Assembly: GCA_014360495.1 (NCBI GenBank)
Contig: JACIXR010000005.1
Coordinates: 88,516-152,515 of the forward strand
DNA length: 64,000 bases
Direction of reading: 5' to 3'
Origin: a bacterium
Lineage (GTDB): Bacteria; Armatimonadota; JACIXR01
In this document: piece after piece, positions 1 through 64,000 of the stretch
How the letters are laid out: the number at the start of each line of letters is the position of its first letter
Numbering within the stretch: position 1 is the stretch's first letter
Notes under the pieces: generated by a model
What the model was told of the DNA's origin: nothing
Database searches by the model: none
The model's input: the letters and a program-made list of their open reading frames with translations, nothing else
Made by a program: the position numbers and the translations under genes

Positions 1-348
1 GGAAATCTTCTTGCTTATATCAATTGGGTGGAAAATGCCGAGGGACGCTTTGTAGGAATATAGCTCTCCAATTGTGATTTGAGTGGGTGGCATATTGGGA
101 ATAAAGGAAGGCATTGTTATCGTTGTCTTTTTATCTATGCGGAGGGCGGAGGCACTCAGGGAAGAGAAAATCTTCTTGCCTGCTTTCGCCATCTCCCAAT
201 TGCTTCTCGCACTCAGCAATTTTTCCTCGGCAACTTTTATCTGCTTATTGTTCTGCAAAGCTATTTTAACTGCCTCATCCAAGGTTAAGGGATTGGGAAT
301 AGTAGCGAGGTATGATAAAATCAGGAAAAGTTTCTTCCATCTTTTCAC
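1..348 (-). CDS. TolC-family outer-membrane efflux protein, N-terminal fragment cut by window edge
   Basis: The frame starts at a GTG at 348 and stays open to base 1, so only the first 116 codons are present. A short basic and hydrophobic N-terminus (RWKKLFLILSYL) is a signal peptide. It is followed by LTLDEAVKIALQNN and a helix with EEKLLSAR, the usual opening of the outer-membrane efflux protein (OEP/TolC) repeat. TolC-like trimers form the outer-membrane channel of tripartite exporters. The GTG overlaps the TGA stop of the AbrB-like gene (GTGA), and an AAGGAG lies 11 nt upstream, so the two are co-translated. An RND permease diverges from this operon. The membrane-fusion subunit is not in the window and may lie further left. 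Confidence 0.85.
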   Translation of the reverse strand, partial: MKRWKKLFLILSYLATIPNPLTLDEAVKIALQNNKQIKVAEEKLLSARSNWEMAKAGKKIFSSLSASALRIDKKTTITMPSFIPNMPPTQITIGELYSYKASLGIFHPIDISKKIS

Positions 349-587
349 TTTTCCATCAGCTCCTTCAACATCTGGGTCAAGCGATGCAATTCATTTAAAG
401 CGGATGGAAGGATTAGAAAAATCCCGGTGTTCAGCGGGTTTACGAAAACCAGCATTTTATCCCCTGTCTTTAAACCCAGCCTTTGTCTTGCCTCCGCTGG
501 GATTACGATTTGTCCCCTTTCTCCTACGGAGACGGAACCTATAAAACATTTCCGAATGACCTCATTGCTGTTTTTGAAAACCTCCAA
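345..587 (-). CDS. SpoVT/AbrB-type DNA-binding transcriptional regulator
   Basis: An 80-residue protein. After a roughly 18-residue lead it shows the AbrB swapped-hairpin signature: VGERGQIVIPAEAR, then LGLKTGDKM and an LVFV strand, covering about residues 19-50. This dimeric fold binds DNA. The C-terminal 25 residues form a helix (LNELHRLTQMLKELMEK) that could mediate oligomerisation. The start is TTG at 587, with AAAGGAG about 10 nt upstream; no ATG in frame fits. It is the first gene of the leftward operon with tolC and faces a perfect inverted repeat in the shared divergent promoter. It is therefore the obvious candidate regulator of both the channel and the RND pump (inference). Confidence 0.85.
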   Translation of the reverse strand: MEVFKNSNEVIRKCFIGSVSVGERGQIVIPAEARQRLGLKTGDKMLVFVNPLNTGIFLILPSALNELHRLTQMLKELMEK

Positions 588-625
588 TTTAAAACATCTC
601 CTTTCAATTCGGTTTTTTTATTATA

Positions 626-653
626 ATTCTATCGTACATTTCAGATAAGTCAA
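626..653 (-). promoter_or_regulatory. Leftward sigma-70 promoter for abrB-like/tolC operon
   Basis: On the minus strand, TTGACT (653-648), 16 nt, then TAGAAT (631-626). The -35 box lies inside the left arm of the inverted repeat at 646-672 and mirrors the rightward promoter. Confidence 0.6.
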
Positions 654-672
654 ATTATTCCTATTTGACTTA
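646..672. promoter_or_regulatory. Perfect inverted repeat, probable operator of the divergent efflux promoters
   Basis: TAAGTCAAAT (646-655), a 7-nt spacer, then ATTTGACTTA (663-672): ten perfectly matched bases per arm. Each arm contains one outward-facing -35 hexamer, so a dimeric repressor bound here would block both promoters at once. The AbrB-like protein encoded next door is the likely ligand; that is inference. Confidence 0.65.
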
Positions 673-692
673 CCCTTCATCTTTACTATAAT
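665..692 (+). promoter_or_regulatory. Rightward sigma-70 promoter for RND permease gene
   Basis: TTGACT (665-670), 16 nt, TATAAT (687-692). The gene's GAGGTGA ribosome binding site is at 700-706 and its ATG at 715, giving a leader of about 15 nt. Confidence 0.75.
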
Positions 693-714
693 TTTAGATT
701 GAGGTGAAATCAAT

Positions 715-3700
715 ATGAATCTCTACGAGTTCAGCGTTAAGCGACCCATCACGATATTGATGGTTATAATCGCCGTCTTTCTTTTGGGTTTCGTTTCCCT
801 CTCCCGCCTCAAAATAGACCTCCTCCCGGATATAACCCTTCCTGTTGTTACGGTGACAACGGTTTATCCCGGAGCGGGACCCGAGGAAGTTGAAACTCTC
901 ATCACCAAGCCATTGGAGGAAGCTGTGGGCACTGTCAAAAACCTTGACGAAATTTCCTCTTACTCAATGGAAGGTGTCTCAAATATAATGGTTCGCTTTA
1001 AATGGGGGACGGATATAGACCTCGGAGCTATAGATGTGAAGGAAAAGATAGACCCCGTGATAGATATGCTTCCTGAGGAAGCTCATCGCCCAGTTATCAG
1101 CAAGCTTGATATTTCAGCTATGATGCCCGTTGTGGGAATCGCTATCACCGGAACTGACCTCAAGACCCTGAGAGATTTAGCCGATAATGTCATCAAAAGG
1201 GATTTGGAAAAGGTTACGGGAGTTGCGATGGCAGCTGCTATGGGTGGATTGGAGAGGGAAATAAGGGTGGAAGTTAATCCAAGCAGGTTGAAGGCTTATG
1301 GAATAGCTATTGAACAGGTTACACAAGCTATTTCAGCGGAGAATAGAAATCTTCCCACCGGCTATCTTAGGGGTCCAAAGAACGAGTATCTTGTGAGGGT
1401 TGTAGGGCAGATATCAAATCCCCAGGAATTGGGCAACATAACCTTGACGATAAAGAACGGTGCACCCATTCTCTTGAAGGATGTAGCGGAGATAAAGGAT
1501 ACAACGAAAGAGCCGACGAGCTACTCAAGGGTAAACGGGAAGCCGGCCGTGGTTATCATGGTTTTTAAACAGTCAGGAGCAAACACAGTAGATGTATCCG
1601 ATAGAGTGCAAAAGGCTATGAAGGAAATTCAAAGGCAGCTTCCGCCAAATGTTTCTATGACATTAGTGATGGACCAGGCGGATTATATAAGGAAATCCAT
1701 TAAGAATTTGGAGGATGTGGCTCTGGAAGGAGCTATATTAGCGGTTATCATCATTTTCCTCTTCCTCACCACTTTGAGTAGCACCTTTGTAATAGCTCTA
1801 TCCATTCCCATATCTCTTTTCGTCGCTTTCATTTACATGTTTTTCAGCAAGACGACTTTAAACATAGTGACTATGGGTGGATTGGTCATCGCTATTGGAA
1901 GGATTATAGATGACTCCATAGTTGCTCTGGAGAACATTCATAGGCATATAGAGATGGGCGAACCGCCGATGAAGGCTGCGGTGGAAGCGATGAAGGAAGT
2001 AGCTATGCCCATCCTTGCCGCCACCTTCACCACTATAGCTGCTTTCTTCCCCATCCTTTTTGTAGGAGGAATGACCCAACAGCTCTTCTCCCCAATGGTT
2101 CTTGTTTTCTCCGTAGCCCTCCTTACCTCGATGCTTGTCGCTTTCTTCGCTGTTCCGATGTTCTCCTCTCGCATTCTCCGCCCGATTTCCGAGGAAAAGG
2201 GAAATGGTATACTCTATAAAGTGGTTAACGCATTTCAAACCGCTTATAGAGCTGTAGAGGATATCTATAAAGGAATGTTGGCTTGGGTATTGAGGCACAG
2301 GCTAGCTACTATAGGGATTGGAGTTGGTAGCTTTGTCTTGAGCTTTTTCCTCATACCCATCATTGGTCTTGAATATATTCCTGCCTTGAGCAATGTAATC
2401 AGCATAAGTGTGAGGACACCAGTGGGGACAAGGTTGGAAGAGACGGATAAAGCGATTGCGGAGGCAGAAAAATATATGGCTCAGGTGCCCGACTTCATTA
2501 CTTATACCGCCTACTGCGGAGGTGGAGGTAGAGGGGCTTTTGCCCTTATGGGGACTGCTAACCCAAGCCAGTCGGGAAGGATTATGGGTAGATTGAAGCC
2601 GTTTAGGGAGTTAAAACAGCCGGTAAATGTCACGAAGGAATGGCTTAGAGAAAAGCTTCAGAGGATACCTAACGCAACATTTAGTTTTGTGGAAATGGAA
2701 GCCGCTCTATTAGGTGGAAGAGGGGGGATGGCTGACATTGATGTGGAGATAAGGGGAGATGATTTAGACACGCTGGCTCAATTAGCCAATGATTTGAAGG
2801 AGAGGATGAAGAAAATCCCCGGTGTTTTCGGCGTTGACTTGAGCTGGACAACTGGAGCGCCCGAATATCAGGTAATCATAGATAGGGAAAAGGCGAAGAC
2901 ATTTGGGATAACCGCTGGTCAAATAGGGTCTGCACTCTACACTCTTCTTGGTGGTCAGCAGGTGACTTATTATAGAGAAAAGGGGAAGGAGTATGATATA
3001 ACCGTTCAGGCTCCCGCTTCTCAAAGGGAATGGGAAGCAACGTTGAGGCGTATGCCAATCTTTTCTCCTGTCACAAAATCAACAATCCCTTTGGAGATGG
3101 TTGCGAAAGTAGAGCTTAAAACAGGTCCCTCTCTCATAACTCGCAGGCAGCTTCGCCGTTCAGTTGATGTAACAGCTTCAAAGGGCAATAGACCCCTCGG
3201 TGATATAGTGAGAGATATCCAAAGAGAGCTTAACCAAATGAAGTTTCCACCTGGTTATATCACGGCGATAAGGGGTGCGGAAGAAAGCAGAAGGGAGGCA
3301 TTCAGTGGTCTCTTCATAGCCTTGGTCGCCGCTATCTTTCTCATCTATATCATTCTCGCATCCCAATTTGAATCCCTTGTCCATCCTCTCGTGGTGATGA
3401 CGGCGATTCCAATGGCATTGATTGGTGCTCTCCTTGGGCTTCTTATAGGAGGGCAGACGTTGAGCGTCCTTTCTATGCTCGGGATATTGATGTTGGTCGG
3501 TATAGTGATAAGCAACTCGGTTTTGTTGGTTCAATTTATAAATCTTCAGAAGGAGCGAGGGTTGGAGACAAACGAGGCGATAATGGTGGCAGGACCCATA
3601 AGGTTGCGTCCCATTTTAATGACAGCTTTGGGCACGATTTTCGCTATGATACCGATGGCTTTGGCGATTAGGGAAGGTTCCGAGATGTTCAAGCCGTTGG

Positions 3701-3816
3701 CGATTGCGGTTTTGGGTGGATTGATAACATCAACATTCCTCACTCTTCTCTTCGTTCCCGCCATATACAGTTTGCTTGATGAATTCTCAAGGAGAAGAAA
3801 GAAGGCTCAAAGATAA
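715..3816 (+). CDS. RND-family multidrug/solute efflux permease (HAE1/AcrB-SwrC type)
   Basis: A 1033-residue inner-membrane proton antiporter, full length for the family. TM1 is at about 12-31 (ITILMVIIAVFLLG). A periplasmic loop with TVYPGAGPEEVE follows, then the TM2-7 bundle, a second periplasmic loop and TM8-12. The TM4 proton-relay pair is present as Asp399-Asp400 (GRIIDDSIVALENI). The TM10 position that is Lys940 in AcrB is Asn934 here (VISNSVLLV), as in Gram-positive SwrC-like members, so the relay differs from AcrB. ATG at 715 has GAGGTGA 8 nt upstream. It diverges from abrB-tolC and ends at a strong terminator. No adaptor (HlyD-like) gene is adjacent. The substrate is unknown. Confidence 0.93.
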   Translation: MNLYEFSVKRPITILMVIIAVFLLGFVSLSRLKIDLLPDITLPVVTVTTVYPGAGPEEVETLITKPLEEAVGTVKNLDEISSYSMEGVSNIMVRFKWGTDIDLGAIDVKEKIDPVIDMLPEEAHRPVISKLDISAMMPVVGIAITGTDLKTLRDLADNVIKRDLEKVTGVAMAAAMGGLEREIRVEVNPSRLKAYGIAIEQVTQAISAENRNLPTGYLRGPKNEYLVRVVGQISNPQELGNITLTIKNGAPILLKDVAEIKDTTKEPTSYSRVNGKPAVVIMVFKQSGANTVDVSDRVQKAMKEIQRQLPPNVSMTLVMDQADYIRKSIKNLEDVALEGAILAVIIIFLFLTTLSSTFVIALSIPISLFVAFIYMFFSKTTLNIVTMGGLVIAIGRIIDDSIVALENIHRHIEMGEPPMKAAVEAMKEVAMPILAATFTTIAAFFPILFVGGMTQQLFSPMVLVFSVALLTSMLVAFFAVPMFSSRILRPISEEKGNGILYKVVNAFQTAYRAVEDIYKGMLAWVLRHRLATIGIGVGSFVLSFFLIPIIGLEYIPALSNVISISVRTPVGTRLEETDKAIAEAEKYMAQVPDFITYTAYCGGGGRGAFALMGTANPSQSGRIMGRLKPFRELKQPVNVTKEWLREKLQRIPNATFSFVEMEAALLGGRGGMADIDVEIRGDDLDTLAQLANDLKERMKKIPGVFGVDLSWTTGAPEYQVIIDREKAKTFGITAGQIGSALYTLLGGQQVTYYREKGKEYDITVQAPASQREWEATLRRMPIFSPVTKSTIPLEMVAKVELKTGPSLITRRQLRRSVDVTASKGNRPLGDIVRDIQRELNQMKFPPGYITAIRGAEESRREAFSGLFIALVAAIFLIYIILASQFESLVHPLVVMTAIPMALIGALLGLLIGGQTLSVLSMLGILMLVGIVISNSVLLVQFINLQKERGLETNEAIMVAGPIRLRPILMTALGTIFAMIPMALAIREGSEMFKPLAIAVLGGLITSTFLTLLFVPAIYSLLDEFSRRRKKAQR

Positions 3817-3822
3817 TTAATA

Positions 3823-3857
3823 AGCGGGGGCACGATACCGTGCCCCCGCTATTTTTT
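3823..3857 (+). terminator. Rho-independent terminator after the RND gene
   Basis: A perfect 12-bp stem (3823-3834 with 3839-3850), a 4-nt ATAC loop, then ATTTTTTA. It starts 6 nt after the stop codon. It also sits 9 nt past the stop of the convergent NifX-domain gene and may serve both, although the reverse tail is poorer in U. Confidence 0.92.
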
Positions 3858-3859
3858 AT

Positions 3860-4561
3860 TTAAATCCCTCCTCTCTTGAACTTCTCTATAGCCTCTCTTA
3901 CCGTTCCGGAGACAGCGGTTATGACTTTAATCCCTTTGCTTTGTAGCTTCTCCTGAGGTCCCGGTCCAACTTCGCCGGTGATAACTGCTTTCACTCCCTG
4001 AGAAATGACGAATTCCGCTGCCATTATCCCGAAACCTCCGCCACAGGTATCACGGCTACCCTCGTTCTTTATGGCTTCAAATTTTCCGCTCTTTAAATCA
4101 TAAAGAATGAAGTATTGACATCTTCCGAAATGGGGGTCTATCTCCGCATCTAAATTATCTCCTTTAGCAGTTATGCAAAGGATATCTCCTTCAAGTTCCG
4201 TTGTCTTGGATTTTAAGCGTTCGCAGACCCTCCTAAGATTTTTACCTCCTTCCAACTCCCCTTTTGCCAACTTCTCCAATACTTCATCTACATTTCCGCT
4301 TATTCCCATCATCACTTCTATTCCATTCCTTCTAAAGATTTTCTCAGCGGATGGACCAATCCCTCCGCATACGATACATTGGACGCCCTCCTTTATCAAG
4401 AAGCTGGGAACGACGCCCTGTCGATGCGCCCCATAAACTGGATTTTCCACTATCACCTTGCTTTTTACTTCTCCATCCTCAATATCAGCGATGACGAAAT
4501 AGCGGGCTCTTCCGAAATGCTCGGAAACATATCCCTCTTCCATAGGAATAGCAACACGCAT
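3860..4561 (-). CDS. Tandem dinitrogenase iron-molybdenum cofactor (NifX/NifB-C-terminal-like) domain protein
   Basis: A 233-residue protein made of two copies of the RNase-H-like NifX/NafY/NifB-C domain. Copy 1 is about 1-105 (IPMEEGYVSEHFGRARYF, then CIVCGGIGPSA). Copy 2 is about 125-230 (AEIDPHFGRCQYF, DTCGGGFG, TGEVGPGPQEKL). The family binds Fe-S or FeMo-cofactor-type clusters; many members occur outside nitrogen fixers and have no defined role. No nif gene is nearby. Two Cys-containing segments could hold a cluster. ATG at 4561 has AAAGGAGG 8 nt upstream. A promoter overlapped by a Fur-like box precedes it, which suggests iron-responsive expression (inference). Confidence 0.85.
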   Translation of the reverse strand: MRVAIPMEEGYVSEHFGRARYFVIADIEDGEVKSKVIVENPVYGAHRQGVVPSFLIKEGVQCIVCGGIGPSAEKIFRRNGIEVMMGISGNVDEVLEKLAKGELEGGKNLRRVCERLKSKTTELEGDILCITAKGDNLDAEIDPHFGRCQYFILYDLKSGKFEAIKNEGSRDTCGGGFGIMAAEFVISQGVKAVITGEVGPGPQEKLQSKGIKVITAVSGTVREAIEKFKRGGI

Positions 4562-4585
4562 ATTGTCATCCTCCTTTCAAAGTGA

Positions 4586-4614
4586 ATGATAATCATTTTC
4601 AATTGGAGAGTCAA
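4586..4614 (-). promoter_or_regulatory. Sigma-70 promoter of the NifX-domain gene
   Basis: On the minus strand, TTGACT (4614-4609), 17 nt, TATCAT (4591-4586). The predicted start near 4579 leaves a leader of about 18 nt that is almost entirely the ribosome binding site. Confidence 0.75.
4587..4601. promoter_or_regulatory. Fur-box-like operator overlapping the -10 box
   Basis: TGATAATCATTTTCA matches the 7-1-7 Fur consensus (TGATAAT-N-ATTATCA) at 14 of 15 positions. Its core AATGAT-A-ATCATT is a perfect inverted repeat. It covers the -10 box of the NifX-domain gene, the classical position for iron-dependent repression. No fur gene is in the window. Confidence 0.6.
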
Positions 4615-4621
4615 GTGAATT

Positions 4622-5224
4622 TTATGATTCAAAGCGAGGCAATTGCCATCTTCTTTGAATCGCTAATATCCGAAGGAGAAGGGTTATTCCCATTGCTGAT
4701 GTGGAGGCAAGGGTATTGCTTCCACCTAAATATAGAATTAACCAGAAGACGAACCCACCGCAGATAGAACAGCTTGCGTATACCTCCTTCTGCAAAATTA
4801 AAGGAATTTCTCCCGCTAATACATCCCTGATGATTCCTCCTCCAACCGCGGTTGAAAGACCCAAAACTATTATGCCGATTATACCCATCCTATACTCCAC
4901 CGCTACCAAGGCACCGCTAACGGTGAAAGCGGCTAATCCTATTGCATCGGAGAGAAGAAATCCCCAATCCTCAACGATTGAGGTGCTCCAGCGTCTTGTG
5001 AGGAGGGCAAGGAGGATGCCCAAAAGAGCAAAGCCTATATAAAGAGGGTCTTTGAGCATTATTGGCGTTCTTACGACCATAAAATCCCTTAAAACGCCCC
5101 CACCGAGAGCGGTAACGAGTCCTAAAACGGCTATTCCGAAAAGGTCCAAATTCTTGCTTATTCCCTTGACAGCTCCTGAAAAAGAGAAAGCTACTAAGCC
5201 TATGAGATTGGAGATGAAAAGCAT
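4622..5224 (-). CDS. TRIC/UPF0126-family membrane channel (YicG-like)
   Basis: A 200-residue, nearly all-membrane protein made of two homologous three-helix repeats plus a last helix. Repeat 1 has GLVAFSFSGAVKG and LGGGVLRDFM. Repeat 2 has GLAAFTVSGALVA and VGGGIIRDVLAGE. The paired GGG-x-x-RD motifs define the UPF0126/YicG family, bacterial relatives of trimeric intracellular cation channels that conduct monovalent cations. The length is typical. The ATG at 5224 has no Shine-Dalgarno and lies 7 nt from a TATAAT, so the message is probably leaderless. It is followed, not overlapped, by the promoter of the NifX-domain gene. Confidence 0.88.
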   Translation of the reverse strand: MLFISNLIGLVAFSFSGAVKGISKNLDLFGIAVLGLVTALGGGVLRDFMVVRTPIMLKDPLYIGFALLGILLALLTRRWSTSIVEDWGFLLSDAIGLAAFTVSGALVAVEYRMGIIGIIVLGLSTAVGGGIIRDVLAGEIPLILQKEVYASCSICGGFVFWLILYLGGSNTLASTSAMGITLLLRILAIQRRWQLPRFES

Positions 5225-5576
5225 TTTTTAGATTATAAATAATTGTAGGTCTCCTTGCAAAATCTTTTAGATTTATTCCTCTAAGGGCTCTCTTTTCGTT
5301 CCCTCCGATGAAGAAAGTTCAAGGTTAAAAGGGGGGTTTAACCCATAAACTCTTATGCCCGATATAATCTTGTTTCGTTTTAGGAGGTCAAATTCCCCAT
5401 TCCTTGCTTCTCTACCCAAATGGGGCATACCTCCGCAATTTCCCCGCTTCCTCAAAGGCTTCTAATAAATCTTTGAAACTGCTATTTAGTGAGTGAGCTG
5501 GATTGGGAACGACACCGATAAGGAATTTCCTTTTAGAAATTGGGAGTTCCCTTTGATCTAGGTAAATCAATTTTTT
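5225..5576. other. Gene-poor stretch between the TRIC gene and tRNA-Ser
   Basis: 352 nt with no convincing gene. The left end carries the TRIC promoter. Two short leftward frames (5273-5455 and 5412 into the tRNA) lack family features and ribosome binding sites and overlap each other in different frames. One local inverted element built on GGAATTTCC lies near 5523-5551. No integrase or attachment-site duplication is seen next to the tRNA. Confidence 0.5.
5232..5260 (-). promoter_or_regulatory. Promoter of the TRIC gene, predicted leaderless
   Basis: On the minus strand, TTGCAA (5260-5255), 17 nt, TATAAT (5237-5232). Only 7 nt separate the -10 box from the ATG (5224), so transcription should start at or within a base of the start codon. 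Confidence 0.6.
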
Positions 5577-5667
5577 TGGCGGAGGGGGTGGGATTCGAAC
5601 CCACGAGGAGCTTTTCACTCCTAGCGGTTTTCAAGACCGCCTCCTTCAACCACTCGGACACCCCTCC
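5577..5667 (-). tRNA. tRNA-Ser (anticodon TGA)
   Basis: A class II tRNA of 91 nt with an encoded CCA (5579-5577). The acceptor stem GGAGGGG (5667-5661) pairs perfectly with CCCCTCC (5587-5581). The anticodon loop reads CTTGAAA with anticodon TGA. A long variable arm (TAGGAGTGAAAAGCTCCT) is followed by the GTTCGAATC T loop. It lies 25 nt downstream of the radical SAM gene. A minus-strand TATAAT at 5681-5676 could give it its own start. Confidence 0.97.
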
Positions 5668-5692
5668 AATATATTATTATAACTTCCTTTTC

Positions 5693-6640
5693 CTAAAAAA
5701 TAAACCAACGTGGTTCGTCAAACCTGTATAATCCCGCCTTTCTTGCGATTTCAAGAGCGGATTCAAACTCCTTTCTCGTTATCCTCCTTCCTATCTTCGG
5801 ATGCCCAACCGCTTTATAGCAGGGGCGATATTGCGCCATTATGTTTATGTAAGTATGAGGAGAGATTTCCTCCGCTATGAACCTGCATATCTCTTCCGTT
5901 CCCGCCAGTCCCTCTGGCATAACCAAGTGCCTTACCAAAAGCCCTCTCACCGCTATTCCTTCCTCACTTATCACCAAATCCCCTACTTGCCTATGCATTT
6001 CCTTTATTGCCTGCTTCATCACTTGAGGATAATCCGGGGCATTACAGAACTCCTTTGCTACATTCCCATCAGCGAACTTTGCGTCAGGCATATAAATATC
6101 CACTACCCCTTCCAGAAGCCTAAGTGTTTCAAGGGAATCATAGGAGCTCGTATTGTAAACTATGGGTAACTTCAACCCCTTTTCTATTGCTATCTTCAGA
6201 GCGGAGAGAAGCTGAGGAACGATATGGCTTGGAGTGACGATATTGATGTTGTGGCATCCCCTCGCTTGGAGATACAGCATAATTTTGGCGAATTCCTCAT
6301 CATCCACCTCCTCCCCTACCCTCCAATGACTAATCTCGTAATTTTGACAGAAAATGCAGCCGAGATTACAACTCGTTATGAAAATTGTTCCTGAGCCACT
6401 CATACCAACGAGGGGAGCTTCCTCTCCGAAATGTGCTCCATAAGAAGATATGACCGCCTTCCTACCTATATGGCAGAAGCCCTTCTCATCTCTTAAACGA
6501 TTGACTCCGCAATGCCTTGGACAAAGATTACACTTCTCCAATTTTTTGTAAGCTTCTTCTATTCTTCTGTCAAGTTCCCCGCTCTCGTAGAGGGAGAGAT
6601 AAGATGGATAAGCAGATTTTAAATTATCAATTCCTCCCAT
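5693..6640 (-). CDS. Radical SAM protein, PflX-like (COG1313, pyruvate formate-lyase-activase homologue)
   Basis: A 315-residue cytoplasmic Fe-S enzyme. An N-terminal CNLCPRHCGVNR cysteine cluster (about residues 37-48) is followed by a CxxxCxxC radical SAM motif, CNLGCIFCQNY (about 91-101), then DIYMPDAKF and the closing RPCYKAVGHPKIGRR segment typical of PflX. Such proteins are homologous to glycyl-radical activases, but their substrate is generally undefined and no glycyl-radical enzyme is in the window. The ATG at 6640 overlaps the end of surE by 22 nt, with TGAGGA 7 nt upstream. It is the last gene of the leftward aminotransferase-serA-surE operon. Confidence 0.85.
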   Translation of the reverse strand: MGGIDNLKSAYPSYLSLYESGELDRRIEEAYKKLEKCNLCPRHCGVNRLRDEKGFCHIGRKAVISSYGAHFGEEAPLVGMSGSGTIFITSCNLGCIFCQNYEISHWRVGEEVDDEEFAKIMLYLQARGCHNINIVTPSHIVPQLLSALKIAIEKGLKLPIVYNTSSYDSLETLRLLEGVVDIYMPDAKFADGNVAKEFCNAPDYPQVMKQAIKEMHRQVGDLVISEEGIAVRGLLVRHLVMPEGLAGTEEICRFIAEEISPHTYINIMAQYRPCYKAVGHPKIGRRITRKEFESALEIARKAGLYRFDEPRWFIF

Positions 6641-7386
6641 CTTACATTCCTCAGGAGGCTGAGGGCTTCTCCAGATGTCAAATCAAGACCCAAAGGCGTG
6701 ATTGATACCTTCCTTTGAGCGATAGCATATACATCCGTCCCCTCCTCCAACTCATCTACAGGGGTTTCTCCTCCTATCCAATAGACTAATTTCTTTCCCT
6801 CTTCGTAAATCTTTCTGATTGGCGATGGATATGTCCTCTTCCCCAAGCGAGTTAGCTCAACTCCCATCAAATCCTCCCTTCCCACATCCGGGACATTCAC
6901 ATTCAAGAAAGTATGAGGGGGCAAGGGATTTTGAAGGAGGAAAGAGGTTATTTTCTTCGCGATGAAGATAGCAGTGTCAAGATGTTTTCCCTCGCCCTCG
7001 CAGTTTAGGGAAATCGAGAAGGAGCTTATCCCCTGCATTGCTCCTTCCCTGGCTGCCCCAACGGTCCCCGAATAAAATATATCCCAGCCGAGATTTGGTC
7101 CAATATTTATCCCAGAGATTACGAGCTTGATATCTTTAAATAAAGCTCGTGCGGATAACATAATGCAATCCGCAGGGGTTCCGTCAACGGCGAAGGCTTT
7201 GACCTTTTCTCCCAAAAATGTTTCCCTCGCAACCAATGGTTGATGGAGAGTAACTGCGTGGGAAGATGCGCTTTTCTCCTGGCTTGGAACCACTATTGCA
7301 ACCTCTCCCAGTTCCCTTAATTCCTCCCATAAAGGGAGGAGGGAAGGAGAGAGGAGCCCATCATCGTTAGTCAAGACTATGGGCAA
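6619..7386 (-). CDS. surE: 5'-nucleotidase SurE
   Basis: A 255-residue metal-dependent nucleoside monophosphatase (removes 5' or 3' phosphate from nucleotides; survival/stationary-phase protein). Metal ligands are visible as NDDG (Asp8, Asp9) and Ser39 in SQEKSASSHAV; SGINIGPNLGWD (about 92-103) carries the conserved Asn, followed by YSGTVGAAREG. Length and motif spacing match the family. It starts 10 nt after serA ends and its last codons overlap the radical SAM start. The association with serine biosynthesis genes is probably only an operon of convenience. Confidence 0.95.
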   Translation of the reverse strand: MPIVLTNDDGLLSPSLLPLWEELRELGEVAIVVPSQEKSASSHAVTLHQPLVARETFLGEKVKAFAVDGTPADCIMLSARALFKDIKLVISGINIGPNLGWDIFYSGTVGAAREGAMQGISSFSISLNCEGEGKHLDTAIFIAKKITSFLLQNPLPPHTFLNVNVPDVGREDLMGVELTRLGKRTYPSPIRKIYEEGKKLVYWIGGETPVDELEEGTDVYAIAQRKVSITPLGLDLTSGEALSLLRNVRWEELII

Positions 7387-7396
7387 CTTGACCCCC

Positions 7397-8977
7397 TTAA
7401 AACTCCACTACCCAAGCTTTTTCAATTCCCTCTATCTTCTCTATTTCCCGCAAGACATCCTGAGGAATGCTCTCATCAACACTAAGCACCATTACGGCTT
7501 TTCCTCTCTTCTCCTCCCTGCCAACATTCATTCCCGCTATGTTTATGTCGTTTTTGCCCAAAATCGTTCCCACCTTTCCTATGATTCCCGGCTTGTCAAT
7601 GTGGGAGGTGAGGAGGATTATTCCTTCTGGAACGAAATCAACTCTATATCCATCTATATTGACTATGCGTGGCTCGCCCTTCCCTATAACCGTTCCGCCG
7701 ACCTTCCTAACCTCATTATCACCATATATAGTTGCCGTAGCAAGGTTGGTGTATTCCGAGGGGGTCGTGCTTTTCGTCTCAAGGACGCTTATCCCTCTGC
7801 TCTCCGCGATAATGGGGGCGTTTACTAAATTCACAGGGAGGGAAAGGACGGGTTCCAGTATTCCCTTCAATAGGGAGCGGGTAAGGGGGCTTGTTTCCAC
7901 CTCCCCTATCTCTCCTTGATATGAAACCTCTATTTTGCTAATCCTTTTGCCTCCGATGGCAGCTAAAAGCCTCCCCATTTTCTCCATTAGTGGGATATAG
8001 GGTTGAATGAAGGAAAGAACCTCAGCTGGGAGAACGGGAAGGTTAACCGGGCTGGATGGAGGTATGCCTTTGAAGAAATTGACGATTTGCTCGGCGACAT
8101 CAACCGCTACATACTCCTGCGCTTCCACTGTTGAGGCACCGAGATGGGGAGTTACTATCACCTGGTCAAGTTTTAATAGCGGGTGGTCGGGTGGCGGCGG
8201 CTCCTGTTCAAACACATCTATTGCGGCGCCTCCTATTATCCCTTCCTCTATCGCCTTTACAAGGGACATCTCATCAATTATTCCTCCTCTTGCCGTGTTT
8301 ATCAACTTCGCGCCCCTCTTCATCATCCTTAATTCTTCCTCACCGATGAGATGTTTTGTTTCCTTGGTAAGGGGTGTATGAACTGTGACTACATCGGCGG
8401 TTTCGAGCAAAGTCGGTAGGTCAACGAGGCGAATATTCATTCTCTCAGCAACTTCATCCGATATGTAAGGGTCATAGGCGATCACTTCCATTCCCAATCC
8501 CTGCGCCCTTCTCGCAACTTCCCTTCCTATCCTTCCCAGACCGATTATCCCAAGCTTTTTCCCGAACACCTCCATACCCATAAACTTACTTCTTTTCCAT
8601 TCCCCTTGTTTGAGCGACATATGAGCTTGAGGGATGTTCCTCGCTAAAGCCAGGAGGAGGGCAATAGTGTGTTCAGCTGCTGCCCTTGTATTCCCTCCCG
8701 GGGAATTGACGACGACAATGCCTCTCCGAGTCGCAGTTTCAACATCTATATTATCAACCCCTACCCCTGCTCGCCCTATTATCTTCAAATTAACCCCCGC
8801 TTCAATTATCTCCCTAGTGACTTTCGTCCCGCTCCTCACCATCATAGCATCATATTGAGGAATCCTTGCGATAATCTCCTCCTTGGAGAGCCCTGGAAGA
8901 TAATCAACCTCCATCTCCTGGCGAAGTATTTCCAAGCCCTTCTCGGAAATCTGGTCTGACACAAGTATTTTCGGCAA
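7397..8977 (-). CDS. serA: D-3-phosphoglycerate dehydrogenase, long type with ACT domain
   Basis: A 526-residue enzyme that oxidises 3-phosphoglycerate to 3-phosphohydroxypyruvate with NAD, the first step of serine synthesis. The substrate/NAD domains fill about 1-310, with the Rossmann motif GIIGLGRIGREVA (about 143-155), ARGGIIDE (catalytic Arg), the Glu in EQEPPPPDHPL and the catalytic His in TPHLGAST. An intervening ASB-type domain (about 320-450) carries the conserved NLVNAP segment. A C-terminal ACT domain (about 453-526, DKPGIIGKVGTILG, NVGRE) is the usual serine feedback site. It starts one base after the aminotransferase gene ends, a tight pathway pair. Confidence 0.96.
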   Translation of the reverse strand: MPKILVSDQISEKGLEILRQEMEVDYLPGLSKEEIIARIPQYDAMMVRSGTKVTREIIEAGVNLKIIGRAGVGVDNIDVETATRRGIVVVNSPGGNTRAAAEHTIALLLALARNIPQAHMSLKQGEWKRSKFMGMEVFGKKLGIIGLGRIGREVARRAQGLGMEVIAYDPYISDEVAERMNIRLVDLPTLLETADVVTVHTPLTKETKHLIGEEELRMMKRGAKLINTARGGIIDEMSLVKAIEEGIIGGAAIDVFEQEPPPPDHPLLKLDQVIVTPHLGASTVEAQEYVAVDVAEQIVNFFKGIPPSSPVNLPVLPAEVLSFIQPYIPLMEKMGRLLAAIGGKRISKIEVSYQGEIGEVETSPLTRSLLKGILEPVLSLPVNLVNAPIIAESRGISVLETKSTTPSEYTNLATATIYGDNEVRKVGGTVIGKGEPRIVNIDGYRVDFVPEGIILLTSHIDKPGIIGKVGTILGKNDINIAGMNVGREEKRGKAVMVLSVDESIPQDVLREIEKIEGIEKAWVVEF

Positions 8978-8978
8978 T

Positions 8979-10127
8979 TCATTGCACCTCCCTTGCTATA
9001 AATTCCTCCGCTTCCTTAACTGCTTTCCCTAATTCCAGTGGATAACCCATCATCTTCAAGCCCATTTCCAGAGCAGATAGCGCGACCAGAGCATCTATCA
9101 CATCAACGTAGCCGAGATGTCCAATGCGGAAAATTGTGTTTTGAATTGCTCCTTGCCCTCCCGCTAAGACGACGCCAAATTTCGTTCTTAAAAGGGAGCG
9201 GAGTTTTCTTACATCTATGCCCTCTGGATTATATATAGCTGAAACAGTATTGGAGGCATATTTCTCGTCTCCAAAAAGCTTCAAACCCATCGCTTTCACC
9301 CCTCTTCTTATCGTTTCCCCCACGAGCTGATGTCTCCTTTGAACGTTTTCCAAACCTTCCTCCAATATCTGTCTCAGCGCCTCTCTGAGGGCGAAAAGTT
9401 GGGGCAATGCAGGAGTATAGGGAGTTTGGTTTCGTTCCATTGATTTGAGCATAGATTTTACATCAAAATAAAAGCGAGGCATTCGGGCACTCTCAGCCTT
9501 CTCCAAGGCTCTTTGGCTGACGCAGAGGAAGGAGAGTCCAGGAGGTATCATAAAAGCTTTCTGGGAGCCTCCAACTACTACATCAATACCCAATTCATCT
9601 GTCGGTAAATCAATTGCCACAAGTGAGCTTATAGAGTCAACAATCCAGAGGATTTCCCTATCTCCTATAGCTTCTTTTATCTCTTTGAGGTTGTTGGTAA
9701 CGCCCGTTGATGTTTCATTATGAGTCATTAAGAGAGCTTTTGCATCGGGATTCTCGTCAAGGCATTCCTTTAATCTATCCGGGTCAATCGCTTTCCCCCA
9801 CTCAAAATCCAATTTAACTACTTTCGCTCCAAAGGCTTTCGCAATAGATGCAAACCTATCTCCGAATACGCCTATGCTGGCACAAATCACCTTATCCCCG
9901 GGAGATAGAAAATTCACCACAGCTGCTTCCATTCCTCCAGTGCCAGCCGAAGGGAAGACGATAACCGGATTGGAGGTCTTGAAAACCCTCTTGAGGTTCT
10001 CTATAATCTCGCTTTGTAAAGCCTCGTACTCCGGTCCCCTATGATTTATCATTGGGCTGGATAAAACCTTTTGGACCTCCGGCGTTATGGGAGTGGGACC
10101 GGGTATGAACAGTCTCATCTTAATCAA
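8979..10127 (-). CDS. Class V aminotransferase (serine-pyruvate/alanine-glyoxylate type, likely serving serine synthesis)
   Basis: A 382-residue PLP enzyme. It opens with FIPGPTPITPEV and INHRGPEY, typical of the alanine-glyoxylate/serine-pyruvate branch. It has the SAGTGGMEA phosphate loop (60-68), THNETSTG (135-142), the PLP-ring Asp in WIVDSISS, and the Schiff-base Lys190 in GGSQKAFMIPPG. Directly upstream of serA, it probably transaminates phosphohydroxypyruvate or makes glycine/serine; no classical serC is seen in the window. The TTG at 10127 is preferred over the ATG at 10118, because AAGGAGG lies 9 nt before the TTG but 18 nt before the ATG. Confidence 0.87.
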   Translation of the reverse strand: MIKMRLFIPGPTPITPEVQKVLSSPMINHRGPEYEALQSEIIENLKRVFKTSNPVIVFPSAGTGGMEAAVVNFLSPGDKVICASIGVFGDRFASIAKAFGAKVVKLDFEWGKAIDPDRLKECLDENPDAKALLMTHNETSTGVTNNLKEIKEAIGDREILWIVDSISSLVAIDLPTDELGIDVVVGGSQKAFMIPPGLSFLCVSQRALEKAESARMPRFYFDVKSMLKSMERNQTPYTPALPQLFALREALRQILEEGLENVQRRHQLVGETIRRGVKAMGLKLFGDEKYASNTVSAIYNPEGIDVRKLRSLLRTKFGVVLAGGQGAIQNTIFRIGHLGYVDVIDALVALSALEMGLKMMGYPLELGKAVKEAEEFIAREVQ

Positions 10128-10170
10128 CGAAAAGCACCTCCTTAAAGAAAAATGGGGATTCCATTATTGA

Positions 10171-10176
10171 ATTATA
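10171..10176 (-). promoter_or_regulatory. Candidate -10 box for the aminotransferase-serA-surE-radical SAM operon
   Basis: TATAAT on the minus strand, about 45 nt before the TTG start. No good -35 hexamer is visible (TTTAAC at 18 nt spacing is the best). Confidence 0.4.
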
Positions 10177-10215
10177 CAGGTTTTTATCTCTTTCGTTAAA
10201 TATAATATTTTCTTC

Positions 10216-10623
10216 TTATTCACCGATTACTTTAATAATAACCCTGCGAGTGCGGGGACCGTCCATTTCTATAAGGAAAACATTTTGCCAAGTTCCAACA
10301 TCCAATCTGCCTCCCGTTAAGGGCATAACGACGAATGGCTTGAAAATTATTGAGCCTAAATGAGCGGTAGCGTTGTCATCTATGCGGTTATGCAAATAGG
10401 CACGATTTTCGGGGATTATCTCCCCAAGGAAGGAAAGGACATCTCGCATTAATCCTCCTTCGTGCTCGTTGAGGTAAAGGGCGGCTGTAGCGTGAGGAAC
10501 GAAAACTATTGCTATTCCGTTCTTTATGCCGCTCTTAGCCACTTCCTCCCTTACCTGTGAGGTTATATCAAGGAGTTCCTTTTTATCCCTTGTTCTAATT
10601 GAGAATTCGGAAGAATAGACCAT
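10216..10623 (-). CDS. YjbQ/UPF0047 family protein
   Basis: A 135-residue protein matching the UPF0047/TIGR00149 family: VPHATAALYLNEHEGGLMRD (about 47-66), then HNRIDDNATAHLGSII and LDVGTWQNVFLIEMDGPR. The conserved His/Glu/His residues form a metal-like pocket. E. coli YjbQ has weak thiamin-phosphate synthase side activity; the physiological role is unsettled. It is a single gene with its own promoter, diverging from the GH3 gene. The ATG at 10623 has GGGAGGT about 8 nt upstream. Confidence 0.92.
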   Translation of the reverse strand: MVYSSEFSIRTRDKKELLDITSQVREEVAKSGIKNGIAIVFVPHATAALYLNEHEGGLMRDVLSFLGEIIPENRAYLHNRIDDNATAHLGSIIFKPFVVMPLTGGRLDVGTWQNVFLIEMDGPRTRRVIIKVIGE

Positions 10624-10708
10624 AAACTCTTACCTCCCTTCAATGAATCCTTATCATCCAAATAAATGCGAAATCGTAAGCGCTCAAGTAACCTGTCCTT
10701 ATATTTCA

Positions 10709-10737
10709 ATTTTAGATTCACAGAATTCAAAAATCAA
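10709..10737 (-). promoter_or_regulatory. Promoter of the yjbQ-like gene
   Basis: On the minus strand, TTGATT (10737-10732), 17 nt, TAAAAT (10714-10709). Its -35 lies 3 nt from the -35 of the divergent GH3 promoter. Confidence 0.6.
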
Positions 10738-10740
10738 ATA

Positions 10741-10768
10741 TTGACTGTTTTTCAGTAGGATATAAAAT
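10741..10768 (+). promoter_or_regulatory. Promoter of the GH3 gene
   Basis: TTGACT (10741-10746), 16 nt, TAAAAT (10763-10768). AGAAGGAGG at 10785-10793 is 9 nt before the ATG. Confidence 0.65.
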
Positions 10769-10802
10769 AAGGTTAAAAATAAAAAGAAGGAGGCAAACGG
10801 CT

Positions 10803-12920
10803 ATGGAGGAAAGAATAAACGAGCTTATTTCTAATCTGAGCATAGAGGAGAAGGTAGCTCAGCTCTGTTCTGTTGGCGGTGAGCATTTGTTGGATTACGA
10901 GAGGTTCGCTGAGGAGAAGGCGGAAGAGCTCTTGAAAAACGGTATGGGGGAGATAAGCTATATCCTTCGCCATTTGGACCCCGATAAGGGAGTAGAGATA
11001 GGGAACGAGGTGCAAAAATTTGCCCTTGAGAAGACTAAATCCAAGATTCCCATCATAATTCACGACGAATGCCTTCATGGTTGTATGGCAAAGAAATCCA
11101 CCAGCTTTCCCCAGTCAATTGCCTTGGCAAGCAGTTGGGACCCCGATATGGTTTATGAGGTGGCGAAGGTTATTGGAAAGGAGACAAGAGCAAGGGGAAT
11201 CCATCAAGCTCTTTCTCCCACCATAAATATCGCGAGAGATGTCAGACATGGTAGGGTTGAGGAGACATATGGTGAGGACCCTTATTTGACATCCAGGATG
11301 GCGGTAGCTTTTATCAAGGGTCTCCAGAGCGAGAAGGTTATCGCCACGCCAAAACATTACGCAGCTGATTTCGCCGGCGATGGAGGAAGGGACAGCAGCG
11401 CCACCTATTTCTCGGAGAGAACCCTGCGGGAAATCTTCTTCCCCGCTTTCAAAGCGAGCATAGAGGAAGCAAAGGCTTGGTCGATAATGGCAGCTTATAA
11501 TTCCATAAGTGGGGTGCCCTCTTCCTCCAATAAATGGCTTCTCACAGATGTTCTTAGGGGAGAATGGGGATTTGAGGGGTTCGTCGTCTCGGATTACGGT
11601 TCGGTATGGGGGTTATATGGCGCTCATAGGGTAGCGGAAACCTTAGCTGAGGCAGGGAAGCTCGCTCTTGAAGCGGGTTTGGATGTGGAGTTGCCCCATG
11701 CGATTTGCTTCCCTGAGCTTGTTAAGCTCTTGAAGGAAGGCACAGTGTCCGAGGATGTTTTGAATGAGGCGGTTAGAAGAGTTCTCAGGGCTAAGTTTTG
11801 GTTGGGGCTCTTTGAAAATCCTTTCTCCGACCCAGGGTATGCGAGGCAAATCTGCGATTGCGACGAGCATAGGGAAATGGCATTGAGGGTAGCTGAGAGG
11901 TGCATTGTCCTCTTGAAGAACAACGGAATCCTCCCACTGCAGAAGGATATCTCATCCATCGCTGTCATAGGTCCTAATGCAAACGAGGCGAGGTTAGGTG
12001 GATATAGTGGCTATGGAATGAAGGTTGTCACTCCCCTTGAGGGGATAATAAGGAAGTTAGGCAAAGGGACGAAGGTTTATTATGCTGAAGGGTGCAAGGT
12101 AAGGGATTATTCCAAGGATGGCTTTTCTAAGGCTGTTTCCGCTGCGAGCAAAGCTGATGTGGCGATTTTGGTTATGGGCAACTCAGATGAAACTGAAGGA
12201 GAAGGAAGGGATAGATGCGACCTTGATTTGCCCGGCGTTCAGGAGGATTTGATAAAGGCAGTAGTGGATACGGGGACTCCCGTTATCGTCGTGCTTATAA
12301 ATGGGAGCGCTATAACGATGAGCAAATGGATAGGCTATGTTGATGCTGTTTTGGAGGCTTGGTATCCGGGAGAGGAAGGCGGAAACGCAATCGCGAATGT
12401 CATCTTCGGCGATTATAACCCCGGTGGCAAGCTTCCCCTCACCTTCCCAAGATATACAGGTCAGGTCCCCCTCTATTATAATTACAGACCCTGCATTAGA
12501 AGCCTTGATTATGTGGAAGTCAGAGGAAGACAACCGCTTTTCCCCTTCGGCTTCGGTTTGAGTTACACAAGCTTCAACTATAAGAACTTGATGGTTTCAC
12601 CGAGGGTTTCCTCGAGAGGAGACACAATAAGAGTAACTGTTGAAGTGGAAAACACCGGGAAATATGAAGGGGATGAGGTAGTCCAACTCTACTTAAAGGA
12701 TAAGGTAAGCAGGATTGTTAGACCGGTTTTGGAGCTTAAGAGATTCAAGAGGATACATTTGAAACCTGGGGAATGCCAGAAGGTAGAGTTCTTGCTTGGC
12801 GAGGAGGATTTGGCATTTTGGGGTGAGGATTTGAAGCCAGTGGTTGAGCCTGGTCAGTTTGAGGTTTTGGTTGGAGGGAACTCCGAGCAGGGATTGAGGG
12901 CGACATTTGAAGTAAAATAA
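10803..12920 (+). CDS. Glycoside hydrolase family 3 beta-glycosidase (beta-glucosidase/xylosidase type)
   Basis: A 705-residue retaining beta-glycosidase with the three-part layout of the large GH3 enzymes: a TIM-barrel (about 1-330) with KHYA (184-187) and nucleophile Asp264 in VVSDYGS; an alpha/beta sandwich (about 370-580) with the GEGRDR loop (around 466-471) that supplies the acid/base Glu; and a fibronectin III-like domain (about 610-700). There is no signal peptide, so it should act in the cytoplasm on imported oligosaccharides or glycosides. Substrate specificity cannot be read. It is monocistronic, with its own promoter and terminator. Confidence 0.93.
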   Translation: MEERINELISNLSIEEKVAQLCSVGGEHLLDYERFAEEKAEELLKNGMGEISYILRHLDPDKGVEIGNEVQKFALEKTKSKIPIIIHDECLHGCMAKKSTSFPQSIALASSWDPDMVYEVAKVIGKETRARGIHQALSPTINIARDVRHGRVEETYGEDPYLTSRMAVAFIKGLQSEKVIATPKHYAADFAGDGGRDSSATYFSERTLREIFFPAFKASIEEAKAWSIMAAYNSISGVPSSSNKWLLTDVLRGEWGFEGFVVSDYGSVWGLYGAHRVAETLAEAGKLALEAGLDVELPHAICFPELVKLLKEGTVSEDVLNEAVRRVLRAKFWLGLFENPFSDPGYARQICDCDEHREMALRVAERCIVLLKNNGILPLQKDISSIAVIGPNANEARLGGYSGYGMKVVTPLEGIIRKLGKGTKVYYAEGCKVRDYSKDGFSKAVSAASKADVAILVMGNSDETEGEGRDRCDLDLPGVQEDLIKAVVDTGTPVIVVLINGSAITMSKWIGYVDAVLEAWYPGEEGGNAIANVIFGDYNPGGKLPLTFPRYTGQVPLYYNYRPCIRSLDYVEVRGRQPLFPFGFGLSYTSFNYKNLMVSPRVSSRGDTIRVTVEVENTGKYEGDEVVQLYLKDKVSRIVRPVLELKRFKRIHLKPGECQKVEFLLGEEDLAFWGEDLKPVVEPGQFEVLVGGNSEQGLRATFEVK

Positions 12921-12927
12921 AAGTTCG

Positions 12928-12954
12928 GAGGGGCTCCCCTATCGGGAGCCCCTC
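12928..12954 (+). terminator. Hairpin terminator between convergent genes
   Basis: An 11-bp perfect stem, GAGGGGCTCCC (12928-12938) with GGGAGCCCCTC (12944-12954), loop CTATC. The downstream tail (TCTATTTCTATC) is only moderately T-rich. The loop contains the stop codon of the converging gene (12941-12939). Confidence 0.75.
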
Positions 12955-15224
12955 TCTATTTCTATCTTCTCGCTGTGAAAGCTCCATTCTATTTTTAAAT
13001 ATCCTTCATCTGCTTTTGCCATCCAACTTTTCTTCTCACCTGTTAAACAATTTGTTACTGTTATCTTATGAAGAGAGCCCTTCTCTATTTTATATTCCCC
13101 ACTACCGAGGATTATCGTCCCTAAAGTAGCGAAACTTGGTATTGTCTCCGTTTTTTCGTTAGATAATAAGATTTTCCCTCCCCTTCCCACAATTTTCAAT
13201 TCTACTTTATTAGGTGTATAACTCTCAATGTGAACCGTTAGGTCGCTTGGTTGAACCTGCAGGGGGACGGGATTTGAAAGAATGCGCAATTCATATTCGT
13301 TCAAAGGAACTATTATCTCCTTCAAATTTCCTTCCAAGGGGGCGGTAACGCAGGAGGGAAAAAATTGTTCAAAGGGAGTTATATAGATAAGTGCATTCTT
13401 CTGAGGGGCGAGGTTTAAAAGAGCGATTCCATCTTTCAGGAACATCATCCTACCAGTCTGGGGAAAGAGGGCATCAAGCAGGTAGCTGTCAGCTCTCCAA
13501 CTTAAGATAGCTTGATGAAATTCGTTGAAAAGTTTATTGTAGGGAAGCCAATTTCGCCAAAGAGGAAAAGTCGCGTAAATCCCCCAGCCTAAACCTACCT
13601 TCTTTATCAATATTCCGGCAACAGCCATCCTACCGCCCGCACCCACAAGAGCTCCTAAGGTTGCGAGTATGTCGGTTTTCCCTCCCACATAAACAAAGCC
13701 GATGCATCCATCAACCGCGAAACCCTTGGCATTTCCATCGCTCGCTTTATTTTTCTTAAGCAGGGGAAAGAGAGGGTGTTCAATATTCACGCGAAAATTT
13801 CCCCTTCCTTTCGTTATTGTGAAGAATCCATCTAATCCGAAATTGTTCCTTAGGAATTTGTTGGCGCTTGCCAAAGTTCCTCCCTCATAACAAGCAAAAC
13901 CGATGTCAGCAACCAAAATACCCCCCATTAATATGAAACTTTGCAGGAGCTCCTCTGCGCTGGGTGGGATTAGAAAGGCCGAGGGTGCTAAGATGACTTT
14001 GTAGCGGAAAATGTTAACTTTGTCCAAATCCTCTACGCTTAGATAATCTATTCCACCGTATGCGGAGCCAAATCTAAGCGCGAAGAAAAGGTCGCTTGGT
14101 TGATTTATTAGGGGAGTTTGTAGGAAGCCGTAAAGCCCTCTTCCCTCCAAATTGAAGCCTTCAAGAAATGGTTCATATAAAACAGCTATTCTATTTTGAG
14201 GTTGAAGTGGGTTTTGCCTTTTGTTTCTCCTTATTAGTTCCTTTAGCTCCTTCAATTCCTTAAGAATTGCCCAGTTATCAAATCCTATTCCGCCTGCTCC
14301 TTCAATGTAGGCATTATTCAGCCACTCTTGGAGAAGATAAGGGGTCGTCTTATACTCCCCTTCTTTTATGATGTGGAGAATCGTTATCGGGGTAAATAGA
14401 CCTCCTCTTCTTGCCATTGCAACTCCATGGGGATTATGAGCGAGGAAATCCATTTCCACCTCGCCAGGATAGAGTGCTAATGTAACGCCATCGTATCCCG
14501 GTGGAACCGATACGATTGATTTATAATCCTTAAGCATACCCGTTATCACCCAGCGTTCTTTGCCTATATCTGCTCCTTTAATTTCCCCCAGCCATAAATT
14601 AAGCAGGTCTCTAAGGCTCCACCATTTATAAAGCGCCAAGTCTAAAGAGGCACGACTTATTCCATAATGAGGGATTTCCCCTTCCTTATCCGCTGAAAGT
14701 TCCTGAACGACCTTAAGGTTTACCTCTTCCGGGAAATTTAGTTCCTTTCCCCAAGCTTGTGAGAGATTGGGGAAGGAGCCATACCACATAAGAAGGTAGG
14801 ATAGGAAATCGCTCTCGCTATATTCAATTGCTCCAGATGGGTCATAGCCGAGCGCCCAAACGAGCCGAGGTAAGTCTTTAAATCTTTCCACTACTGACCG
14901 CACCCAAGAGCTGGTTTTTTCCTGATAATCTTTGTTTATCGGACTGCGAGAACCGAAATCAGGTGTCTCTAGATGAAGGCAAATTATCGGTAGAAGTTCC
15001 TGCCTAACCGCTTCCTTAATTAAAGCTTCCTTCTTTTCCATTTGTTTATCTTGAAATGTTATGTCAACCCAAATGGAATTAAATCCCCATTCTTTATACT
15101 CCGATAGCTCCTTCTCATCATCAAGACCGAGAGCAAAATAAAGGAAGGGAAGGGGATGAGAAGGAATGGTAAAAAGAAGGAGGAAAAGGGGAAGGCATTT
15201 TTTTAAGAAATCTCCTATCCTCAT
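12939..15224 (-). CDS. Exported clan-A glycosidase-like protein, unknown specificity
   Basis: A 761-residue protein with a Sec signal peptide (about 1-25, KKCLPLFLLLFTIP). The first 330 residues read as a degenerate TIM barrel (WGFNSIWVDI, LVWALGYDP, GGIGFDNW). From about 345 to 560 there is a glutamine-amidotransferase-like or beta-galactosidase-trimerisation-like region (RIAVLYEP, FRYKVILAPSAFLIP, GGILVADIG). The C-terminal 200 residues are beta-rich. This order resembles GH42-type architectures, but I cannot place the catalytic Glu pair, so no activity is assigned. It overlaps the YaaC-like gene by 4 nt (ATGA) and ends inside a terminator loop. Confidence 0.7.
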   Translation of the reverse strand: MRIGDFLKKCLPLFLLLFTIPSHPLPFLYFALGLDDEKELSEYKEWGFNSIWVDITFQDKQMEKKEALIKEAVRQELLPIICLHLETPDFGSRSPINKDYQEKTSSWVRSVVERFKDLPRLVWALGYDPSGAIEYSESDFLSYLLMWYGSFPNLSQAWGKELNFPEEVNLKVVQELSADKEGEIPHYGISRASLDLALYKWWSLRDLLNLWLGEIKGADIGKERWVITGMLKDYKSIVSVPPGYDGVTLALYPGEVEMDFLAHNPHGVAMARRGGLFTPITILHIIKEGEYKTTPYLLQEWLNNAYIEGAGGIGFDNWAILKELKELKELIRRNKRQNPLQPQNRIAVLYEPFLEGFNLEGRGLYGFLQTPLINQPSDLFFALRFGSAYGGIDYLSVEDLDKVNIFRYKVILAPSAFLIPPSAEELLQSFILMGGILVADIGFACYEGGTLASANKFLRNNFGLDGFFTITKGRGNFRVNIEHPLFPLLKKNKASDGNAKGFAVDGCIGFVYVGGKTDILATLGALVGAGGRMAVAGILIKKVGLGWGIYATFPLWRNWLPYNKLFNEFHQAILSWRADSYLLDALFPQTGRMMFLKDGIALLNLAPQKNALIYITPFEQFFPSCVTAPLEGNLKEIIVPLNEYELRILSNPVPLQVQPSDLTVHIESYTPNKVELKIVGRGGKILLSNEKTETIPSFATLGTIILGSGEYKIEKGSLHKITVTNCLTGEKKSWMAKADEGYLKIEWSFHSEKIEIERGSR

Positions 15225-15832
15225 AGCTTGTAGCCTGAGTTTTTTAATTCCCTTTCAACGATTTCGGGGAAGCGTTGTTCAGCGATATTCATATATTTCC
15301 CAATCCACTCCTCCCTTAATCCATTTTGCCATTTCATTGGCTCATATCTACAAATCATGCTGAGCAGGAAGGAGATAGCGAGATGGGCGCTCGGCTCATC
15401 CAGATTTAGAACCCTGGGAAAATCCATACCTTCCACGCATCCCATCAAGTCTCTCATTTTAAAGCGTGTGCCCGACTTTATAGGTGTGGAGGAAAAGCAA
15501 AGGTGGAAGCTTTGGAAAAGCCCTTTTTCCTTCACAATGACCTCCCTTTCAAGTAGAGTATTCCCTTCCTCTCTCGTTCCCCTATTCGTCAAGCCATGGG
15601 TGGGTTCATCCTTGGGGGCACCTAACTTGGAAGCTATCAAAGCCTTTGCGAAGAGGGAGAAGGAGCAGAAAAGAAGGTGCGGTTTACTCAAAAGAGAGGC
15701 AGATTTAGCGAGACGCATGTATTCCCTCGCCTGGGAAAGGCAGAAGGAGATATAAGAGAGAAGTTCATTTTCCTTTCTTGAAGCGATTAGCGTATTCTCT
15801 TGTGAGCTGGAGGTAGAATCTCCCATATTCAA
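15221..15832 (-). CDS. YaaC-like protein
   Basis: A 203-residue protein resembling the YaaC family: an N-terminal helical part with FCLSQAREYMRLAKSA, then KPHLLFCSFSLFAKALIASKLG and THGL, and near the C-terminus ICRYEPMKW, which matches the family's MxRYxPxxW motif. No signal peptide; function unknown in any organism. The start lies inside the upstream GH99-like gene: ATG at 15832 or 15826, giving an unusually long 62-68 nt overlap, since no in-frame start occurs nearer the family homology. It ends by overlapping the next gene by 4 nt. A cytoplasmic protein translated between two exported glycosidase-like proteins is odd. Confidence 0.65.
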   Translation of the reverse strand: MNMGDSTSSSQENTLIASRKENELLSYISFCLSQAREYMRLAKSASLLSKPHLLFCSFSLFAKALIASKLGAPKDEPTHGLTNRGTREEGNTLLEREVIVKEKGLFQSFHLCFSSTPIKSGTRFKMRDLMGCVEGMDFPRVLNLDEPSAHLAISFLLSMICRYEPMKWQNGLREEWIGKYMNIAEQRFPEIVERELKNSGYKL

Positions 15833-16763
15833 CGCTCGGTTCTATCTCCGTTCCCTCATGCCATTCGTTAAAGGAACATATGAGGACCCAGTCCACATCC
15901 GCCTTTATAGCGCTTTCCCAAAGTTCCCTGTAAAGCTTTCCATCATCCCTCAGGCGAATCAAAGGGTTATTCGGTCTAACATTTGAATCGTCATAGCCTG
16001 GGATAACGGTAGCGCAGGAAATTTTTCCCCTTTTGGCACATATCTCCTTACAACTTCTATACCTCCTATACATATCCGCCTTTGCTAAAATAGCGCCAAC
16101 TGGGTTGTATTCGTGTAAACCGTCAAAGAAATCAAGCCAACGGGAATTAAGGGAATCAGCGATGAAAAGGACATTCCCTTTCCTCAATCTCTTCACTTCT
16201 TTTATGACATCTTCCCATTTATCCCCCAGCTGACCCATTGCTCTACCATAGATAAATATAACCGGTTTGTTATCGAACTTAAAGAAGGCAGGGCTGTTAG
16301 CGTATTCGTTTAAGATATACATCAAATCCTTTACAGTGGCTTCAACCTTATCCACGGCGACAGGGGAAACTTGTTCATAATAAATCGTGAGCTTCACGGG
16401 AATCCCTTTCTCCTTCTCCGCTATTTTCAGCGCTTTCCTGAAAGCTCTATCAGTGAAGTCATCCATTCCCCACCAGCTGTAAATAAGGGCATCTATTCCT
16501 GCCCATTTTGCGAGGGATAAGTGCTCTTTGATAACCTGTGGGTCGTTTGAGTCATATAGTTTGAGGGGATGATTAGTGGTCCCAGTATCGGGGATATTTC
16601 CCGAGAGGAGGATTTCTGGGTTATGGCCAGCTTCGTTCCAGTGCACCCAGGCTCCTGAAATCTCGGGCGTTCCATACCAAGGATAATAGAAAGCGAGAAC
16701 CCTCTTCTGGGGAGAGGCGAGAGAACAAAAGAGGATAAGAGAAAGGAACAATTTCTTTGACAT
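15765..16763 (-). CDS. Exported GH99-like (endo-alpha-mannosidase-type) glycosidase
   Basis: A 332-residue protein with a short signal peptide (about 1-18) followed at once by the barrel start VLAFYYPWYG. GH99/WbsX-type markers follow: YDSNDPQVIKEHL, AGIDALIYSWWG, KLTIYYEQ, PVIFIYGRA and the closing FNEWHEGTEIEPS, whose Glu residues occupy the place of catalytic residues in GH99. GH99 enzymes cut alpha-mannan through a 1,2-anhydro sugar intermediate; whether this protein shares the substrate is inference. It is the first gene of a three-gene leftward operon with the YaaC-like and clan-A-like proteins and diverges from the ceramidase-like gene. Confidence 0.82.
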   Translation of the reverse strand: MSKKLFLSLILFCSLASPQKRVLAFYYPWYGTPEISGAWVHWNEAGHNPEILLSGNIPDTGTTNHPLKLYDSNDPQVIKEHLSLAKWAGIDALIYSWWGMDDFTDRAFRKALKIAEKEKGIPVKLTIYYEQVSPVAVDKVEATVKDLMYILNEYANSPAFFKFDNKPVIFIYGRAMGQLGDKWEDVIKEVKRLRKGNVLFIADSLNSRWLDFFDGLHEYNPVGAILAKADMYRRYRSCKEICAKRGKISCATVIPGYDDSNVRPNNPLIRLRDDGKLYRELWESAIKADVDWVLICSFNEWHEGTEIEPSVEYGRFYLQLTREYANRFKKGK

Positions 16764-16780
16764 TTCTTCTTAGTAATGTA

Positions 16781-16808
16781 ATTATAAAATGAGATAAATT
16801 AAAGTCAA
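16781..16808 (-). promoter_or_regulatory. Promoter of the GH99-like operon, with overlapping palindrome
   Basis: On the minus strand, TTGACT (16808-16803), 16 nt, TATAAT (16786-16781). The -35 is covered by an inverted repeat AAAGTC-AA-GACTTT at 16801-16814, a possible operator shared with the divergent ceramidase-like gene. Confidence 0.7.
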
Positions 16809-16858
16809 GACTTTTTTAATAAACGAAGAATTACTTTTGGACATAGGAGGGATATTTT

Positions 16859-18067
16859 GTGCCGAAAATTCTTTTATTAATCTTCTTGCTTTCACTATTT
16901 ATTCTCCCCTTAGCTGAGGCTGGACTTCTTGCCGGAGCGAGCAGGGTGAAGATAACACCATCATATAGCGTTTATCTAGCTGGTCTGGGAAATAATAGAA
17001 AAAGCGAGGGAGTACATGACGATATTTACGCCAGTGCCCTTTATTTAAACGATGGTAAAACGAGTGTGGTTATTGTTTCCCTTGATTTAATAGGTTTATT
17101 TCACGACGATGTTGAGGATATCCGCGGAAATAAAAATGACATTATAATCGCTTGCACTCATCAACATTCTGGTCCCGATACCCTGGGATTGTGGGGTCCG
17201 GATGAAACAACATCTGGTGTTAACCCCGAATACCTTGCCTTTGTCAAAGGCAAAGTGAGGGAAGCTATAGATAAAGCGAGGAAATCACCCAAGCCGGCAA
17301 TTTTAAAAGTAGGGGAAGCAAGGGTAAGCGAAGTGGCGTATAATGCGAGGGAGGAGAGCCTTTTAGACCCAACGATGACTTGTTTGTTTGTGGAAAGTCC
17401 TGATGGAAAACCTATAGCTATACTTGTCAATTATGCCTGTCATCCCGAGGTTCTGTGGGAAGATAATCATTTAATTACCTCGGATTTTGTCTACTATTTG
17501 AGAGAGCTATGCGAGCGAAAGATTGGTGGCACGACGCTATTTCTCAACGGGGCATTGGGAGGAATGGTGACGCCGAGGGTAAAGGAACACAGTTTCTCAG
17601 AGGCGAGGAGGGTTGGCGAGACAATCGGGGTGGAGGTTATAGAGGCTTGGAGGAAGGCGGAAAAGATACAAAATCCAAAGATAACGCATAGGTGTGCCAG
17701 ATTCAAGCTGCCGGTTGAGAACCCCCGTTTTCTCCTCGCTTCCCAAATGGGCATATTCAAGAGGAAGATCCAAAGCGGAGGAATAGATACGGAGATGCAT
17801 TTCCTTGATATCGGTGGAAAACTGCAGATTTTGACCAATCCTGGTGAGGCCTTGCCTAAGGTAGGCTTTGCTTTAAAGGAGTTGTTGAAGGCTAAATATA
17901 AAATGATAATCGGTTTAGCCTGTGATGAGATTGGCTATATACTTACCAAGGAGGATTTTGGCACCCAGCTTTACTCATATGAAAGTTCTATGAGTTTAGG
18001 TCCTAAAATAGCTGATGTCCTATTACAATTTGGGAGGAAGTTGGTGAGCGGAACGCTCGCTGAGTGA
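16859..18067 (+). CDS. Neutral/alkaline ceramidase-like protein, exported
   Basis: A 402-residue protein with a signal peptide (about 1-21, ILLLIFLLSLFILPLAEA), then AGASRVKITPS and YLAGLGN, the standard opening of the neutral/alkaline non-lysosomal ceramidase domain. Zinc-site segments are present: CTHQHSGPDTLG (about 99-110) and NYACHPEVL (about 190-198), with FLNGALGGMVTPR after. It is shorter than true bacterial ceramidases (about 650 residues), because the C-terminal Ig-like domain is missing. Similar short members are common in bacteria lacking sphingolipids and probably hydrolyse other amides (inference). The GTG start at 16859 has AGGAGGG about 8 nt upstream. The 3' end overlaps the convergent antiporter gene by 45 nt. 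Confidence 0.85.
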   Translation: MPKILLLIFLLSLFILPLAEAGLLAGASRVKITPSYSVYLAGLGNNRKSEGVHDDIYASALYLNDGKTSVVIVSLDLIGLFHDDVEDIRGNKNDIIIACTHQHSGPDTLGLWGPDETTSGVNPEYLAFVKGKVREAIDKARKSPKPAILKVGEARVSEVAYNAREESLLDPTMTCLFVESPDGKPIAILVNYACHPEVLWEDNHLITSDFVYYLRELCERKIGGTTLFLNGALGGMVTPRVKEHSFSEARRVGETIGVEVIEAWRKAEKIQNPKITHRCARFKLPVENPRFLLASQMGIFKRKIQSGGIDTEMHFLDIGGKLQILTNPGEALPKVGFALKELLKAKYKMIIGLACDEIGYILTKEDFGTQLYSYESSMSLGPKIADVLLQFGRKLVSGTLAE

Positions 18068-19189
18068 GAGATGTAAAATTAAAGGGGCTATTATCGTGGT
18101 TAACATGATTACCAAAACCAATATGGAATAGTCGGCATAGGAAAGGATACGATGGGACAAGGAGTAAGAAGCTAGAACGAGACCGACTTCCCCTCTGGGC
18201 ACCATCCCCACGCCGATAATCCACCTCTTTAGTCCTTTTCCTGGAGAGGATAGTCCAGCGATTAGTTTGCCTGAAAAAGCGATAGCGAAGATTACAAGTA
18301 TAAACCAAAGGGAAGAAAAGGAGATAGCACCGATTTTCATTTGGGCGCCCATAATGACGAAGAAAAAAGGGGTGAGAAAATCAGCAAGGGGGGTGATTCC
18401 TCGTTCTATATGTAGTTTTTGCTCTGTGCGTGATAGGAGAAGCCCACAGGCGAAAGCACCAACTATTGGAGCCAACCCGGCAATTTGAGAAAGAAGAGAA
18501 AGAAGGAGAAGAAAGGCTATAACTCCCGCGTAGAGCGCTCCCCTCGTCCTCAAATTAACCAAGACCTTCATTAAGGACGGAGTTATCCGCAAGCCGATTC
18601 CTAGCGCAAGTCCGAGAAAAAGCAATGCAAAGATAAACGAGCGGAGTATTAATCCTATGGATATGTTTCCGTGTTCTATGCTCGTGAGAACGGAGAGAAC
18701 CATAAGAGCTAATACATCGTCTAAAACGGCTGCCCCTAAAATAACATTTGCCTCTCTACTCTTGAGCCATCCTCTTTCCTGCAAAACCCTTGCGGTTATA
18801 CCCACGCTCGTAGCAGTGAGGACACCTCCTATGAATAATGCCTCCAACGAGCGGTAGCCAAAGGCAAGGGAGATGAGCCAGCCAAGAAAGAAGGGGAGAA
18901 CGACGCCGACGGTTCCCACCCATATTGAAGCTTTACCTGCCCTCTTAAGCTCTTCTATGTCCATTTCCAATCCTATCTCAAAAAGGAGAAGAATCGCCCC
19001 CATCTCGGCGAGGATATGAAGGGTTTCATTGGTTGGGTCGACCCAGTTCAACAAGCTGTAGCCAAGCAAAAGTCCCGTGAAAAGCTCGCCGACGACAGTC
19101 GGCAGCCTAATTCTATTCATCAGCTCCCCAAAGCCCTTGGCTAAAACGAGGATGGCGGCGGCTTTAAGCAGGAATTCATTGAAAGACAT
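18023..19189 (-). CDS. Na+(K+)/H+ antiporter, CPA2 family (NapA-like)
   Basis: A 388-residue integral membrane protein of about 12-13 helices, close to the length of Thermus NapA. The ion-binding Asp-Asp pair of electrogenic CPA2 exchangers is visible in GAAVLDDVLALMVLS (about 150-164). LLLFEIGLEMD and PTVVGELFTGLLLGY are typical of the family. There is no C-terminal RCK/TrkA domain, unlike full-length Kef proteins. It exchanges Na+ or K+ for H+ across the inner membrane. The ATG at 19189 directly abuts the stop of the DUF362 gene, making it the last gene of the guaA-rho operon. Confidence 0.9.
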   Translation of the reverse strand: MSFNEFLLKAAAILVLAKGFGELMNRIRLPTVVGELFTGLLLGYSLLNWVDPTNETLHILAEMGAILLLFEIGLEMDIEELKRAGKASIWVGTVGVVLPFFLGWLISLAFGYRSLEALFIGGVLTATSVGITARVLQERGWLKSREANVILGAAVLDDVLALMVLSVLTSIEHGNISIGLILRSFIFALLFLGLALGIGLRITPSLMKVLVNLRTRGALYAGVIAFLLLLSLLSQIAGLAPIVGAFACGLLLSRTEQKLHIERGITPLADFLTPFFFVIMGAQMKIGAISFSSLWFILVIFAIAFSGKLIAGLSSPGKGLKRWIIGVGMVPRGEVGLVLASYSLSHRILSYADYSILVLVIMLTTIIAPLILHLSLSERSAHQLPPKL

Positions 19190-20299
19190 TTAAATCTTTA
19201 TCAACTTGTAATTCGTCGTTCCTAAGCCGAGCTCTTCCGCATGCTTCAATTGTAATGTCCAATCAACTTGTGGGAAAAGGGCGCGGAATTTATCCTCGCC
19301 TCTCTCTAACCTTTTTCCCAAGGCAGAGCTTTCAATCCCTATTTCCTCGTTAACGAGGTCAGCGGAAGCCTTATCAATTGCAACTGGGTCAAAGGAGGCT
19401 AAGATACCGATGTCGGGCACGATTGGCAAGTCAGCCCAACCAACGCAATCGCAGAGGGGGGTTATGTCCATAAGGAAATTGAAGAAACAAACCTTTCCCT
19501 TTTTATCCTCAAGGATTGCATAGGCGTATTCCGCGAGCCTTTCCTGCTCAGCGACTGTTTCATCTCCCCAACGGATAGCGATTGCTCCCTGCGGGCAGGA
19601 AACAGTACATTCCCCGCAACCTATACACTTTTTCAAATCTATTACCGCTTTGCCGTTTTTAATTTTTATCGCTCCCACCGGGCACCATTTGGCGCAATTC
19701 CCGCAACCTATGCATAAATCCACGTTCACTTGTGGGGATAGCTGTGAGTGAAGGGCTTGCTTTCCGCCCCTGCTGGCGCAGCCCATTGCGACATTCTTTA
19801 AGGCGCCGCCGAAGCCGAACTGGATATGCCCCTTGAAGTGAGAGAGAACGACCAAAGCATCGGAATAGTAAATCTCTCCCGCAATCTTTATCTGCTTAAA
19901 GCGGGGCAAATTCACCCTCTTAACCACGAAGTTCTTCCCCCGCAAACCATCCGCTATGATGATTGGGGCACCGGTGATGGCATAGTCAAATCCATTTAGT
20001 ATGGCGTTAACAATATGGTCAACGCTGTTGGAACGCCCTCCTCTATAGAGGGTGTTGGTATCGGTCAAGAAGGGCTTCGCTCCCACAGATTTTATCTCCT
20101 CAACGATTGGACGGACGAATATGGGACGGAGATAGCGGGTATGTCCTCTCTCTCCGAAGTGAAGCTTGACACCGACAAGGTCGTTCGGTGAGAGGAAGCT
20201 GGAGAAGTTCATCTTCTCTATAAGGCGTCTCAATTTGGGGACCAAACCTTCCTCATGGGAAGAAGAGCGGGCGTCTACGAAGTAGACTTCTGCGTCCAT
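19190..20299 (-). CDS. DUF362 family Fe-S protein with 2[4Fe-4S] ferredoxin domain
   Basis: A 369-residue protein. The DUF362 part holds VGVKLHFGERGHTRYLRP (about 40-57), FLTDTNTLYRGGR and LSHFKGHIQFGFGGALKN. Two [4Fe-4S] motifs, CIGCGNCAKWCP and CIGCGECTVSCP (about 200-245), are inserted before the last quarter. A redox role is likely, but the substrate of the family is unknown. I place the start at ATG 20299: the TTG at 20317 would lie upstream of the AAAGGAGGT ribosome binding site and be translated through it, whereas that site is well spaced for 20299. It abuts the antiporter gene. Confidence 0.88.
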   Translation of the reverse strand: MDAEVYFVDARSSSHEEGLVPKLRRLIEKMNFSSFLSPNDLVGVKLHFGERGHTRYLRPIFVRPIVEEIKSVGAKPFLTDTNTLYRGGRSNSVDHIVNAILNGFDYAITGAPIIIADGLRGKNFVVKRVNLPRFKQIKIAGEIYYSDALVVLSHFKGHIQFGFGGALKNVAMGCASRGGKQALHSQLSPQVNVDLCIGCGNCAKWCPVGAIKIKNGKAVIDLKKCIGCGECTVSCPQGAIAIRWGDETVAEQERLAEYAYAILEDKKGKVCFFNFLMDITPLCDCVGWADLPIVPDIGILASFDPVAIDKASADLVNEEIGIESSALGKRLERGEDKFRALFPQVDWTLQLKHAEELGLGTTNYKLIKI

Positions 20300-20329
20300 A
20301 ATTCTACCTCCTTTCAAGAGTATGGATTT

Positions 20330-20791
20330 TTATTGATATTCTTCTTTTGCTGCTTCCAGGAAAACTCTCTCCAGGACATAGATGGGAGCTTTCACTCTCA
20401 GGGCGAGGGCAATGGCATCGCTGGGACGGGAATCAACGAAGATGGTCCTATCCGCAACGCCAAGGTAGATTTTCGCATAGTATGTGTCGTGGAAGAGGTC
20501 ATCAACGACAATCTTCTCCACTTGGACTTCTAACTTTTCCACGATATTCTTTAAGAGGTCATGTGTTAAGGGACGAGGAACGAGCACCTGCTCCGGATAT
20601 AGAGCTAAGGTTATAGCTAAAGCCTCAAAAGGACCAATCCAAATGTGAAGATTTCTACCCATGTCATCCCTTAAAACTACGAAATTCCTGCCCGCTTGGT
20701 CTTCAAAAACCCCTACTACTTTCACGGGAACTTCCTTATCGCCCTCTGGAAATCCCTCAAAATGTTCACCTGGTTCCTCAAAATAAGGCAA
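20330..20791 (-). CDS. Bifunctional nuclease family protein (DUF151)
   Basis: A 153-residue protein of the DUF151/BFN family: VFEDQAGRNFVVLRDD, LHIWIGPFEALAITLAL, RPLTHDLLKNIVEKL and VDSRPSDAIALALR. Family members in Thermotoga and plants show nuclease or stress-response links. In operon with rho (17 nt after it) and before DUF362. Confidence 0.92.
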   Translation of the reverse strand: MPYFEEPGEHFEGFPEGDKEVPVKVVGVFEDQAGRNFVVLRDDMGRNLHIWIGPFEALAITLALYPEQVLVPRPLTHDLLKNIVEKLEVQVEKIVVDDLFHDTYYAKIYLGVADRTIFVDSRPSDAIALALRVKAPIYVLERVFLEAAKEEYQ

Positions 20792-20808
20792 TTTATTTCG
20801 CCTCCTTT

Positions 20809-22131
20809 TTAGTCTTGCTCAAAGGGTCCTTCCTCTATCATCACAAGTTCCTCAGGGGAGAGGCTGCTTCTCAGTCGCTCAACTACCGTTGAGAAGAACT
20901 CCTCGTTCGACCTTGTGCGTTTAAGCCACTTGATTAATTCCTCGGTTGCCTCCGCTGTATCTAAAGAGGCATAGGCTCTCCGCAAAATCCATACACTCTT
21001 CAATTCCTTTTCCGTGTAGAGAAGTTCCTCGTGGCGAGTTCCACTTCTTTTTATATCTATCGCTGGGAATATCCTTCTCTCCGCCAACCCTCTATCAAGC
21101 ACGAGTTCCATATTCCCCGTTCCTTTGAATTCCTCAAATATAACCTCGTCCATCCTGCTACCCGTTTCTATCAATGTCGTGGCGATTATAGTGAGGCTTC
21201 CCCCATTCTCAATCTTTCTCGCCGCCCCAAAGAAATGCTTTGGTTTGTAAAGAGCGGCTGGGTCAAGCCCTCCGGAGAGTGTCCTGCCAGATGGGGTACA
21301 AGTGAGGTTGGAGGCACGGGATAAACGGGTGAGGCTGTCAAGCAGTATAACAACATCACGCCCCGCCTCCACCAAGCGCTTTGCTTTCTCAAGGGTTAAA
21401 TCGGCGACCCTCATATGATTTTCCGGCATTTCGTCAAATGTTGAGGAAATCACCTCTCCCCTAACCGACCTTTTAATATCCGTTACCTCCTCGGGACGCT
21501 CGTCAATGAGAAGGACAATCAAGTGAACCTCGGGATGATTTGCCGTTATGCTATTCGCTATAGTTTTGAGGAGGGTTGTTTTGCCAGCTTTTGGAGGAGC
21601 AACGATCAATCCCCTCTGTCCTTTCCCAATGGGAGCTATTATATCTATAACTCTAGCGGATATATTGTCGGGAGTGGTCTCTAGGCGCAATCGCTCAAAG
21701 GGATAGACGGGAACGAGTTCATCAAAATCAACTCGTTTTCTGAGAGATGTTAGCTTTATTCCGTTTATCGTCTCCACCCTTAGAAGTCCATAGTAGCGCT
21801 CCGTTTCCTTGGGAGCTCTGGCGAAACCGGCTATAACATCCCCCATCTTGAGCCCCAGTTTCTTTATCTGGGAAGCTGACACATACACATCATCGTTTGA
21901 TGGACGAAATCCGTTGACCCTGATCAATCCATAACCCTCAGGAAGGATTTCCAACACCCCTTCTATATACCGCAAGCCTGATTTCCAAGCATAATTCTGA
22001 ATTATATTCTTTATCAAATCCTCCCTGTTGAGGTTCTCTGCTTCGCTAATACCTAAATCCTTAGCGATTCCGAGGAGCGCCTCGTCGCTCATCGCTTCTA
22101 ATTGGGTAAGGTCTAATTCCATATCCATCAT
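20809..22131 (-). CDS. rho: Transcription termination factor Rho
   Basis: A 440-residue hexameric RNA-dependent ATPase. A Rho N-terminal helical domain (about 5-45, [15 protein letters not shown]), a cold-shock-like RNA-binding domain (about 55-120, [14 protein letters not shown]), then the RecA-type core with Walker [12 protein letters not shown] (about 178-188), [12 protein letters not shown] and [13 protein letters not shown]. Length is close to the minimal family form, with no insertion. AAGGAGGT lies immediately upstream; the ATG at 22122 has better spacing (10 nt) than the first ATG at 22131 (1 nt), so three extra residues may be spurious. Third gene of the guaA operon. Confidence 0.97.
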
Positions 22132-22137
22132 ACCTCC

Positions 22138-22692
22138 TTACTTTCCAGCGTAGACATCGGGTTTCAAAACCCCTACGAATGGTAGATTTCTATATTTTTG
22201 GTTAAAGTCCAAGCCATAACCTACAACGAATTTATCGGGAATCTCAAATCCTTTATAATGAATATCCACCTCTACCTGCCTTTTCGCTGGTTTATCTAAG
22301 AGAGCACAAACCTTAACGCTCGCTGGCTTCCTAGCTCTTATTATCCGCAAAAGATAATCCAAAGTCAAGCCCGTGTCAACTATATCTTCTACTATTAATA
22401 TATGTCTTCCTTCAATGCTTTCGTCCAAGTCCTTTATTATTTTAACCACCCCAGATGTTTCAGTATAAGCTCCGTAGCTGGAGATGGCTACAAAATCAAC
22501 GCAAACGGGAATCCTTATATGTCTAATCAAATCGCTGAGAAAGACGAACGCCCCCCTTAAAACTCCCACTAAAACGAGCTCCCTATCTCTATAATCCTCG
22601 CTTATTTTTTCTCCCAGTTCTTTAACTTTCTCCGCAATCTGCTTCTCGGTTAAAAGAATCTCCTGAATGTCGCTTTCCAATCTCGTTATCAT
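22138..22692 (-). CDS. hpt: Hypoxanthine(-guanine) phosphoribosyltransferase
   Basis: A 184-residue purine salvage enzyme, adding hypoxanthine or guanine to PRPP. The PRPP loop is ILIVEDIVDTGLTLDYLL (about 97-114), preceded by the ELVLVGVLRGAFVFLSDL segment. PDKFVVGYGLDFNQKYRNLP is the conserved C-terminal purine-binding segment. It sits between guaA and rho with 6-nt gaps on each side, so purine salvage and GMP synthesis are co-expressed. Confidence 0.96.
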   Translation of the reverse strand: MITRLESDIQEILLTEKQIAEKVKELGEKISEDYRDRELVLVGVLRGAFVFLSDLIRHIRIPVCVDFVAISSYGAYTETSGVVKIIKDLDESIEGRHILIVEDIVDTGLTLDYLLRIIRARKPASVKVCALLDKPAKRQVEVDIHYKGFEIPDKFVVGYGLDFNQKYRNLPFVGVLKPDVYAGK

Positions 22693-22698
22693 ATCACA

Positions 22699-24297
22699 TC
22701 ACTCCCATTCTATTGTTGCAGGTGGTTTAGAAGATATATCATAAACAACCCTGTTTACGCCTTGAACTTCCCGGGTTATGCGATTTGAGATGTTCTCCAA
22801 AACCTCGTAAGGCAATCTCACCCAATCGGCTGTCATGGCGTCCTCGCTGGAAACGACCCTCACAGCTATAGTATAATCATAGGTTCTTCTATCTCCCATC
22901 ACCCCCACTGTTCTAACGGGAAGAAGGACGGCAAAAGATTGCCATACGCTCCTATACAAGCCCGCTTTCTTGATTTCCTCCACGACGATGGCATCCGCTT
23001 CCCTTAATATTTCTGCTTTTAAAGGTGTTACCTCGCCGATAATTCTGATGGCTAATCCGGGACCAGGGAAAGGATGACGCCAGACTATATCCGAGCTTAG
23101 CCCTAATTCCTCGCCCATCTGCCTAACCTCGTCTTTAAATAAGTAGCGTAACGGCTCTATCAGTTTCAGTTTCATTCTCAGGGGTAATCCACCCACATTA
23201 TGATGGGTCTTAATCCTCGCTGCTCTTTCCGTTCCGCTCTCTATCACATCGGGATATAGCGTGCCTTGGGCAAGATATCGGACATCCTCAAGCTTGCTTG
23301 CCTCTTCCTCAAAGACCTTCACGAACTCCTCTCCAATTATTCTCCTTTTCTCCTCAGGGTCCGTAACGCCCTTTAGCCTTGAAAAGAACCTTTCCTCGCC
23401 GTTAACATATATAAGGTTCATTTTGAAATTCTCTCTGAATGTGCGAAGGACATCCTCTACTTCCCCCTTGCGCAGGAGTCCATGATTGACGAATATGCAA
23501 TAAAGGTTATCCCCCACGACTTTATGCACGAGAACCGCCGTGACCGCGGAATCAACACCGCCACTTAAGGCACAGATGACTTTGCCTCCGTCTTTGACCA
23601 CCTCTTTTATATATTCTATTGCGCTTTGGATGTAAGAGGTAGTCGTCCATAAGGGTTCACATCCCGCTTGATTATAGAGGAAATTGCGTATCACCTCTAT
23701 TCCCCAAGGTGTATGAACGACTTCGGGATGAAATTGGACACCGAAGATTTTTCTCTCCGGGCAGGACATAGCGGCAACGGGGGTAGAGCGGGTATAGGCG
23801 GTAACCTTGAAGCCTGGAGGTGGTTTAACCACGATATCGGAATGACTCATCCAGGCTATCAAGTCGGGGTTCAATCCTGCGAATATGTCGGAGTCGTCTA
23901 TTACAAATAGCTCAGTCTTTCCATATTCCGCTTTCTCTCCTCTTCGCACTTCTCCATTAAGCATATAGCTAATCAACTGATGACCATAACAGATGCCCAG
24001 TATGGGAATGCCAAGATTGAAAATTTCAGGGTCGCATTTCAAGCTCCCCTCTTCAAAAACGCTGTTTGGACCGCCCGAAAGGATGATTGCCTTGGGATTG
24101 ATTCTCTTTATCTCCTCGGCGGTTATAGAGGGAGGGACGATTTCGGAATAAACACGACACTCCCTCACCCTTCGCGCGATAAGCTGGCTATACTGGGCTC
24201 CGAAGTCCAAAACTAACACTATTTGCTTATGCGGTAAAATGGAGTTATCTCTCTCGGCGATTTTTGATCTCCTTCCTTCCGTGTTTTTTAAAATCAA
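22699..24297 (-). CDS. guaA: GMP synthase (glutamine-hydrolysing)
   Basis: Converts XMP to GMP with glutamine and ATP. Class I amidotransferase domain ([14 protein letters not shown]; nucleophile Cys in [14 protein letters not shown]; His in FGVQFHPEV), ATP-pyrophosphatase PP-loop [13 protein letters not shown], and the C-terminal dimerisation domain ending in [12 protein letters not shown]. The 5' end is unclear. The TTG at 24297 has no ribosome binding site, and an AAGGAG lies inside that frame (24274-24269), 7 nt before an ATC codon at 24261. GTG at 24219 starts directly at the family homology. The operon promoter is at 24378-24351. Confidence 0.95.
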
Positions 24298-24350
24298 TTA
24301 TTTATCGCTTTCGCCGACAAATCAACCAGAGGGGGATTTATTTAATTACT

Positions 24351-24378
24351 ATTATATCATAAACGAAAAATTTGTCTA
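24351..24378 (-). promoter_or_regulatory. Promoter of the guaA-hpt-rho operon
   Basis: On the minus strand, TAGACA (24378-24373), 16 nt, TATAAT (24356-24351). The first three bases of the -35 box are the TAG stop codon of the upstream rdgB gene. No purine-riboswitch core is recognisable in the leader. Confidence 0.7.
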
Positions 24379-24960
24379 TACTTTAAGGCAGATTTTCTCT
24401 AAAATCTCCCTTGCCTTTATCAATGCCCTACCCCTATGGCTAACCTTGTTCTTCTCTTCTAAGCTCAGCTCCGCCATCGTTTTCCCAAGCTCTGGAACGA
24501 AGAAGATTGGGTCGTATCCGAAGCCTCCCTCTCCTTTTGGCTCATAAGCGATATAACCCTTAACTATGCCCTCAGCTTTTTCCAAAATTCCCTCGGGCGT
24601 GGCGATTGCGATAACACAGCGAAATAAAGCCTTCCTCTCTTCCCAACCTTTCCCTTCCAGCAATGACAAGATAAGCTTTATCCTTTCCTCATCGCTTTCT
24701 CCCACCCTCTTTGACTTTAACCCAGGGAAACCGCCCAAGCACTCTATCTCCAAACCTGAATCATCCGCCAACGAAATCTCTCCCCAGCGCGATACCGCCT
24801 CAATTGCTTTGCGCGAAGCGTTCTCCCAGTAGCTTTCTTCCCCTTCCTCAGATTCAAGAGGAGCTGGTAAGGGGACAATCTGGAGGGGAAGTCCATTTAA
24901 AGCCTGCTTCATTTCCCTAAATTTTCCCTTGTTGTTCGTTGCTATTATCAGTTTTCTCAT
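24376..24960 (-). CDS. rdgB: Non-canonical purine NTP pyrophosphatase (RdgB/HAM1)
   Basis: A 194-residue house-cleaning enzyme that removes dITP, ITP and XTP. It opens with LIIATNNKGKFREMKQAL, has SLADDSGLEIECLGGFPGLKS (metal-binding Asp), GGFGYDPIFFVPELGKTMAEL and ends with SHRGRALIKA. All family motifs and length are normal. The ATG at 24960 overlaps the phosphomutase stop by 4 nt. Last gene of the eno-pyk-ftsB-mfd-pgm-rdgB run. Confidence 0.96.
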   Translation of the reverse strand: MRKLIIATNNKGKFREMKQALNGLPLQIVPLPAPLESEEGEESYWENASRKAIEAVSRWGEISLADDSGLEIECLGGFPGLKSKRVGESDEERIKLILSLLEGKGWEERKALFRCVIAIATPEGILEKAEGIVKGYIAYEPKGEGGFGYDPIFFVPELGKTMAELSLEEKNKVSHRGRALIKAREILEKICLKV

Positions 24961-26348
24961 ATCAGCTTTTCAATCTCTTCCCTCAAAAGTGATAATGTCT
25001 CCTCGGAGTGAGTCTCCATATAGCATCTCGTTATCGGCTCTGTTCCCGAGGGGCGTAGGAGAAGCCAAGAGCCATCTTCAAACTTGAGCTTGACGCCGTC
25101 CATTTCGTTTATTTCGCATATCTTCAACCCCGCAAAGGAGGAACTCGCCTTTTTCAAAGCTCTCAGCATTTTCTTTTTCCCTTTTTCCTCAACGGGAATG
25201 TCAACCCTTTGGAAGAAGAATCTCCCTATCCTCTCAAAAATCTCCTCTAAAATCTCCTTTAAAGGCTTCCCCCATTTAGCGTATATCTCGCACATCAATA
25301 AACAGGCTAAGACGCCGTCCTTTTCCGGTATATGCCCCTTTATCGTCATACCGCCAGACTCCTCCCCTCCTAATAGTCCATCCTCGTCCTTCATTGCCTT
25401 GCCCACGAATTTAAAGCCAACGGGCACTTCTTTAAGGGGAAGATTGTAGAGCTTTGCCAAAGAGTCAAGCATGCTCGTCGTTGCAACGCTTCTAACAATC
25501 ACCCCTTTCAGTTTCCTCTCTTCCACGAGATACTTAAGGACAATAGCAAGCACCTCGTTAGGAGTTATGAAATCGCCTCCCCTATCCACAATGCCAAATC
25601 TATCAGCATCTCCATCGGTGGAAAGCCCGATATCGCCTTCCTTTTCCATTTTCTCCCTCAGCTCTATCAGGTTTCCCTCTGATGGGTCGGGAAGCATCTC
25701 TCCGAAGAGAGGATTCCTTACATTATGAAGCACTTCCACTTTCCAACCCACATCCCTCAATATCCCGTCAAGGTATCCCCTCCCGCTTGCATAAAGAGGG
25801 TCGTATATAGCATAATGAGGATTTTCTTTCAGGAGGGAGAAATCTATCACCTTTTCCAGATGTTTTCTATAGGAAGGAAATGGGTCAAAGCGCTGAACTT
25901 TCCCTTTAACTCCTTCTGTTGTCTTTCCCCTTCTTTTCCTGACGAATTTAATTAATTCCTCAATTCTGTCAGTAACATCGGGGAGGGCAGGATGAATATA
26001 CTCGGGAATGAATTTTATCCCTGAGTATATGGGTGGATTGTGGCTTGCGGTTATCATCACTGCTCCTCCCGCATTGAGTTCCTTTACAGAGAAGGATATG
26101 AATGGCGTGGGGACATCCCTTTCCGGGAGGTAAACATCTATGCCGTTTGAGGAAAGAACATCGGCAACCGCTATAGCGAATTCAGGGGAAAGGAAACGGG
26201 CGTCGTAGCCGACAATCGCTCCTCTCTCGGCTGTTCCCCTCTCCTTCATAAATAGGGAGATTGCTTCAGCCACTATTCTGACATTTTCAAATGTGAATTC
26301 ATCTGCTATTACCGCTCTCCAGCCGTCGGTTCCGAACTTGAACTTCAT
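24957..26348 (-). CDS. Phosphoglucomutase/phosphomannomutase family protein
   Basis: A 463-residue alpha-D-phosphohexomutase. Active-site Ser in ITASHNPPIYSGIKF (about 100-114), metal loop STDGDADRFG (about 240-249), sugar-specificity loop GGEESGG (about 323-329) and the phosphate-binding RPSGTEPITRCYME near the C-terminus. Interconverts sugar 1- and 6-phosphates, feeding polysaccharide synthesis or degradation. The specificity loop does not separate glucose from mannose with certainty. Ribosome binding site AAGGAGG before the ATG; 13 nt after mfd. Confidence 0.93.
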   Translation of the reverse strand: MKFKFGTDGWRAVIADEFTFENVRIVAEAISLFMKERGTAERGAIVGYDARFLSPEFAIAVADVLSSNGIDVYLPERDVPTPFISFSVKELNAGGAVMITASHNPPIYSGIKFIPEYIHPALPDVTDRIEELIKFVRKRRGKTTEGVKGKVQRFDPFPSYRKHLEKVIDFSLLKENPHYAIYDPLYASGRGYLDGILRDVGWKVEVLHNVRNPLFGEMLPDPSEGNLIELREKMEKEGDIGLSTDGDADRFGIVDRGGDFITPNEVLAIVLKYLVEERKLKGVIVRSVATTSMLDSLAKLYNLPLKEVPVGFKFVGKAMKDEDGLLGGEESGGMTIKGHIPEKDGVLACLLMCEIYAKWGKPLKEILEEIFERIGRFFFQRVDIPVEEKGKKKMLRALKKASSSFAGLKICEINEMDGVKLKFEDGSWLLLRPSGTEPITRCYMETHSEETLSLLREEIEKLI

Positions 26349-26361
26349 TTCAACCTCCTTT

Positions 26362-29300
26362 TCAAATTAATTTTAGAAGCAATTGCTGAAGATGTTCAAT
26401 TAAATTCCTACCGCTGAGACCCTTGATATCTATGACTATCTTTCCGTCAGCCCATCTTCCACCGCCGATCTTTCTTAGCTTTGAGCGGTCGAACTCTTTC
26501 AATGTCTGTAGATATAGCCTTCCACCTCTATATTTGAGTGAAAGGAGATTCGCTTTCTTCGCGAGGAAGCGAAGTTGCAGGACCTTGAAGAGGTTCTTCG
26601 TTTGCTCGGGCAATTCGCCAAACCTGTCCTTCATTTCCTCCTCCAAGTTTCTCAATTCCTCCTCGGATTGACAGCTTGCCAATCTTTTGTAAAAATCAAG
26701 CCTTATTGAGGCGCTCAATATGTATTCCTCGGGGATATAGGCGGAAATGGGTATGTCAACAGGGGGAAGGAAAAATTCCTTCTCTTCTACCTTCTTCCCC
26801 CTCAATTCCGCTATGGCTTCCTGCAGAAGGGAAAGATACATATCAAACCCTACAGCCTGGATATGCCCATGCTGTTGAGGTCCGAGGATATTGCCCGCCC
26901 CTCTTATCTCTAAATCCCTTATAGCAAGACGCAATCCCGAGCCCAACTGTGAGAATTCTTCTATTGCCTGTAATCTCTCTTTAGCTTCTTTTGTTTTCAA
27001 CTGCTTGGGGTCGTAGAGAAGATAGGCATAGGCTTGTCTATATGAGCGCCCCACCCTACCCCTTAGCTGATAGAGCTGACCCAATCCGAATGAGGTGGCT
27101 TCGTCAATGATGATTGTATTTGCATTGGGCACATCCAAGCCGTTTTCTATTATTGTAGTAGAGACGAGGACATCTATTTTCCCCTCGTAGAAATCTAGCA
27201 TAGTCCTCTCCAATTCCCTCTCTGGCATAGCGCCATGCGCCACCTTTACCCTCGCATTGGGACATAACCCCTTTATCTTTCTCGCTTCTTCGTAAATATC
27301 CTCAATCCTGTTGTGAACATAGAAGCACTGCCCTCCCCTTGCTAATTCCCTGTTTATAGCCTCCGCGATTAACTTATCATCCTTTTTCGCCACTATCGTT
27401 TTTATCGGCAATCTCCCCTCGGGAGGTTCGGTTATTATGCTTATATCCCTTATATTGCTAAGAGCCATATTGAGGGTTCTTGGAATTGGGGTGGCGGTAA
27501 GGGTTAAGACATCAATCTTCGTCTTCATCTTCTTCAGCGCTTCCTTCTGAAGCACTCCGAACCTTTGTTCTTCATCTATTATAAGCAAGCCGAGATTTTT
27601 GAATTTCACATCTTTTGACAAGAGCCTGTGGGTCCCTATTATTATATCAACACTTCCCTTTTCAAGGTCCTCAAGGATTGCCTTTTGCGTCGCTTTTGAA
27701 ACGAATCTGCTCAATACCTCCACTCTAATGGGAAATGGTTGGAGGCGCTCCTTGAAGACTGCATAGTGTTGCTGAGCTAGAACGGTTGTGGGCACGAGAA
27801 CTGCCACTTGATAATTATCCATAACAGCCTTGAAGGCTGCCCTAATTGCCACCTCTGTCTTTCCGAATCCAACATCTCCACAAATCAACCTATCCATAGG
27901 CTTTGGTGATTCCATATCTCTTTTAACTTCCTCTATGGCTCTCTTTTGGTCCTCCGTTTCCTCATATGGGAAGTATGCTTCAAGCTCGGCTTGCCATGGT
28001 GTATCGGGAGAAAAGGAAATTCCCCTTTCTATCTCTCTTCTCGCATAAAGCTCCAAAAGCTCCTTAGCCAATTTCCGCGCTGATTCCTTTGCTTTCCTCT
28101 TTATCCTCTCCCATTCCCCTCCGCCAAGCCGACTGAGGGGAGGATTCGCTTCCCCTATATAGCGCTGAAGCTGACGAACATCCTCCACGGGAATATAAAG
28201 CTTCGCCCCCTCGGCGTATTCCAAGCAAATATAATCCTTCTTCACACCTTGAACCTCCAAGGGGAAAATTCCCTTGAAAGCTCCAATCCCGTGGCGAGGG
28301 TGGACGATGAGGTCCCCAATTCGCATATCGGTTATATCCGATATCTTCGCAACCTCGCGGGAGGGGAATATCGGTCTCGGTCGCCACGCCTTCTTTATCC
28401 CTGTGAGCTCTTCATCAGTTATGAATGAAAATTTCCCTTCCGGAATGAGGAATCCACCTCTAAGGGTGAGGGAAAGGAGATTAACTCCACCAATCTTTAG
28501 GGAATCCTCGTAGCTCTCCAATTCGCTTATTTTGATTCCTTCCTCTCTCAAAAGGTTCGCCACACCATATCCCTTTCTGGTGCAGATGATTTGCGTCCAT
28601 CCGAGAGCTTCCCTTGTCTTTATATCTTCTATGAGGAGATTTAACTGCCCTCTATAGGAAGGAGGAGGCAATACCTCAAGATTAACTGTTGGAGAGCGAG
28701 GAAAAATGTAAAGGATATTCGCTTCTTGTGGCAAATTGAGGTCATCAGGAGCTACTCCCAACACTATTTTGGGGTAATCTGCAATTATTTCCTCAATTTT
28801 TCTTCCTTTGCCCGAGTCGAGGAGTGAGAAAATATCCTCCTCCTTCGTTCTTTCATAGGAGCGCTGGGTTGAGATATCAAAACGGCGTATCTCCTCAATC
28901 GTATCGCCGAGAAATACGAGGCGAATTGGTTGGGGAAGATGAGGAGGGAAGATATCAATAATCCCACCCCTCACCGCAAATTCCCCCGGACCCTCTACGA
29001 TATCAACTCTTTCATAGCCAAGCTCTATTAGCCTTTTCAATAGCTCTTCAAAAGGGAAATCTTTTCCCTCTTCAATCTTAATATACTCCCTCTCCCCTAT
29101 CCTCTGACCAAGGGTTTGAAAAGGTATGACGACCTTTCCTCTTCCTCTTTTCAATTCCTCAAGGGAGTTGATTTGCCAGTGGAGGAGTTCTTCTTCAAGG
29201 AACTCCTCGTGATGAGGAGGAAGGAATTGAACATCTAAGCCGATATCGTAAAGCTCCTCGTAAAGCTTCCTTCCCGATATGAAATCGGGAGTGATGATTA

Positions 29301-29478
29301 CCGCTTTCTCCATCTCCCTCAGCAACCCAGCCACCAGGAGGGTATAGAGTGAGCCTACATTCTCTATACCGACCCATCCCTTCCCCTTACCTTTGAGGAA
29401 GGAAAAGAGTGTCTCGGAAAGAGAAGGAAGGGATAAAAGGCTACCCCAAATACTCTCCGGGTTTAGCTTTATCACCAT
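26362..29478 (-). CDS. mfd: Transcription-repair coupling factor Mfd
   Basis: A 1038-residue SF2 translocase that displaces stalled RNA polymerase and recruits UvrA. UvrB-homology module in the first third (VDIVEGPGEFAVRGGIIDIFPP); RNA-polymerase-interacting CarD-like domain (about 365-440, RIGDLIVHPRHGIGAF); helicase motifs CGDVGFGKTEVAIRAAF, IIGTHRLLS, IIDEEQRFG, LTATPIPRTL and GRVGRS; C-terminal TRCF domain. Slightly shorter than E. coli Mfd (1148), mainly in the N-terminal part. It lies 21 nt after the ftsB-like gene and 13 nt before the phosphomutase gene. Confidence 0.97.
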   Translation of the reverse strand: MVIKLNPESIWGSLLSLPSLSETLFSFLKGKGKGWVGIENVGSLYTLLVAGLLREMEKAVIITPDFISGRKLYEELYDIGLDVQFLPPHHEEFLEEELLHWQINSLEELKRGRGKVVIPFQTLGQRIGEREYIKIEEGKDFPFEELLKRLIELGYERVDIVEGPGEFAVRGGIIDIFPPHLPQPIRLVFLGDTIEEIRRFDISTQRSYERTKEEDIFSLLDSGKGRKIEEIIADYPKIVLGVAPDDLNLPQEANILYIFPRSPTVNLEVLPPPSYRGQLNLLIEDIKTREALGWTQIICTRKGYGVANLLREEGIKISELESYEDSLKIGGVNLLSLTLRGGFLIPEGKFSFITDEELTGIKKAWRPRPIFPSREVAKISDITDMRIGDLIVHPRHGIGAFKGIFPLEVQGVKKDYICLEYAEGAKLYIPVEDVRQLQRYIGEANPPLSRLGGGEWERIKRKAKESARKLAKELLELYARREIERGISFSPDTPWQAELEAYFPYEETEDQKRAIEEVKRDMESPKPMDRLICGDVGFGKTEVAIRAAFKAVMDNYQVAVLVPTTVLAQQHYAVFKERLQPFPIRVEVLSRFVSKATQKAILEDLEKGSVDIIIGTHRLLSKDVKFKNLGLLIIDEEQRFGVLQKEALKKMKTKIDVLTLTATPIPRTLNMALSNIRDISIITEPPEGRLPIKTIVAKKDDKLIAEAINRELARGGQCFYVHNRIEDIYEEARKIKGLCPNARVKVAHGAMPERELERTMLDFYEGKIDVLVSTTIIENGLDVPNANTIIIDEATSFGLGQLYQLRGRVGRSYRQAYAYLLYDPKQLKTKEAKERLQAIEEFSQLGSGLRLAIRDLEIRGAGNILGPQQHGHIQAVGFDMYLSLLQEAIAELRGKKVEEKEFFLPPVDIPISAYIPEEYILSASIRLDFYKRLASCQSEEELRNLEEEMKDRFGELPEQTKNLFKVLQLRFLAKKANLLSLKYRGGRLYLQTLKEFDRSKLRKIGGGRWADGKIVIDIKGLSGRNLIEHLQQLLLKLI

Positions 29479-29499
29479 TATCCTTTTTAAATTTTAACC

Positions 29500-29861
29500 T
29501 TACTTTTTCCCCTTTTCAAACCAACTTAGAAATTTTTGTAATAATCCTGCCTTTTCCTCCTTCTTCTCCGGCAGCTTTCCCTTAATCCTTATCAATATCT
29601 CACCCTCTTTCACCCACCCTTGCTCGGGCAATATCTCTTCCCACCCCTTACCCTTCTTCAAATCCATGATTCGTTCCTTCATCTCCTTGTTTTCGCCGCT
29701 CAATCTCTTAATATTTCGTTCTAATATTTTGACTTCTTTTGTTGTCTTGATGTAGGAATAGCAAAAGGTAATAAGGGAGGGAATAACTCGTATGAGGAGA
29801 AATAGCCACACCACGCATATCCCGATAATAAAAAGTATCGTTTTCCTTCCCTTTTTTCTCC

Positions 29862-29865
<4 letters not shown>
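29500..29865 (-). CDS. FtsB/DivIC-like septum-formation protein
   Basis: A 121-residue bitopic membrane protein. A short basic N-terminus, one transmembrane helix (about 10-30, ILFIIGICVVWLFLLIRVIP), then a coiled coil (about 40-70, TTKEVKILERNIKRLSGENK) and a WEEILPEQGWVKEGEILIRI segment that matches the short ordered region after the coil in FtsB/DivIC. These form the FtsQLB division complex. Low sequence conservation makes the call moderate. It overlaps pyk by 4 nt; ftsB next to enolase is a known bacterial arrangement, which supports the call. Confidence 0.72.
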
Positions 29866-32875
<3,010 letters not shown>

Positions 32876-32916
32876 TTAACCTCCTTTCGTGGTGAGAGAA
32901 TATAGGATTTCTATAA

Positions 32917-32945
32917 AGTATATTAAAACAAAAAAGAGTTAGCAA
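32917..32945 (-). promoter_or_regulatory. Promoter of the eno-pyk-ftsB-mfd-pgm-rdgB run
   Basis: On the minus strand, TTGCTA (32945-32940), 17 nt, TATACT (32922-32917), then AAAGGAGG before the eno ATG. Confidence 0.65.
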
Positions 32946-33304
32946 GGGAGAAATAAGATGAAATTTTTCTTTCCTTTCAAGAGGCGCTAAAAAGAGATTT
33001 ATTCTTTCTTTTTATGAAAATCTTCATCGGGAGGATTTGAACCATTCCGTTATCGCGAGCCTAAACCCCTAAGCATAAGCAAAGCAATCCCGCTTATAGG
33101 ATGAAATCTTTCCTCACAACTGCCTTATAATAGCGATAAACAGCGAGACATCCCAACAGTATTTACAGGAGATTAAGAAAAGAAATAGCGCAGCTATATC
33201 TACCCAAACAATAAGAATTGCTAAAAAATGAAACGAATAAGACCTAATGCAAAAGGGCACTTATCGTGGGATTTTGTTCAATTTCCCATTATATACGTCC
33301 TTAA
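32946..33304. other. Long non-coding spacer with repeat-like debris
   Basis: No gene is supported in either strand. It contains a fragment (33048-33092) starting CGTTATCGCGAG and ending GCAATCCCG that resembles a decayed dispersed intergenic repeat, and AT-rich sequence leading to the next promoter. Confidence 0.5.
33048..33092. repeat. Possible degenerate dispersed intergenic repeat, copy 1
   Basis: CGTTATCGCGAG at the left and GCAATCCCG at the right, the ends expected of the ATTGCGAG...GCAATCTC type of intergenic repeat. Related fragments occur at 34221-34252 and 37081-37112. Confidence 0.35.
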
Positions 33305-33333
33305 TAGATTTGGACACCGAGAAAAATTATAAT
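33305..33333 (+). promoter_or_regulatory. Candidate promoter of the AAC(3)-like gene
   Basis: Perfect -10 TATAAT (33328-33333) with a weak -35 TAGATT 17 nt upstream. The ribosome binding site AAGGGAGG precedes the ATG at 33369. Confidence 0.45.
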
Positions 33334-33368
33334 TGCTATAAATCGTCAATAAAGGGAGGTAGAATAAG

Positions 33369-34172
33369 ATGAATCAGTATCGCTCAATTGCAACGAAAAG
33401 AGACTTGATAGAAGGTTGGGAGAAATTGGGGATAAGGAAAGGGGATGTGGTTTTTGTCCACTCTTCCCTCTCAAGTTTCGGTTATGTTGAGGGTGGAGCG
33501 GAAGTGGTCATTGGGAGCTTGATGGAGGTTATTACAGAAGCAGGCATACTCGCTATGCCCAGTTTCCCCGCCTTCGTTGATGGGGAATATGGAATAGCCA
33601 AGAACGAGATGATTTTTGATGTTCGTTTCTCCCCTACGGCTATGGGTAAAATCCCCGATACATTTTGGCGAATGGAAGGGGTGCGAAGGTCCCTCCACCC
33701 AACACATTCAGTTGCCGCTTGGGGAAAGGAAAAGGAGTGGTTGATAGAAGGACACGAAAAATGCCCTTCTTCCTGCGGAAAGGATACTCCCTTTCACAAA
33801 CTCTGTAAAATCAACGGGAAGATTTTGCTAATTGGAGTTGGGCACAGCTCAAATACCACTCTCCATACAGTTGAAGATGCGAATGGATGCCCAACGAGAG
33901 GCTGTATACCTTATTATCCAAAGGTTATAGATTACGAGGGAAGAATCATACCGGTAGAGACATATCCCCATCTACCCGATTTGCCGAGGGATTATGATAA
34001 GGCGGATGAGATATGCAAGCAACACGGGATTCAGAAAGAGATAAAAATAGGAAATTCCCTCTGTAAGCTCGTTGATGCTGGTAAACTGTTTGAGATTTTC
34101 AGCGTATTCGTTAGGGAAAATCCCCTCTTTTTGATAAATATGGAAATCTATAAAAACCCGCCTTTATCATAA
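33369..34172 (+). CDS. AAC(3)-fold N-acetyltransferase family protein
   Basis: A 267-residue protein of the aminoglycoside 3-N-acetyltransferase/YokD family: GIRKGDVVFVHSSLSSFGYVEGG (start of CoA site, about 22-44), LAMPSFPAF, SLHPTHSVAAWG (conserved catalytic His region, about 112-123) and LIGVGHSSNTTLHTVE. All family landmarks are present, so it is likely an active acetyl-CoA-dependent N-acetyltransferase, but chromosomal relatives often act on other amines (for example in surface sugar or antibiotic-like metabolites). There is no resistance-cassette context. It is a single gene upstream of the accessory block. Confidence 0.85.
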   Translation: MNQYRSIATKRDLIEGWEKLGIRKGDVVFVHSSLSSFGYVEGGAEVVIGSLMEVITEAGILAMPSFPAFVDGEYGIAKNEMIFDVRFSPTAMGKIPDTFWRMEGVRRSLHPTHSVAAWGKEKEWLIEGHEKCPSSCGKDTPFHKLCKINGKILLIGVGHSSNTTLHTVEDANGCPTRGCIPYYPKVIDYEGRIIPVETYPHLPDLPRDYDKADEICKQHGIQKEIKIGNSLCKLVDAGKLFEIFSVFVRENPLFLINMEIYKNPPLS

Positions 34173-34220
34173 TTTGTGGATGTTTTCGTTTCTCAAGGAG
34201 CATTTTTCTTCCTACTCTTG

Positions 34221-34252
34221 TCAATGCGAGCCCGCCTTTGACGCGCTCGCGT
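34221..34252. repeat. Possible degenerate dispersed intergenic repeat, copy 2
   Basis: TCAATGCGAG followed by a GC-rich palindromic stretch (ACGCGCTCGCGT). Only the left half of the putative element is recognisable. Confidence 0.3.
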
Positions 34253-34290
34253 GTTCCCGTCTTGAGAAATGAAGCCGAGTGATTCATAAA

Positions 34291-34319
34291 TTGCGTTCTA
34301 ACAATTTTATTGATAAACT
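34291..34319 (+). promoter_or_regulatory. Weak candidate promoter before the 34352 gene
   Basis: TTGCGT (34291-34296), 17 nt, TAAACT (34314-34319); 33 nt to the ATG. Only partial consensus matches. Confidence 0.35.
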
Positions 34320-34351
34320 TTATTAAATCACGATTAAAGGAGGCGAGACCT

Positions 34352-36064
34352 ATGCTCTTTGCAGCTCTTCTTTTAACTAGCCCTCTCGGACCAGCGAGCG
34401 AGGGAGATTTTAAAGTCAGTCTCAAGGTTGAAAGTGTACCTAAAATGAATCCCGTCGACCTTTCCCACATACTCCTGCCACCCTCTTACCTCGTCGTTCC
34501 TGATGATGGTTTCATACTGGTAAGGGTGGAGATTGAGAATGTCTTAAATAGAGAGGCTTCCCTCACCATTCAAGTCATCCCTTCCTGGGAATCCCTCAAG
34601 GAGGACCTTGAAATTTTACGCTCGGGAGAGAAGAAGAGAATTATCACGAGGATAAACCCTTCCCTTGGTTCCCATTCCCTTAAAGTGATACTTAAAGAGG
34701 GGGACGAAGTCATTTTGGAAAGGGAGTGGAAGGTGATTTGTGAGGAGAAGGGAGATATTCCCTCGTTTGGCGCTTCCTATGGTGACTTGACCTACGACCT
34801 TCCTGTCCTCTTTCATAAGGATGGGAAATTTGAGAAAAAGGATTGGAAGGAGGTCTGGCGATTCGGGCCTCTTTCCGATATCATCGTGAGATTCCCCAAC
34901 GGCGCTCGCCTCGTCTTCTGGAAAGGAACAAGCTTTATTCCGATTTGGGCTTTTCAAAATTGCGGCTTCTCCTATGAATGGGTTGAGGTAGTGAGTCCTC
35001 GCCCGCCCGAGTTTGTTGATTGCGTTGAGCCATTGATGGATAGGGAATGCAGATATTCCCGCGCTTCCATTATCCACAACACACCCGCTCGCGTGGTTGT
35101 CCATTGGCGATATGCCCTCTGCGATTTCAACTACAGAATCTACGAGGACGAATGGGTTGACGAATATTATTATCTCTACCCTGATGGGGCTGGCGTAAGG
35201 GCGATAATCGGATGGCTGAAGCCGGGCGTTCATCATGAGATGAACGAGCTCATAACCGTTCTCCCACCAGCTACCCATCCTAATGATGTCCTCCCATCCA
35301 ACGCTGTTGACTTCTTCGATTTGGAGGGAAACAAGGAGTCAATTAGCTGGCCTCAGCCAAAACTGAACTGGCCAACCGGCAAGCCATCGGTTATAAGGGT
35401 CAAGCTGAAGGATGATTTCCATCCTTTTATGGTCTCTCCCTCAATCGCCGAATATCTTGCTGTTTGGGATGGATGGAAAAAGGATGGAGAATATGTTTCC
35501 CCTTGCTATTGGGGAAATCACTGGCCAGTGACGAGGGGGCTCGGCACGGTGGGGTATATTCCAGTTGGCTGGGAGGAAGGACCAGCTCACGCCTCCCTCA
35601 TCTCAATGAACCACAAGCCTCTCAGCGAGGAGGATGTTTCTCCTTCCATTCACAAAACCGTTTGGTCTCTGCTAATAGGAGCGATTGGAAAGGACGAAAG
35701 CGACGAACAACTTATCCTCTTTGCCTCTTCTTGGCTGAATCCCGCGGATATAAAAGTGGAAACCCCGGGGATTGAGTTCCAGGGTTATGACCAATTGCAA
35801 AGGGCATATGTTTTGAAATGCAAACCAAATGTTTCTTTAATCAATTTGAGGCTCGAGCCAAAAGCTAAGATAATTAATCCAGTGTTCGTTTTCAAGAATT
35901 TAGCGAAGGGAATTTCGGAAGTTAGTTTGGATGGGACGATATTATCCACTGACCTCTATAGATGGGGAATGGAGGTTGAGGGTAATAGGAAGGATTTAGT
36001 GCTTTGGCTTGAATCCGAGATTGATAAGCCCACTCAGTTTACGATATCTCTTATTGGAGAGTGA
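34352..36064 (+). CDS. Exported protein of unknown function (570 aa)
   Basis: Not recognised. The start at ATG 34352 is set by AAAGGAGG 8 nt upstream; upstream in-frame starts lack one. A short signal peptide (MLFAALLLTSPLGPAS) is followed by an Ig-like beta segment (about 55-125, GFILVRVEIEN, LSLTIQ-like strands) that looks like a CARDB/NEW-type adhesion fold. A large aromatic-rich domain follows, with VWRFGPLSDIIVRFPNGARLVF, WHDR-poor strands and repeated Trp (WDGWKKDGEYVSPCYWGNHW, residues about 370-390). A carbohydrate-facing role is plausible from the Trp content. The stop overlaps the next gene's leader, so it is co-translated with the URO-D-like methyltransferase. Confidence 0.6.
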   Translation: MLFAALLLTSPLGPASEGDFKVSLKVESVPKMNPVDLSHILLPPSYLVVPDDGFILVRVEIENVLNREASLTIQVIPSWESLKEDLEILRSGEKKRIITRINPSLGSHSLKVILKEGDEVILEREWKVICEEKGDIPSFGASYGDLTYDLPVLFHKDGKFEKKDWKEVWRFGPLSDIIVRFPNGARLVFWKGTSFIPIWAFQNCGFSYEWVEVVSPRPPEFVDCVEPLMDRECRYSRASIIHNTPARVVVHWRYALCDFNYRIYEDEWVDEYYYLYPDGAGVRAIIGWLKPGVHHEMNELITVLPPATHPNDVLPSNAVDFFDLEGNKESISWPQPKLNWPTGKPSVIRVKLKDDFHPFMVSPSIAEYLAVWDGWKKDGEYVSPCYWGNHWPVTRGLGTVGYIPVGWEEGPAHASLISMNHKPLSEEDVSPSIHKTVWSLLIGAIGKDESDEQLILFASSWLNPADIKVETPGIEFQGYDQLQRAYVLKCKPNVSLINLRLEPKAKIINPVFVFKNLAKGISEVSLDGTILSTDLYRWGMEVEGNRKDLVLWLESEIDKPTQFTISLIGE

Positions 36065-36069
36065 AGTTT

Positions 36070-37071
36070 ATGACAAAGAAGGAAAGGGTTAAATTAGCGA
36101 TATCTCATCAGGAAACGGATATCGTGCCCTACGATATTGGCTTCACCTATCCAGCTTGGCAGAAGCTAATCAATTATATGGGGAGAGTTCCAACCATAGA
36201 CGAACTCGGCTTGCATATAGTCCATCTTGGCACTACTCCGCAAGGAGCTTGGGTAGAGGTCAAGCCCGATTTCTGGCGGGATGAATTCGGCGTTATTTGG
36301 AATAGGACGATTGATAAAGATATAGGCAATCCCGAGCCAATCCTCTTGGAGCCAAGTTTGAAGGGATACGAGTTTCCCGACCCCGATGACCCAGAAAGAT
36401 ATGCCCATTTCCCTTCCTTCATTGAGGCTAATAAGGATAAATTCATCCTCTGCGAGATAGGTTTCTCCCTTTTTGAAAGGGCTTGGTCTATGAGGGGAAT
36501 GGAGAACCTTCTGATTGATATGGTGGAGAATCCCTCTTTCGTCCACGAGCTTATGGAGGCTATTGCTTGGTTCAATATAAGGGTGATTAGAAATGCTACT
36601 AAATACCCCATAGATGGCTTCTACTTTGGCGATGATTGGGGGCAGCAAAGGGGGTTGATAATGGGTCCTCGCCATTGGCGAGAATTCATCAAGCCTCGCT
36701 TGAAGATGATGTATGATGAAGTTCATAAGGCAGGACTCCCCGTTTTCATTCATTCCTGTGGCGATGTTCAAGAGCTTTTCCCTGAGCTAATAGAAATAGG
36801 CGTGAATGTCTTCAATCCCTTCCAGCCGGAGGTTATGGATATCTACGAGATGAAGAGAAAATATGGGAAGGATTTAACCTTTTATGGAGGGATAAGCGTG
36901 CAAAGGCTGTTGCCCTTCGGCACACCTGAGGAGGTAAGGAACGAGACGAGAAAGATATTGAAGAAGTTGGGAAGAGGTGGAGGATACATAGCTTCTCCTT
37001 CCCACGCCATTCCCAAAGATGTTCCTATAGAAAACATCCTCGCACTCATTGAAACCCTGCAACAGCAATGA
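36070..37071 (+). CDS. URO-D-superfamily protein (MtaA/CmuA-like methyltransferase rather than HemE)
   Basis: A 333-residue protein of the uroporphyrinogen-decarboxylase superfamily. MTKKERVKLAISHQETDIVP is the usual opening of the non-HemE branch. GFYFGDDWGQQRGLIMGP precedes VFIHSCGDV (about 228-236), where His and Cys match the Zn ligands of cobamide:thiol methyltransferases such as MtaA. A third ligand could be the His in ASPSHAIP, where MtaA has Cys. HemE's substrate Arg/Asp pattern is not seen. No corrinoid protein is nearby. ATG 36070 is preferred to GTG 36061, since GGAG lies at 36056-36059. Possible role in methyl-group removal from sugars or osmolytes (inference). Confidence 0.8.
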   Translation: MTKKERVKLAISHQETDIVPYDIGFTYPAWQKLINYMGRVPTIDELGLHIVHLGTTPQGAWVEVKPDFWRDEFGVIWNRTIDKDIGNPEPILLEPSLKGYEFPDPDDPERYAHFPSFIEANKDKFILCEIGFSLFERAWSMRGMENLLIDMVENPSFVHELMEAIAWFNIRVIRNATKYPIDGFYFGDDWGQQRGLIMGPRHWREFIKPRLKMMYDEVHKAGLPVFIHSCGDVQELFPELIEIGVNVFNPFQPEVMDIYEMKRKYGKDLTFYGGISVQRLLPFGTPEEVRNETRKILKKLGRGGGYIASPSHAIPKDVPIENILALIETLQQQ

Positions 37072-37080
37072 AAACAAAGC

Positions 37081-37112
37081 GGAGCGCTGAAGACGGGCGT
37101 GGCAATCTCGTC
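37081..37112. repeat. Possible degenerate dispersed intergenic repeat, copy 3
   Basis: Begins GGAGCGCTGAAG and ends GGCAATCTCGTC, matching the right half of the ATTGCGAG-GGAGCG-GCAATCTC type of intergenic repeat. It lies 10 nt after the URO-D-like gene. Confidence 0.4.
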
Positions 37113-37190
37113 TTTTCATTGGATGTTTGAGAAGGTAATGAGTAAGGAAATGCAGTTCGTTTTTAATTTTAAAAATGCAATAATTACTTC

Positions 37191-37206
37191 GTTGACCTGT
37201 TGACCT
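37191..37206. repeat. Perfect tandem 8-bp repeat at the flavoprotein promoter
   Basis: GTTGACCT twice in direct succession (37191-37198, 37199-37206). The first copy contains the -35 hexamer. A direct-repeat operator or two alternative -35 boxes are both possible. Confidence 0.6.
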
Positions 37207-37221
37207 TACAGGAAGTATAAT
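37192..37221 (+). promoter_or_regulatory. Promoter of the FAD oxidoreductase operon, predicted leaderless
   Basis: TTGACC (37192-37197), 18 nt, TATAAT (37216-37221). Nine nt separate the -10 from ATG 37231 and there is no ribosome binding site, so the mRNA should begin 2-3 nt before the ATG. Confidence 0.65.
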
Positions 37222-37230
37222 TCTATTGCT

Positions 37231-38403
37231 ATGGAGAAACATGTATTTATCTTTCTTATTGTGTCGCTTATCTCCATTTCGGCGAAGGCATTTGAAACTT
37301 CTTCTCTTGAAGCCTTTCAGGTAGATGTTCCCGTTCTAAAGGAAGTTGATGTTTTGGTTCTCGGAGGGAGTATCTCCGGAATCGCTTCCGCCCTCATGGC
37401 GAAATCCCTTGGAGAAGAGGTGCTTATCGTTGAGGATAAAGGCTTTTTAGGCGGTGCCCTCACTGCTTCCCTTGAATTCTCCAGTTATCGCTTTGGGTGG
37501 GAAAACGATGAAGAACTTTATGCCTATCTTCGGGAAAAGAAAGCCATTATTGAAGGTGATATCATCGTCAATCCCGAAGGGTTGAAGGTTGCTCTTGAGG
37601 AACTCTGTAGGGAAAAAGAGATTCCCTTCCTCTATTGGTGCAGACCGCTTGAGCTCGTTATAAGAAATAAAAAAATAGAGGGAGTCGTTTTCGCCAGCAA
37701 AGGAGGAGTTTTTCTCATCAAATGCAAGATTTTGATAGACGCAACTCCCTTCGCCCAAGCCACTTACCGCTTCCTTCTTGCTCCCCTACCCTCTCTCTAC
37801 ATTGAGAGTAGAGGATTTATAACCTTAAGCGAAATAGGAGAGATTCCTCCCAAATCTCTCATACTTTGTGAGAATTCGCCGAAGGGCGATGGAAAAGTCT
37901 GCCGATTTTTAACCCTACAAAGTGGAACAATTTCTCCCCTGGAGCTATCGGAAAAAGCGGGAGAATTAATCAAAACGATAACGACCACCTTCCGCCCTCT
38001 CGCAATCGCTCCCTATAGCACAATCGCCCCCCAACGCTTTCCTCCCACTTATAGAACCATCTATCTCTCCGATTGTTCCGAGGGAAAGAAAGCGAGAAAC
38101 CCCATAGCGAGGGGAAAGGGAACTGTTATCTTTATGGACTCACAGGGAAATATTCACCAATGGGAGAGTAAGGAAGTTGAGGTGGACAAGGGCTTCTTCA
38201 TTTCCCGTCAGATAACCAATCTCCTTTTCACATTTGGCGACAAGATTCCCCTTCAACCCGGTGTGGCTTGGTTGGAGAGCCTGGGGATTTCCCTGAAAGC
38301 GGGAAGAGCAATTGGTGCTTTATCAGCACTTGCCGTGAAGAAGAATTTTGCACCAGTTAGGGTGAGTTATGAGGAATTGATGAAGGAGGTGAAAGGGAAG
38401 TGA
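37231..38403 (+). CDS. Exported FAD-dependent oxidoreductase-like protein, divergent member
   Basis: A 390-residue protein. Residues about 1-20 form a Sec-type signal (VFIFLIVSLISISAKA) with no twin arginine. A Rossmann FAD/NAD fold follows at about 45-65 (VLVLGGSISGIASALMAKSLG), in which the usual GxGxxG reads GGSISG. The family's ED..GFLGGALT segment is present, but the middle is much shorter than in its neighbour and the C-terminal FAD segment (ISLKAGRAIGALSALAV) is weakly conserved. It is probably a paralogue of the next gene and may form a heterodimer with it (inference). Its last 4 nt overlap the next gene (GTGA). Confidence 0.75.
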   Translation: MEKHVFIFLIVSLISISAKAFETSSLEAFQVDVPVLKEVDVLVLGGSISGIASALMAKSLGEEVLIVEDKGFLGGALTASLEFSSYRFGWENDEELYAYLREKKAIIEGDIIVNPEGLKVALEELCREKEIPFLYWCRPLELVIRNKKIEGVVFASKGGVFLIKCKILIDATPFAQATYRFLLAPLPSLYIESRGFITLSEIGEIPPKSLILCENSPKGDGKVCRFLTLQSGTISPLELSEKAGELIKTITTTFRPLAIAPYSTIAPQRFPPTYRTIYLSDCSEGKKARNPIARGKGTVIFMDSQGNIHQWESKEVEVDKGFFISRQITNLLFTFGDKIPLQPGVAWLESLGISLKAGRAIGALSALAVKKNFAPVRVSYEELMKEVKGK

Positions 38404-39689
38404 AAATCGGTCTAATAATCCTTATCTGTGTTTTTCTTGCCTCGGCAGGCGAGCTCCATCTTTTACCAAGCCAATTTTTCAAGCCAAATCAAACGACGAG
38501 GATGTCCCTCAAAATAGCCTTTCGTGAGCAAGCAGATGTAGTTGTCGTCGGCGGAGGTCCAGCGGGATGCGGCTCAGCAATCGCTGCAGCTTCCCAGGGC
38601 GTGAAGGTGATTTTGATTGAAAGATTTGATTATCTGGGAGGGGCTGGAACGGCGATGGGCGTTTCCCTCTTTATGGGACAGGAAGTTGTGGGAGGGCTTT
38701 ATGAGAAAATTAGGGAGGAGCTGAATAAGAGGGGAGGCTTAAAGGGAAACGCATACGACCCAGATGTTATGAAAGTCGTCCTCTATGATATGTGCAAGGA
38801 GAAGGGCGTGAGGATTATCTTCAATGCTTGGGCTATTGGTGTTGTTAAAGAAAACTCAAGAATTAAAGGAATTCTCATCCATATCCCAGAATTGGGCTTT
38901 GGAATCGTAGAAGGAAAGATGTTCATTGATGCAACTGGAGATGGGGATATCGCTGTCTCCGCTGGCGCTCCCTATGAGATATCCCCCGAGGATAGGATAA
39001 TGCCCCTTACCCTTTGCTACATTCTCTGGTGGCAGGATGGTTGGCCACCACTTTGGAGAAACTACGGGGCTGTTTGGCGAATGGACCCTTACAGGGTATT
39101 CGCTAACCAAACCCGTATTCCCTCCAATCCACTCAACCCCTTCAAATTAACCGAAGCGGAAACGGAGGGAAGGGAGGAAATGCTCTCTCAAGTGGAGGAG
39201 TTGAAGGGCAAGAATTATCCCGTTGAGCTCCTTATATCCGCCCCCCACATTGGGATAAGGGAGTCAAGGAGAATAATCGGCGATTACATCTTAACTGAAG
39301 AAGACCTTGTTAAAGGCAAAATGTTTGAGGATAGGATTGCCCTTTGCAATTATCCAATTGATGTCCACTATCAAAAAAGGAGCGCTAAATTGGAGGAGAA
39401 AACGGGCAGACTTGATAAAGTTCCAACATATTCTATTCCCTACAGATGTTTACTTCCCAAGGGGTTAGATAATTTGCTTGTAGCTGGGAGATGCATTTCT
39501 GCTACCCAGGAAGCTATGGCTTCCTTCCGCATTCAGCCCACTTCAATAGCTATTGGAACTGCTGCGGGGGTTGCAAGCGCAATTGCGGTGGAAAAGGGCG
39601 TATCTCCTCGCAATATTGATGTCAAAGAGCTTCAAACGCGCTTACGGGAATTGGGTCAGATGATTGATAAGCCGGAGGGAAAGAATTGA
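38400..39689 (+). CDS. Exported FAD-dependent oxidoreductase (FAD_oxidored family)
   Basis: A 429-residue protein. A hydrophobic signal peptide (about 1-15, IGLIILICVFLASAG; no RR) is followed by the Rossmann motif VVVVGGGPAGCGSAIAAASQG (starting near 48), ERFDYLGGAGTAMGVS, the DATGDGDIA second FAD motif, IRESRRIIGDYIL and the C-terminal FIQPTSIAIGTAAGVASAIAV-like FAD segment. These features define the PF12831 type, whose substrates are mostly unknown. A Sec-exported flavoprotein is unusual, because FAD proteins normally fold in the cytoplasm and use Tat. The GTG start overlaps the previous stop; the stop overlaps the next start (TTGA). Confidence 0.85.
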   Translation: MKIGLIILICVFLASAGELHLLPSQFFKPNQTTRMSLKIAFREQADVVVVGGGPAGCGSAIAAASQGVKVILIERFDYLGGAGTAMGVSLFMGQEVVGGLYEKIREELNKRGGLKGNAYDPDVMKVVLYDMCKEKGVRIIFNAWAIGVVKENSRIKGILIHIPELGFGIVEGKMFIDATGDGDIAVSAGAPYEISPEDRIMPLTLCYILWWQDGWPPLWRNYGAVWRMDPYRVFANQTRIPSNPLNPFKLTEAETEGREEMLSQVEELKGKNYPVELLISAPHIGIRESRRIIGDYILTEEDLVKGKMFEDRIALCNYPIDVHYQKRSAKLEEKTGRLDKVPTYSIPYRCLLPKGLDNLLVAGRCISATQEAMASFRIQPTSIAIGTAAGVASAIAVEKGVSPRNIDVKELQTRLRELGQMIDKPEGKN

Positions 39690-40093
39690 AGTGTCCAGTT
39701 TGCGGGAAAGAATGTAGTGAGGAGGACAATTTCTGCTCCAACTGCGGGACGAGGCTAAAGCTCCCTCCCCAAAAGGGGGTTTCTCTTGAAAGCCTTGATA
39801 GGATGATAAACGACTTCCGAAGGAAGCTGGAAGATAATCCCAAGGACCCCGATATCTATTACAACCTTGCTTTGGCGTTTAGTATGAAGGGAGAGGATGA
39901 GATTGCTATGACGCAATTGCGCAATGTTTTGGCATTGGACCCAACATTTTCCGATGCGCTCTTCCTTTTGGGGAAGCTTTGCCTAAAACACAAACTTTAT
40001 GAGGAAGCAAAGGAAAATTTTCGCAAGCTACTGGAAATAGAGCCTGATAGGGAGGATGTAAGGGAAATCCTTCAACAGCTTGAGGGCGAGTGA
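39686..40093 (+). CDS. Zinc-ribbon and TPR-repeat protein
   Basis: A 135-residue protein. An N-terminal zinc ribbon (CPVCGKECSEEDNFCSNCG, residues 3-21) is followed by three TPR-like helical hairpins (about 45-130; DIYYNLALAFSMKG, DALFLLGKLCLKHKLYEEA, NFRKLLEIEPDREDV). Cytoplasmic, with a scaffold or adaptor role likely. It starts at TTG 39686 overlapping the stop of the flavoprotein gene and ends next to the membrane protein gene, so translation of all four is chained. What it binds cannot be read. Confidence 0.82.
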   Translation: MKCPVCGKECSEEDNFCSNCGTRLKLPPQKGVSLESLDRMINDFRRKLEDNPKDPDIYYNLALAFSMKGEDEIAMTQLRNVLALDPTFSDALFLLGKLCLKHKLYEEAKENFRKLLEIEPDREDVREILQQLEGE

Positions 40094-40099
40094 GGAGGT

Positions 40100-42037
40100 T
40101 TGGGGTTTCGGCTAACCCTCCGCTCCCTACTTTTAGGAGTTTTTCTCTCAGCTATTATGGGGTTTCTCTGCCCCTTTGTGGAGGTCTTCAACTGGACATG
40201 CGACTATACTATCCCACCTCCTCCCATCGGGGTTATGTTCCTTCTTTTTCTTATCCTTTTAGCAAACGGCTTCTTGAGAAGATATGCTCCCCGAAAGGCT
40301 TTATCAAGTGGGGAATTGGTGGCGGTTTATGTGATGGCTATGATATCAGCCCCCTTCTCTTCTTTTGGCTTGGTGCAATTTCTCATCCCAAGCATAGGAG
40401 ACCTCAAATACTTCTCTCGTATTGAGCTTCATTGGGACAAATTCCTTCATTATTTGCCCGCTTATCTCTATCTCCAAGACGAAGGGGCGATAAGAGCCTT
40501 CTTTGATGGTGGGACGAGCGTTCCCTGGCGAAGTTGGATAACCCCTCTTATCCACTGGCTCATATTCTCGTTTGCTCTCTATTTCTTTTTCTGGTGCGTG
40601 GCGGTGATTTTTCGCAAGCAATGGGTGGAGAATGAGAAGTTAACCTTCCCCCTTGTCATTTTACCCCTTGAAATGCTCAGGGAGCCGGAAGAAGGACATA
40701 TCTTAAATTCCTTCATCCGCCATCCCTTAACCCTTACGGGAATGGCTCTAACCATTCTCTCTCAAATCTCCTACGGCATCTATCACATAAAACCCTCTAT
40801 ACCTCCTTTTGTCCTCTTACACAATAATCTTATGCGCTACTTCCCCTACCCTCCTTGGAATGCTATGCAATGGTTGGAAATAAGTCTTTATCCTTCCTTT
40901 CTGGGCATAGCATATATCGTCTCGGCGGAAATCGCCTTCAGCTGCTGGTTCTTTTATTTTATGGGGAAAGCGGAACTCGTGCTTGGCTCCGCCTTCGGCT
41001 TCAGTGCTGGAAGGGAGAGCGGTTTCTTGGCTCGTTTTCCCGGCTTGGAGGAACAGACTTTGGGTGCCTTTCTTGCCCTTTTTGCCCTTATGCTCTGGTC
41101 GGGAAGGCATCATTTAAAGAATGTGTTTCTAAAGGCTATTGGTAAAAACAAGGAGATAGACGACTCCTTTGAGCCCTTATCTTATAGGTCTGCAGTCCTT
41201 GGTTCCCTCATTTCCTTACTCGTTCTTCTCGTCTGGCTTAACCGAGCGGGGCTTTCCATTGTTTCCTCTTTGTTTTTCATTTTCGTTTTTCTCGTCTTCT
41301 CCCTTGTCCTATCAAGAATGAGGGCAGAAGGCGGGCTTACCTGGATACATACCCCCGACCATCCAAGCAATATCGCCGTCTCGGCTTTGGGCGTGAAGGG
41401 AATAGGTGAGAGAAATCTGACGATTCTCTCCGCACTGAAGTTTTTGGAGGTTGATGGAAGGGGTTATCTCATGCCGTCTCTCGTTGAGGGAATCAAGTTC
41501 GTTGACCCGAAAGCTAAAAGAGGATGGATTTTCAGCTTAGCTATATGGCTGGCGATTATCTCTTGCGTTTTGGTAGCTGTTCCTACTACTCTTCATCTTT
41601 ACTATCTTTACGGAGCTGGTTCAGCTAAGGCCGATAGATGGAGGGTGGAGAGCGGTGTATGGGCTTTCAGGGAGCTTGCCTCTTGGCTTAATGTTCCTCC
41701 CCAGCCTAATCCTCAGAGATTCATCTATTCAGCAGCGGGAGCATTATTCACGATTTTCCTTGGCTTTATGAGGATTCGTTTGCCCTGGTGGCCTTTCCAT
41801 CCTCTCGGCTATGCGGCGAGCAACACTATCAGTATGAATTTCCTCTGGTTCTCCTTCTTTTTAGGATGGCTTTCCAAGACCATAGCTTTGAAGGTAGGTG
41901 GATTGAGAAGTTATAGAAAGGCGCTTCCCTTTTTCCTGGGGTTAATTATGGGTGAGGTCATAGGGAATGGCTTTTGGGCTATACTTCAGGCAATTTTCGG
42001 TTTCCACGGTTTCGCCTACAATCCCGGCACACCATAA
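40100..42037 (+). CDS. Large polytopic membrane protein, DUF6785/DUF6784 (OPT-like)
   Basis: A 645-residue protein with about 14-16 transmembrane segments. N-terminal part: PPPPIGVMFLLFLILLANG, SSGELVAVYVMAMIS. Middle: LVLSRMRAEGGLTWIHTP. C-terminal part: RIRLPWWPFHPLGYA, FLGWLSKTIALKVGGLRSY and PFFLGLIMGEVIGNGFW, the last three typical of the DUF6784 region. The family is thought to be related to oligopeptide (OPT) transporters; no substrate is known. The TTG at 40100 is only 1 nt from AGGAGG (40093-40098) and no better in-frame start occurs before the ATG at 40157, so the N-terminus is uncertain. Last gene of the flavoprotein operon. Confidence 0.78.
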   Translation: MGFRLTLRSLLLGVFLSAIMGFLCPFVEVFNWTCDYTIPPPPIGVMFLLFLILLANGFLRRYAPRKALSSGELVAVYVMAMISAPFSSFGLVQFLIPSIGDLKYFSRIELHWDKFLHYLPAYLYLQDEGAIRAFFDGGTSVPWRSWITPLIHWLIFSFALYFFFWCVAVIFRKQWVENEKLTFPLVILPLEMLREPEEGHILNSFIRHPLTLTGMALTILSQISYGIYHIKPSIPPFVLLHNNLMRYFPYPPWNAMQWLEISLYPSFLGIAYIVSAEIAFSCWFFYFMGKAELVLGSAFGFSAGRESGFLARFPGLEEQTLGAFLALFALMLWSGRHHLKNVFLKAIGKNKEIDDSFEPLSYRSAVLGSLISLLVLLVWLNRAGLSIVSSLFFIFVFLVFSLVLSRMRAEGGLTWIHTPDHPSNIAVSALGVKGIGERNLTILSALKFLEVDGRGYLMPSLVEGIKFVDPKAKRGWIFSLAIWLAIISCVLVAVPTTLHLYYLYGAGSAKADRWRVESGVWAFRELASWLNVPPQPNPQRFIYSAAGALFTIFLGFMRIRLPWWPFHPLGYAASNTISMNFLWFSFFLGWLSKTIALKVGGLRSYRKALPFFLGLIMGEVIGNGFWAILQAIFGFHGFAYNPGTP

Positions 42038-42099
42038 GGATACTTATTCGCTATTATCACCATGGAAGGTCTTTACACGGGAAAGATAATAAAGCCAAT

Positions 42100-44016
42100 T
42101 CAATCAGGGTATTTATACAATTTTCTTTCCGGCAGGTTGCAACCAGCTATCCATTCATCTCCGCCGTACTCGTAGGCTCCAATATCCGGAGCACTGCCAA
42201 CGAACTTGTCCGTTATGCCGGGAATCACCGCCCCACGGTCAATAGCAGGAGAATCAGGTCTCAGCCTGAATTTCAGCCCTCCCCAACCCTTATTCATGAA
42301 CTTGGGGTCCGTTGGTGCTGTAAGCTCATTAGCTCCCGGAATGTTTGGACGAATAGATGCACGGTATATGTTGTTATTAATATTCTCGGGAGTGTGGGCG
42401 GGATAGGATTCCAGTGAATTCCAGAACTCGGCTTCCGTGGAAGCGAGAGTGTTGTTGAAAACCCGATTAAATGGGGGATTGTGTTGTTCTATGCGCAAAT
42501 CGTTTTTGTGATTGTTCCAGAAGACATTGTGATGAATCAACACGGGCTTGGCGTTTTGGTCCAAGTAGATTCCCGCTCCCACTGGGTATTTATGAGTCTT
42601 ATCATTTCCTGCGTCATGGAGCCAGTTGTGGTGAATGTGTGTCCCTGTAAGGTCGCTTCCACGTGCTGAGTAAATCGCCCCCAGGTCGGTGTTGAGCAGA
42701 CCAAACCAATATATGTCATTGTAAGCTATTTCCACATTACCGCGGAGTAAATCAATGGCTGAGCGACCCGTTCGGAAAATCGTATTGTGAGTAACTACAA
42801 CTCGTGTTGCTTTGCCTGGGGCAGGGCAGATAGCGCAGAGATAGGTGCCACCGTAGGAGATATCATGAATAAGGTTGTTCTCCGCTACACATCCTTCCCC
42901 TCCCAAAACAATTCCATGACCCGCGCTGTATTCAATGATGCTGTTCCGAATGACATTGTTGGGACCCATAAGCCGAATACCGGTTTCATCGGAGTGTGAA
43001 TAGAGGACATCGCCTCCCGGAAGAGTCACGAAATGGCTGATGTACTTGGCTTTAATCCCATCCAAAACGATGTTTTTACTGTTTTCATCTGTGATGATTG
43101 TGGCGGCGAATATGCGGATATTCCTGATAGTAATGTAAGATTTTCCACGGAGGTCAAACGCGTAGTTGCGTCGCTTAACCTCCACATTCTTTGGTTTATT
43201 TCCGTCCGGCGGCCATAAATAAAGGTATGTGCCGTCGTAGAACCACTCACCCGGGGCGTCAAGCAAGCCCAATTTTCCGGTAATGTAATAAAAGTCGTGG
43301 AACTCTTCTCCTGCAGTGGAACGAAACACAATCGCCCCAGGTGATGAAGATTCAATTATGCTTGTATGAGGAACGAACCAACCTAAATACCAAATAGTTG
43401 CACCTGCCAAGCCCTCGGGAATATCAGGGATGGCTTGGTCTTGAAGCATTACAGTGCCATTGGGCAATGCCGTCCAGGCGTTTTTGGGAATGTGCCTAAA
43501 ATCCTTGCGGTTCATCAAGTCATCCAAGTTGCTCACATTTGGCCAGCGAGCTTCAATCATCATTTTTCCATTGACGAATACTTGATTGGCAAGGAGCGTT
43601 TCGTTATCGGTTATCCGGTCGTTATATCCAGTCAATGGAAGGGAGATTTCCCTTTTGTAAATCCTGCCTTTATAAACAGTCCAGCCTCCTTCAACGGGGT
43701 CTGCCCCACTTATGACTACGACAGAATTTCCCTCCGGTTCAAACACGATGGGCTTGCCTTCCGAGCCCGAGTTTGTGGGAATCACTGTTTCGCGGTATAT
43801 GCCAGCGCGTATCTTGATTACATCCCCTGCCTTTGCCACCGTAGCCGCTTTCTGGATTGTCGCAAAAGGACGAGATGCCGACCCTGGGTTTTTGTCCGAG
43901 GCCCTTCGTCCGCCTACATAATAAACCGAGGGAAAAATCCGTCCCGTTCCAATAACCAACAAAACTATTAGCGCCAATATCTTGATAGCGCTACTAAAAT
44001 CGCATACTCTATTCAT
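42100..44016 (-). CDS. Exported right-handed parallel beta-helix protein (DUF1565-type)
   Basis: A 638-residue protein with a signal peptide (about 1-28), then VYYVGGRRASDKNPGSASRPFATIQKA and AGDVIKIRAGIYRE, the DUF1565-type opening. Pectate-lyase/PbH1 coils fill about 285-520 (repeated N-x-I and GIVLGGEGCVAENN turns). YLDQNAKPVLIHHNVFWNN marks the last coils; SPAIDRGAVIPG and APDIGAYEYGG form the closing motif. Such proteins are secreted polysaccharide lyases, hydrolases or surface binders; the catalytic residues cannot be assigned. Codon use is more even and GC-richer than in the neighbours, suggesting recent transfer. ATG at 44016 with GAAGGAGGA upstream. Confidence 0.85.
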   Translation of the reverse strand: MNRVCDFSSAIKILALIVLLVIGTGRIFPSVYYVGGRRASDKNPGSASRPFATIQKAATVAKAGDVIKIRAGIYRETVIPTNSGSEGKPIVFEPEGNSVVVISGADPVEGGWTVYKGRIYKREISLPLTGYNDRITDNETLLANQVFVNGKMMIEARWPNVSNLDDLMNRKDFRHIPKNAWTALPNGTVMLQDQAIPDIPEGLAGATIWYLGWFVPHTSIIESSSPGAIVFRSTAGEEFHDFYYITGKLGLLDAPGEWFYDGTYLYLWPPDGNKPKNVEVKRRNYAFDLRGKSYITIRNIRIFAATIITDENSKNIVLDGIKAKYISHFVTLPGGDVLYSHSDETGIRLMGPNNVIRNSIIEYSAGHGIVLGGEGCVAENNLIHDISYGGTYLCAICPAPGKATRVVVTHNTIFRTGRSAIDLLRGNVEIAYNDIYWFGLLNTDLGAIYSARGSDLTGTHIHHNWLHDAGNDKTHKYPVGAGIYLDQNAKPVLIHHNVFWNNHKNDLRIEQHNPPFNRVFNNTLASTEAEFWNSLESYPAHTPENINNNIYRASIRPNIPGANELTAPTDPKFMNKGWGGLKFRLRPDSPAIDRGAVIPGITDKFVGSAPDIGAYEYGGDEWIAGCNLPERKLYKYPD

Positions 44017-44061
44017 ATTCCAATTCCTCCTTCAAAGTAGCGTGTTATTTATTTCCATAAC

Positions 44062-44090
44062 ATATTACTTCTCAAGTCCGGGGTAATCAA
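44062..44090 (-). promoter_or_regulatory. Promoter of the beta-helix gene
   Basis: On the minus strand, TTGATT (44090-44085), 17 nt, TAATAT (44067-44062). Confidence 0.55.
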
Positions 44091-44133
44091 TCCGAAGACT
44101 TTTGCAGGGCGATGGCTAAGGTCGCAATATAGT

Positions 44134-44153
44134 CCTGCAATCCATTTTGCAGG
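44134..44153. repeat. 7-bp inverted repeat upstream of the beta-helix promoter
   Basis: CCTGCAA, 6-nt loop TCCATT, TTGCAGG. It lies 44 nt upstream of the -35 box, with an additional direct copy of one arm at 44100-44108. It could be an activator site or part of a terminator for the upstream gene; there is no T-tract. Confidence 0.4.
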
Positions 44154-44260
44154 CGGTAGCATTAAGAAGGAAACCTTTTGCTTTCATTCCTTGCTTAAAA
44201 TCGCCCCCCAAACGAGATATCAAACGAATAAAAACAATAATACCAGGCGATTAATCATAA

Positions 44261-46441
44261 TCACTTTTCTTCTACCCCTTTATAGAGTGAGTCAATGAAG
44301 TTTATAGAGAGCTCCCTATCAACCGAGCTGTGCAAGATAATATGATATCCACAGGGCTTGTTTATTCGCTCGTGAAGAATCTTCTTCCCATCCGAGATTG
44401 TCTCCACTTGTTGAGAAGCTTTTATAGAGATTGCAAGCTCAACAAAGTAAGCAGACCCACCTTCCTTTTTTATCTTCAAGCTCGCCCTTTTCCCCTCGTT
44501 TTTCCATTCCATCGCCCACTTGCTATCTCCAACCATTATATTCGTTAATTTAAGGGAAGTGAGTTCCTCGGGGATATGAAGGGTCATCTTTATTCTCTTT
44601 TCCAGGGCATTCGGCTCCAATCCCAACATCCCTTTGACCAAAGGAAGGATGACCATCGCCTCTGACCAACCTTGCAAGGGACAGCCTCCTGCCTCATATC
44701 TATCGCCATTCAAAATCTCGGGTATGTAGCCAAGGCAGAAATCCCTCGTCATTTTGGCGTTGCGAAGTAGATTTGCATATCCATCTATTGGATGGCAATT
44801 GATGAACTGCGCCCAAGAAGCCCAACCCGTTACAAGCGGCCAAACCGTCCCCTCATGATATCCCCAGGGATTGTAAATCCTTTCGTCCTTTGATGTTGTC
44901 CTAACTCCCCAATCGGTTGTGAAAGAGGTAGAAGCGAAGTAATGGAGGGTGGTTTCCGCTTTGTTTTCCTCAATCTGCTGCCAAAGAAGCGGTATCAAGG
45001 GATTACAGGTTGCGAGATCAAGGAAGGAGCCATCTGGCAACTTTCGGTCATAAAAGAAATTTCTTCTCGCATTCCAAAAGTCCTCATTCAAAATCCTATG
45101 CACCTTCCTTGCCTTATCTTCCCACCTTACCGCTAAATCCTCTTTCCCCAAAAACCTTGCTATATATGCTCCTTCCTCCAATGCTTTTTGCCAGATAGCA
45201 ACGAGGTCTATCATGTTCTTCTCCCCATAATCAAACCATTGATGTCCGGCGGGAGGATTATCAATCAATAAATCGCCATCTACATCCATTCTCTCGCACC
45301 AATCCAAAGCATCTTTGATGCTTTCCCAATTTTCCCTCAAGAATTCCCCATCCCCTGACCATTTGGCATATTCGGAGCAGAGTATTACATATAGAGGGGT
45401 GGAATCGCCAGCGACATAGGCGTAGGAAGGGTTGGAAACGAAACTATGAGCAAGGGAAAGCTCGTGATATATTTTCCCCTTGTCATTCCCCTCTTTGATT
45501 TGAAATCTCTTTTGAAGAAGGAGGTTTTCCTTCACTTTGGAAAAATCTCCTATGGAAAGCAAAGCGAGTCCCATCCAGAAGGAATCTCTACCGAAATACC
45601 AAGCGAAGCCGGGACGATTGCCTTCTCCCGCCATATGATAACCGGCTACGAAACCTTTTCCTAAAGCGGTCTCAACGAAGCATTTATCCAGCCCAGCTTT
45701 AGCCCAATAGAAAGCCTCATCAAAAAGAGGATTGGAGCTTCTCAGTTGGCTGGTCCTTGCTTGAAATTCGTTCTCCTCTCCCTCGTTTTCCTCAAGCAAA
45801 AGTTCTGGTTTATCCAAATAGCGTTTCGCTATTCCCTCACAATCCTCCCCTACCCCGCCACAGAAAGCCAAACAAACATGGGCATCTAAAACTTTTATCT
45901 CAATCCGTCCATCCTGATAATTCATCGCTTCATTGGAAAGAATGGAAAATTTGAGCTCTTTTCCGCCCGCCAGGCGGGAGAATTGGAGAAAATATGGTGA
46001 TTTCTGTTGATATTTCACATCGCCTTCCGTTGAAGCAGGCCACATAAGAGTTAGGGAGGGTTGGAAGGTGATTATGATTTTCTGAACAGTGTTCTTCAAG
46101 AGATGGAACTCAAAGAGGGATACGGGAAATTCTTTTGAGCATAGAAAATCTATCCTTCCTATAACTTCTCCATTGAAGACTATAGAGGATATAGCAGGGG
46201 AGATGATGACCTGGCGGGAAATCCGTGATAAATTTAGGGTTTTCCCATCCGATATAAAGGTTATTCGTCCATTGTAAACGGCTTTGAAGGGATAGAACCA
46301 TAGTTCAAATTCCCCGTTCTCCCTCGCGAGAATTGAGCATTTCCTTCCTAAAACGGGAAGAAATTCGTTCTTACCCTCACGAGTGAGGGTAAAAGGATAG
46401 GCTAAGCAAATCGCAAATAATAGCAGAGGAATCGCTTTCAA
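44261..46441 (-). CDS. Exported (alpha/alpha)6-barrel glycosidase-like protein (glycogen-debranching/amylo-1,6-glucosidase type)
   Basis: A 726-residue protein with a signal peptide (about 1-16). A beta-sandwich N-terminal domain (about 20-230) is followed by an alpha/alpha toroid (about 240-620) with FAWYFGRDSFWMGLALL, SYAYVAGDSTPLYVI, WCERMDVDGDLLID, GHQWFDYGEKNMIDLVAIWQ, TDWGVRTTSKDE, YHEGTVWPLVTGWASWAQ and GCPLQGWSEAM. These are the AGL/GH63/GH15-like landmarks; the Asp in GRDSFW and the Glu in YHEGTVWP are candidate catalytic residues. The exact family (alpha-glucosidase, rhamnosidase-like or debranching) is not decided. It lies 21 nt after the aldo-keto reductase gene, at the end of the tgt operon. 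Confidence 0.78.
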   Translation of the reverse strand: MKAIPLLLFAICLAYPFTLTREGKNEFLPVLGRKCSILARENGEFELWFYPFKAVYNGRITFISDGKTLNLSRISRQVIISPAISSIVFNGEVIGRIDFLCSKEFPVSLFEFHLLKNTVQKIIITFQPSLTLMWPASTEGDVKYQQKSPYFLQFSRLAGGKELKFSILSNEAMNYQDGRIEIKVLDAHVCLAFCGGVGEDCEGIAKRYLDKPELLLEENEGEENEFQARTSQLRSSNPLFDEAFYWAKAGLDKCFVETALGKGFVAGYHMAGEGNRPGFAWYFGRDSFWMGLALLSIGDFSKVKENLLLQKRFQIKEGNDKGKIYHELSLAHSFVSNPSYAYVAGDSTPLYVILCSEYAKWSGDGEFLRENWESIKDALDWCERMDVDGDLLIDNPPAGHQWFDYGEKNMIDLVAIWQKALEEGAYIARFLGKEDLAVRWEDKARKVHRILNEDFWNARRNFFYDRKLPDGSFLDLATCNPLIPLLWQQIEENKAETTLHYFASTSFTTDWGVRTTSKDERIYNPWGYHEGTVWPLVTGWASWAQFINCHPIDGYANLLRNAKMTRDFCLGYIPEILNGDRYEAGGCPLQGWSEAMVILPLVKGMLGLEPNALEKRIKMTLHIPEELTSLKLTNIMVGDSKWAMEWKNEGKRASLKIKKEGGSAYFVELAISIKASQQVETISDGKKILHERINKPCGYHIILHSSVDRELSINFIDSLYKGVEEK

Positions 46442-46462
46442 CTCAATTCCTCCTCCTTGATT

Positions 46463-47662
46463 TTAGGGATTGAAGGATTCTATTTTATTTTGAATATCCT
46501 TAATCCTTTTCCGCACCGGGATATTGTAAGGGCATCTTTCCTCGCATTTGCCGCAATCCATGCACGCATCAGGTTTAATGGTAAGGTCCTCATAAAGCGA
46601 CTTCGCCCATTTCTCGTTTCCGTACCAATGGGCGAGAGTGTAGCGCCACTTGTTCTCCTCTTCTCCTCTATCCACTCCATCCACTACCTGTCTATCAAAG
46701 GCTCCCTCAACCAGGAAGACCTTAGGGATATCAATTCCCACTGGGCAAGGGAGGCACTTCCCGCATTGCCTACATACGAAATTTCCAAGCTCTGGCGCCT
46801 TCTTGAACCATTCCTCCTCTTCCTCCTTCGTCATTGGCTTGAAATTTCTCGCCACGCTTATATCCAACTTTGCTTGCGCTATTGTATTCATCCCTAAAAC
46901 AGCTACATCGCAATGGGTGAGGGCATAGCGGAGCGCCATCCGCGCTGAATCCCTCAGCAATCCATCTCCTATAGCCTTCATCGCTATAACTGCTATCCCC
47001 TTTGCTCGTGCATAGGGAATTATCTCCTCAAAGATGATTGGATAATTGAAGCGGTCAAGATAATTAACCCACACGAGGATAGAATCAAAGGGATAGAGCT
47101 TAATCGCCTTAGAAAGGATATCGGGGCGATGAGAGGAAATCCCGAGGAAGCGAATTAGCCCTTTCTTCTTCAATTCCTCAGCGGCCGCAATGGCTCCATA
47201 GGGTTCGAAAATCGTGCCGAAATCCTGCCAATTGCTTACTCCGTGAAGTTGTAGAAGGTCAACGTAATCGGTCTGCAATCTCTTCAAGCTTTGTTCAAAG
47301 AGTTGAAGGGTTCCCTTCTTCGTTCTTTCGTGTGTTTTCGTTGCGAGGAAAACCTCTTTTCTTCTGCTTTTCATTACTTTCCCCACTTTCACCTCCGCAT
47401 CCCCATAGGAGGGGGCGACATCTATGTAATTCACCCCCTCATCTATGATATAATTCAAAAGCTTTACCGCTTTCTCCTCACTTCGTTCAATGAGATGGAA
47501 GCAGCCAATCCCTATAATGGAAGTTTCAACGCCCATTTTCCCCAGCCTTCGTTTGGGGATTTCTTTCTTCTCATCCGTTAACCCGCTTTCTCCAAGGGCA
47601 AGCAGGGAGAAGGTTCCCGCCGCCAAAGTTTTTAAAAACTCTCTTCGCGTTTGTTTGAACAT
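46463..47662 (-). CDS. Aldo-keto reductase with C-terminal 2[4Fe-4S] domain, Tat-exported
   Basis: A 399-residue protein. The N-terminal RREFLKTLAAG (residues 6-16) plus hydrophobic core is a Tat signal, fitting a cofactor-loaded periplasmic enzyme. AKR barrel about 38-290 with Asp/Tyr in DVAPSYGDAEV, Lys in FLATKTHER and His in LLQLHGVSN (the full catalytic tetrad). The C-terminus has CRQCGKCLPCPVGIDIP and CMDCGKCEERCPYNIPV, ferredoxin-like cluster motifs of the predicted AKR/ferredoxin family. Substrate unknown. It lies 16 nt after the HD gene and before the exported glycosidase-like gene. Confidence 0.88.
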   Translation of the reverse strand: MFKQTRREFLKTLAAGTFSLLALGESGLTDEKKEIPKRRLGKMGVETSIIGIGCFHLIERSEEKAVKLLNYIIDEGVNYIDVAPSYGDAEVKVGKVMKSRRKEVFLATKTHERTKKGTLQLFEQSLKRLQTDYVDLLQLHGVSNWQDFGTIFEPYGAIAAAEELKKKGLIRFLGISSHRPDILSKAIKLYPFDSILVWVNYLDRFNYPIIFEEIIPYARAKGIAVIAMKAIGDGLLRDSARMALRYALTHCDVAVLGMNTIAQAKLDISVARNFKPMTKEEEEEWFKKAPELGNFVCRQCGKCLPCPVGIDIPKVFLVEGAFDRQVVDGVDRGEEENKWRYTLAHWYGNEKWAKSLYEDLTIKPDACMDCGKCEERCPYNIPVRKRIKDIQNKIESFNP

Positions 47663-47678
47663 TTACAACACTCCTTTC

Positions 47679-51392
<3,714 letters not shown>

Positions 51393-51430
51393 GGTGAAAT
51401 GACACCCCCTTAAAAAGATTGATTGTAAAA

Positions 51431-51459
51431 AGTATAAACACAGTTTGAAATGCTGTCAA
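51431..51459 (-). promoter_or_regulatory. Strong promoter of the LysM/stalk gene
   Basis: On the minus strand, TTGACA (51459-51454), 17 nt, TATACT (51436-51431): 11 of 12 consensus bases. Confidence 0.8.
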
Positions 51460-51494
51460 ATATTATATGCAATTCTAAAATATTTATTATAGTT

Positions 51495-51980
51495 ATGCAA
51501 GTGGAAAATTTATTAAAAATAACGAATTTGGAACGCTCCGAATTTCTCAAGTTGAGGTCAATCCTTGTGGATATCTATTTATCAGCCTACAAGGATATGC
51601 CTGAATACGCCTATAATAAGAGAAAATCTGTGAAAAGCTATATGGATTGGTTGTTCAAGGGAGACCCTTCGGGATTCTTCGTTGCCAAATTGGGCGACGA
51701 AGTTGTGGGTTTCATCTCCTGCCACGGAAACTGGGAGGATTATAGGGAAGGTAGAGTTTGCGAGATTCACGAATTTGCCGTTAAGGAGGAATATAAAGGA
51801 CGAGGGATAGGAAGAGCCCTCTTGCAAAAGGCGATGGATTATGCGATTTCTTTGGGACGCAAGAAAGTGACGCTTTGGGTTGGAGAAGGGAACGAGAGGG
51901 CGATTAATTTATATTTGAAAATGGGGTTTAAACCCCTCTACAAGGCGGGAATATGGGTGAGAATGAAGAAAGAACTATAA
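51495..51980 (+). CDS. GNAT-family N-acetyltransferase
   Basis: A 161-residue acetyltransferase. FFVAKLGDEVVGFISCHG, then EIHEFAVKEEYKGRGIGRALLQKAMDYA, which holds the acetyl-CoA pyrophosphate loop (Q/RxxGxG/A as YKGRGIG), and LWVGEGNERAINLYLKMGF. The target amine is unknown. The frame extends to an ATG at 51450, but the family homology begins close to the ATG at 51495, the more likely start; neither has a clear Shine-Dalgarno. Monocistronic, convergent with the next gene across 6 nt. Confidence 0.85.
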   Translation: MQVENLLKITNLERSEFLKLRSILVDIYLSAYKDMPEYAYNKRKSVKSYMDWLFKGDPSGFFVAKLGDEVVGFISCHGNWEDYREGRVCEIHEFAVKEEYKGRGIGRALLQKAMDYAISLGRKKVTLWVGEGNERAINLYLKMGFKPLYKAGIWVRMKKEL

Positions 51981-51986
51981 GTCAAT

Positions 51987-52364
51987 TCATTCCTCCATCT
52001 TTTCTATCAATATACCCTCTCCTTCCTTTACCTTATCCAATTCCTCGGGAGAGGCTTTTATCTTGCCGAATATATTAACCGCGCTTGCCGGTCTTATCTC
52101 TCCTTCCTTGCTTATCGGTGTCGGTCCAAAGAATATGCACCAAGCCGAACCCGGAACCCAATATCCCATATCCCCTATCTCCACGACCTCCTTCTCGTTT
52201 TCGGGTGGGCATTTAACAGGTATAGTGAAATATATCTCCATTCCCCATCTCTTTGCCTTTGAGCGAATAGGCAAGGAATTATAGATTGCCCTGGCAGTCT
52301 CATTATCTAAAAGCTCTCCCTCCGCTTCCAAGCCTGTTTTCTCAAATTTTATCTTTACCTTCAT
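51987..52364 (-). CDS. Cyclophilin-like domain protein (TM1367 type)
   Basis: A 125-residue protein of the cyclophilin-like/DUF369 family known from the TM1367 structure: TARAIYNSLPIRSKAKRWGMEIYF, EVVEIGDMGYWVPGSAWCIFFGPTP and ASAVNIFGKI. The fold resembles cyclophilin, but the peptidyl-prolyl isomerase residues are not conserved; function unknown. Start fixed at ATG 52364 by AGGAGGT (52377-52371); the in-frame ATG 10 codons upstream is not used. Length equals the Thermotoga protein. Confidence 0.85.
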   Translation of the reverse strand: MKVKIKFEKTGLEAEGELLDNETARAIYNSLPIRSKAKRWGMEIYFTIPVKCPPENEKEVVEIGDMGYWVPGSAWCIFFGPTPISKEGEIRPASAVNIFGKIKASPEELDKVKEGEGILIEKMEE

Positions 52365-52422
52365 ATTTTCACCTCCTATGATTGTTTTCTTCAATTATAC
52401 AATGGATTGTTTTTTGAATAAA

Positions 52423-52431
52423 TGATAAAAT
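52423..52431 (+). promoter_or_regulatory. Extended -10 promoter, predicted leaderless
   Basis: TGATAAAAT, a TGn-extended -10, lies 8 nt before ATG 52440. No ribosome binding site and no clear -35. If correct, the apparent ATG at 52422 is part of the promoter. Confidence 0.45.
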
Positions 52432-52439
52432 ATCAACAA

Positions 52440-53282
52440 ATGCAATTCGCAATTTGCAATGAGATATTTAAGGAATGGGATTTCCCAAAGGTATGCGATT
52501 TCGTCTCATCCATAGGCTACGATGGGATAGAAATCGCTCCCTTCACCTTCGCCTCCGATGTAAGGGATTTGAATGAGAAAGATTGCAGGAACATAAGGGA
52601 AATCGCAGAAAAGAGAAAGCTCCAAATAGTGGGTTTGCATTGGCTCTTGGTTTCCCCTCCCGGTCTCCATATAACTCATCCCGATTCATCTATCAGAGAG
52701 GAAACCCTTGAATATATGAAGCACTTAATCAAATTCTGCCATTTATTGGGTGGAGAGTTGCTTGTTTTCGGCTCGCCGAAGCAGAGGGATATTATGCCCG
52801 GTGTTGAGAAAGGGGAAGCTTGGTTATGGGCGAAGGATTTCTTCCTTCGGGCATCGGAGGAAGCAGATAGATACAATATCTTCATTTGCTTGGAACCTCT
52901 CTCTCCCAGGGAGACGAACTTTATCACCACGGCGAGAGAAGCAATAAAACTAATTGAGGAGGTTTCCCATCCCAGATTCAAACTGCATCTTGATGTAAAG
53001 GCGATGTGCTCGGAGGGAAGGGATATTGGGGAGATAATTAAGGAAGGTGCTCCCTATTTAATGCATTTCCACGCAAATGATGAGAGCGGAAAGGGACCCG
53101 GATTTGGCGAAACTGATTTTCAACCCATAATCAGGGCTTTAAAATCCATAAATTATCAAGGCTTCGTTTCAGTGGAGATATTTGATGTTTCGCCTTCTCC
53201 CGAGATTTGCGCTATTGAGAGCTTAAAATATCTGAAGGAGGTAATGAAAGATGAGGATAAAAGTGAAGGCAGGTGCTCATAG
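52440..53282 (+). CDS. Sugar phosphate isomerase/epimerase (xylose isomerase-like TIM barrel)
   Basis: A 280-residue AP-endonuclease-2-type barrel. ICNEIFKEWDFPKVCDFVSSIGYDGIEI opens it; metal and acid residues are likely the Glu in FICLEPLSPRETN, Asp in FKLHLDVKAMCSEG, His in LMHFHANDESGKGPG and Glu in GFVSVEIFD. This set matches D-tagatose/psicose-3-epimerase and IolE/IolI-type enzymes; the substrate is not readable. Translation overlaps the following DUF6807 gene by 32 nt. Start at 52440 rather than 52422, because a -10 box covers the latter. Confidence 0.85.
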   Translation: MQFAICNEIFKEWDFPKVCDFVSSIGYDGIEIAPFTFASDVRDLNEKDCRNIREIAEKRKLQIVGLHWLLVSPPGLHITHPDSSIREETLEYMKHLIKFCHLLGGELLVFGSPKQRDIMPGVEKGEAWLWAKDFFLRASEEADRYNIFICLEPLSPRETNFITTAREAIKLIEEVSHPRFKLHLDVKAMCSEGRDIGEIIKEGAPYLMHFHANDESGKGPGFGETDFQPIIRALKSINYQGFVSVEIFDVSPSPEICAIESLKYLKEVMKDEDKSEGRCS

Positions 53283-54366
53283 AAGGCTTTTTTGCCCTGT
53301 TGAAATTGGAGATTTTGAAGATTTGCCGGATAGCTTCTCGCTGAGAGACGAGGGAAATGGAGCCCTTTTACCAGCCCAATTAGAGGGAGGCAAAATCGTC
53401 TTTATAATCCCATACTTGGAGAAAGGGGAAGAGAGAACTTATGAGATTGTGGAAGGGGAAGCAGAGGAAAGAGTGGAGCTCAAAGAGAGGGAGAATTTGG
53501 TGGAAATTATCCTTGGAGGAAAAGTGTTTACTAATTATCATTTTGGCGCGGATTTCCCTCGTCCTTTCCTTTATCCCCTTAATGCTCCTGGGCAGATACC
53601 TATAACGAGGAGTTATCCAATGGAGGATGTGGAGGGAGAAAGCAAGGACCATAAGCATCATCGTTCCCTGTGGGTAGCCCATGGAGATGTTAATGGAGTG
53701 GATAATTGGAGCGAGGAAGAGGGACACGGAAGACAGATTCATAGATTTTTCAGAGAAATAAAAAGCGGAGTAGTGAGAGGGTCTCTGCGAGAGCTATTGG
53801 ATTGGGTGGGGACAGATGGGAAGAAGGTTTTGGAGGAGGAAAGAGAGATAATTTTTTATGCTCTTTCCTCGCCAATAAGAATGATTGATTTCCGCGTAAC
53901 CTTCCACGCAAGTGAGGAAGATGTTGTATTCGGGGATACGAAGGAAGGAGGGATAATCTCCTTACGAGTGGCGAGCGCGTTGGAGGGAAAGAGGGGCGGC
54001 GTAATTGAGAATTCCTTCGGAGGAATAGGCGAAAAAGAAGCTTGGGGGAAAAGGGCTCATTGGTGCGATTATTGGGGATACATAAAGGGAGAGAAGCTCG
54101 GTGTGGCAGTGCTTGACAATCCCTCTAATCTCCGCCATCCCACATATTGGCATGTACGAGATTACGGTCTCTTCACTGCTAATCCATTTGGTGTCTCCTA
54201 CTTCACCAATAACCCTCTTAATAGAGGGGACTATAAATTGAACAAAGGGGAGAAGCTGGAGTTTCGCTATCGTCTTATTATCCATAAAGGAAGCGCTGAG
54301 GAAGCTTCAATAAAGCAACATTTTCTCAATTATGCTTTCCCTCCAGAGGTGGTAATAGAGAGATGA
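53251..54366 (+). CDS. DUF6807 (PmoA-like) family protein
   Basis: A 371-residue beta-rich protein. The signature DHKHHRSLWVAHGDVNGVD (about 131-149) and the C-terminal HPTYWHVRDYGLFTANPFG and LNKGEKLEFRYRLIIHKG define the family that databases sometimes call methane oxygenase PmoA; it has nothing to do with particulate methane monooxygenase subunits. Conserved His residues suggest a metal or sugar site. Commonly next to sugar isomerases and Gfo/Idh/MocA enzymes, as here, so a role in catabolism of a sugar or polyol is likely (inference). Overlaps both neighbours (32 and 4 nt). Confidence 0.8.
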   Translation: MRIKVKAGAHRRLFCPVEIGDFEDLPDSFSLRDEGNGALLPAQLEGGKIVFIIPYLEKGEERTYEIVEGEAEERVELKERENLVEIILGGKVFTNYHFGADFPRPFLYPLNAPGQIPITRSYPMEDVEGESKDHKHHRSLWVAHGDVNGVDNWSEEEGHGRQIHRFFREIKSGVVRGSLRELLDWVGTDGKKVLEEEREIIFYALSSPIRMIDFRVTFHASEEDVVFGDTKEGGIISLRVASALEGKRGGVIENSFGGIGEKEAWGKRAHWCDYWGYIKGEKLGVAVLDNPSNLRHPTYWHVRDYGLFTANPFGVSYFTNNPLNRGDYKLNKGEKLEFRYRLIIHKGSAEEASIKQHFLNYAFPPEVVIER

Positions 54367-55316
54367 GCAAAGCTTTGAATTTTCTCAGAAAATTGTTTTC
54401 CATCAGGGAAGCGAACATATTGTTCGCCTTCATAGCCCTATGCGCCGCGGTATCCATTTATGCTCCCGACAAGTTCCTAAACCCATTCAATATAGAGAGC
54501 GTTCTTCGGCAGGTGGCTTTCTTCGGTCTTCTCTCCATAGGGGAAACAATAGTGATAATAACGGGAGGAATAGACCTTTCCCCTGGCTCTGTCATAGCTT
54601 TCATCGGGGTAATCGTAGCGCTCTTCATAAAGCAAGGTATTCCCGTGCCGCTCGCCATCCTTTTCGCTTTAGCTATTTCCTCATTAATTGGTCTTTGGCA
54701 TGGCATCTTTGTAACTAAACTTAGAGTTCCTCCCTTCATCATAACATTGGGAACCCTGAGTATGGCGAGGGGAGGAGCTTCCGCTCTTACCAAGGGCTGG
54801 CCGGTAACGGGATTGCCCGATTCCTTCAATTTCCTTGGCAGGAAAGGACTCCCCTACCTGCCCATTCCCTTTATCATTTTAATAGTCGTTTTCCTGGTCG
54901 CTCACATTACGATGAACTACACGACATTTGGAAGAAGAATCTACGCGATCGGAGGGAATATTGAGGCGGCAAGATTATCGGGTATAGATGTGGATACTGG
55001 AAGGATTCTGTGTTATATGATAAGCGCCTTTTTAGCTGGACTGTCGGGCATACTAATAGCGGCAAATATGGGGCAGGGACAGCCAGGTGTAGGCAGTGCC
55101 TACGAGCTTCAGGCAATAGCGGGCGCAGTGATAGGAGGGACAAGCCTTATGGGAGGGGAAGGAACTATGCTCGGGACATTATTGGGGACATTCATAATCT
55201 CGGTTCTTTATAATGCATTGATACTATTACAGGTTTCTCCTTACTGGCACGAGATAGTGGTGGGAAGTGTGGTAGTTGTGGCGGTAACGATAGATGTTTT
55301 ACGCAGGGTAAAATAA
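54363..55316 (+). CDS. Sugar ABC transporter permease, RbsC/AraH type
   Basis: A 317-residue inner-membrane protein with about 9-10 helices. LLSIGETIVIITGGIDLSPGSVIAFIG, the cytoplasmic EAA-like IGGNIEAARLSGIDVD and AIAGAVIGGTSLMGGEGTMLGTLLGTFII are typical of ribose/arabinose/xylose permeases. The matching ATPase and periplasmic binding protein are not in the window; the downstream neighbour is a tRNA on the other strand. Translation is coupled to DUF6807 (ATGA overlap). Confidence 0.92.
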   Translation: MSKALNFLRKLFSIREANILFAFIALCAAVSIYAPDKFLNPFNIESVLRQVAFFGLLSIGETIVIITGGIDLSPGSVIAFIGVIVALFIKQGIPVPLAILFALAISSLIGLWHGIFVTKLRVPPFIITLGTLSMARGGASALTKGWPVTGLPDSFNFLGRKGLPYLPIPFIILIVVFLVAHITMNYTTFGRRIYAIGGNIEAARLSGIDVDTGRILCYMISAFLAGLSGILIAANMGQGQPGVGSAYELQAIAGAVIGGTSLMGGEGTMLGTLLGTFIISVLYNALILLQVSPYWHEIVVGSVVVVAVTIDVLRRVK

Positions 55317-55321
55317 AAAAT

Positions 55322-55396
55322 TGGTGGAGCCGAGCGGAATCGAACCGCCAACCTCCTCATTGCGAGCGAGGCGTTGTCCCATTCAACTACGGCCCC
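55322..55396 (-). tRNA. tRNA-Ala (anticodon CGC)
   Basis: 75 nt with encoded CCA (55324-55322). The acceptor stem GGGGCCG (55396-55390) pairs with CGGCTCC and contains G3:U70, the alanine identity pair. The anticodon loop CTCGCAA gives CGC. D and T arms fold normally. Confidence 0.96.
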
Positions 55397-55409
55397 ATCT
55401 ATTTTTAAT

Positions 55410-55437
55410 ATTATACCAAAATCTATATCTAAGTCAA
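55410..55437 (-). promoter_or_regulatory. Promoter of tRNA-Ala
   Basis: On the minus strand, TTGACT (55437-55432), 16 nt, TATAAT (55415-55410), with TGG just before the -10 (extended -10). Start predicted about 7 nt before the mature 5' end. Confidence 0.75.
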
Positions 55438-55552
55438 ATCATTTTTGTAATTCGCATATTTTCTTGAAGCCCTATATGTCAACGGGAAAGAAAAAAGACC
55501 TGGAGAATTAGGAAAAGCTCTGTTAAAGAATGTTAAATTTTTCTCCTTAAAC

Positions 55553-56587
55553 TTATACACTAAACTTTTCTTCAAGATACACCTTTTCTCCTTTCCTTGA
55601 AGCCTCATAGATTGCAAGGCAAACTTCCAATGCCTCTCTTGCTTCCTCTGGCTTGACTTCTGGCTCTTTATCTTTTAGCAGACAGTCAATGAAATGGTCA
55701 AGTGCCAGCTTCACGCTCAAGATGTGAGGATGGGAGCCCATTGGTCCTACATCTATAACATTTGGTTTGTTATCTTTAATTAATATAAGTGGTTCTTTAA
55801 CATCATCCTTTATATGAATAGAGCCTTCCGTTCCATAGATATGCCTTGTTTCCTGCCAAGCCTCGGATAACACCGTGTAAGAGATGGCTATCGTCCCCAG
55901 AACCTTCTTATCGAACTCCAAAATTGCCACCGTATTGTCATCCCCTTTGTTCTCCGGCACAACCACTAATCTTTTCGCGACGGCGGCTACAGCTTTCGGC
56001 CTGCCGAAGAAATGTAACATCGTATAGATGGCGTGATAACCCGTGTCAATCATCGCTCCTCCTCCCGCTTTATCCCAGCTCCCTTTCCAATGGTTTGGGT
56101 CGTTCATTCTGATAAATTCGTTTCCCATTATGTTGAAAACAGCCATAAAAGGTCTGCCAATTGTCCCTTCGTCAATTATTTTTTTCGCCCTCTTGTGATA
56201 TGGCATAAACCTCTGATTCATTGAGATAAATAACCGGTGTCCGGTCTCTCTCGCCGTTTCTATCATCTCATCTGCTTCTTTCAAGTTCATCGCTATGGGT
56301 TTCTCACACACTACATCCTTTCCAGCTTTCAGCGAGTGGATTGCCATCGGATGATGAAGATAATGAGGGGTGCAGATATCAACAAATTGGATGGGAGCCT
56401 CTTCAATCATTTCTCTATAATCTTTATAAGCTTTCCTTATTTTTGGATAATTGTCTTGAGCATAGCGGACTGCGTGTTCGTTTTCATCAGCGATATATAT
56501 CTCTTCTATGTTTGAGTTTTGGGTATAAGCTAATAGATGGACCTGAGCGATTCCTCCAACTCCGATGATTCCGACATTAACCCTCAT
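55553..56587 (-). CDS. Gfo/Idh/MocA family NAD(P)-dependent oxidoreductase
   Basis: A 344-residue dehydrogenase. N-terminal Rossmann VGIIGVGGIAQVH (residues about 5-17), CEKPIAMNLKEADEM with the catalytic Lys, ISMNQRFMPYH and the substrate-side Asp-x-x-x-His in MIDTGYHAIYTM. Acts on sugars, inositols or their derivatives. It is the last gene of the nfeD-slipin-whirly-like group (12 nt gap), and lies close to the isomerase/DUF6807 genes with which such enzymes often cooperate. ATG 56587 is preferred to GTG 56593. Confidence 0.9.
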   Translation of the reverse strand: MRVNVGIIGVGGIAQVHLLAYTQNSNIEEIYIADENEHAVRYAQDNYPKIRKAYKDYREMIEEAPIQFVDICTPHYLHHPMAIHSLKAGKDVVCEKPIAMNLKEADEMIETARETGHRLFISMNQRFMPYHKRAKKIIDEGTIGRPFMAVFNIMGNEFIRMNDPNHWKGSWDKAGGGAMIDTGYHAIYTMLHFFGRPKAVAAVAKRLVVVPENKGDDNTVAILEFDKKVLGTIAISYTVLSEAWQETRHIYGTEGSIHIKDDVKEPLILIKDNKPNVIDVGPMGSHPHILSVKLALDHFIDCLLKDKEPEVKPEEAREALEVCLAIYEASRKGEKVYLEEKFSV

Positions 56588-56605
56588 CTTCACACTCTCG
56601 CTTAA

Positions 56606-57052
56606 TTATTCTTTACCGCTGAATAGGAGTGGTGCGACTAAAATTGGTAGGGCGGTGGCTAATCGGAAAAGGTCGCCCCTGTTTAAACCAACGGTGATTT
56701 TGTTTTCCCCTTGGGAAAGGGAGATAAAAGCTTGGATATTGCCTGTCTCAGCTGGTCGGAAGGAAAGGATTTTATCCTCTTCCCTTGAGGAGTTCGGCGT
56801 TGGACGATGATACAGCTCTAGGCTTTCTTTCCTTCTTTCCAATATATCCTTCGCCTGAAGAGCTATGTCAAAGGCTTCCTCTGGCGAGAGGGCAAAAACG
56901 ATTTTATTCTCCCACTCATATCTCCTCTCCCCCTTTTGAGGTAATCCCGTTATTCCCTCTTTCGCTTTCGCAAAAGTAAAGAAAACAATCTGCCTCTCGT
57001 TATCAACTTCTATTCGTAAAGCCGATTTCGTCTTATATATTATCCAGGGCAT
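56606..57052 (-). CDS. Whirly/PC4-like single-stranded-nucleic-acid-binding fold protein (tentative)
   Basis: A 148-residue protein without a recognised enzyme motif. The pattern is two beta-rich halves with a helix: KSALRIEVDNERQIVFFTFAKA, KIVFALSPEEAFDIALQAKD, ESLELYHRPTP, KILSFRPAETGNIQAFISLSQG, NKITVGLNRGDLFRLATALPILVAPLLF. This order (F-x-L-S-P-E-E-A, then YHxP, then a second sheet closed by a helix with ALPILV) recalls the whirly domain. Function is not assigned. It lies 30 nt after the slipin gene and 12 nt before the oxidoreductase gene, so it is co-transcribed with them. Confidence 0.4.
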   Translation of the reverse strand: MPWIIYKTKSALRIEVDNERQIVFFTFAKAKEGITGLPQKGERRYEWENKIVFALSPEEAFDIALQAKDILERRKESLELYHRPTPNSSREEDKILSFRPAETGNIQAFISLSQGENKITVGLNRGDLFRLATALPILVAPLLFSGKE

Positions 57053-57081
57053 TCCTCATTTGATTGCTCTTTATTATGATT

Positions 57082-57846
57082 TCAACTCTTTTCCTCTTCG
57101 CTACCCCTTTTAAGGAAAGGAGTGAGCAGGTCTATAGGGATGGGCATAACGACCGTGGCGGTGTGTTCGGAGGCTATATCTGACAGTGTTTGAAGGAAAC
57201 GAAGCTGAATTGAAGCGGGGTTCTGGCTCAATATCGCTGCCGCCTCGCTCAACCTCTGAGCAGCTTGAAACTCTCCTTCCGCGTTGATTATCTTCGCCCT
57301 TCTCTCTCTTTCCGTTTCTGCCTGCCTTGCCATTGCTCTCCTCATACCTTCAGGCAATATGACATCTCTTACTTCCACAGTTGTAACCTTGATTCCCCAT
57401 GGCTCGGTTTGCTCATCTATGATGGACTGAAGCTGCTGGTTGATTTTATCTCTGTGAGCGAGGAGGTCGTCTAACTCAGATTGCCCCACCACGCTCCGCA
57501 AGGTTGTCTGAGAAATCAGGGAAGTAGCCCTCATATAATTCTCCACCTTGCACACCGCATCCTCGGGATTTACGACCCTGAAGTAGACAACCGCATCAAC
57601 CGTAACAGGGACATTGTCCCTCGTCATCATTTCCTGCCGCGGAACATCAAGGGTTACTACTCTAAGGTCTATCTTCACCATCTTATCCACTATCGGGATG
57701 AGGAAAAAGAGACCCGGACCCTTCGCTCCTATCAACCTTCCCAATCTAAAGATGACACCTCTTTCGTACTCCCTCACTACCCTTATCGCTTGCGGTAGAA
57801 TGATGATGAGCAGGATGATTACAGCCCAAATGATAGCCTGCAACAT
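57082..57846 (-). CDS. Slipin (stomatin/SPFH family) membrane protein
   Basis: A 254-residue protein. An N-terminal membrane hairpin (about 3-22, [18 protein letters not shown]) is followed by [28 protein letters not shown] and the SPFH domain (to about 190) with [20 protein letters not shown], then a coiled coil ([22 protein letters not shown]). It forms oligomeric membrane scaffolds and is a known partner and substrate of the NfeD protease. Only 4 nt separate it from nfeD. Confidence 0.94.
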
Positions 57847-57850
57847 AATA

Positions 57851-59134
57851 TCATACCTCCTTTTCTTTTTTAACTTGAAGGGTTAAACCCCTCATAGCCA
57901 CAACTCTAACTTTGCTTCCTTTTTCAATGAATCCCTCTGTGCTCTCCGCCCGCCAAAGTTCCCCTTCCAAAAAGACCAACCCATTTGGGTTGAGGTCGCT
58001 TCTCGCCTCTGCTATACTACCTACAATCGCTTCCCTACCCACTGCCTTTGCCCGGAATTGTGCCTTTATCCCAGCAGCAACTACGAAGAGGAAGAAGAGA
58101 GTGGTGAGTATCGTCATAGAGAGGATTAAGCCGAGGGAAAGCTTGCGATAGCCGACATTTTCAAAAAGCATAATGGAGCCAATTAGAAAGGAGATGGCTC
58201 CCCCTATCCCTAAAAGACCATGAGTGGGCGCCTTAACCTCCGCTAACAGAAAACCTATACCAAGAACCATAAGGGCTAAACCTGCCCAATTGATAGGGAG
58301 GATAGCGAGTGAATAAAGGGCAAGTATGAGAGCTATTGCTCCCACCACTCCCGGGAGAATCGCTCCTGGATTGGAGAGTTCAAATATTATTCCATAAGTC
58401 GCCAAGAGAAGAAGGAGATAGGCGAAGTTTGGGTCGGTGAGAAGGAGGAGAAGTCTCTCCCTCCAATTCATATTCTGTTTTGAGATAGGAGCTCCTTTCG
58501 TCTTGAGGACGAATTTTTCCCCGTTTTTTATTACCTCGCGTCCGTCCAGCTTATTGAGGAGGTCTTGTAAGTCGTTTGCTATAAGGTCAATTACCCCCAG
58601 CTTCAGCGCTTCCTCCGCTGAAGAGGAGCGTGCCTTGCGCACGGCATCCTCAGCCCATTGCACATTTCTCCCCTTTTTCTGGGCGAGCGACTGCATAAAG
58701 GCAGCTGCGTCATTCACAATCTTCTTCTCCATAGTTGTGCTTGTTTGCCCTTCAGGCATTCCTCCTAACTGCACGGGAGTGGCGGCTCCGATGTTCGTAC
58801 CAGGAGCCATAGCTACTATATCCGCAGCTATAGCTATATAGGCTCCCGCTGAAGCTGCCCTTGCTCCCGGTGGGGAAACAAAGACGATAATGGGGATGTA
58901 GGAGGAGAGCTCCTTCTGGATTACCTCCCTCATGCTCTTATCTAAACCGCCGGGCGTATCCATCTCCATAATCACCGCTTGAGCATTATTGGCTATCGCT
59001 TCGTCAATCCCCCTTATTATATATTTGCTCATCGGAGGAGTAATCGCGCCGTCTATCTTGAGAAGATAGATTGGCGACTGGGGAAAGGCTAAAATCCCCA
59101 AAAGGCTAAGTAATAGAAACAATGACCTTCTCAT
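57851..59134 (-). CDS. NfeD-type membrane-bound serine protease
   Basis: A 427-residue protein with a signal/TM segment (about 1-20), ClpP-like protease domain (about 22-215) with [15 protein letters not shown], the catalytic Ser in [13 protein letters not shown] (about 92-104) and Lys in [11 protein letters not shown] (about 135-145), then four helices (about 235-345) and a C-terminal OB-fold NfeD domain (about 365-427, [24 protein letters not shown]). This is the full long form (NfeD1b) that cleaves slipin's C-terminus. Together they are thought to maintain membrane proteins. Confidence 0.95.
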
Positions 59135-59155
59135 AACTCCTCATCTCCAATGTAA

Positions 59156-59184
59156 AGGATAAGAAATGAAAAATGAAAAGTCAA
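59156..59184 (-). promoter_or_regulatory. Promoter of the nfeD operon
   Basis: On the minus strand, TTGACT (59184-59179), 17 nt, TATCCT (59161-59156). GAGGAG precedes the nfeD ATG. Confidence 0.6.
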
Positions 59185-59288
59185 GATGGTGTATAAGTGT
59201 TCTTGTCATTGTAAGCCATAGAGAGCTTATGGTGAAGCCAATTCTTTGTTTCAAATACTTTTTGCCCCTTTCCGGCGATTCCGTTAAC

Positions 59289-59903
59289 TCAACTTGCCAA
59301 TTTAACCACTATTTCCCAGGAGACTATGTCAAGGGGTGGAATGCAATCGCCAGTTGCATCCGTTCCCCTGTAGGTGCCATTTTGGTAGAGAGGGATTTCC
59401 AAAGGTCCAGAGTCAAGATAATCTATATTTCTCGTTCCCTGCCATCCTGGGTCTGTTGGTTTATAATCAATTGCTACAATATTGAAGCTTATCTTCTCTG
59501 CGTCCTCAAGCCATTTCCTCATTATCGTGAACTCTATAGTCCTTCCATCGGGAGATATCTGGTATATGGGAGGAGGGTCTGAAGGCAAGTCCCTTTCCGT
59601 TTCCGCATCATAAATAAAGGAAAGAAATTGCCCCATCGTCCATCTTATGAAGTGGGTATAGCCAGTGGCACAAGTATTTTCGTTTATGGGCCAGGGAGGA
59701 CCATAGGTGATGGGGAAAGGTCCCTCAGCTGAATTGCCATTTGCATTTATAAAGACGAAGTAATAATAAGAAGGCTCTATCTCACCCTTGAGAGTGAAGC
59801 GGAAGGTGATTTGGTCGCCAAGCGTCTGCATCTCTTTTGGATAGCGGGCACATCCACTTATGAATAGACAAAGGATGAGCGATTTTAAAAAAACATGTTT
59901 CAT
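59289..59903 (-). CDS. Lipoprotein of unknown function
   Basis: A 204-residue protein with a lipobox LFISGCA (Cys19), so a membrane-anchored lipoprotein. The mature part is a beta-rich domain (ITFRFTLKGEIEPSYYYFVFINAN, PDGRTIEFTIMRKWLEDAEKISFNIVAID) similar to secreted DUF-type beta-sandwiches; not recognised further. It is the last gene after the ZIP transporter (6 nt gap) and could handle or sense metal, but nothing in the sequence proves this. Confidence 0.7.
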   Translation of the reverse strand: MKHVFLKSLILCLFISGCARYPKEMQTLGDQITFRFTLKGEIEPSYYYFVFINANGNSAEGPFPITYGPPWPINENTCATGYTHFIRWTMGQFLSFIYDAETERDLPSDPPPIYQISPDGRTIEFTIMRKWLEDAEKISFNIVAIDYKPTDPGWQGTRNIDYLDSGPLEIPLYQNGTYRGTDATGDCIPPLDIVSWEIVVKLAS

Positions 59904-59909
59904 AGACGC

Positions 59910-60641
59910 TCAATCAGATGGGAAGACCGTGGTGAGGAACAATATGAAAAGGAAACCCAGGATGAGGAAAATCAAAAGAGACCATTCCCTTTCCCTGTGA
60001 AGTTCAGGAAGGAGGTCAGAGGTTGATACATATATGAAAGAAGCCCCAGAAATGCCTAAAAGTGAGGAGAGGAGAATTGGAGGAGGAGATGAGCCTATAA
60101 GGGAATATGATATAACAGCGCCCAAAAGCGTCGCGATGGCAATAGCGATGGAGGATAGAATGGTTTTCCTTCTCGTCTCTCCCGCCGTCAGTAAGAGGGA
60201 AGAGAGCGCCAAACCGTCTCCTAACTTGTGGAAGATGACAGCGAATGAGGCGGTTAGACCGAGGGAAGGCGAAAAGCGGAAAGTGGAGCCGACCGCTATG
60301 CCGTCCACCAAGCTATGAATGGACAAGCCCAAGAAAGCGAGACTGCCAATGTTATGGCTAAGACAGTGCTCGCTGAATTCGGGACATGAATGAATCATCA
60401 TAAAATCCTCAAGGGCAAAAAGAAATATAAAGAAAAGAAGCAGGGAAAGCGCACCAGCTGTCCTGTGAAGATGGAAGGATTCAGGAAGAATGCGAAGGAA
60501 GGCTGCGGAGATGAGCATCCCTCCGCTGAGGGCGGTTAATTTTTTGAGGAAAGATTCATTTGCTCCGCCCTTCATAGCGATAAGAGAGCCACTCACGCTC
60601 CCGATGCAAGCGATTAGTCCGTAGAGGAATGGCAAAAGCAT
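59910..60641 (-). CDS. ZIP-family divalent metal transporter
   Basis: A 243-residue inner-membrane protein with about 8 helices. Metal-site motifs: GLSIHSLVDGIAVGSTF in TM4 (His, Asp) and VIFHKLGDGLALSSLL in TM5 (His, Asp). It has a His/Cys-rich loop (MIHSCPEFSEHCLSHN), perhaps a metal collector. The ATG at 60641 follows the HIT stop by one base with no Shine-Dalgarno, so it is translationally coupled; a TTG 12 codons upstream is inside the HIT gene. Confidence 0.88.
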   Translation of the reverse strand: MLLPFLYGLIACIGSVSGSLIAMKGGANESFLKKLTALSGGMLISAAFLRILPESFHLHRTAGALSLLLFFIFLFALEDFMMIHSCPEFSEHCLSHNIGSLAFLGLSIHSLVDGIAVGSTFRFSPSLGLTASFAVIFHKLGDGLALSSLLLTAGETRRKTILSSIAIAIATLLGAVISYSLIGSSPPPILLSSLLGISGASFIYVSTSDLLPELHREREWSLLIFLILGFLFILFLTTVFPSD

Positions 60642-60642
60642 C

Positions 60643-60984
60643 TTAGCCAGGCGGCCACGACATATGGCGTCCCGCAAGGAGATGTAGATGGAGGTGGGCT
60701 ATTGCCTGCCCGCCAGCGCTTCCCGTGTTTATCACTACCCTGTAGCCGTCATCCAGATGGAATTTCTTCGCTAATTCCTTCACTGCGAAAAGCAACTTGC
60801 CGAGAAGATTCAAATCCCCTTCCTCTGCTTCATCCAAACTCGCCATATGCTTCTTCGGTACTATCAAAATGTGAAACGGTGCCTGCGGGTTGAGGTCGTG
60901 AAAAGCGACGAGCTCCTCCGTCTCCATCACTTTTTTGGATTCAACCTCTCCCCTGGCTATCATACAAAACACACATCGCTCCAT
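60643..60984 (-). CDS. HIT-family nucleotide hydrolase
   Basis: A 113-residue histidine-triad protein: AFHDLNPQAPFHILIVPKKH, INTGSAGGQAIAHLHLHLLAGR with the HxHxHxx active site (HLHLHLL, about 97-103). Hydrolyses nucleotide phosphoramidates or similar. CVFCMI near the N-terminus may bind zinc. Starts inside the end of mtaB (44-nt overlap), with AAAGGAGG upstream. Confidence 0.95.
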   Translation of the reverse strand: MERCVFCMIARGEVESKKVMETEELVAFHDLNPQAPFHILIVPKKHMASLDEAEEGDLNLLGKLLFAVKELAKKFHLDDGYRVVINTGSAGGQAIAHLHLHLLAGRHMSWPPG

Positions 60985-62242
60985 TCTCTTCTCCTCCTTT
61001 CTCTAATTTCACCTTGATTCCATTTTCATACACCTCTTCAGAAATGCACCAGCAGGATTCTTCTACAGGTGGCTCATCCGAATAACAAGTAACATAATTG
61101 TGGGAAATGCCCTGCCACAAATTTCCCCTTTTACCTTGAAAGAGAATCCAAAGTTTTTCACCTATCAAGTTCATTCTGAATAAGAGGGAAAGCCTTGCCT
61201 CAAGGGCTTGCAAGACCCTTGCCCTTTCCTTCTTTATCCCCCAAGCGACATCGTCCCACTTCTCCGCTTTCGTCCCTGGACGAGGTGAAAAGGGGAATAT
61301 ATGGATTTTCCCGAAACCAACCTCCTCACATACCTTCAAGGTCTGGGAAAAATCCTCTTCGCTCTCGCTGGGAAATCCCACTATCACATCTGTAGTGATA
61401 TTGACGAGGGGGACTCTCTTCCTTATCTCCTTCACAAGGGTAAGGAAATCGGAGGAAGTGTAGGAGCGTCCCATAAGCTTGAGGATTCTATCGGAGCCCG
61501 ATTGAAGAGGGATGTGAAAATGGGGGCAAAGCTTTGGATGGGAAACGAGATGCAAGAGTTCTTCATCAAAATCCATAGGCTCAATTGAGCTGAGCCTGAA
61601 GCGGAAATCTCCCTCCCAGTTTAAGATTTCCCTCAAAAGCGAAGAAAGAGAGGTAGAATCCTCAAGGTCTCTCCCGTATTTGCCAAGCCTTATCCCACAG
61701 AGGACTATCTCCTTGTATCCAAATAGAAGGAGTTGTCTTATCTCCTGTAGGACCTCTTGGAGATTTCTGCTTTTAGGCTTTCCCCTCAAGTAGGGAACAA
61801 TACAATATGAACAGAAATTATCACATCCTGTTTGAACGACGACATACGCCCTCTTTCTTCCTATAGCTCTTTTAGTAGCTACTCCCTCTTTCAAGGGACT
61901 GGGTTGAGGGGTGAATATCTCTATTAAAATCTTGGGAATCTCCGTTTTCCTTTCTTGTGGGATGAGAAGGATTTGTTCGTCTTTTCCAAGATTTTCCTCC
62001 ATTGGCGGGGATATGCAGCCCGTCACTATTATTTTCTTCCCCTTTCTTTTCCCTTTGTAAATGATTTTTCTTGCCTTCCTTTCAGCGTGATGAGTAACGG
62101 CGCAGGAATTGAGGATGTAAATATCCCCGTCATCATTTAGCATCTCAAAACCGAGCTTTAGAAGCTCCTTTGCGATTTGCTGGCTTTCATATTGATTGAC
62201 TTTGCACCCGAGCGTGAAAATGGAAAAAGAAGGTCTCCTCAT
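60941..62242 (-). CDS. mtaB: tRNA t6A37 methylthiotransferase MtaB
   Basis: A 433-residue radical SAM enzyme adding methylthio to t6A37 of tRNA. FTLGCKVNQYESQQIA (methylthiotransferase domain, characteristic of MtaB), ILNSCAVTHHAERKARK, the CDNFCSYCIVPY radical SAM CxxxCxxC motif (about 139-150), IPLQSGSDRILKLMGR and TDVIVGFPSE. The C-terminal TRAM-like part is short. ATG 62242 lies 11 nt after a TATAAT with no ribosome binding site, predicting a leader of about 5 nt. First gene of the mtaB-HIT-ZIP-lipoprotein operon. Confidence 0.94.
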   Translation of the reverse strand: MRRPSFSIFTLGCKVNQYESQQIAKELLKLGFEMLNDDGDIYILNSCAVTHHAERKARKIIYKGKRKGKKIIVTGCISPPMEENLGKDEQILLIPQERKTEIPKILIEIFTPQPSPLKEGVATKRAIGRKRAYVVVQTGCDNFCSYCIVPYLRGKPKSRNLQEVLQEIRQLLLFGYKEIVLCGIRLGKYGRDLEDSTSLSSLLREILNWEGDFRFRLSSIEPMDFDEELLHLVSHPKLCPHFHIPLQSGSDRILKLMGRSYTSSDFLTLVKEIRKRVPLVNITTDVIVGFPSESEEDFSQTLKVCEEVGFGKIHIFPFSPRPGTKAEKWDDVAWGIKKERARVLQALEARLSLLFRMNLIGEKLWILFQGKRGNLWQGISHNYVTCYSDEPPVEESCWCISEEVYENGIKVKLEKGGEENGAMCVLYDSQGRG

Positions 62243-62253
62243 AAGTGTTAAAC

Positions 62254-62282
62254 ATTATATAAAGATTGGTAGGAGATGTCAA
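62254..62282 (-). promoter_or_regulatory. Full-consensus sigma-70 promoter of mtaB
   Basis: On the minus strand, TTGACA (62282-62277), 17 nt, TATAAT (62259-62254): all 12 bases and the spacing are ideal. Confidence 0.88.
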
Positions 62283-62386
62283 ATTAATGATTAATTCCGT
62301 AAAATTTTGAAACTCCTCAGGAGACTTCCAATAATGATACGGATTTATAGGAACGATGGAGGCAAAATAACTCATAAAAATATACC

Positions 62387-63337
62387 TCAACCATTAACGA
62401 GCCGATATCTCTCCACATCTATTTCCTTTTTCTTCTCCTTTATATTCTCTATCGGGATTCTCTCAACTTTCTCATCCCACCATCCAACCATAATGGCTAA
62501 TCCGCCTTCTAAAAGGGCTTCTATCGCTTCCTCTGATAAAGCCCTTGCCAAGAACCTATCCCTAAACGACGGGCTTCCTCCCCTTTGGGAGTGCCCAATC
62601 GCAGTAATCCGCACCCTTATCCCCAATTTCTTCTCCAATCTTTCACCGACCATATTCCCACCCACCCCCTCCGCAACAACAACTAATGCCCAGCCCCTTT
62701 CCTTTGCCTTTTCCCCTATCTTCCCTATCATTTCTTCCCAATTCAACTCGATCTCGGGCACGCAGACATAGTCCGCTCCACCTCCATAGGCAACAGCAAG
62801 CGCTATATGTCCAGTGCGACCTCCCAATGTCTCCAAGACGAATATCCTTTCTGGAAGGGAAAGGGCTGTATCCTTGATGCAATCAAGAAGATAGATTCCT
62901 TTATTGCAAGCGGTATCAAAGCCGATGCTTCTCGTTAGAGGAACATCGTCATCTATCGTGCAGGGTATCCCCACAGTGGGAATGCCGAGCTCTGCGAGAA
63001 AGGGAACCCCTTCTCTCATTGACCCATCTCCACCCAGAACTATAACTCCTTCTATGTTGTTTTCTTTGATGTTTTTTAAAAGCGAAGCTCTTCCCTCAGC
63101 AGAGGCGAAATATCTCCCCCTGGAAGTCCTCAAAATCGTCCCTCCCCATCTTTCAATTCCCTCCACTTTCCCCTCTAATGGGAGAAAATTTCCCTTTGCC
63201 AATCCGTCAAATCCTCCAATAACGCCGACAAGTTCTTTCCCTTTCTCTTTGGCTTTTTTAAATGCGAATTCTATGCAGGCGTTCATTCCGGGCGAATCGC
63301 CACCCGAACAAAGGATAGCGAACGGCAAGCTAATCAC
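62387..63337 (-). CDS. pfkA: 6-phosphofructokinase (ATP-type)
   Basis: A 316-residue group A phosphofructokinase. AILCSGGDSPGMNA (ATP loop), VIVLGGDGSMREG with Gly-Ser after Asp (the ATP-using pattern; PPi enzymes have GGDDT), catalytic IPCTIDDDVPLTRSIGFDTA (the usual TIDND reads TIDDD), ETLGGRTGHIALAVA and GHSQRGGSPSFRDRFLA. Phosphorylates fructose 6-phosphate. The start overlaps the end of the upstream membrane-protein gene by 4 nt (ATGA), so it is coupled to it. Confidence 0.92.
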   Translation of the reverse strand: MISLPFAILCSGGDSPGMNACIEFAFKKAKEKGKELVGVIGGFDGLAKGNFLPLEGKVEGIERWGGTILRTSRGRYFASAEGRASLLKNIKENNIEGVIVLGGDGSMREGVPFLAELGIPTVGIPCTIDDDVPLTRSIGFDTACNKGIYLLDCIKDTALSLPERIFVLETLGGRTGHIALAVAYGGGADYVCVPEIELNWEEMIGKIGEKAKERGWALVVVAEGVGGNMVGERLEKKLGIRVRITAIGHSQRGGSPSFRDRFLARALSEEAIEALLEGGLAIMVGWWDEKVERIPIENIKEKKKEIDVERYRLVNG

Positions 63338-64000
63338 CTCTTCTTAGGTTCATATCTAAATAAATAAGAAACGAGGTCTTCCCCTATGAGGCGATAATCC
63401 TTCCTTTCTTTCAAGACCTTACTCAATGGAGCTTCCTTATCCAATAAAAATAGGGTTATATTGTATTTCTTTTTCAAGCTTTCCCAATTGCTTGAGGCAT
63501 TCCAAATGAAGAAATAATCGTTCAACACGCCCTTTCTCTTATAAACCTCCGCCCTTCCATCAACGAAAACCTTCTTTTGAGGATAACAATTAAAGATTAA
63601 ATATCCTCCCCATTTATATTCATTGAAGATATTTCCCTCTTCCAGTTTTATTTTCTTCACATTTATTAACGGGAAGAAATGTTCGGTGTATTGGACGAAG
63701 ACACTGAACATATCTTTATAGGATGGAAGGGCAGCGACTTGTGAGAGGGATAAAAGAAAGGGAAAGAGAAGAGCAATTGGTTTTGTTATCCTTCCCATTC
63801 TTTCCTCAAGGACCTGGGAGACATTTCTGAAATTGAAGACCATCAAGGGGGTGGCGAGGATGGCGAAGAGAGGAATATGTCTCACTGCTTGCAGGGAAAA
63901 GTGAACCAAGATGACGCCAAGAGCGAGGTCAATGATTCTTATATTGGGAGCAAAGATAAAGGAGAAAAAGAAAGCAAATATTAGGACCTCGAATGGGAGA
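63334..64000 (-). CDS. Polytopic membrane protein, C-terminal part, cut by window edge
   Basis: The frame is open to base 64000, so the N-terminal part is missing. Visible are membrane helices near the edge (LIFAFFFSFIFA and a following helix), then HFSLQAVRHIPLFAILATPL and a further helix (about ALLFPFLLSL). The C-terminal soluble end has YKWGGYLIFNCYPQKKVFVDGRAEVY and NWESLKKKYNITLFLL. The GGYL...YP...VFVDGR pattern is a mark of uncharacterised GT-C/dolichyl-phosphomannose-transferase-like membrane proteins in several phyla; function is inferred at best. Overlaps pfkA by 4 nt. Confidence 0.65.
   Translation of the reverse strand, partial: LPFEVLIFAFFFSFIFAPNIRIIDLALGVILVHFSLQAVRHIPLFAILATPLMVFNFRNVSQVLEERMGRITKPIALLFPFLLSLSQVAALPSYKDMFSVFVQYTEHFFPLINVKKIKLEEGNIFNEYKWGGYLIFNCYPQKKVFVDGRAEVYKRKGVLNDYFFIWNASSNWESLKKKYNITLFLLDKEAPLSKVLKERKDYRLIGEDLVSYLFRYEPKKR

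Follow-up and report, generated by a model that had tools for sequence, protein, structure and literature searches.

The 127 bp intergenic region between the divergent genes for an AbrB-like protein and an RND permease contains a row of three in-phase 9 bp direct repeats, and it is most likely this row, rather than a palindrome in the same region, that the AbrB-type protein binds. The overall explanation that we prefer, and which we hold to be probable, is that this protein is a local autorepressor that acts on the repeat array and controls both halves of a split efflux pump. The promoters, the divergent split of the pump genes, the conservation of the repeat and the association of regulator, repeat and exporter are established by sequence comparison.

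The window, the complete 64,000-nucleotide stretch analysed here, covers positions 88516–152515 of contig 5 of a 2.55-Mb draft genome, which the names of related genomes place in the phylum Armatimonadota. The AbrB-like regulator (345–587, minus strand) consists of 80 amino acids and has a TTG start, with an SD sequence AAGGAGA at 603–597. It passes the curated cut-off of TIGR01439 (looped-hinge helix domain; 42.8 bits, cut-off 28.3), for which it is the sole match in a profile search of the genome, and it also matches the MazE model PF04014 (35.1 bits, cut-off 24.7). Past the DNA-binding domain there is only a short C-terminal extension. The gene overlaps by 4 bp with that of a TolC/OEP outer-membrane channel of 435 amino acids (PF02321; 1–348, minus strand), which runs on to the left of the window (8557–9864 of locus L029). 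The gene for the MFP adaptor (TIGR01730; 7064–8560 of L029, minus strand) lies 3′ of the TolC/OEP gene and overlaps it. The three genes form a minus-strand operon in which neighbours overlap by about 4 bp and which leaves the window on the left. On the plus strand, the RND permease gene (715–3816; SD GAGGTG at 701–706) encodes an AcrB/MdtB-type protein of 1033 amino acids that matches PF00873 (ACR_tran) with 877.8 bits, and a strong 12 bp stem directly 3′ of it (3823–3850) is terminator-like in both directions. Permease, MFP and OEP are thus encoded together, as in a tripartite RND efflux system, and since the two divergent units carry all three components, together they encode one tripartite pump. 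Further downstream, a tRNA-like sequence was spotted by eye at 5580–5670 on the minus strand.

Each of the two units has its own predicted σ70-type promoter. The leftward promoter of abrB–tolC–mfp (626–653, minus strand) consists of a −35 box TTGACT at 653–648, a 16 nt spacer and a −10 box TAGAAT at 631–626 and agrees with the consensus in ten of 12 positions. The rightward promoter of the RND gene (665–692, plus strand) has its −35 box TTGACT at 665–670 and, again after 16 nt, a −10 box TATAAT at 687–692 (11 of 12 matches). An earlier note on this DNA had described exactly these mirror-image, outward-facing promoters, and its coordinates are exact. As each promoter possesses its own −35 and −10, they are two separate promoters rather than a bidirectional promoter with shared elements. 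The divergent gene order is common to the window species and two other species of the genus (G001 and G002). The 16 nt spacer is constant in six of six promoters of these three genus members and the gap between the two −35 boxes is 11 bp in all three; judged by this conservation, both promoters are real. In the whole genome TTGACT-N16–18-TATAAT occurs as an exact match 28 times and the same arrangement with TTGACA 20 times, a comparison that covers only these two exact forms, each with TATAAT. The sequence reads TTGACTT in 19 of the 28 sites, and TTGACT(T) is an ordinary −35 box of this genome.

Upstream of AbrB genes in related loci a direct repeat, (TCATACAWW)n, is present, the consensus of which was obtained from a Gibbs search. 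Its period is exactly 9 bp (z = 14.8 for 26 loci, z = 17.5 for 85 TolC/MFP-linked loci and z = 13.3 for 27 other loci), and lags other than multiples of 9 are near zero except for a weaker lag of 12 in the 27 other loci. A leave-one-out matrix reaches at least 12 bits in 59 of the 85 TolC/MFP-linked upstream regions versus three of 419 control windows; a clear match is absent from the remaining 26. The repeat mostly overlaps the predicted transcription start and is found in both orientations (25:33), which makes it a candidate operator at the DNA level. Action at the RNA level was rejected in view of the two orientations and of the position of the repeat upstream of the start site in the genus of the window. 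A genome-wide search for a regulon using a loose pair of TCATACAWW units with three mismatches gave 35 matches versus 11 for the reversed control and was too noisy to be used.

In the window the candidate AbrB operator (632–658, plus strand) is made up of the units TCGTACATT (632–640), TCAGATAAG (641–649) and TCAAATTAT (650–658), which score 7.1, 5.7 and 3.8, respectively, the best matrix match being 630–651 with 16.6 bits. The units are degenerate in this genus, the region is AT-rich and the comparison comprises three genomes, in all of which the best 9 bp phase is identical and three in-phase units are present. When the genus is excluded from the matrix, each member still has one strong match, at the homologous place (16.6, 17.6 and 17.1 bits), and these scores are reached by one of 500, none of 500 and none of 500 shuffles. 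The three units span the leftward −35/−10 spacer as well as the leftward −35 box. Their right-hand end is 6 bp short of the rightward −35 box, towards which a weak fourth unit (1.8 bits) extends in the window species. Across the three genus members, 67% of the columns are invariant in the left spacer block (630–647) versus 25% in the right spacer (671–686), which otherwise seems free to vary, as expected of a bare promoter. Because the candidate repeat sits on the leftward promoter and merely adjoins the rightward one, the gate is probably asymmetric. Within the window as a whole the operator matrix scores highest at 60958–60979 (19.2 bits). This match lies within the beginning of a HIT-like coding region and is probably due to chance.

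The gene order in relatives ties the regulator to the complete pump. Among the 63 deduplicated relative loci with enough sequence, AbrB, TolC, MFP and RND genes are collinear on one strand in 58, the RND gene is divergent in three, all from the genus of the window, and the remaining two have TolC alone. In the genus of the window, the genes of the tripartite pump are thus divided between two divergent units. In most of the Armatimonadota loci examined the pump operon begins with the AbrB-like gene. This position, and its being the only TIGR01439 protein found in the genome, bear out the suggestion of the earlier note that the AbrB-like protein is the likely regulator of the pump; the link is well supported by the comparison, although through DNA other than the palindrome. 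In loci L034, L098 and L107 about 2.5 kb of additional sequence lies between the TolC and MFP genes of an otherwise conserved operon. In L037, L040, L042, L052 and L055 the RND match comes in two shifted pieces, which suggests that a central segment of the permease has been inserted or has diverged strongly.

In the mechanism that we propose, the 80-residue protein would regulate its own operon locally, most likely as a repressor, by binding the short array of TCATACAWW units, here at 632–658. Bound there, it would directly block transcription of abrB–tolC–mfp and would hinder RNA polymerase at the adjacent RND promoter. With both promoters under its control, all three pump parts would rise and fall together. 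Repression is favoured over activation because the sites overlie core promoters and start points. What we infer is that the protein binds, that it represses, that it also acts on the RND promoter and that an inducing signal exists. Compared with other families, in which the operator lies at the start point, it would have shifted to the promoter core beside the second promoter, and such a shift would fit a regulator that kept hold of both halves after the operon had split. Given the short C-terminal extension, the protein may respond through a partner or may simply set the expression level by autoregulation.

Control of the RND promoter is the weakest step of this mechanism, as the three units leave the right-hand −35 box uncovered. 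The best-scoring part of the array overlaps the leftward promoter only, the right spacer is unconserved (0.25) and near-consensus hexamers could be strong unaided, all of which would be in line with a constitutive divergent pair in which both the dyad and the RND promoter are free of any regulator and AbrB governs the leftward operon alone. We nevertheless consider such a pair unlikely. In the collinear operons of the relatives one AbrB-headed transcript would take in the RND gene, and in the window the array stops just 6 bp from the rightward −35 box, with its weak fourth unit pointing there.

The earlier note had placed the operator in the palindrome itself, such that one symmetric dimer of AbrB (or of another protein) would lie over both −35 boxes and shut them off equally. 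The palindrome (646–672) is indeed as described: its arms, TAAGTCAAAT at 646–655 and ATTTGACTTA at 663–672, are perfect reverse complements separated by a 7 bp loop, and among 5000 shuffles of the 127 bp intergenic region only 24 contain any perfect 10 bp inverted repeat whose loop is about 3–15 long. A dimer on this dyad would account for equal gating of the two promoters, and some symmetry is kept in the relatives: outside the −35 hexamers, five of eight dyad pairs are retained versus 2.4 expected (P about 0.056, three genus genomes), with one compensatory change from A–T to G–C. However, the perfection of the palindrome is, on this comparison, specific to the window species. Despite the same gene order only seven of ten pairs (L030) and eight of ten pairs (L031) remain in the two close relatives, an outcome that the note had named beforehand as speaking against its proposal, and it is the 9 bp direct repeat that is conserved instead. 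The arms also hold the common TTGACTT of this genome, the centres of the half-sites are 17 bp apart, and AbrB relatives across phyla accompany the direct repeat. A scan of the 2.55-Mb genome for the full palindrome with up to three mismatches returned the palindrome alone and no second copy, and it was set aside as a regulon motif. A palindromic operator is therefore distinctly unlikely in our assessment, although the partly kept dyad may have some role. Since the palindrome decays in relatives and TTGACT(T) is an ordinary −35 box, its symmetry would mostly reflect two normal outward-facing −35 boxes; in the repeat-based mechanism it would be largely a by-product of these boxes standing back to back.

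Very unlikely is a main control through competition of the two promoters for RNA polymerase (mutual exclusion) instead of through AbrB: the −35 boxes are only 11 bp apart and competition is documented for the bidirectional acrA/acrR promoter of Escherichia coli (PMC12825309), but there the −10 is shared whereas here the −10 boxes are separate and face away from each other, the basal activity reported for five of five promoters tested did not suffice for competition (PMC12825309), and the conserved repeat would be left unexplained.

The candidate operator is also found with homologs of the regulator that do not adjoin TolC, many of them from Bacillota, Actinobacteria and archaeal bins. These were fetched by the peptide motif VG[ED]RGQ[VI]VI and form a biased sample in which the bin names of some contigs may be wrong; 22 of 27, none of them used in training, carry the same repeat with at least 12 bits. 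Many head ABC-exporter operons. In loci L113, L119, L134, L137, L140, L147 and L158 (Bacillota-type bins) the operon encodes paired ABC exporter half-transporters and most have the 9 bp repeat, while DrrAB-like pairs follow in L160, L162, L166 and L105 and a MacB-like pair in L163. In L153 and L168 the AbrB homolog heads a UbiB/AarF-type (ABC1) kinase gene, and on contig 48 of G247 (1081–1719; L084) a tandem AbrB pair of this subfamily precedes an ABC ATPase gene. In the phylum, six further genes of the AbrB family, some with a PIN-like downstream gene, were checked and are without the 9 bp repeat. The repeat thus appears to track the AbrB regulator rather than the pump.

On balance, and with somewhat less confidence than in the local mechanism, we favour the view that these proteins constitute a new subfamily of AbrB-fold autoregulators (VG[ED]RGQ[VI]VIP) that controls exporters in several phyla (RND in Armatimonadota; ABC in Bacillota, Actinobacteria and some archaeal bins) via a shared tandem operator of 9 bp period; when the pump operon of one genus split, this operator would have shifted away from the start site to the core of a divergent promoter pair. 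If so, a small AbrB-type protein would be a standing regulator of RND pumps in much of the phylum and would add a class of drug-export regulators, the same 9 bp operator would also precede ABC exporters elsewhere, and this branch of the AbrB fold would gain a clear, testable DNA code. The genus of the window would then represent a natural experiment in operator retention through an operon split. Known efflux-pump regulators are mostly TetR, MarR, MerR or two-component proteins. In the open-licence literature we found no report of the present arrangement, in agreement with the earlier note, which had called it undescribed, nor of the 9 bp operator or of any member of the AbrB family that specifically regulates RND or ABC exporters, which is weak evidence for novelty.

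Several known systems resemble parts of this locus. The PF04014 match is shared with MazE antitoxins, yet the neighbour of abrB is the overlapping TolC/OEP gene and a MazF-type toxin gene is not present beside it. MraZ is an AbrB-fold regulator of the dcw operon and belongs, with the window protein, to the swapped-hairpin superfamily. It regulates its own expression and recognises short direct repeats, which in Mollicutes read AAAGTG[T/G] (PMC8475190); autoregulation through direct repeats is also predicted here for the AbrB-like protein. The target genes and the unit sequence differ, and the Pfam/NCBIfam matches of the window protein include AbrB/MazE models and no MraZ family, in the context of a pump instead of dcw. 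The profile matches of the protein in the PDB include SpoVT and AbrB and place it in the same DNA-binding domain family as these Bacillus regulators. Bacillus AbrB, however, is presented in one account as a global regulator whose recognition sites differ greatly and whose recognition is called elusive (PMC4022651), whereas the window protein appears to be local and to have a defined 9 bp repeat. Divergent promoters and local repressors next to RND pumps are familiar. In the acrR/acrAB system of E. coli, AcrR works at a bidirectional promoter with a shared −10 (PMC12825309). Both systems would have divergent promoters within one short region, next to an RND pump, and a local repressor of its own gene that acts both ways, here as proposed. 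They differ in that AcrR belongs to the TetR family and its promoters have a −10 in common. In the window, by contrast, the regulator is of the AbrB type, the −35 boxes stand back to back, pump parts lie on both sides and the candidate operator is a 9 bp direct repeat.
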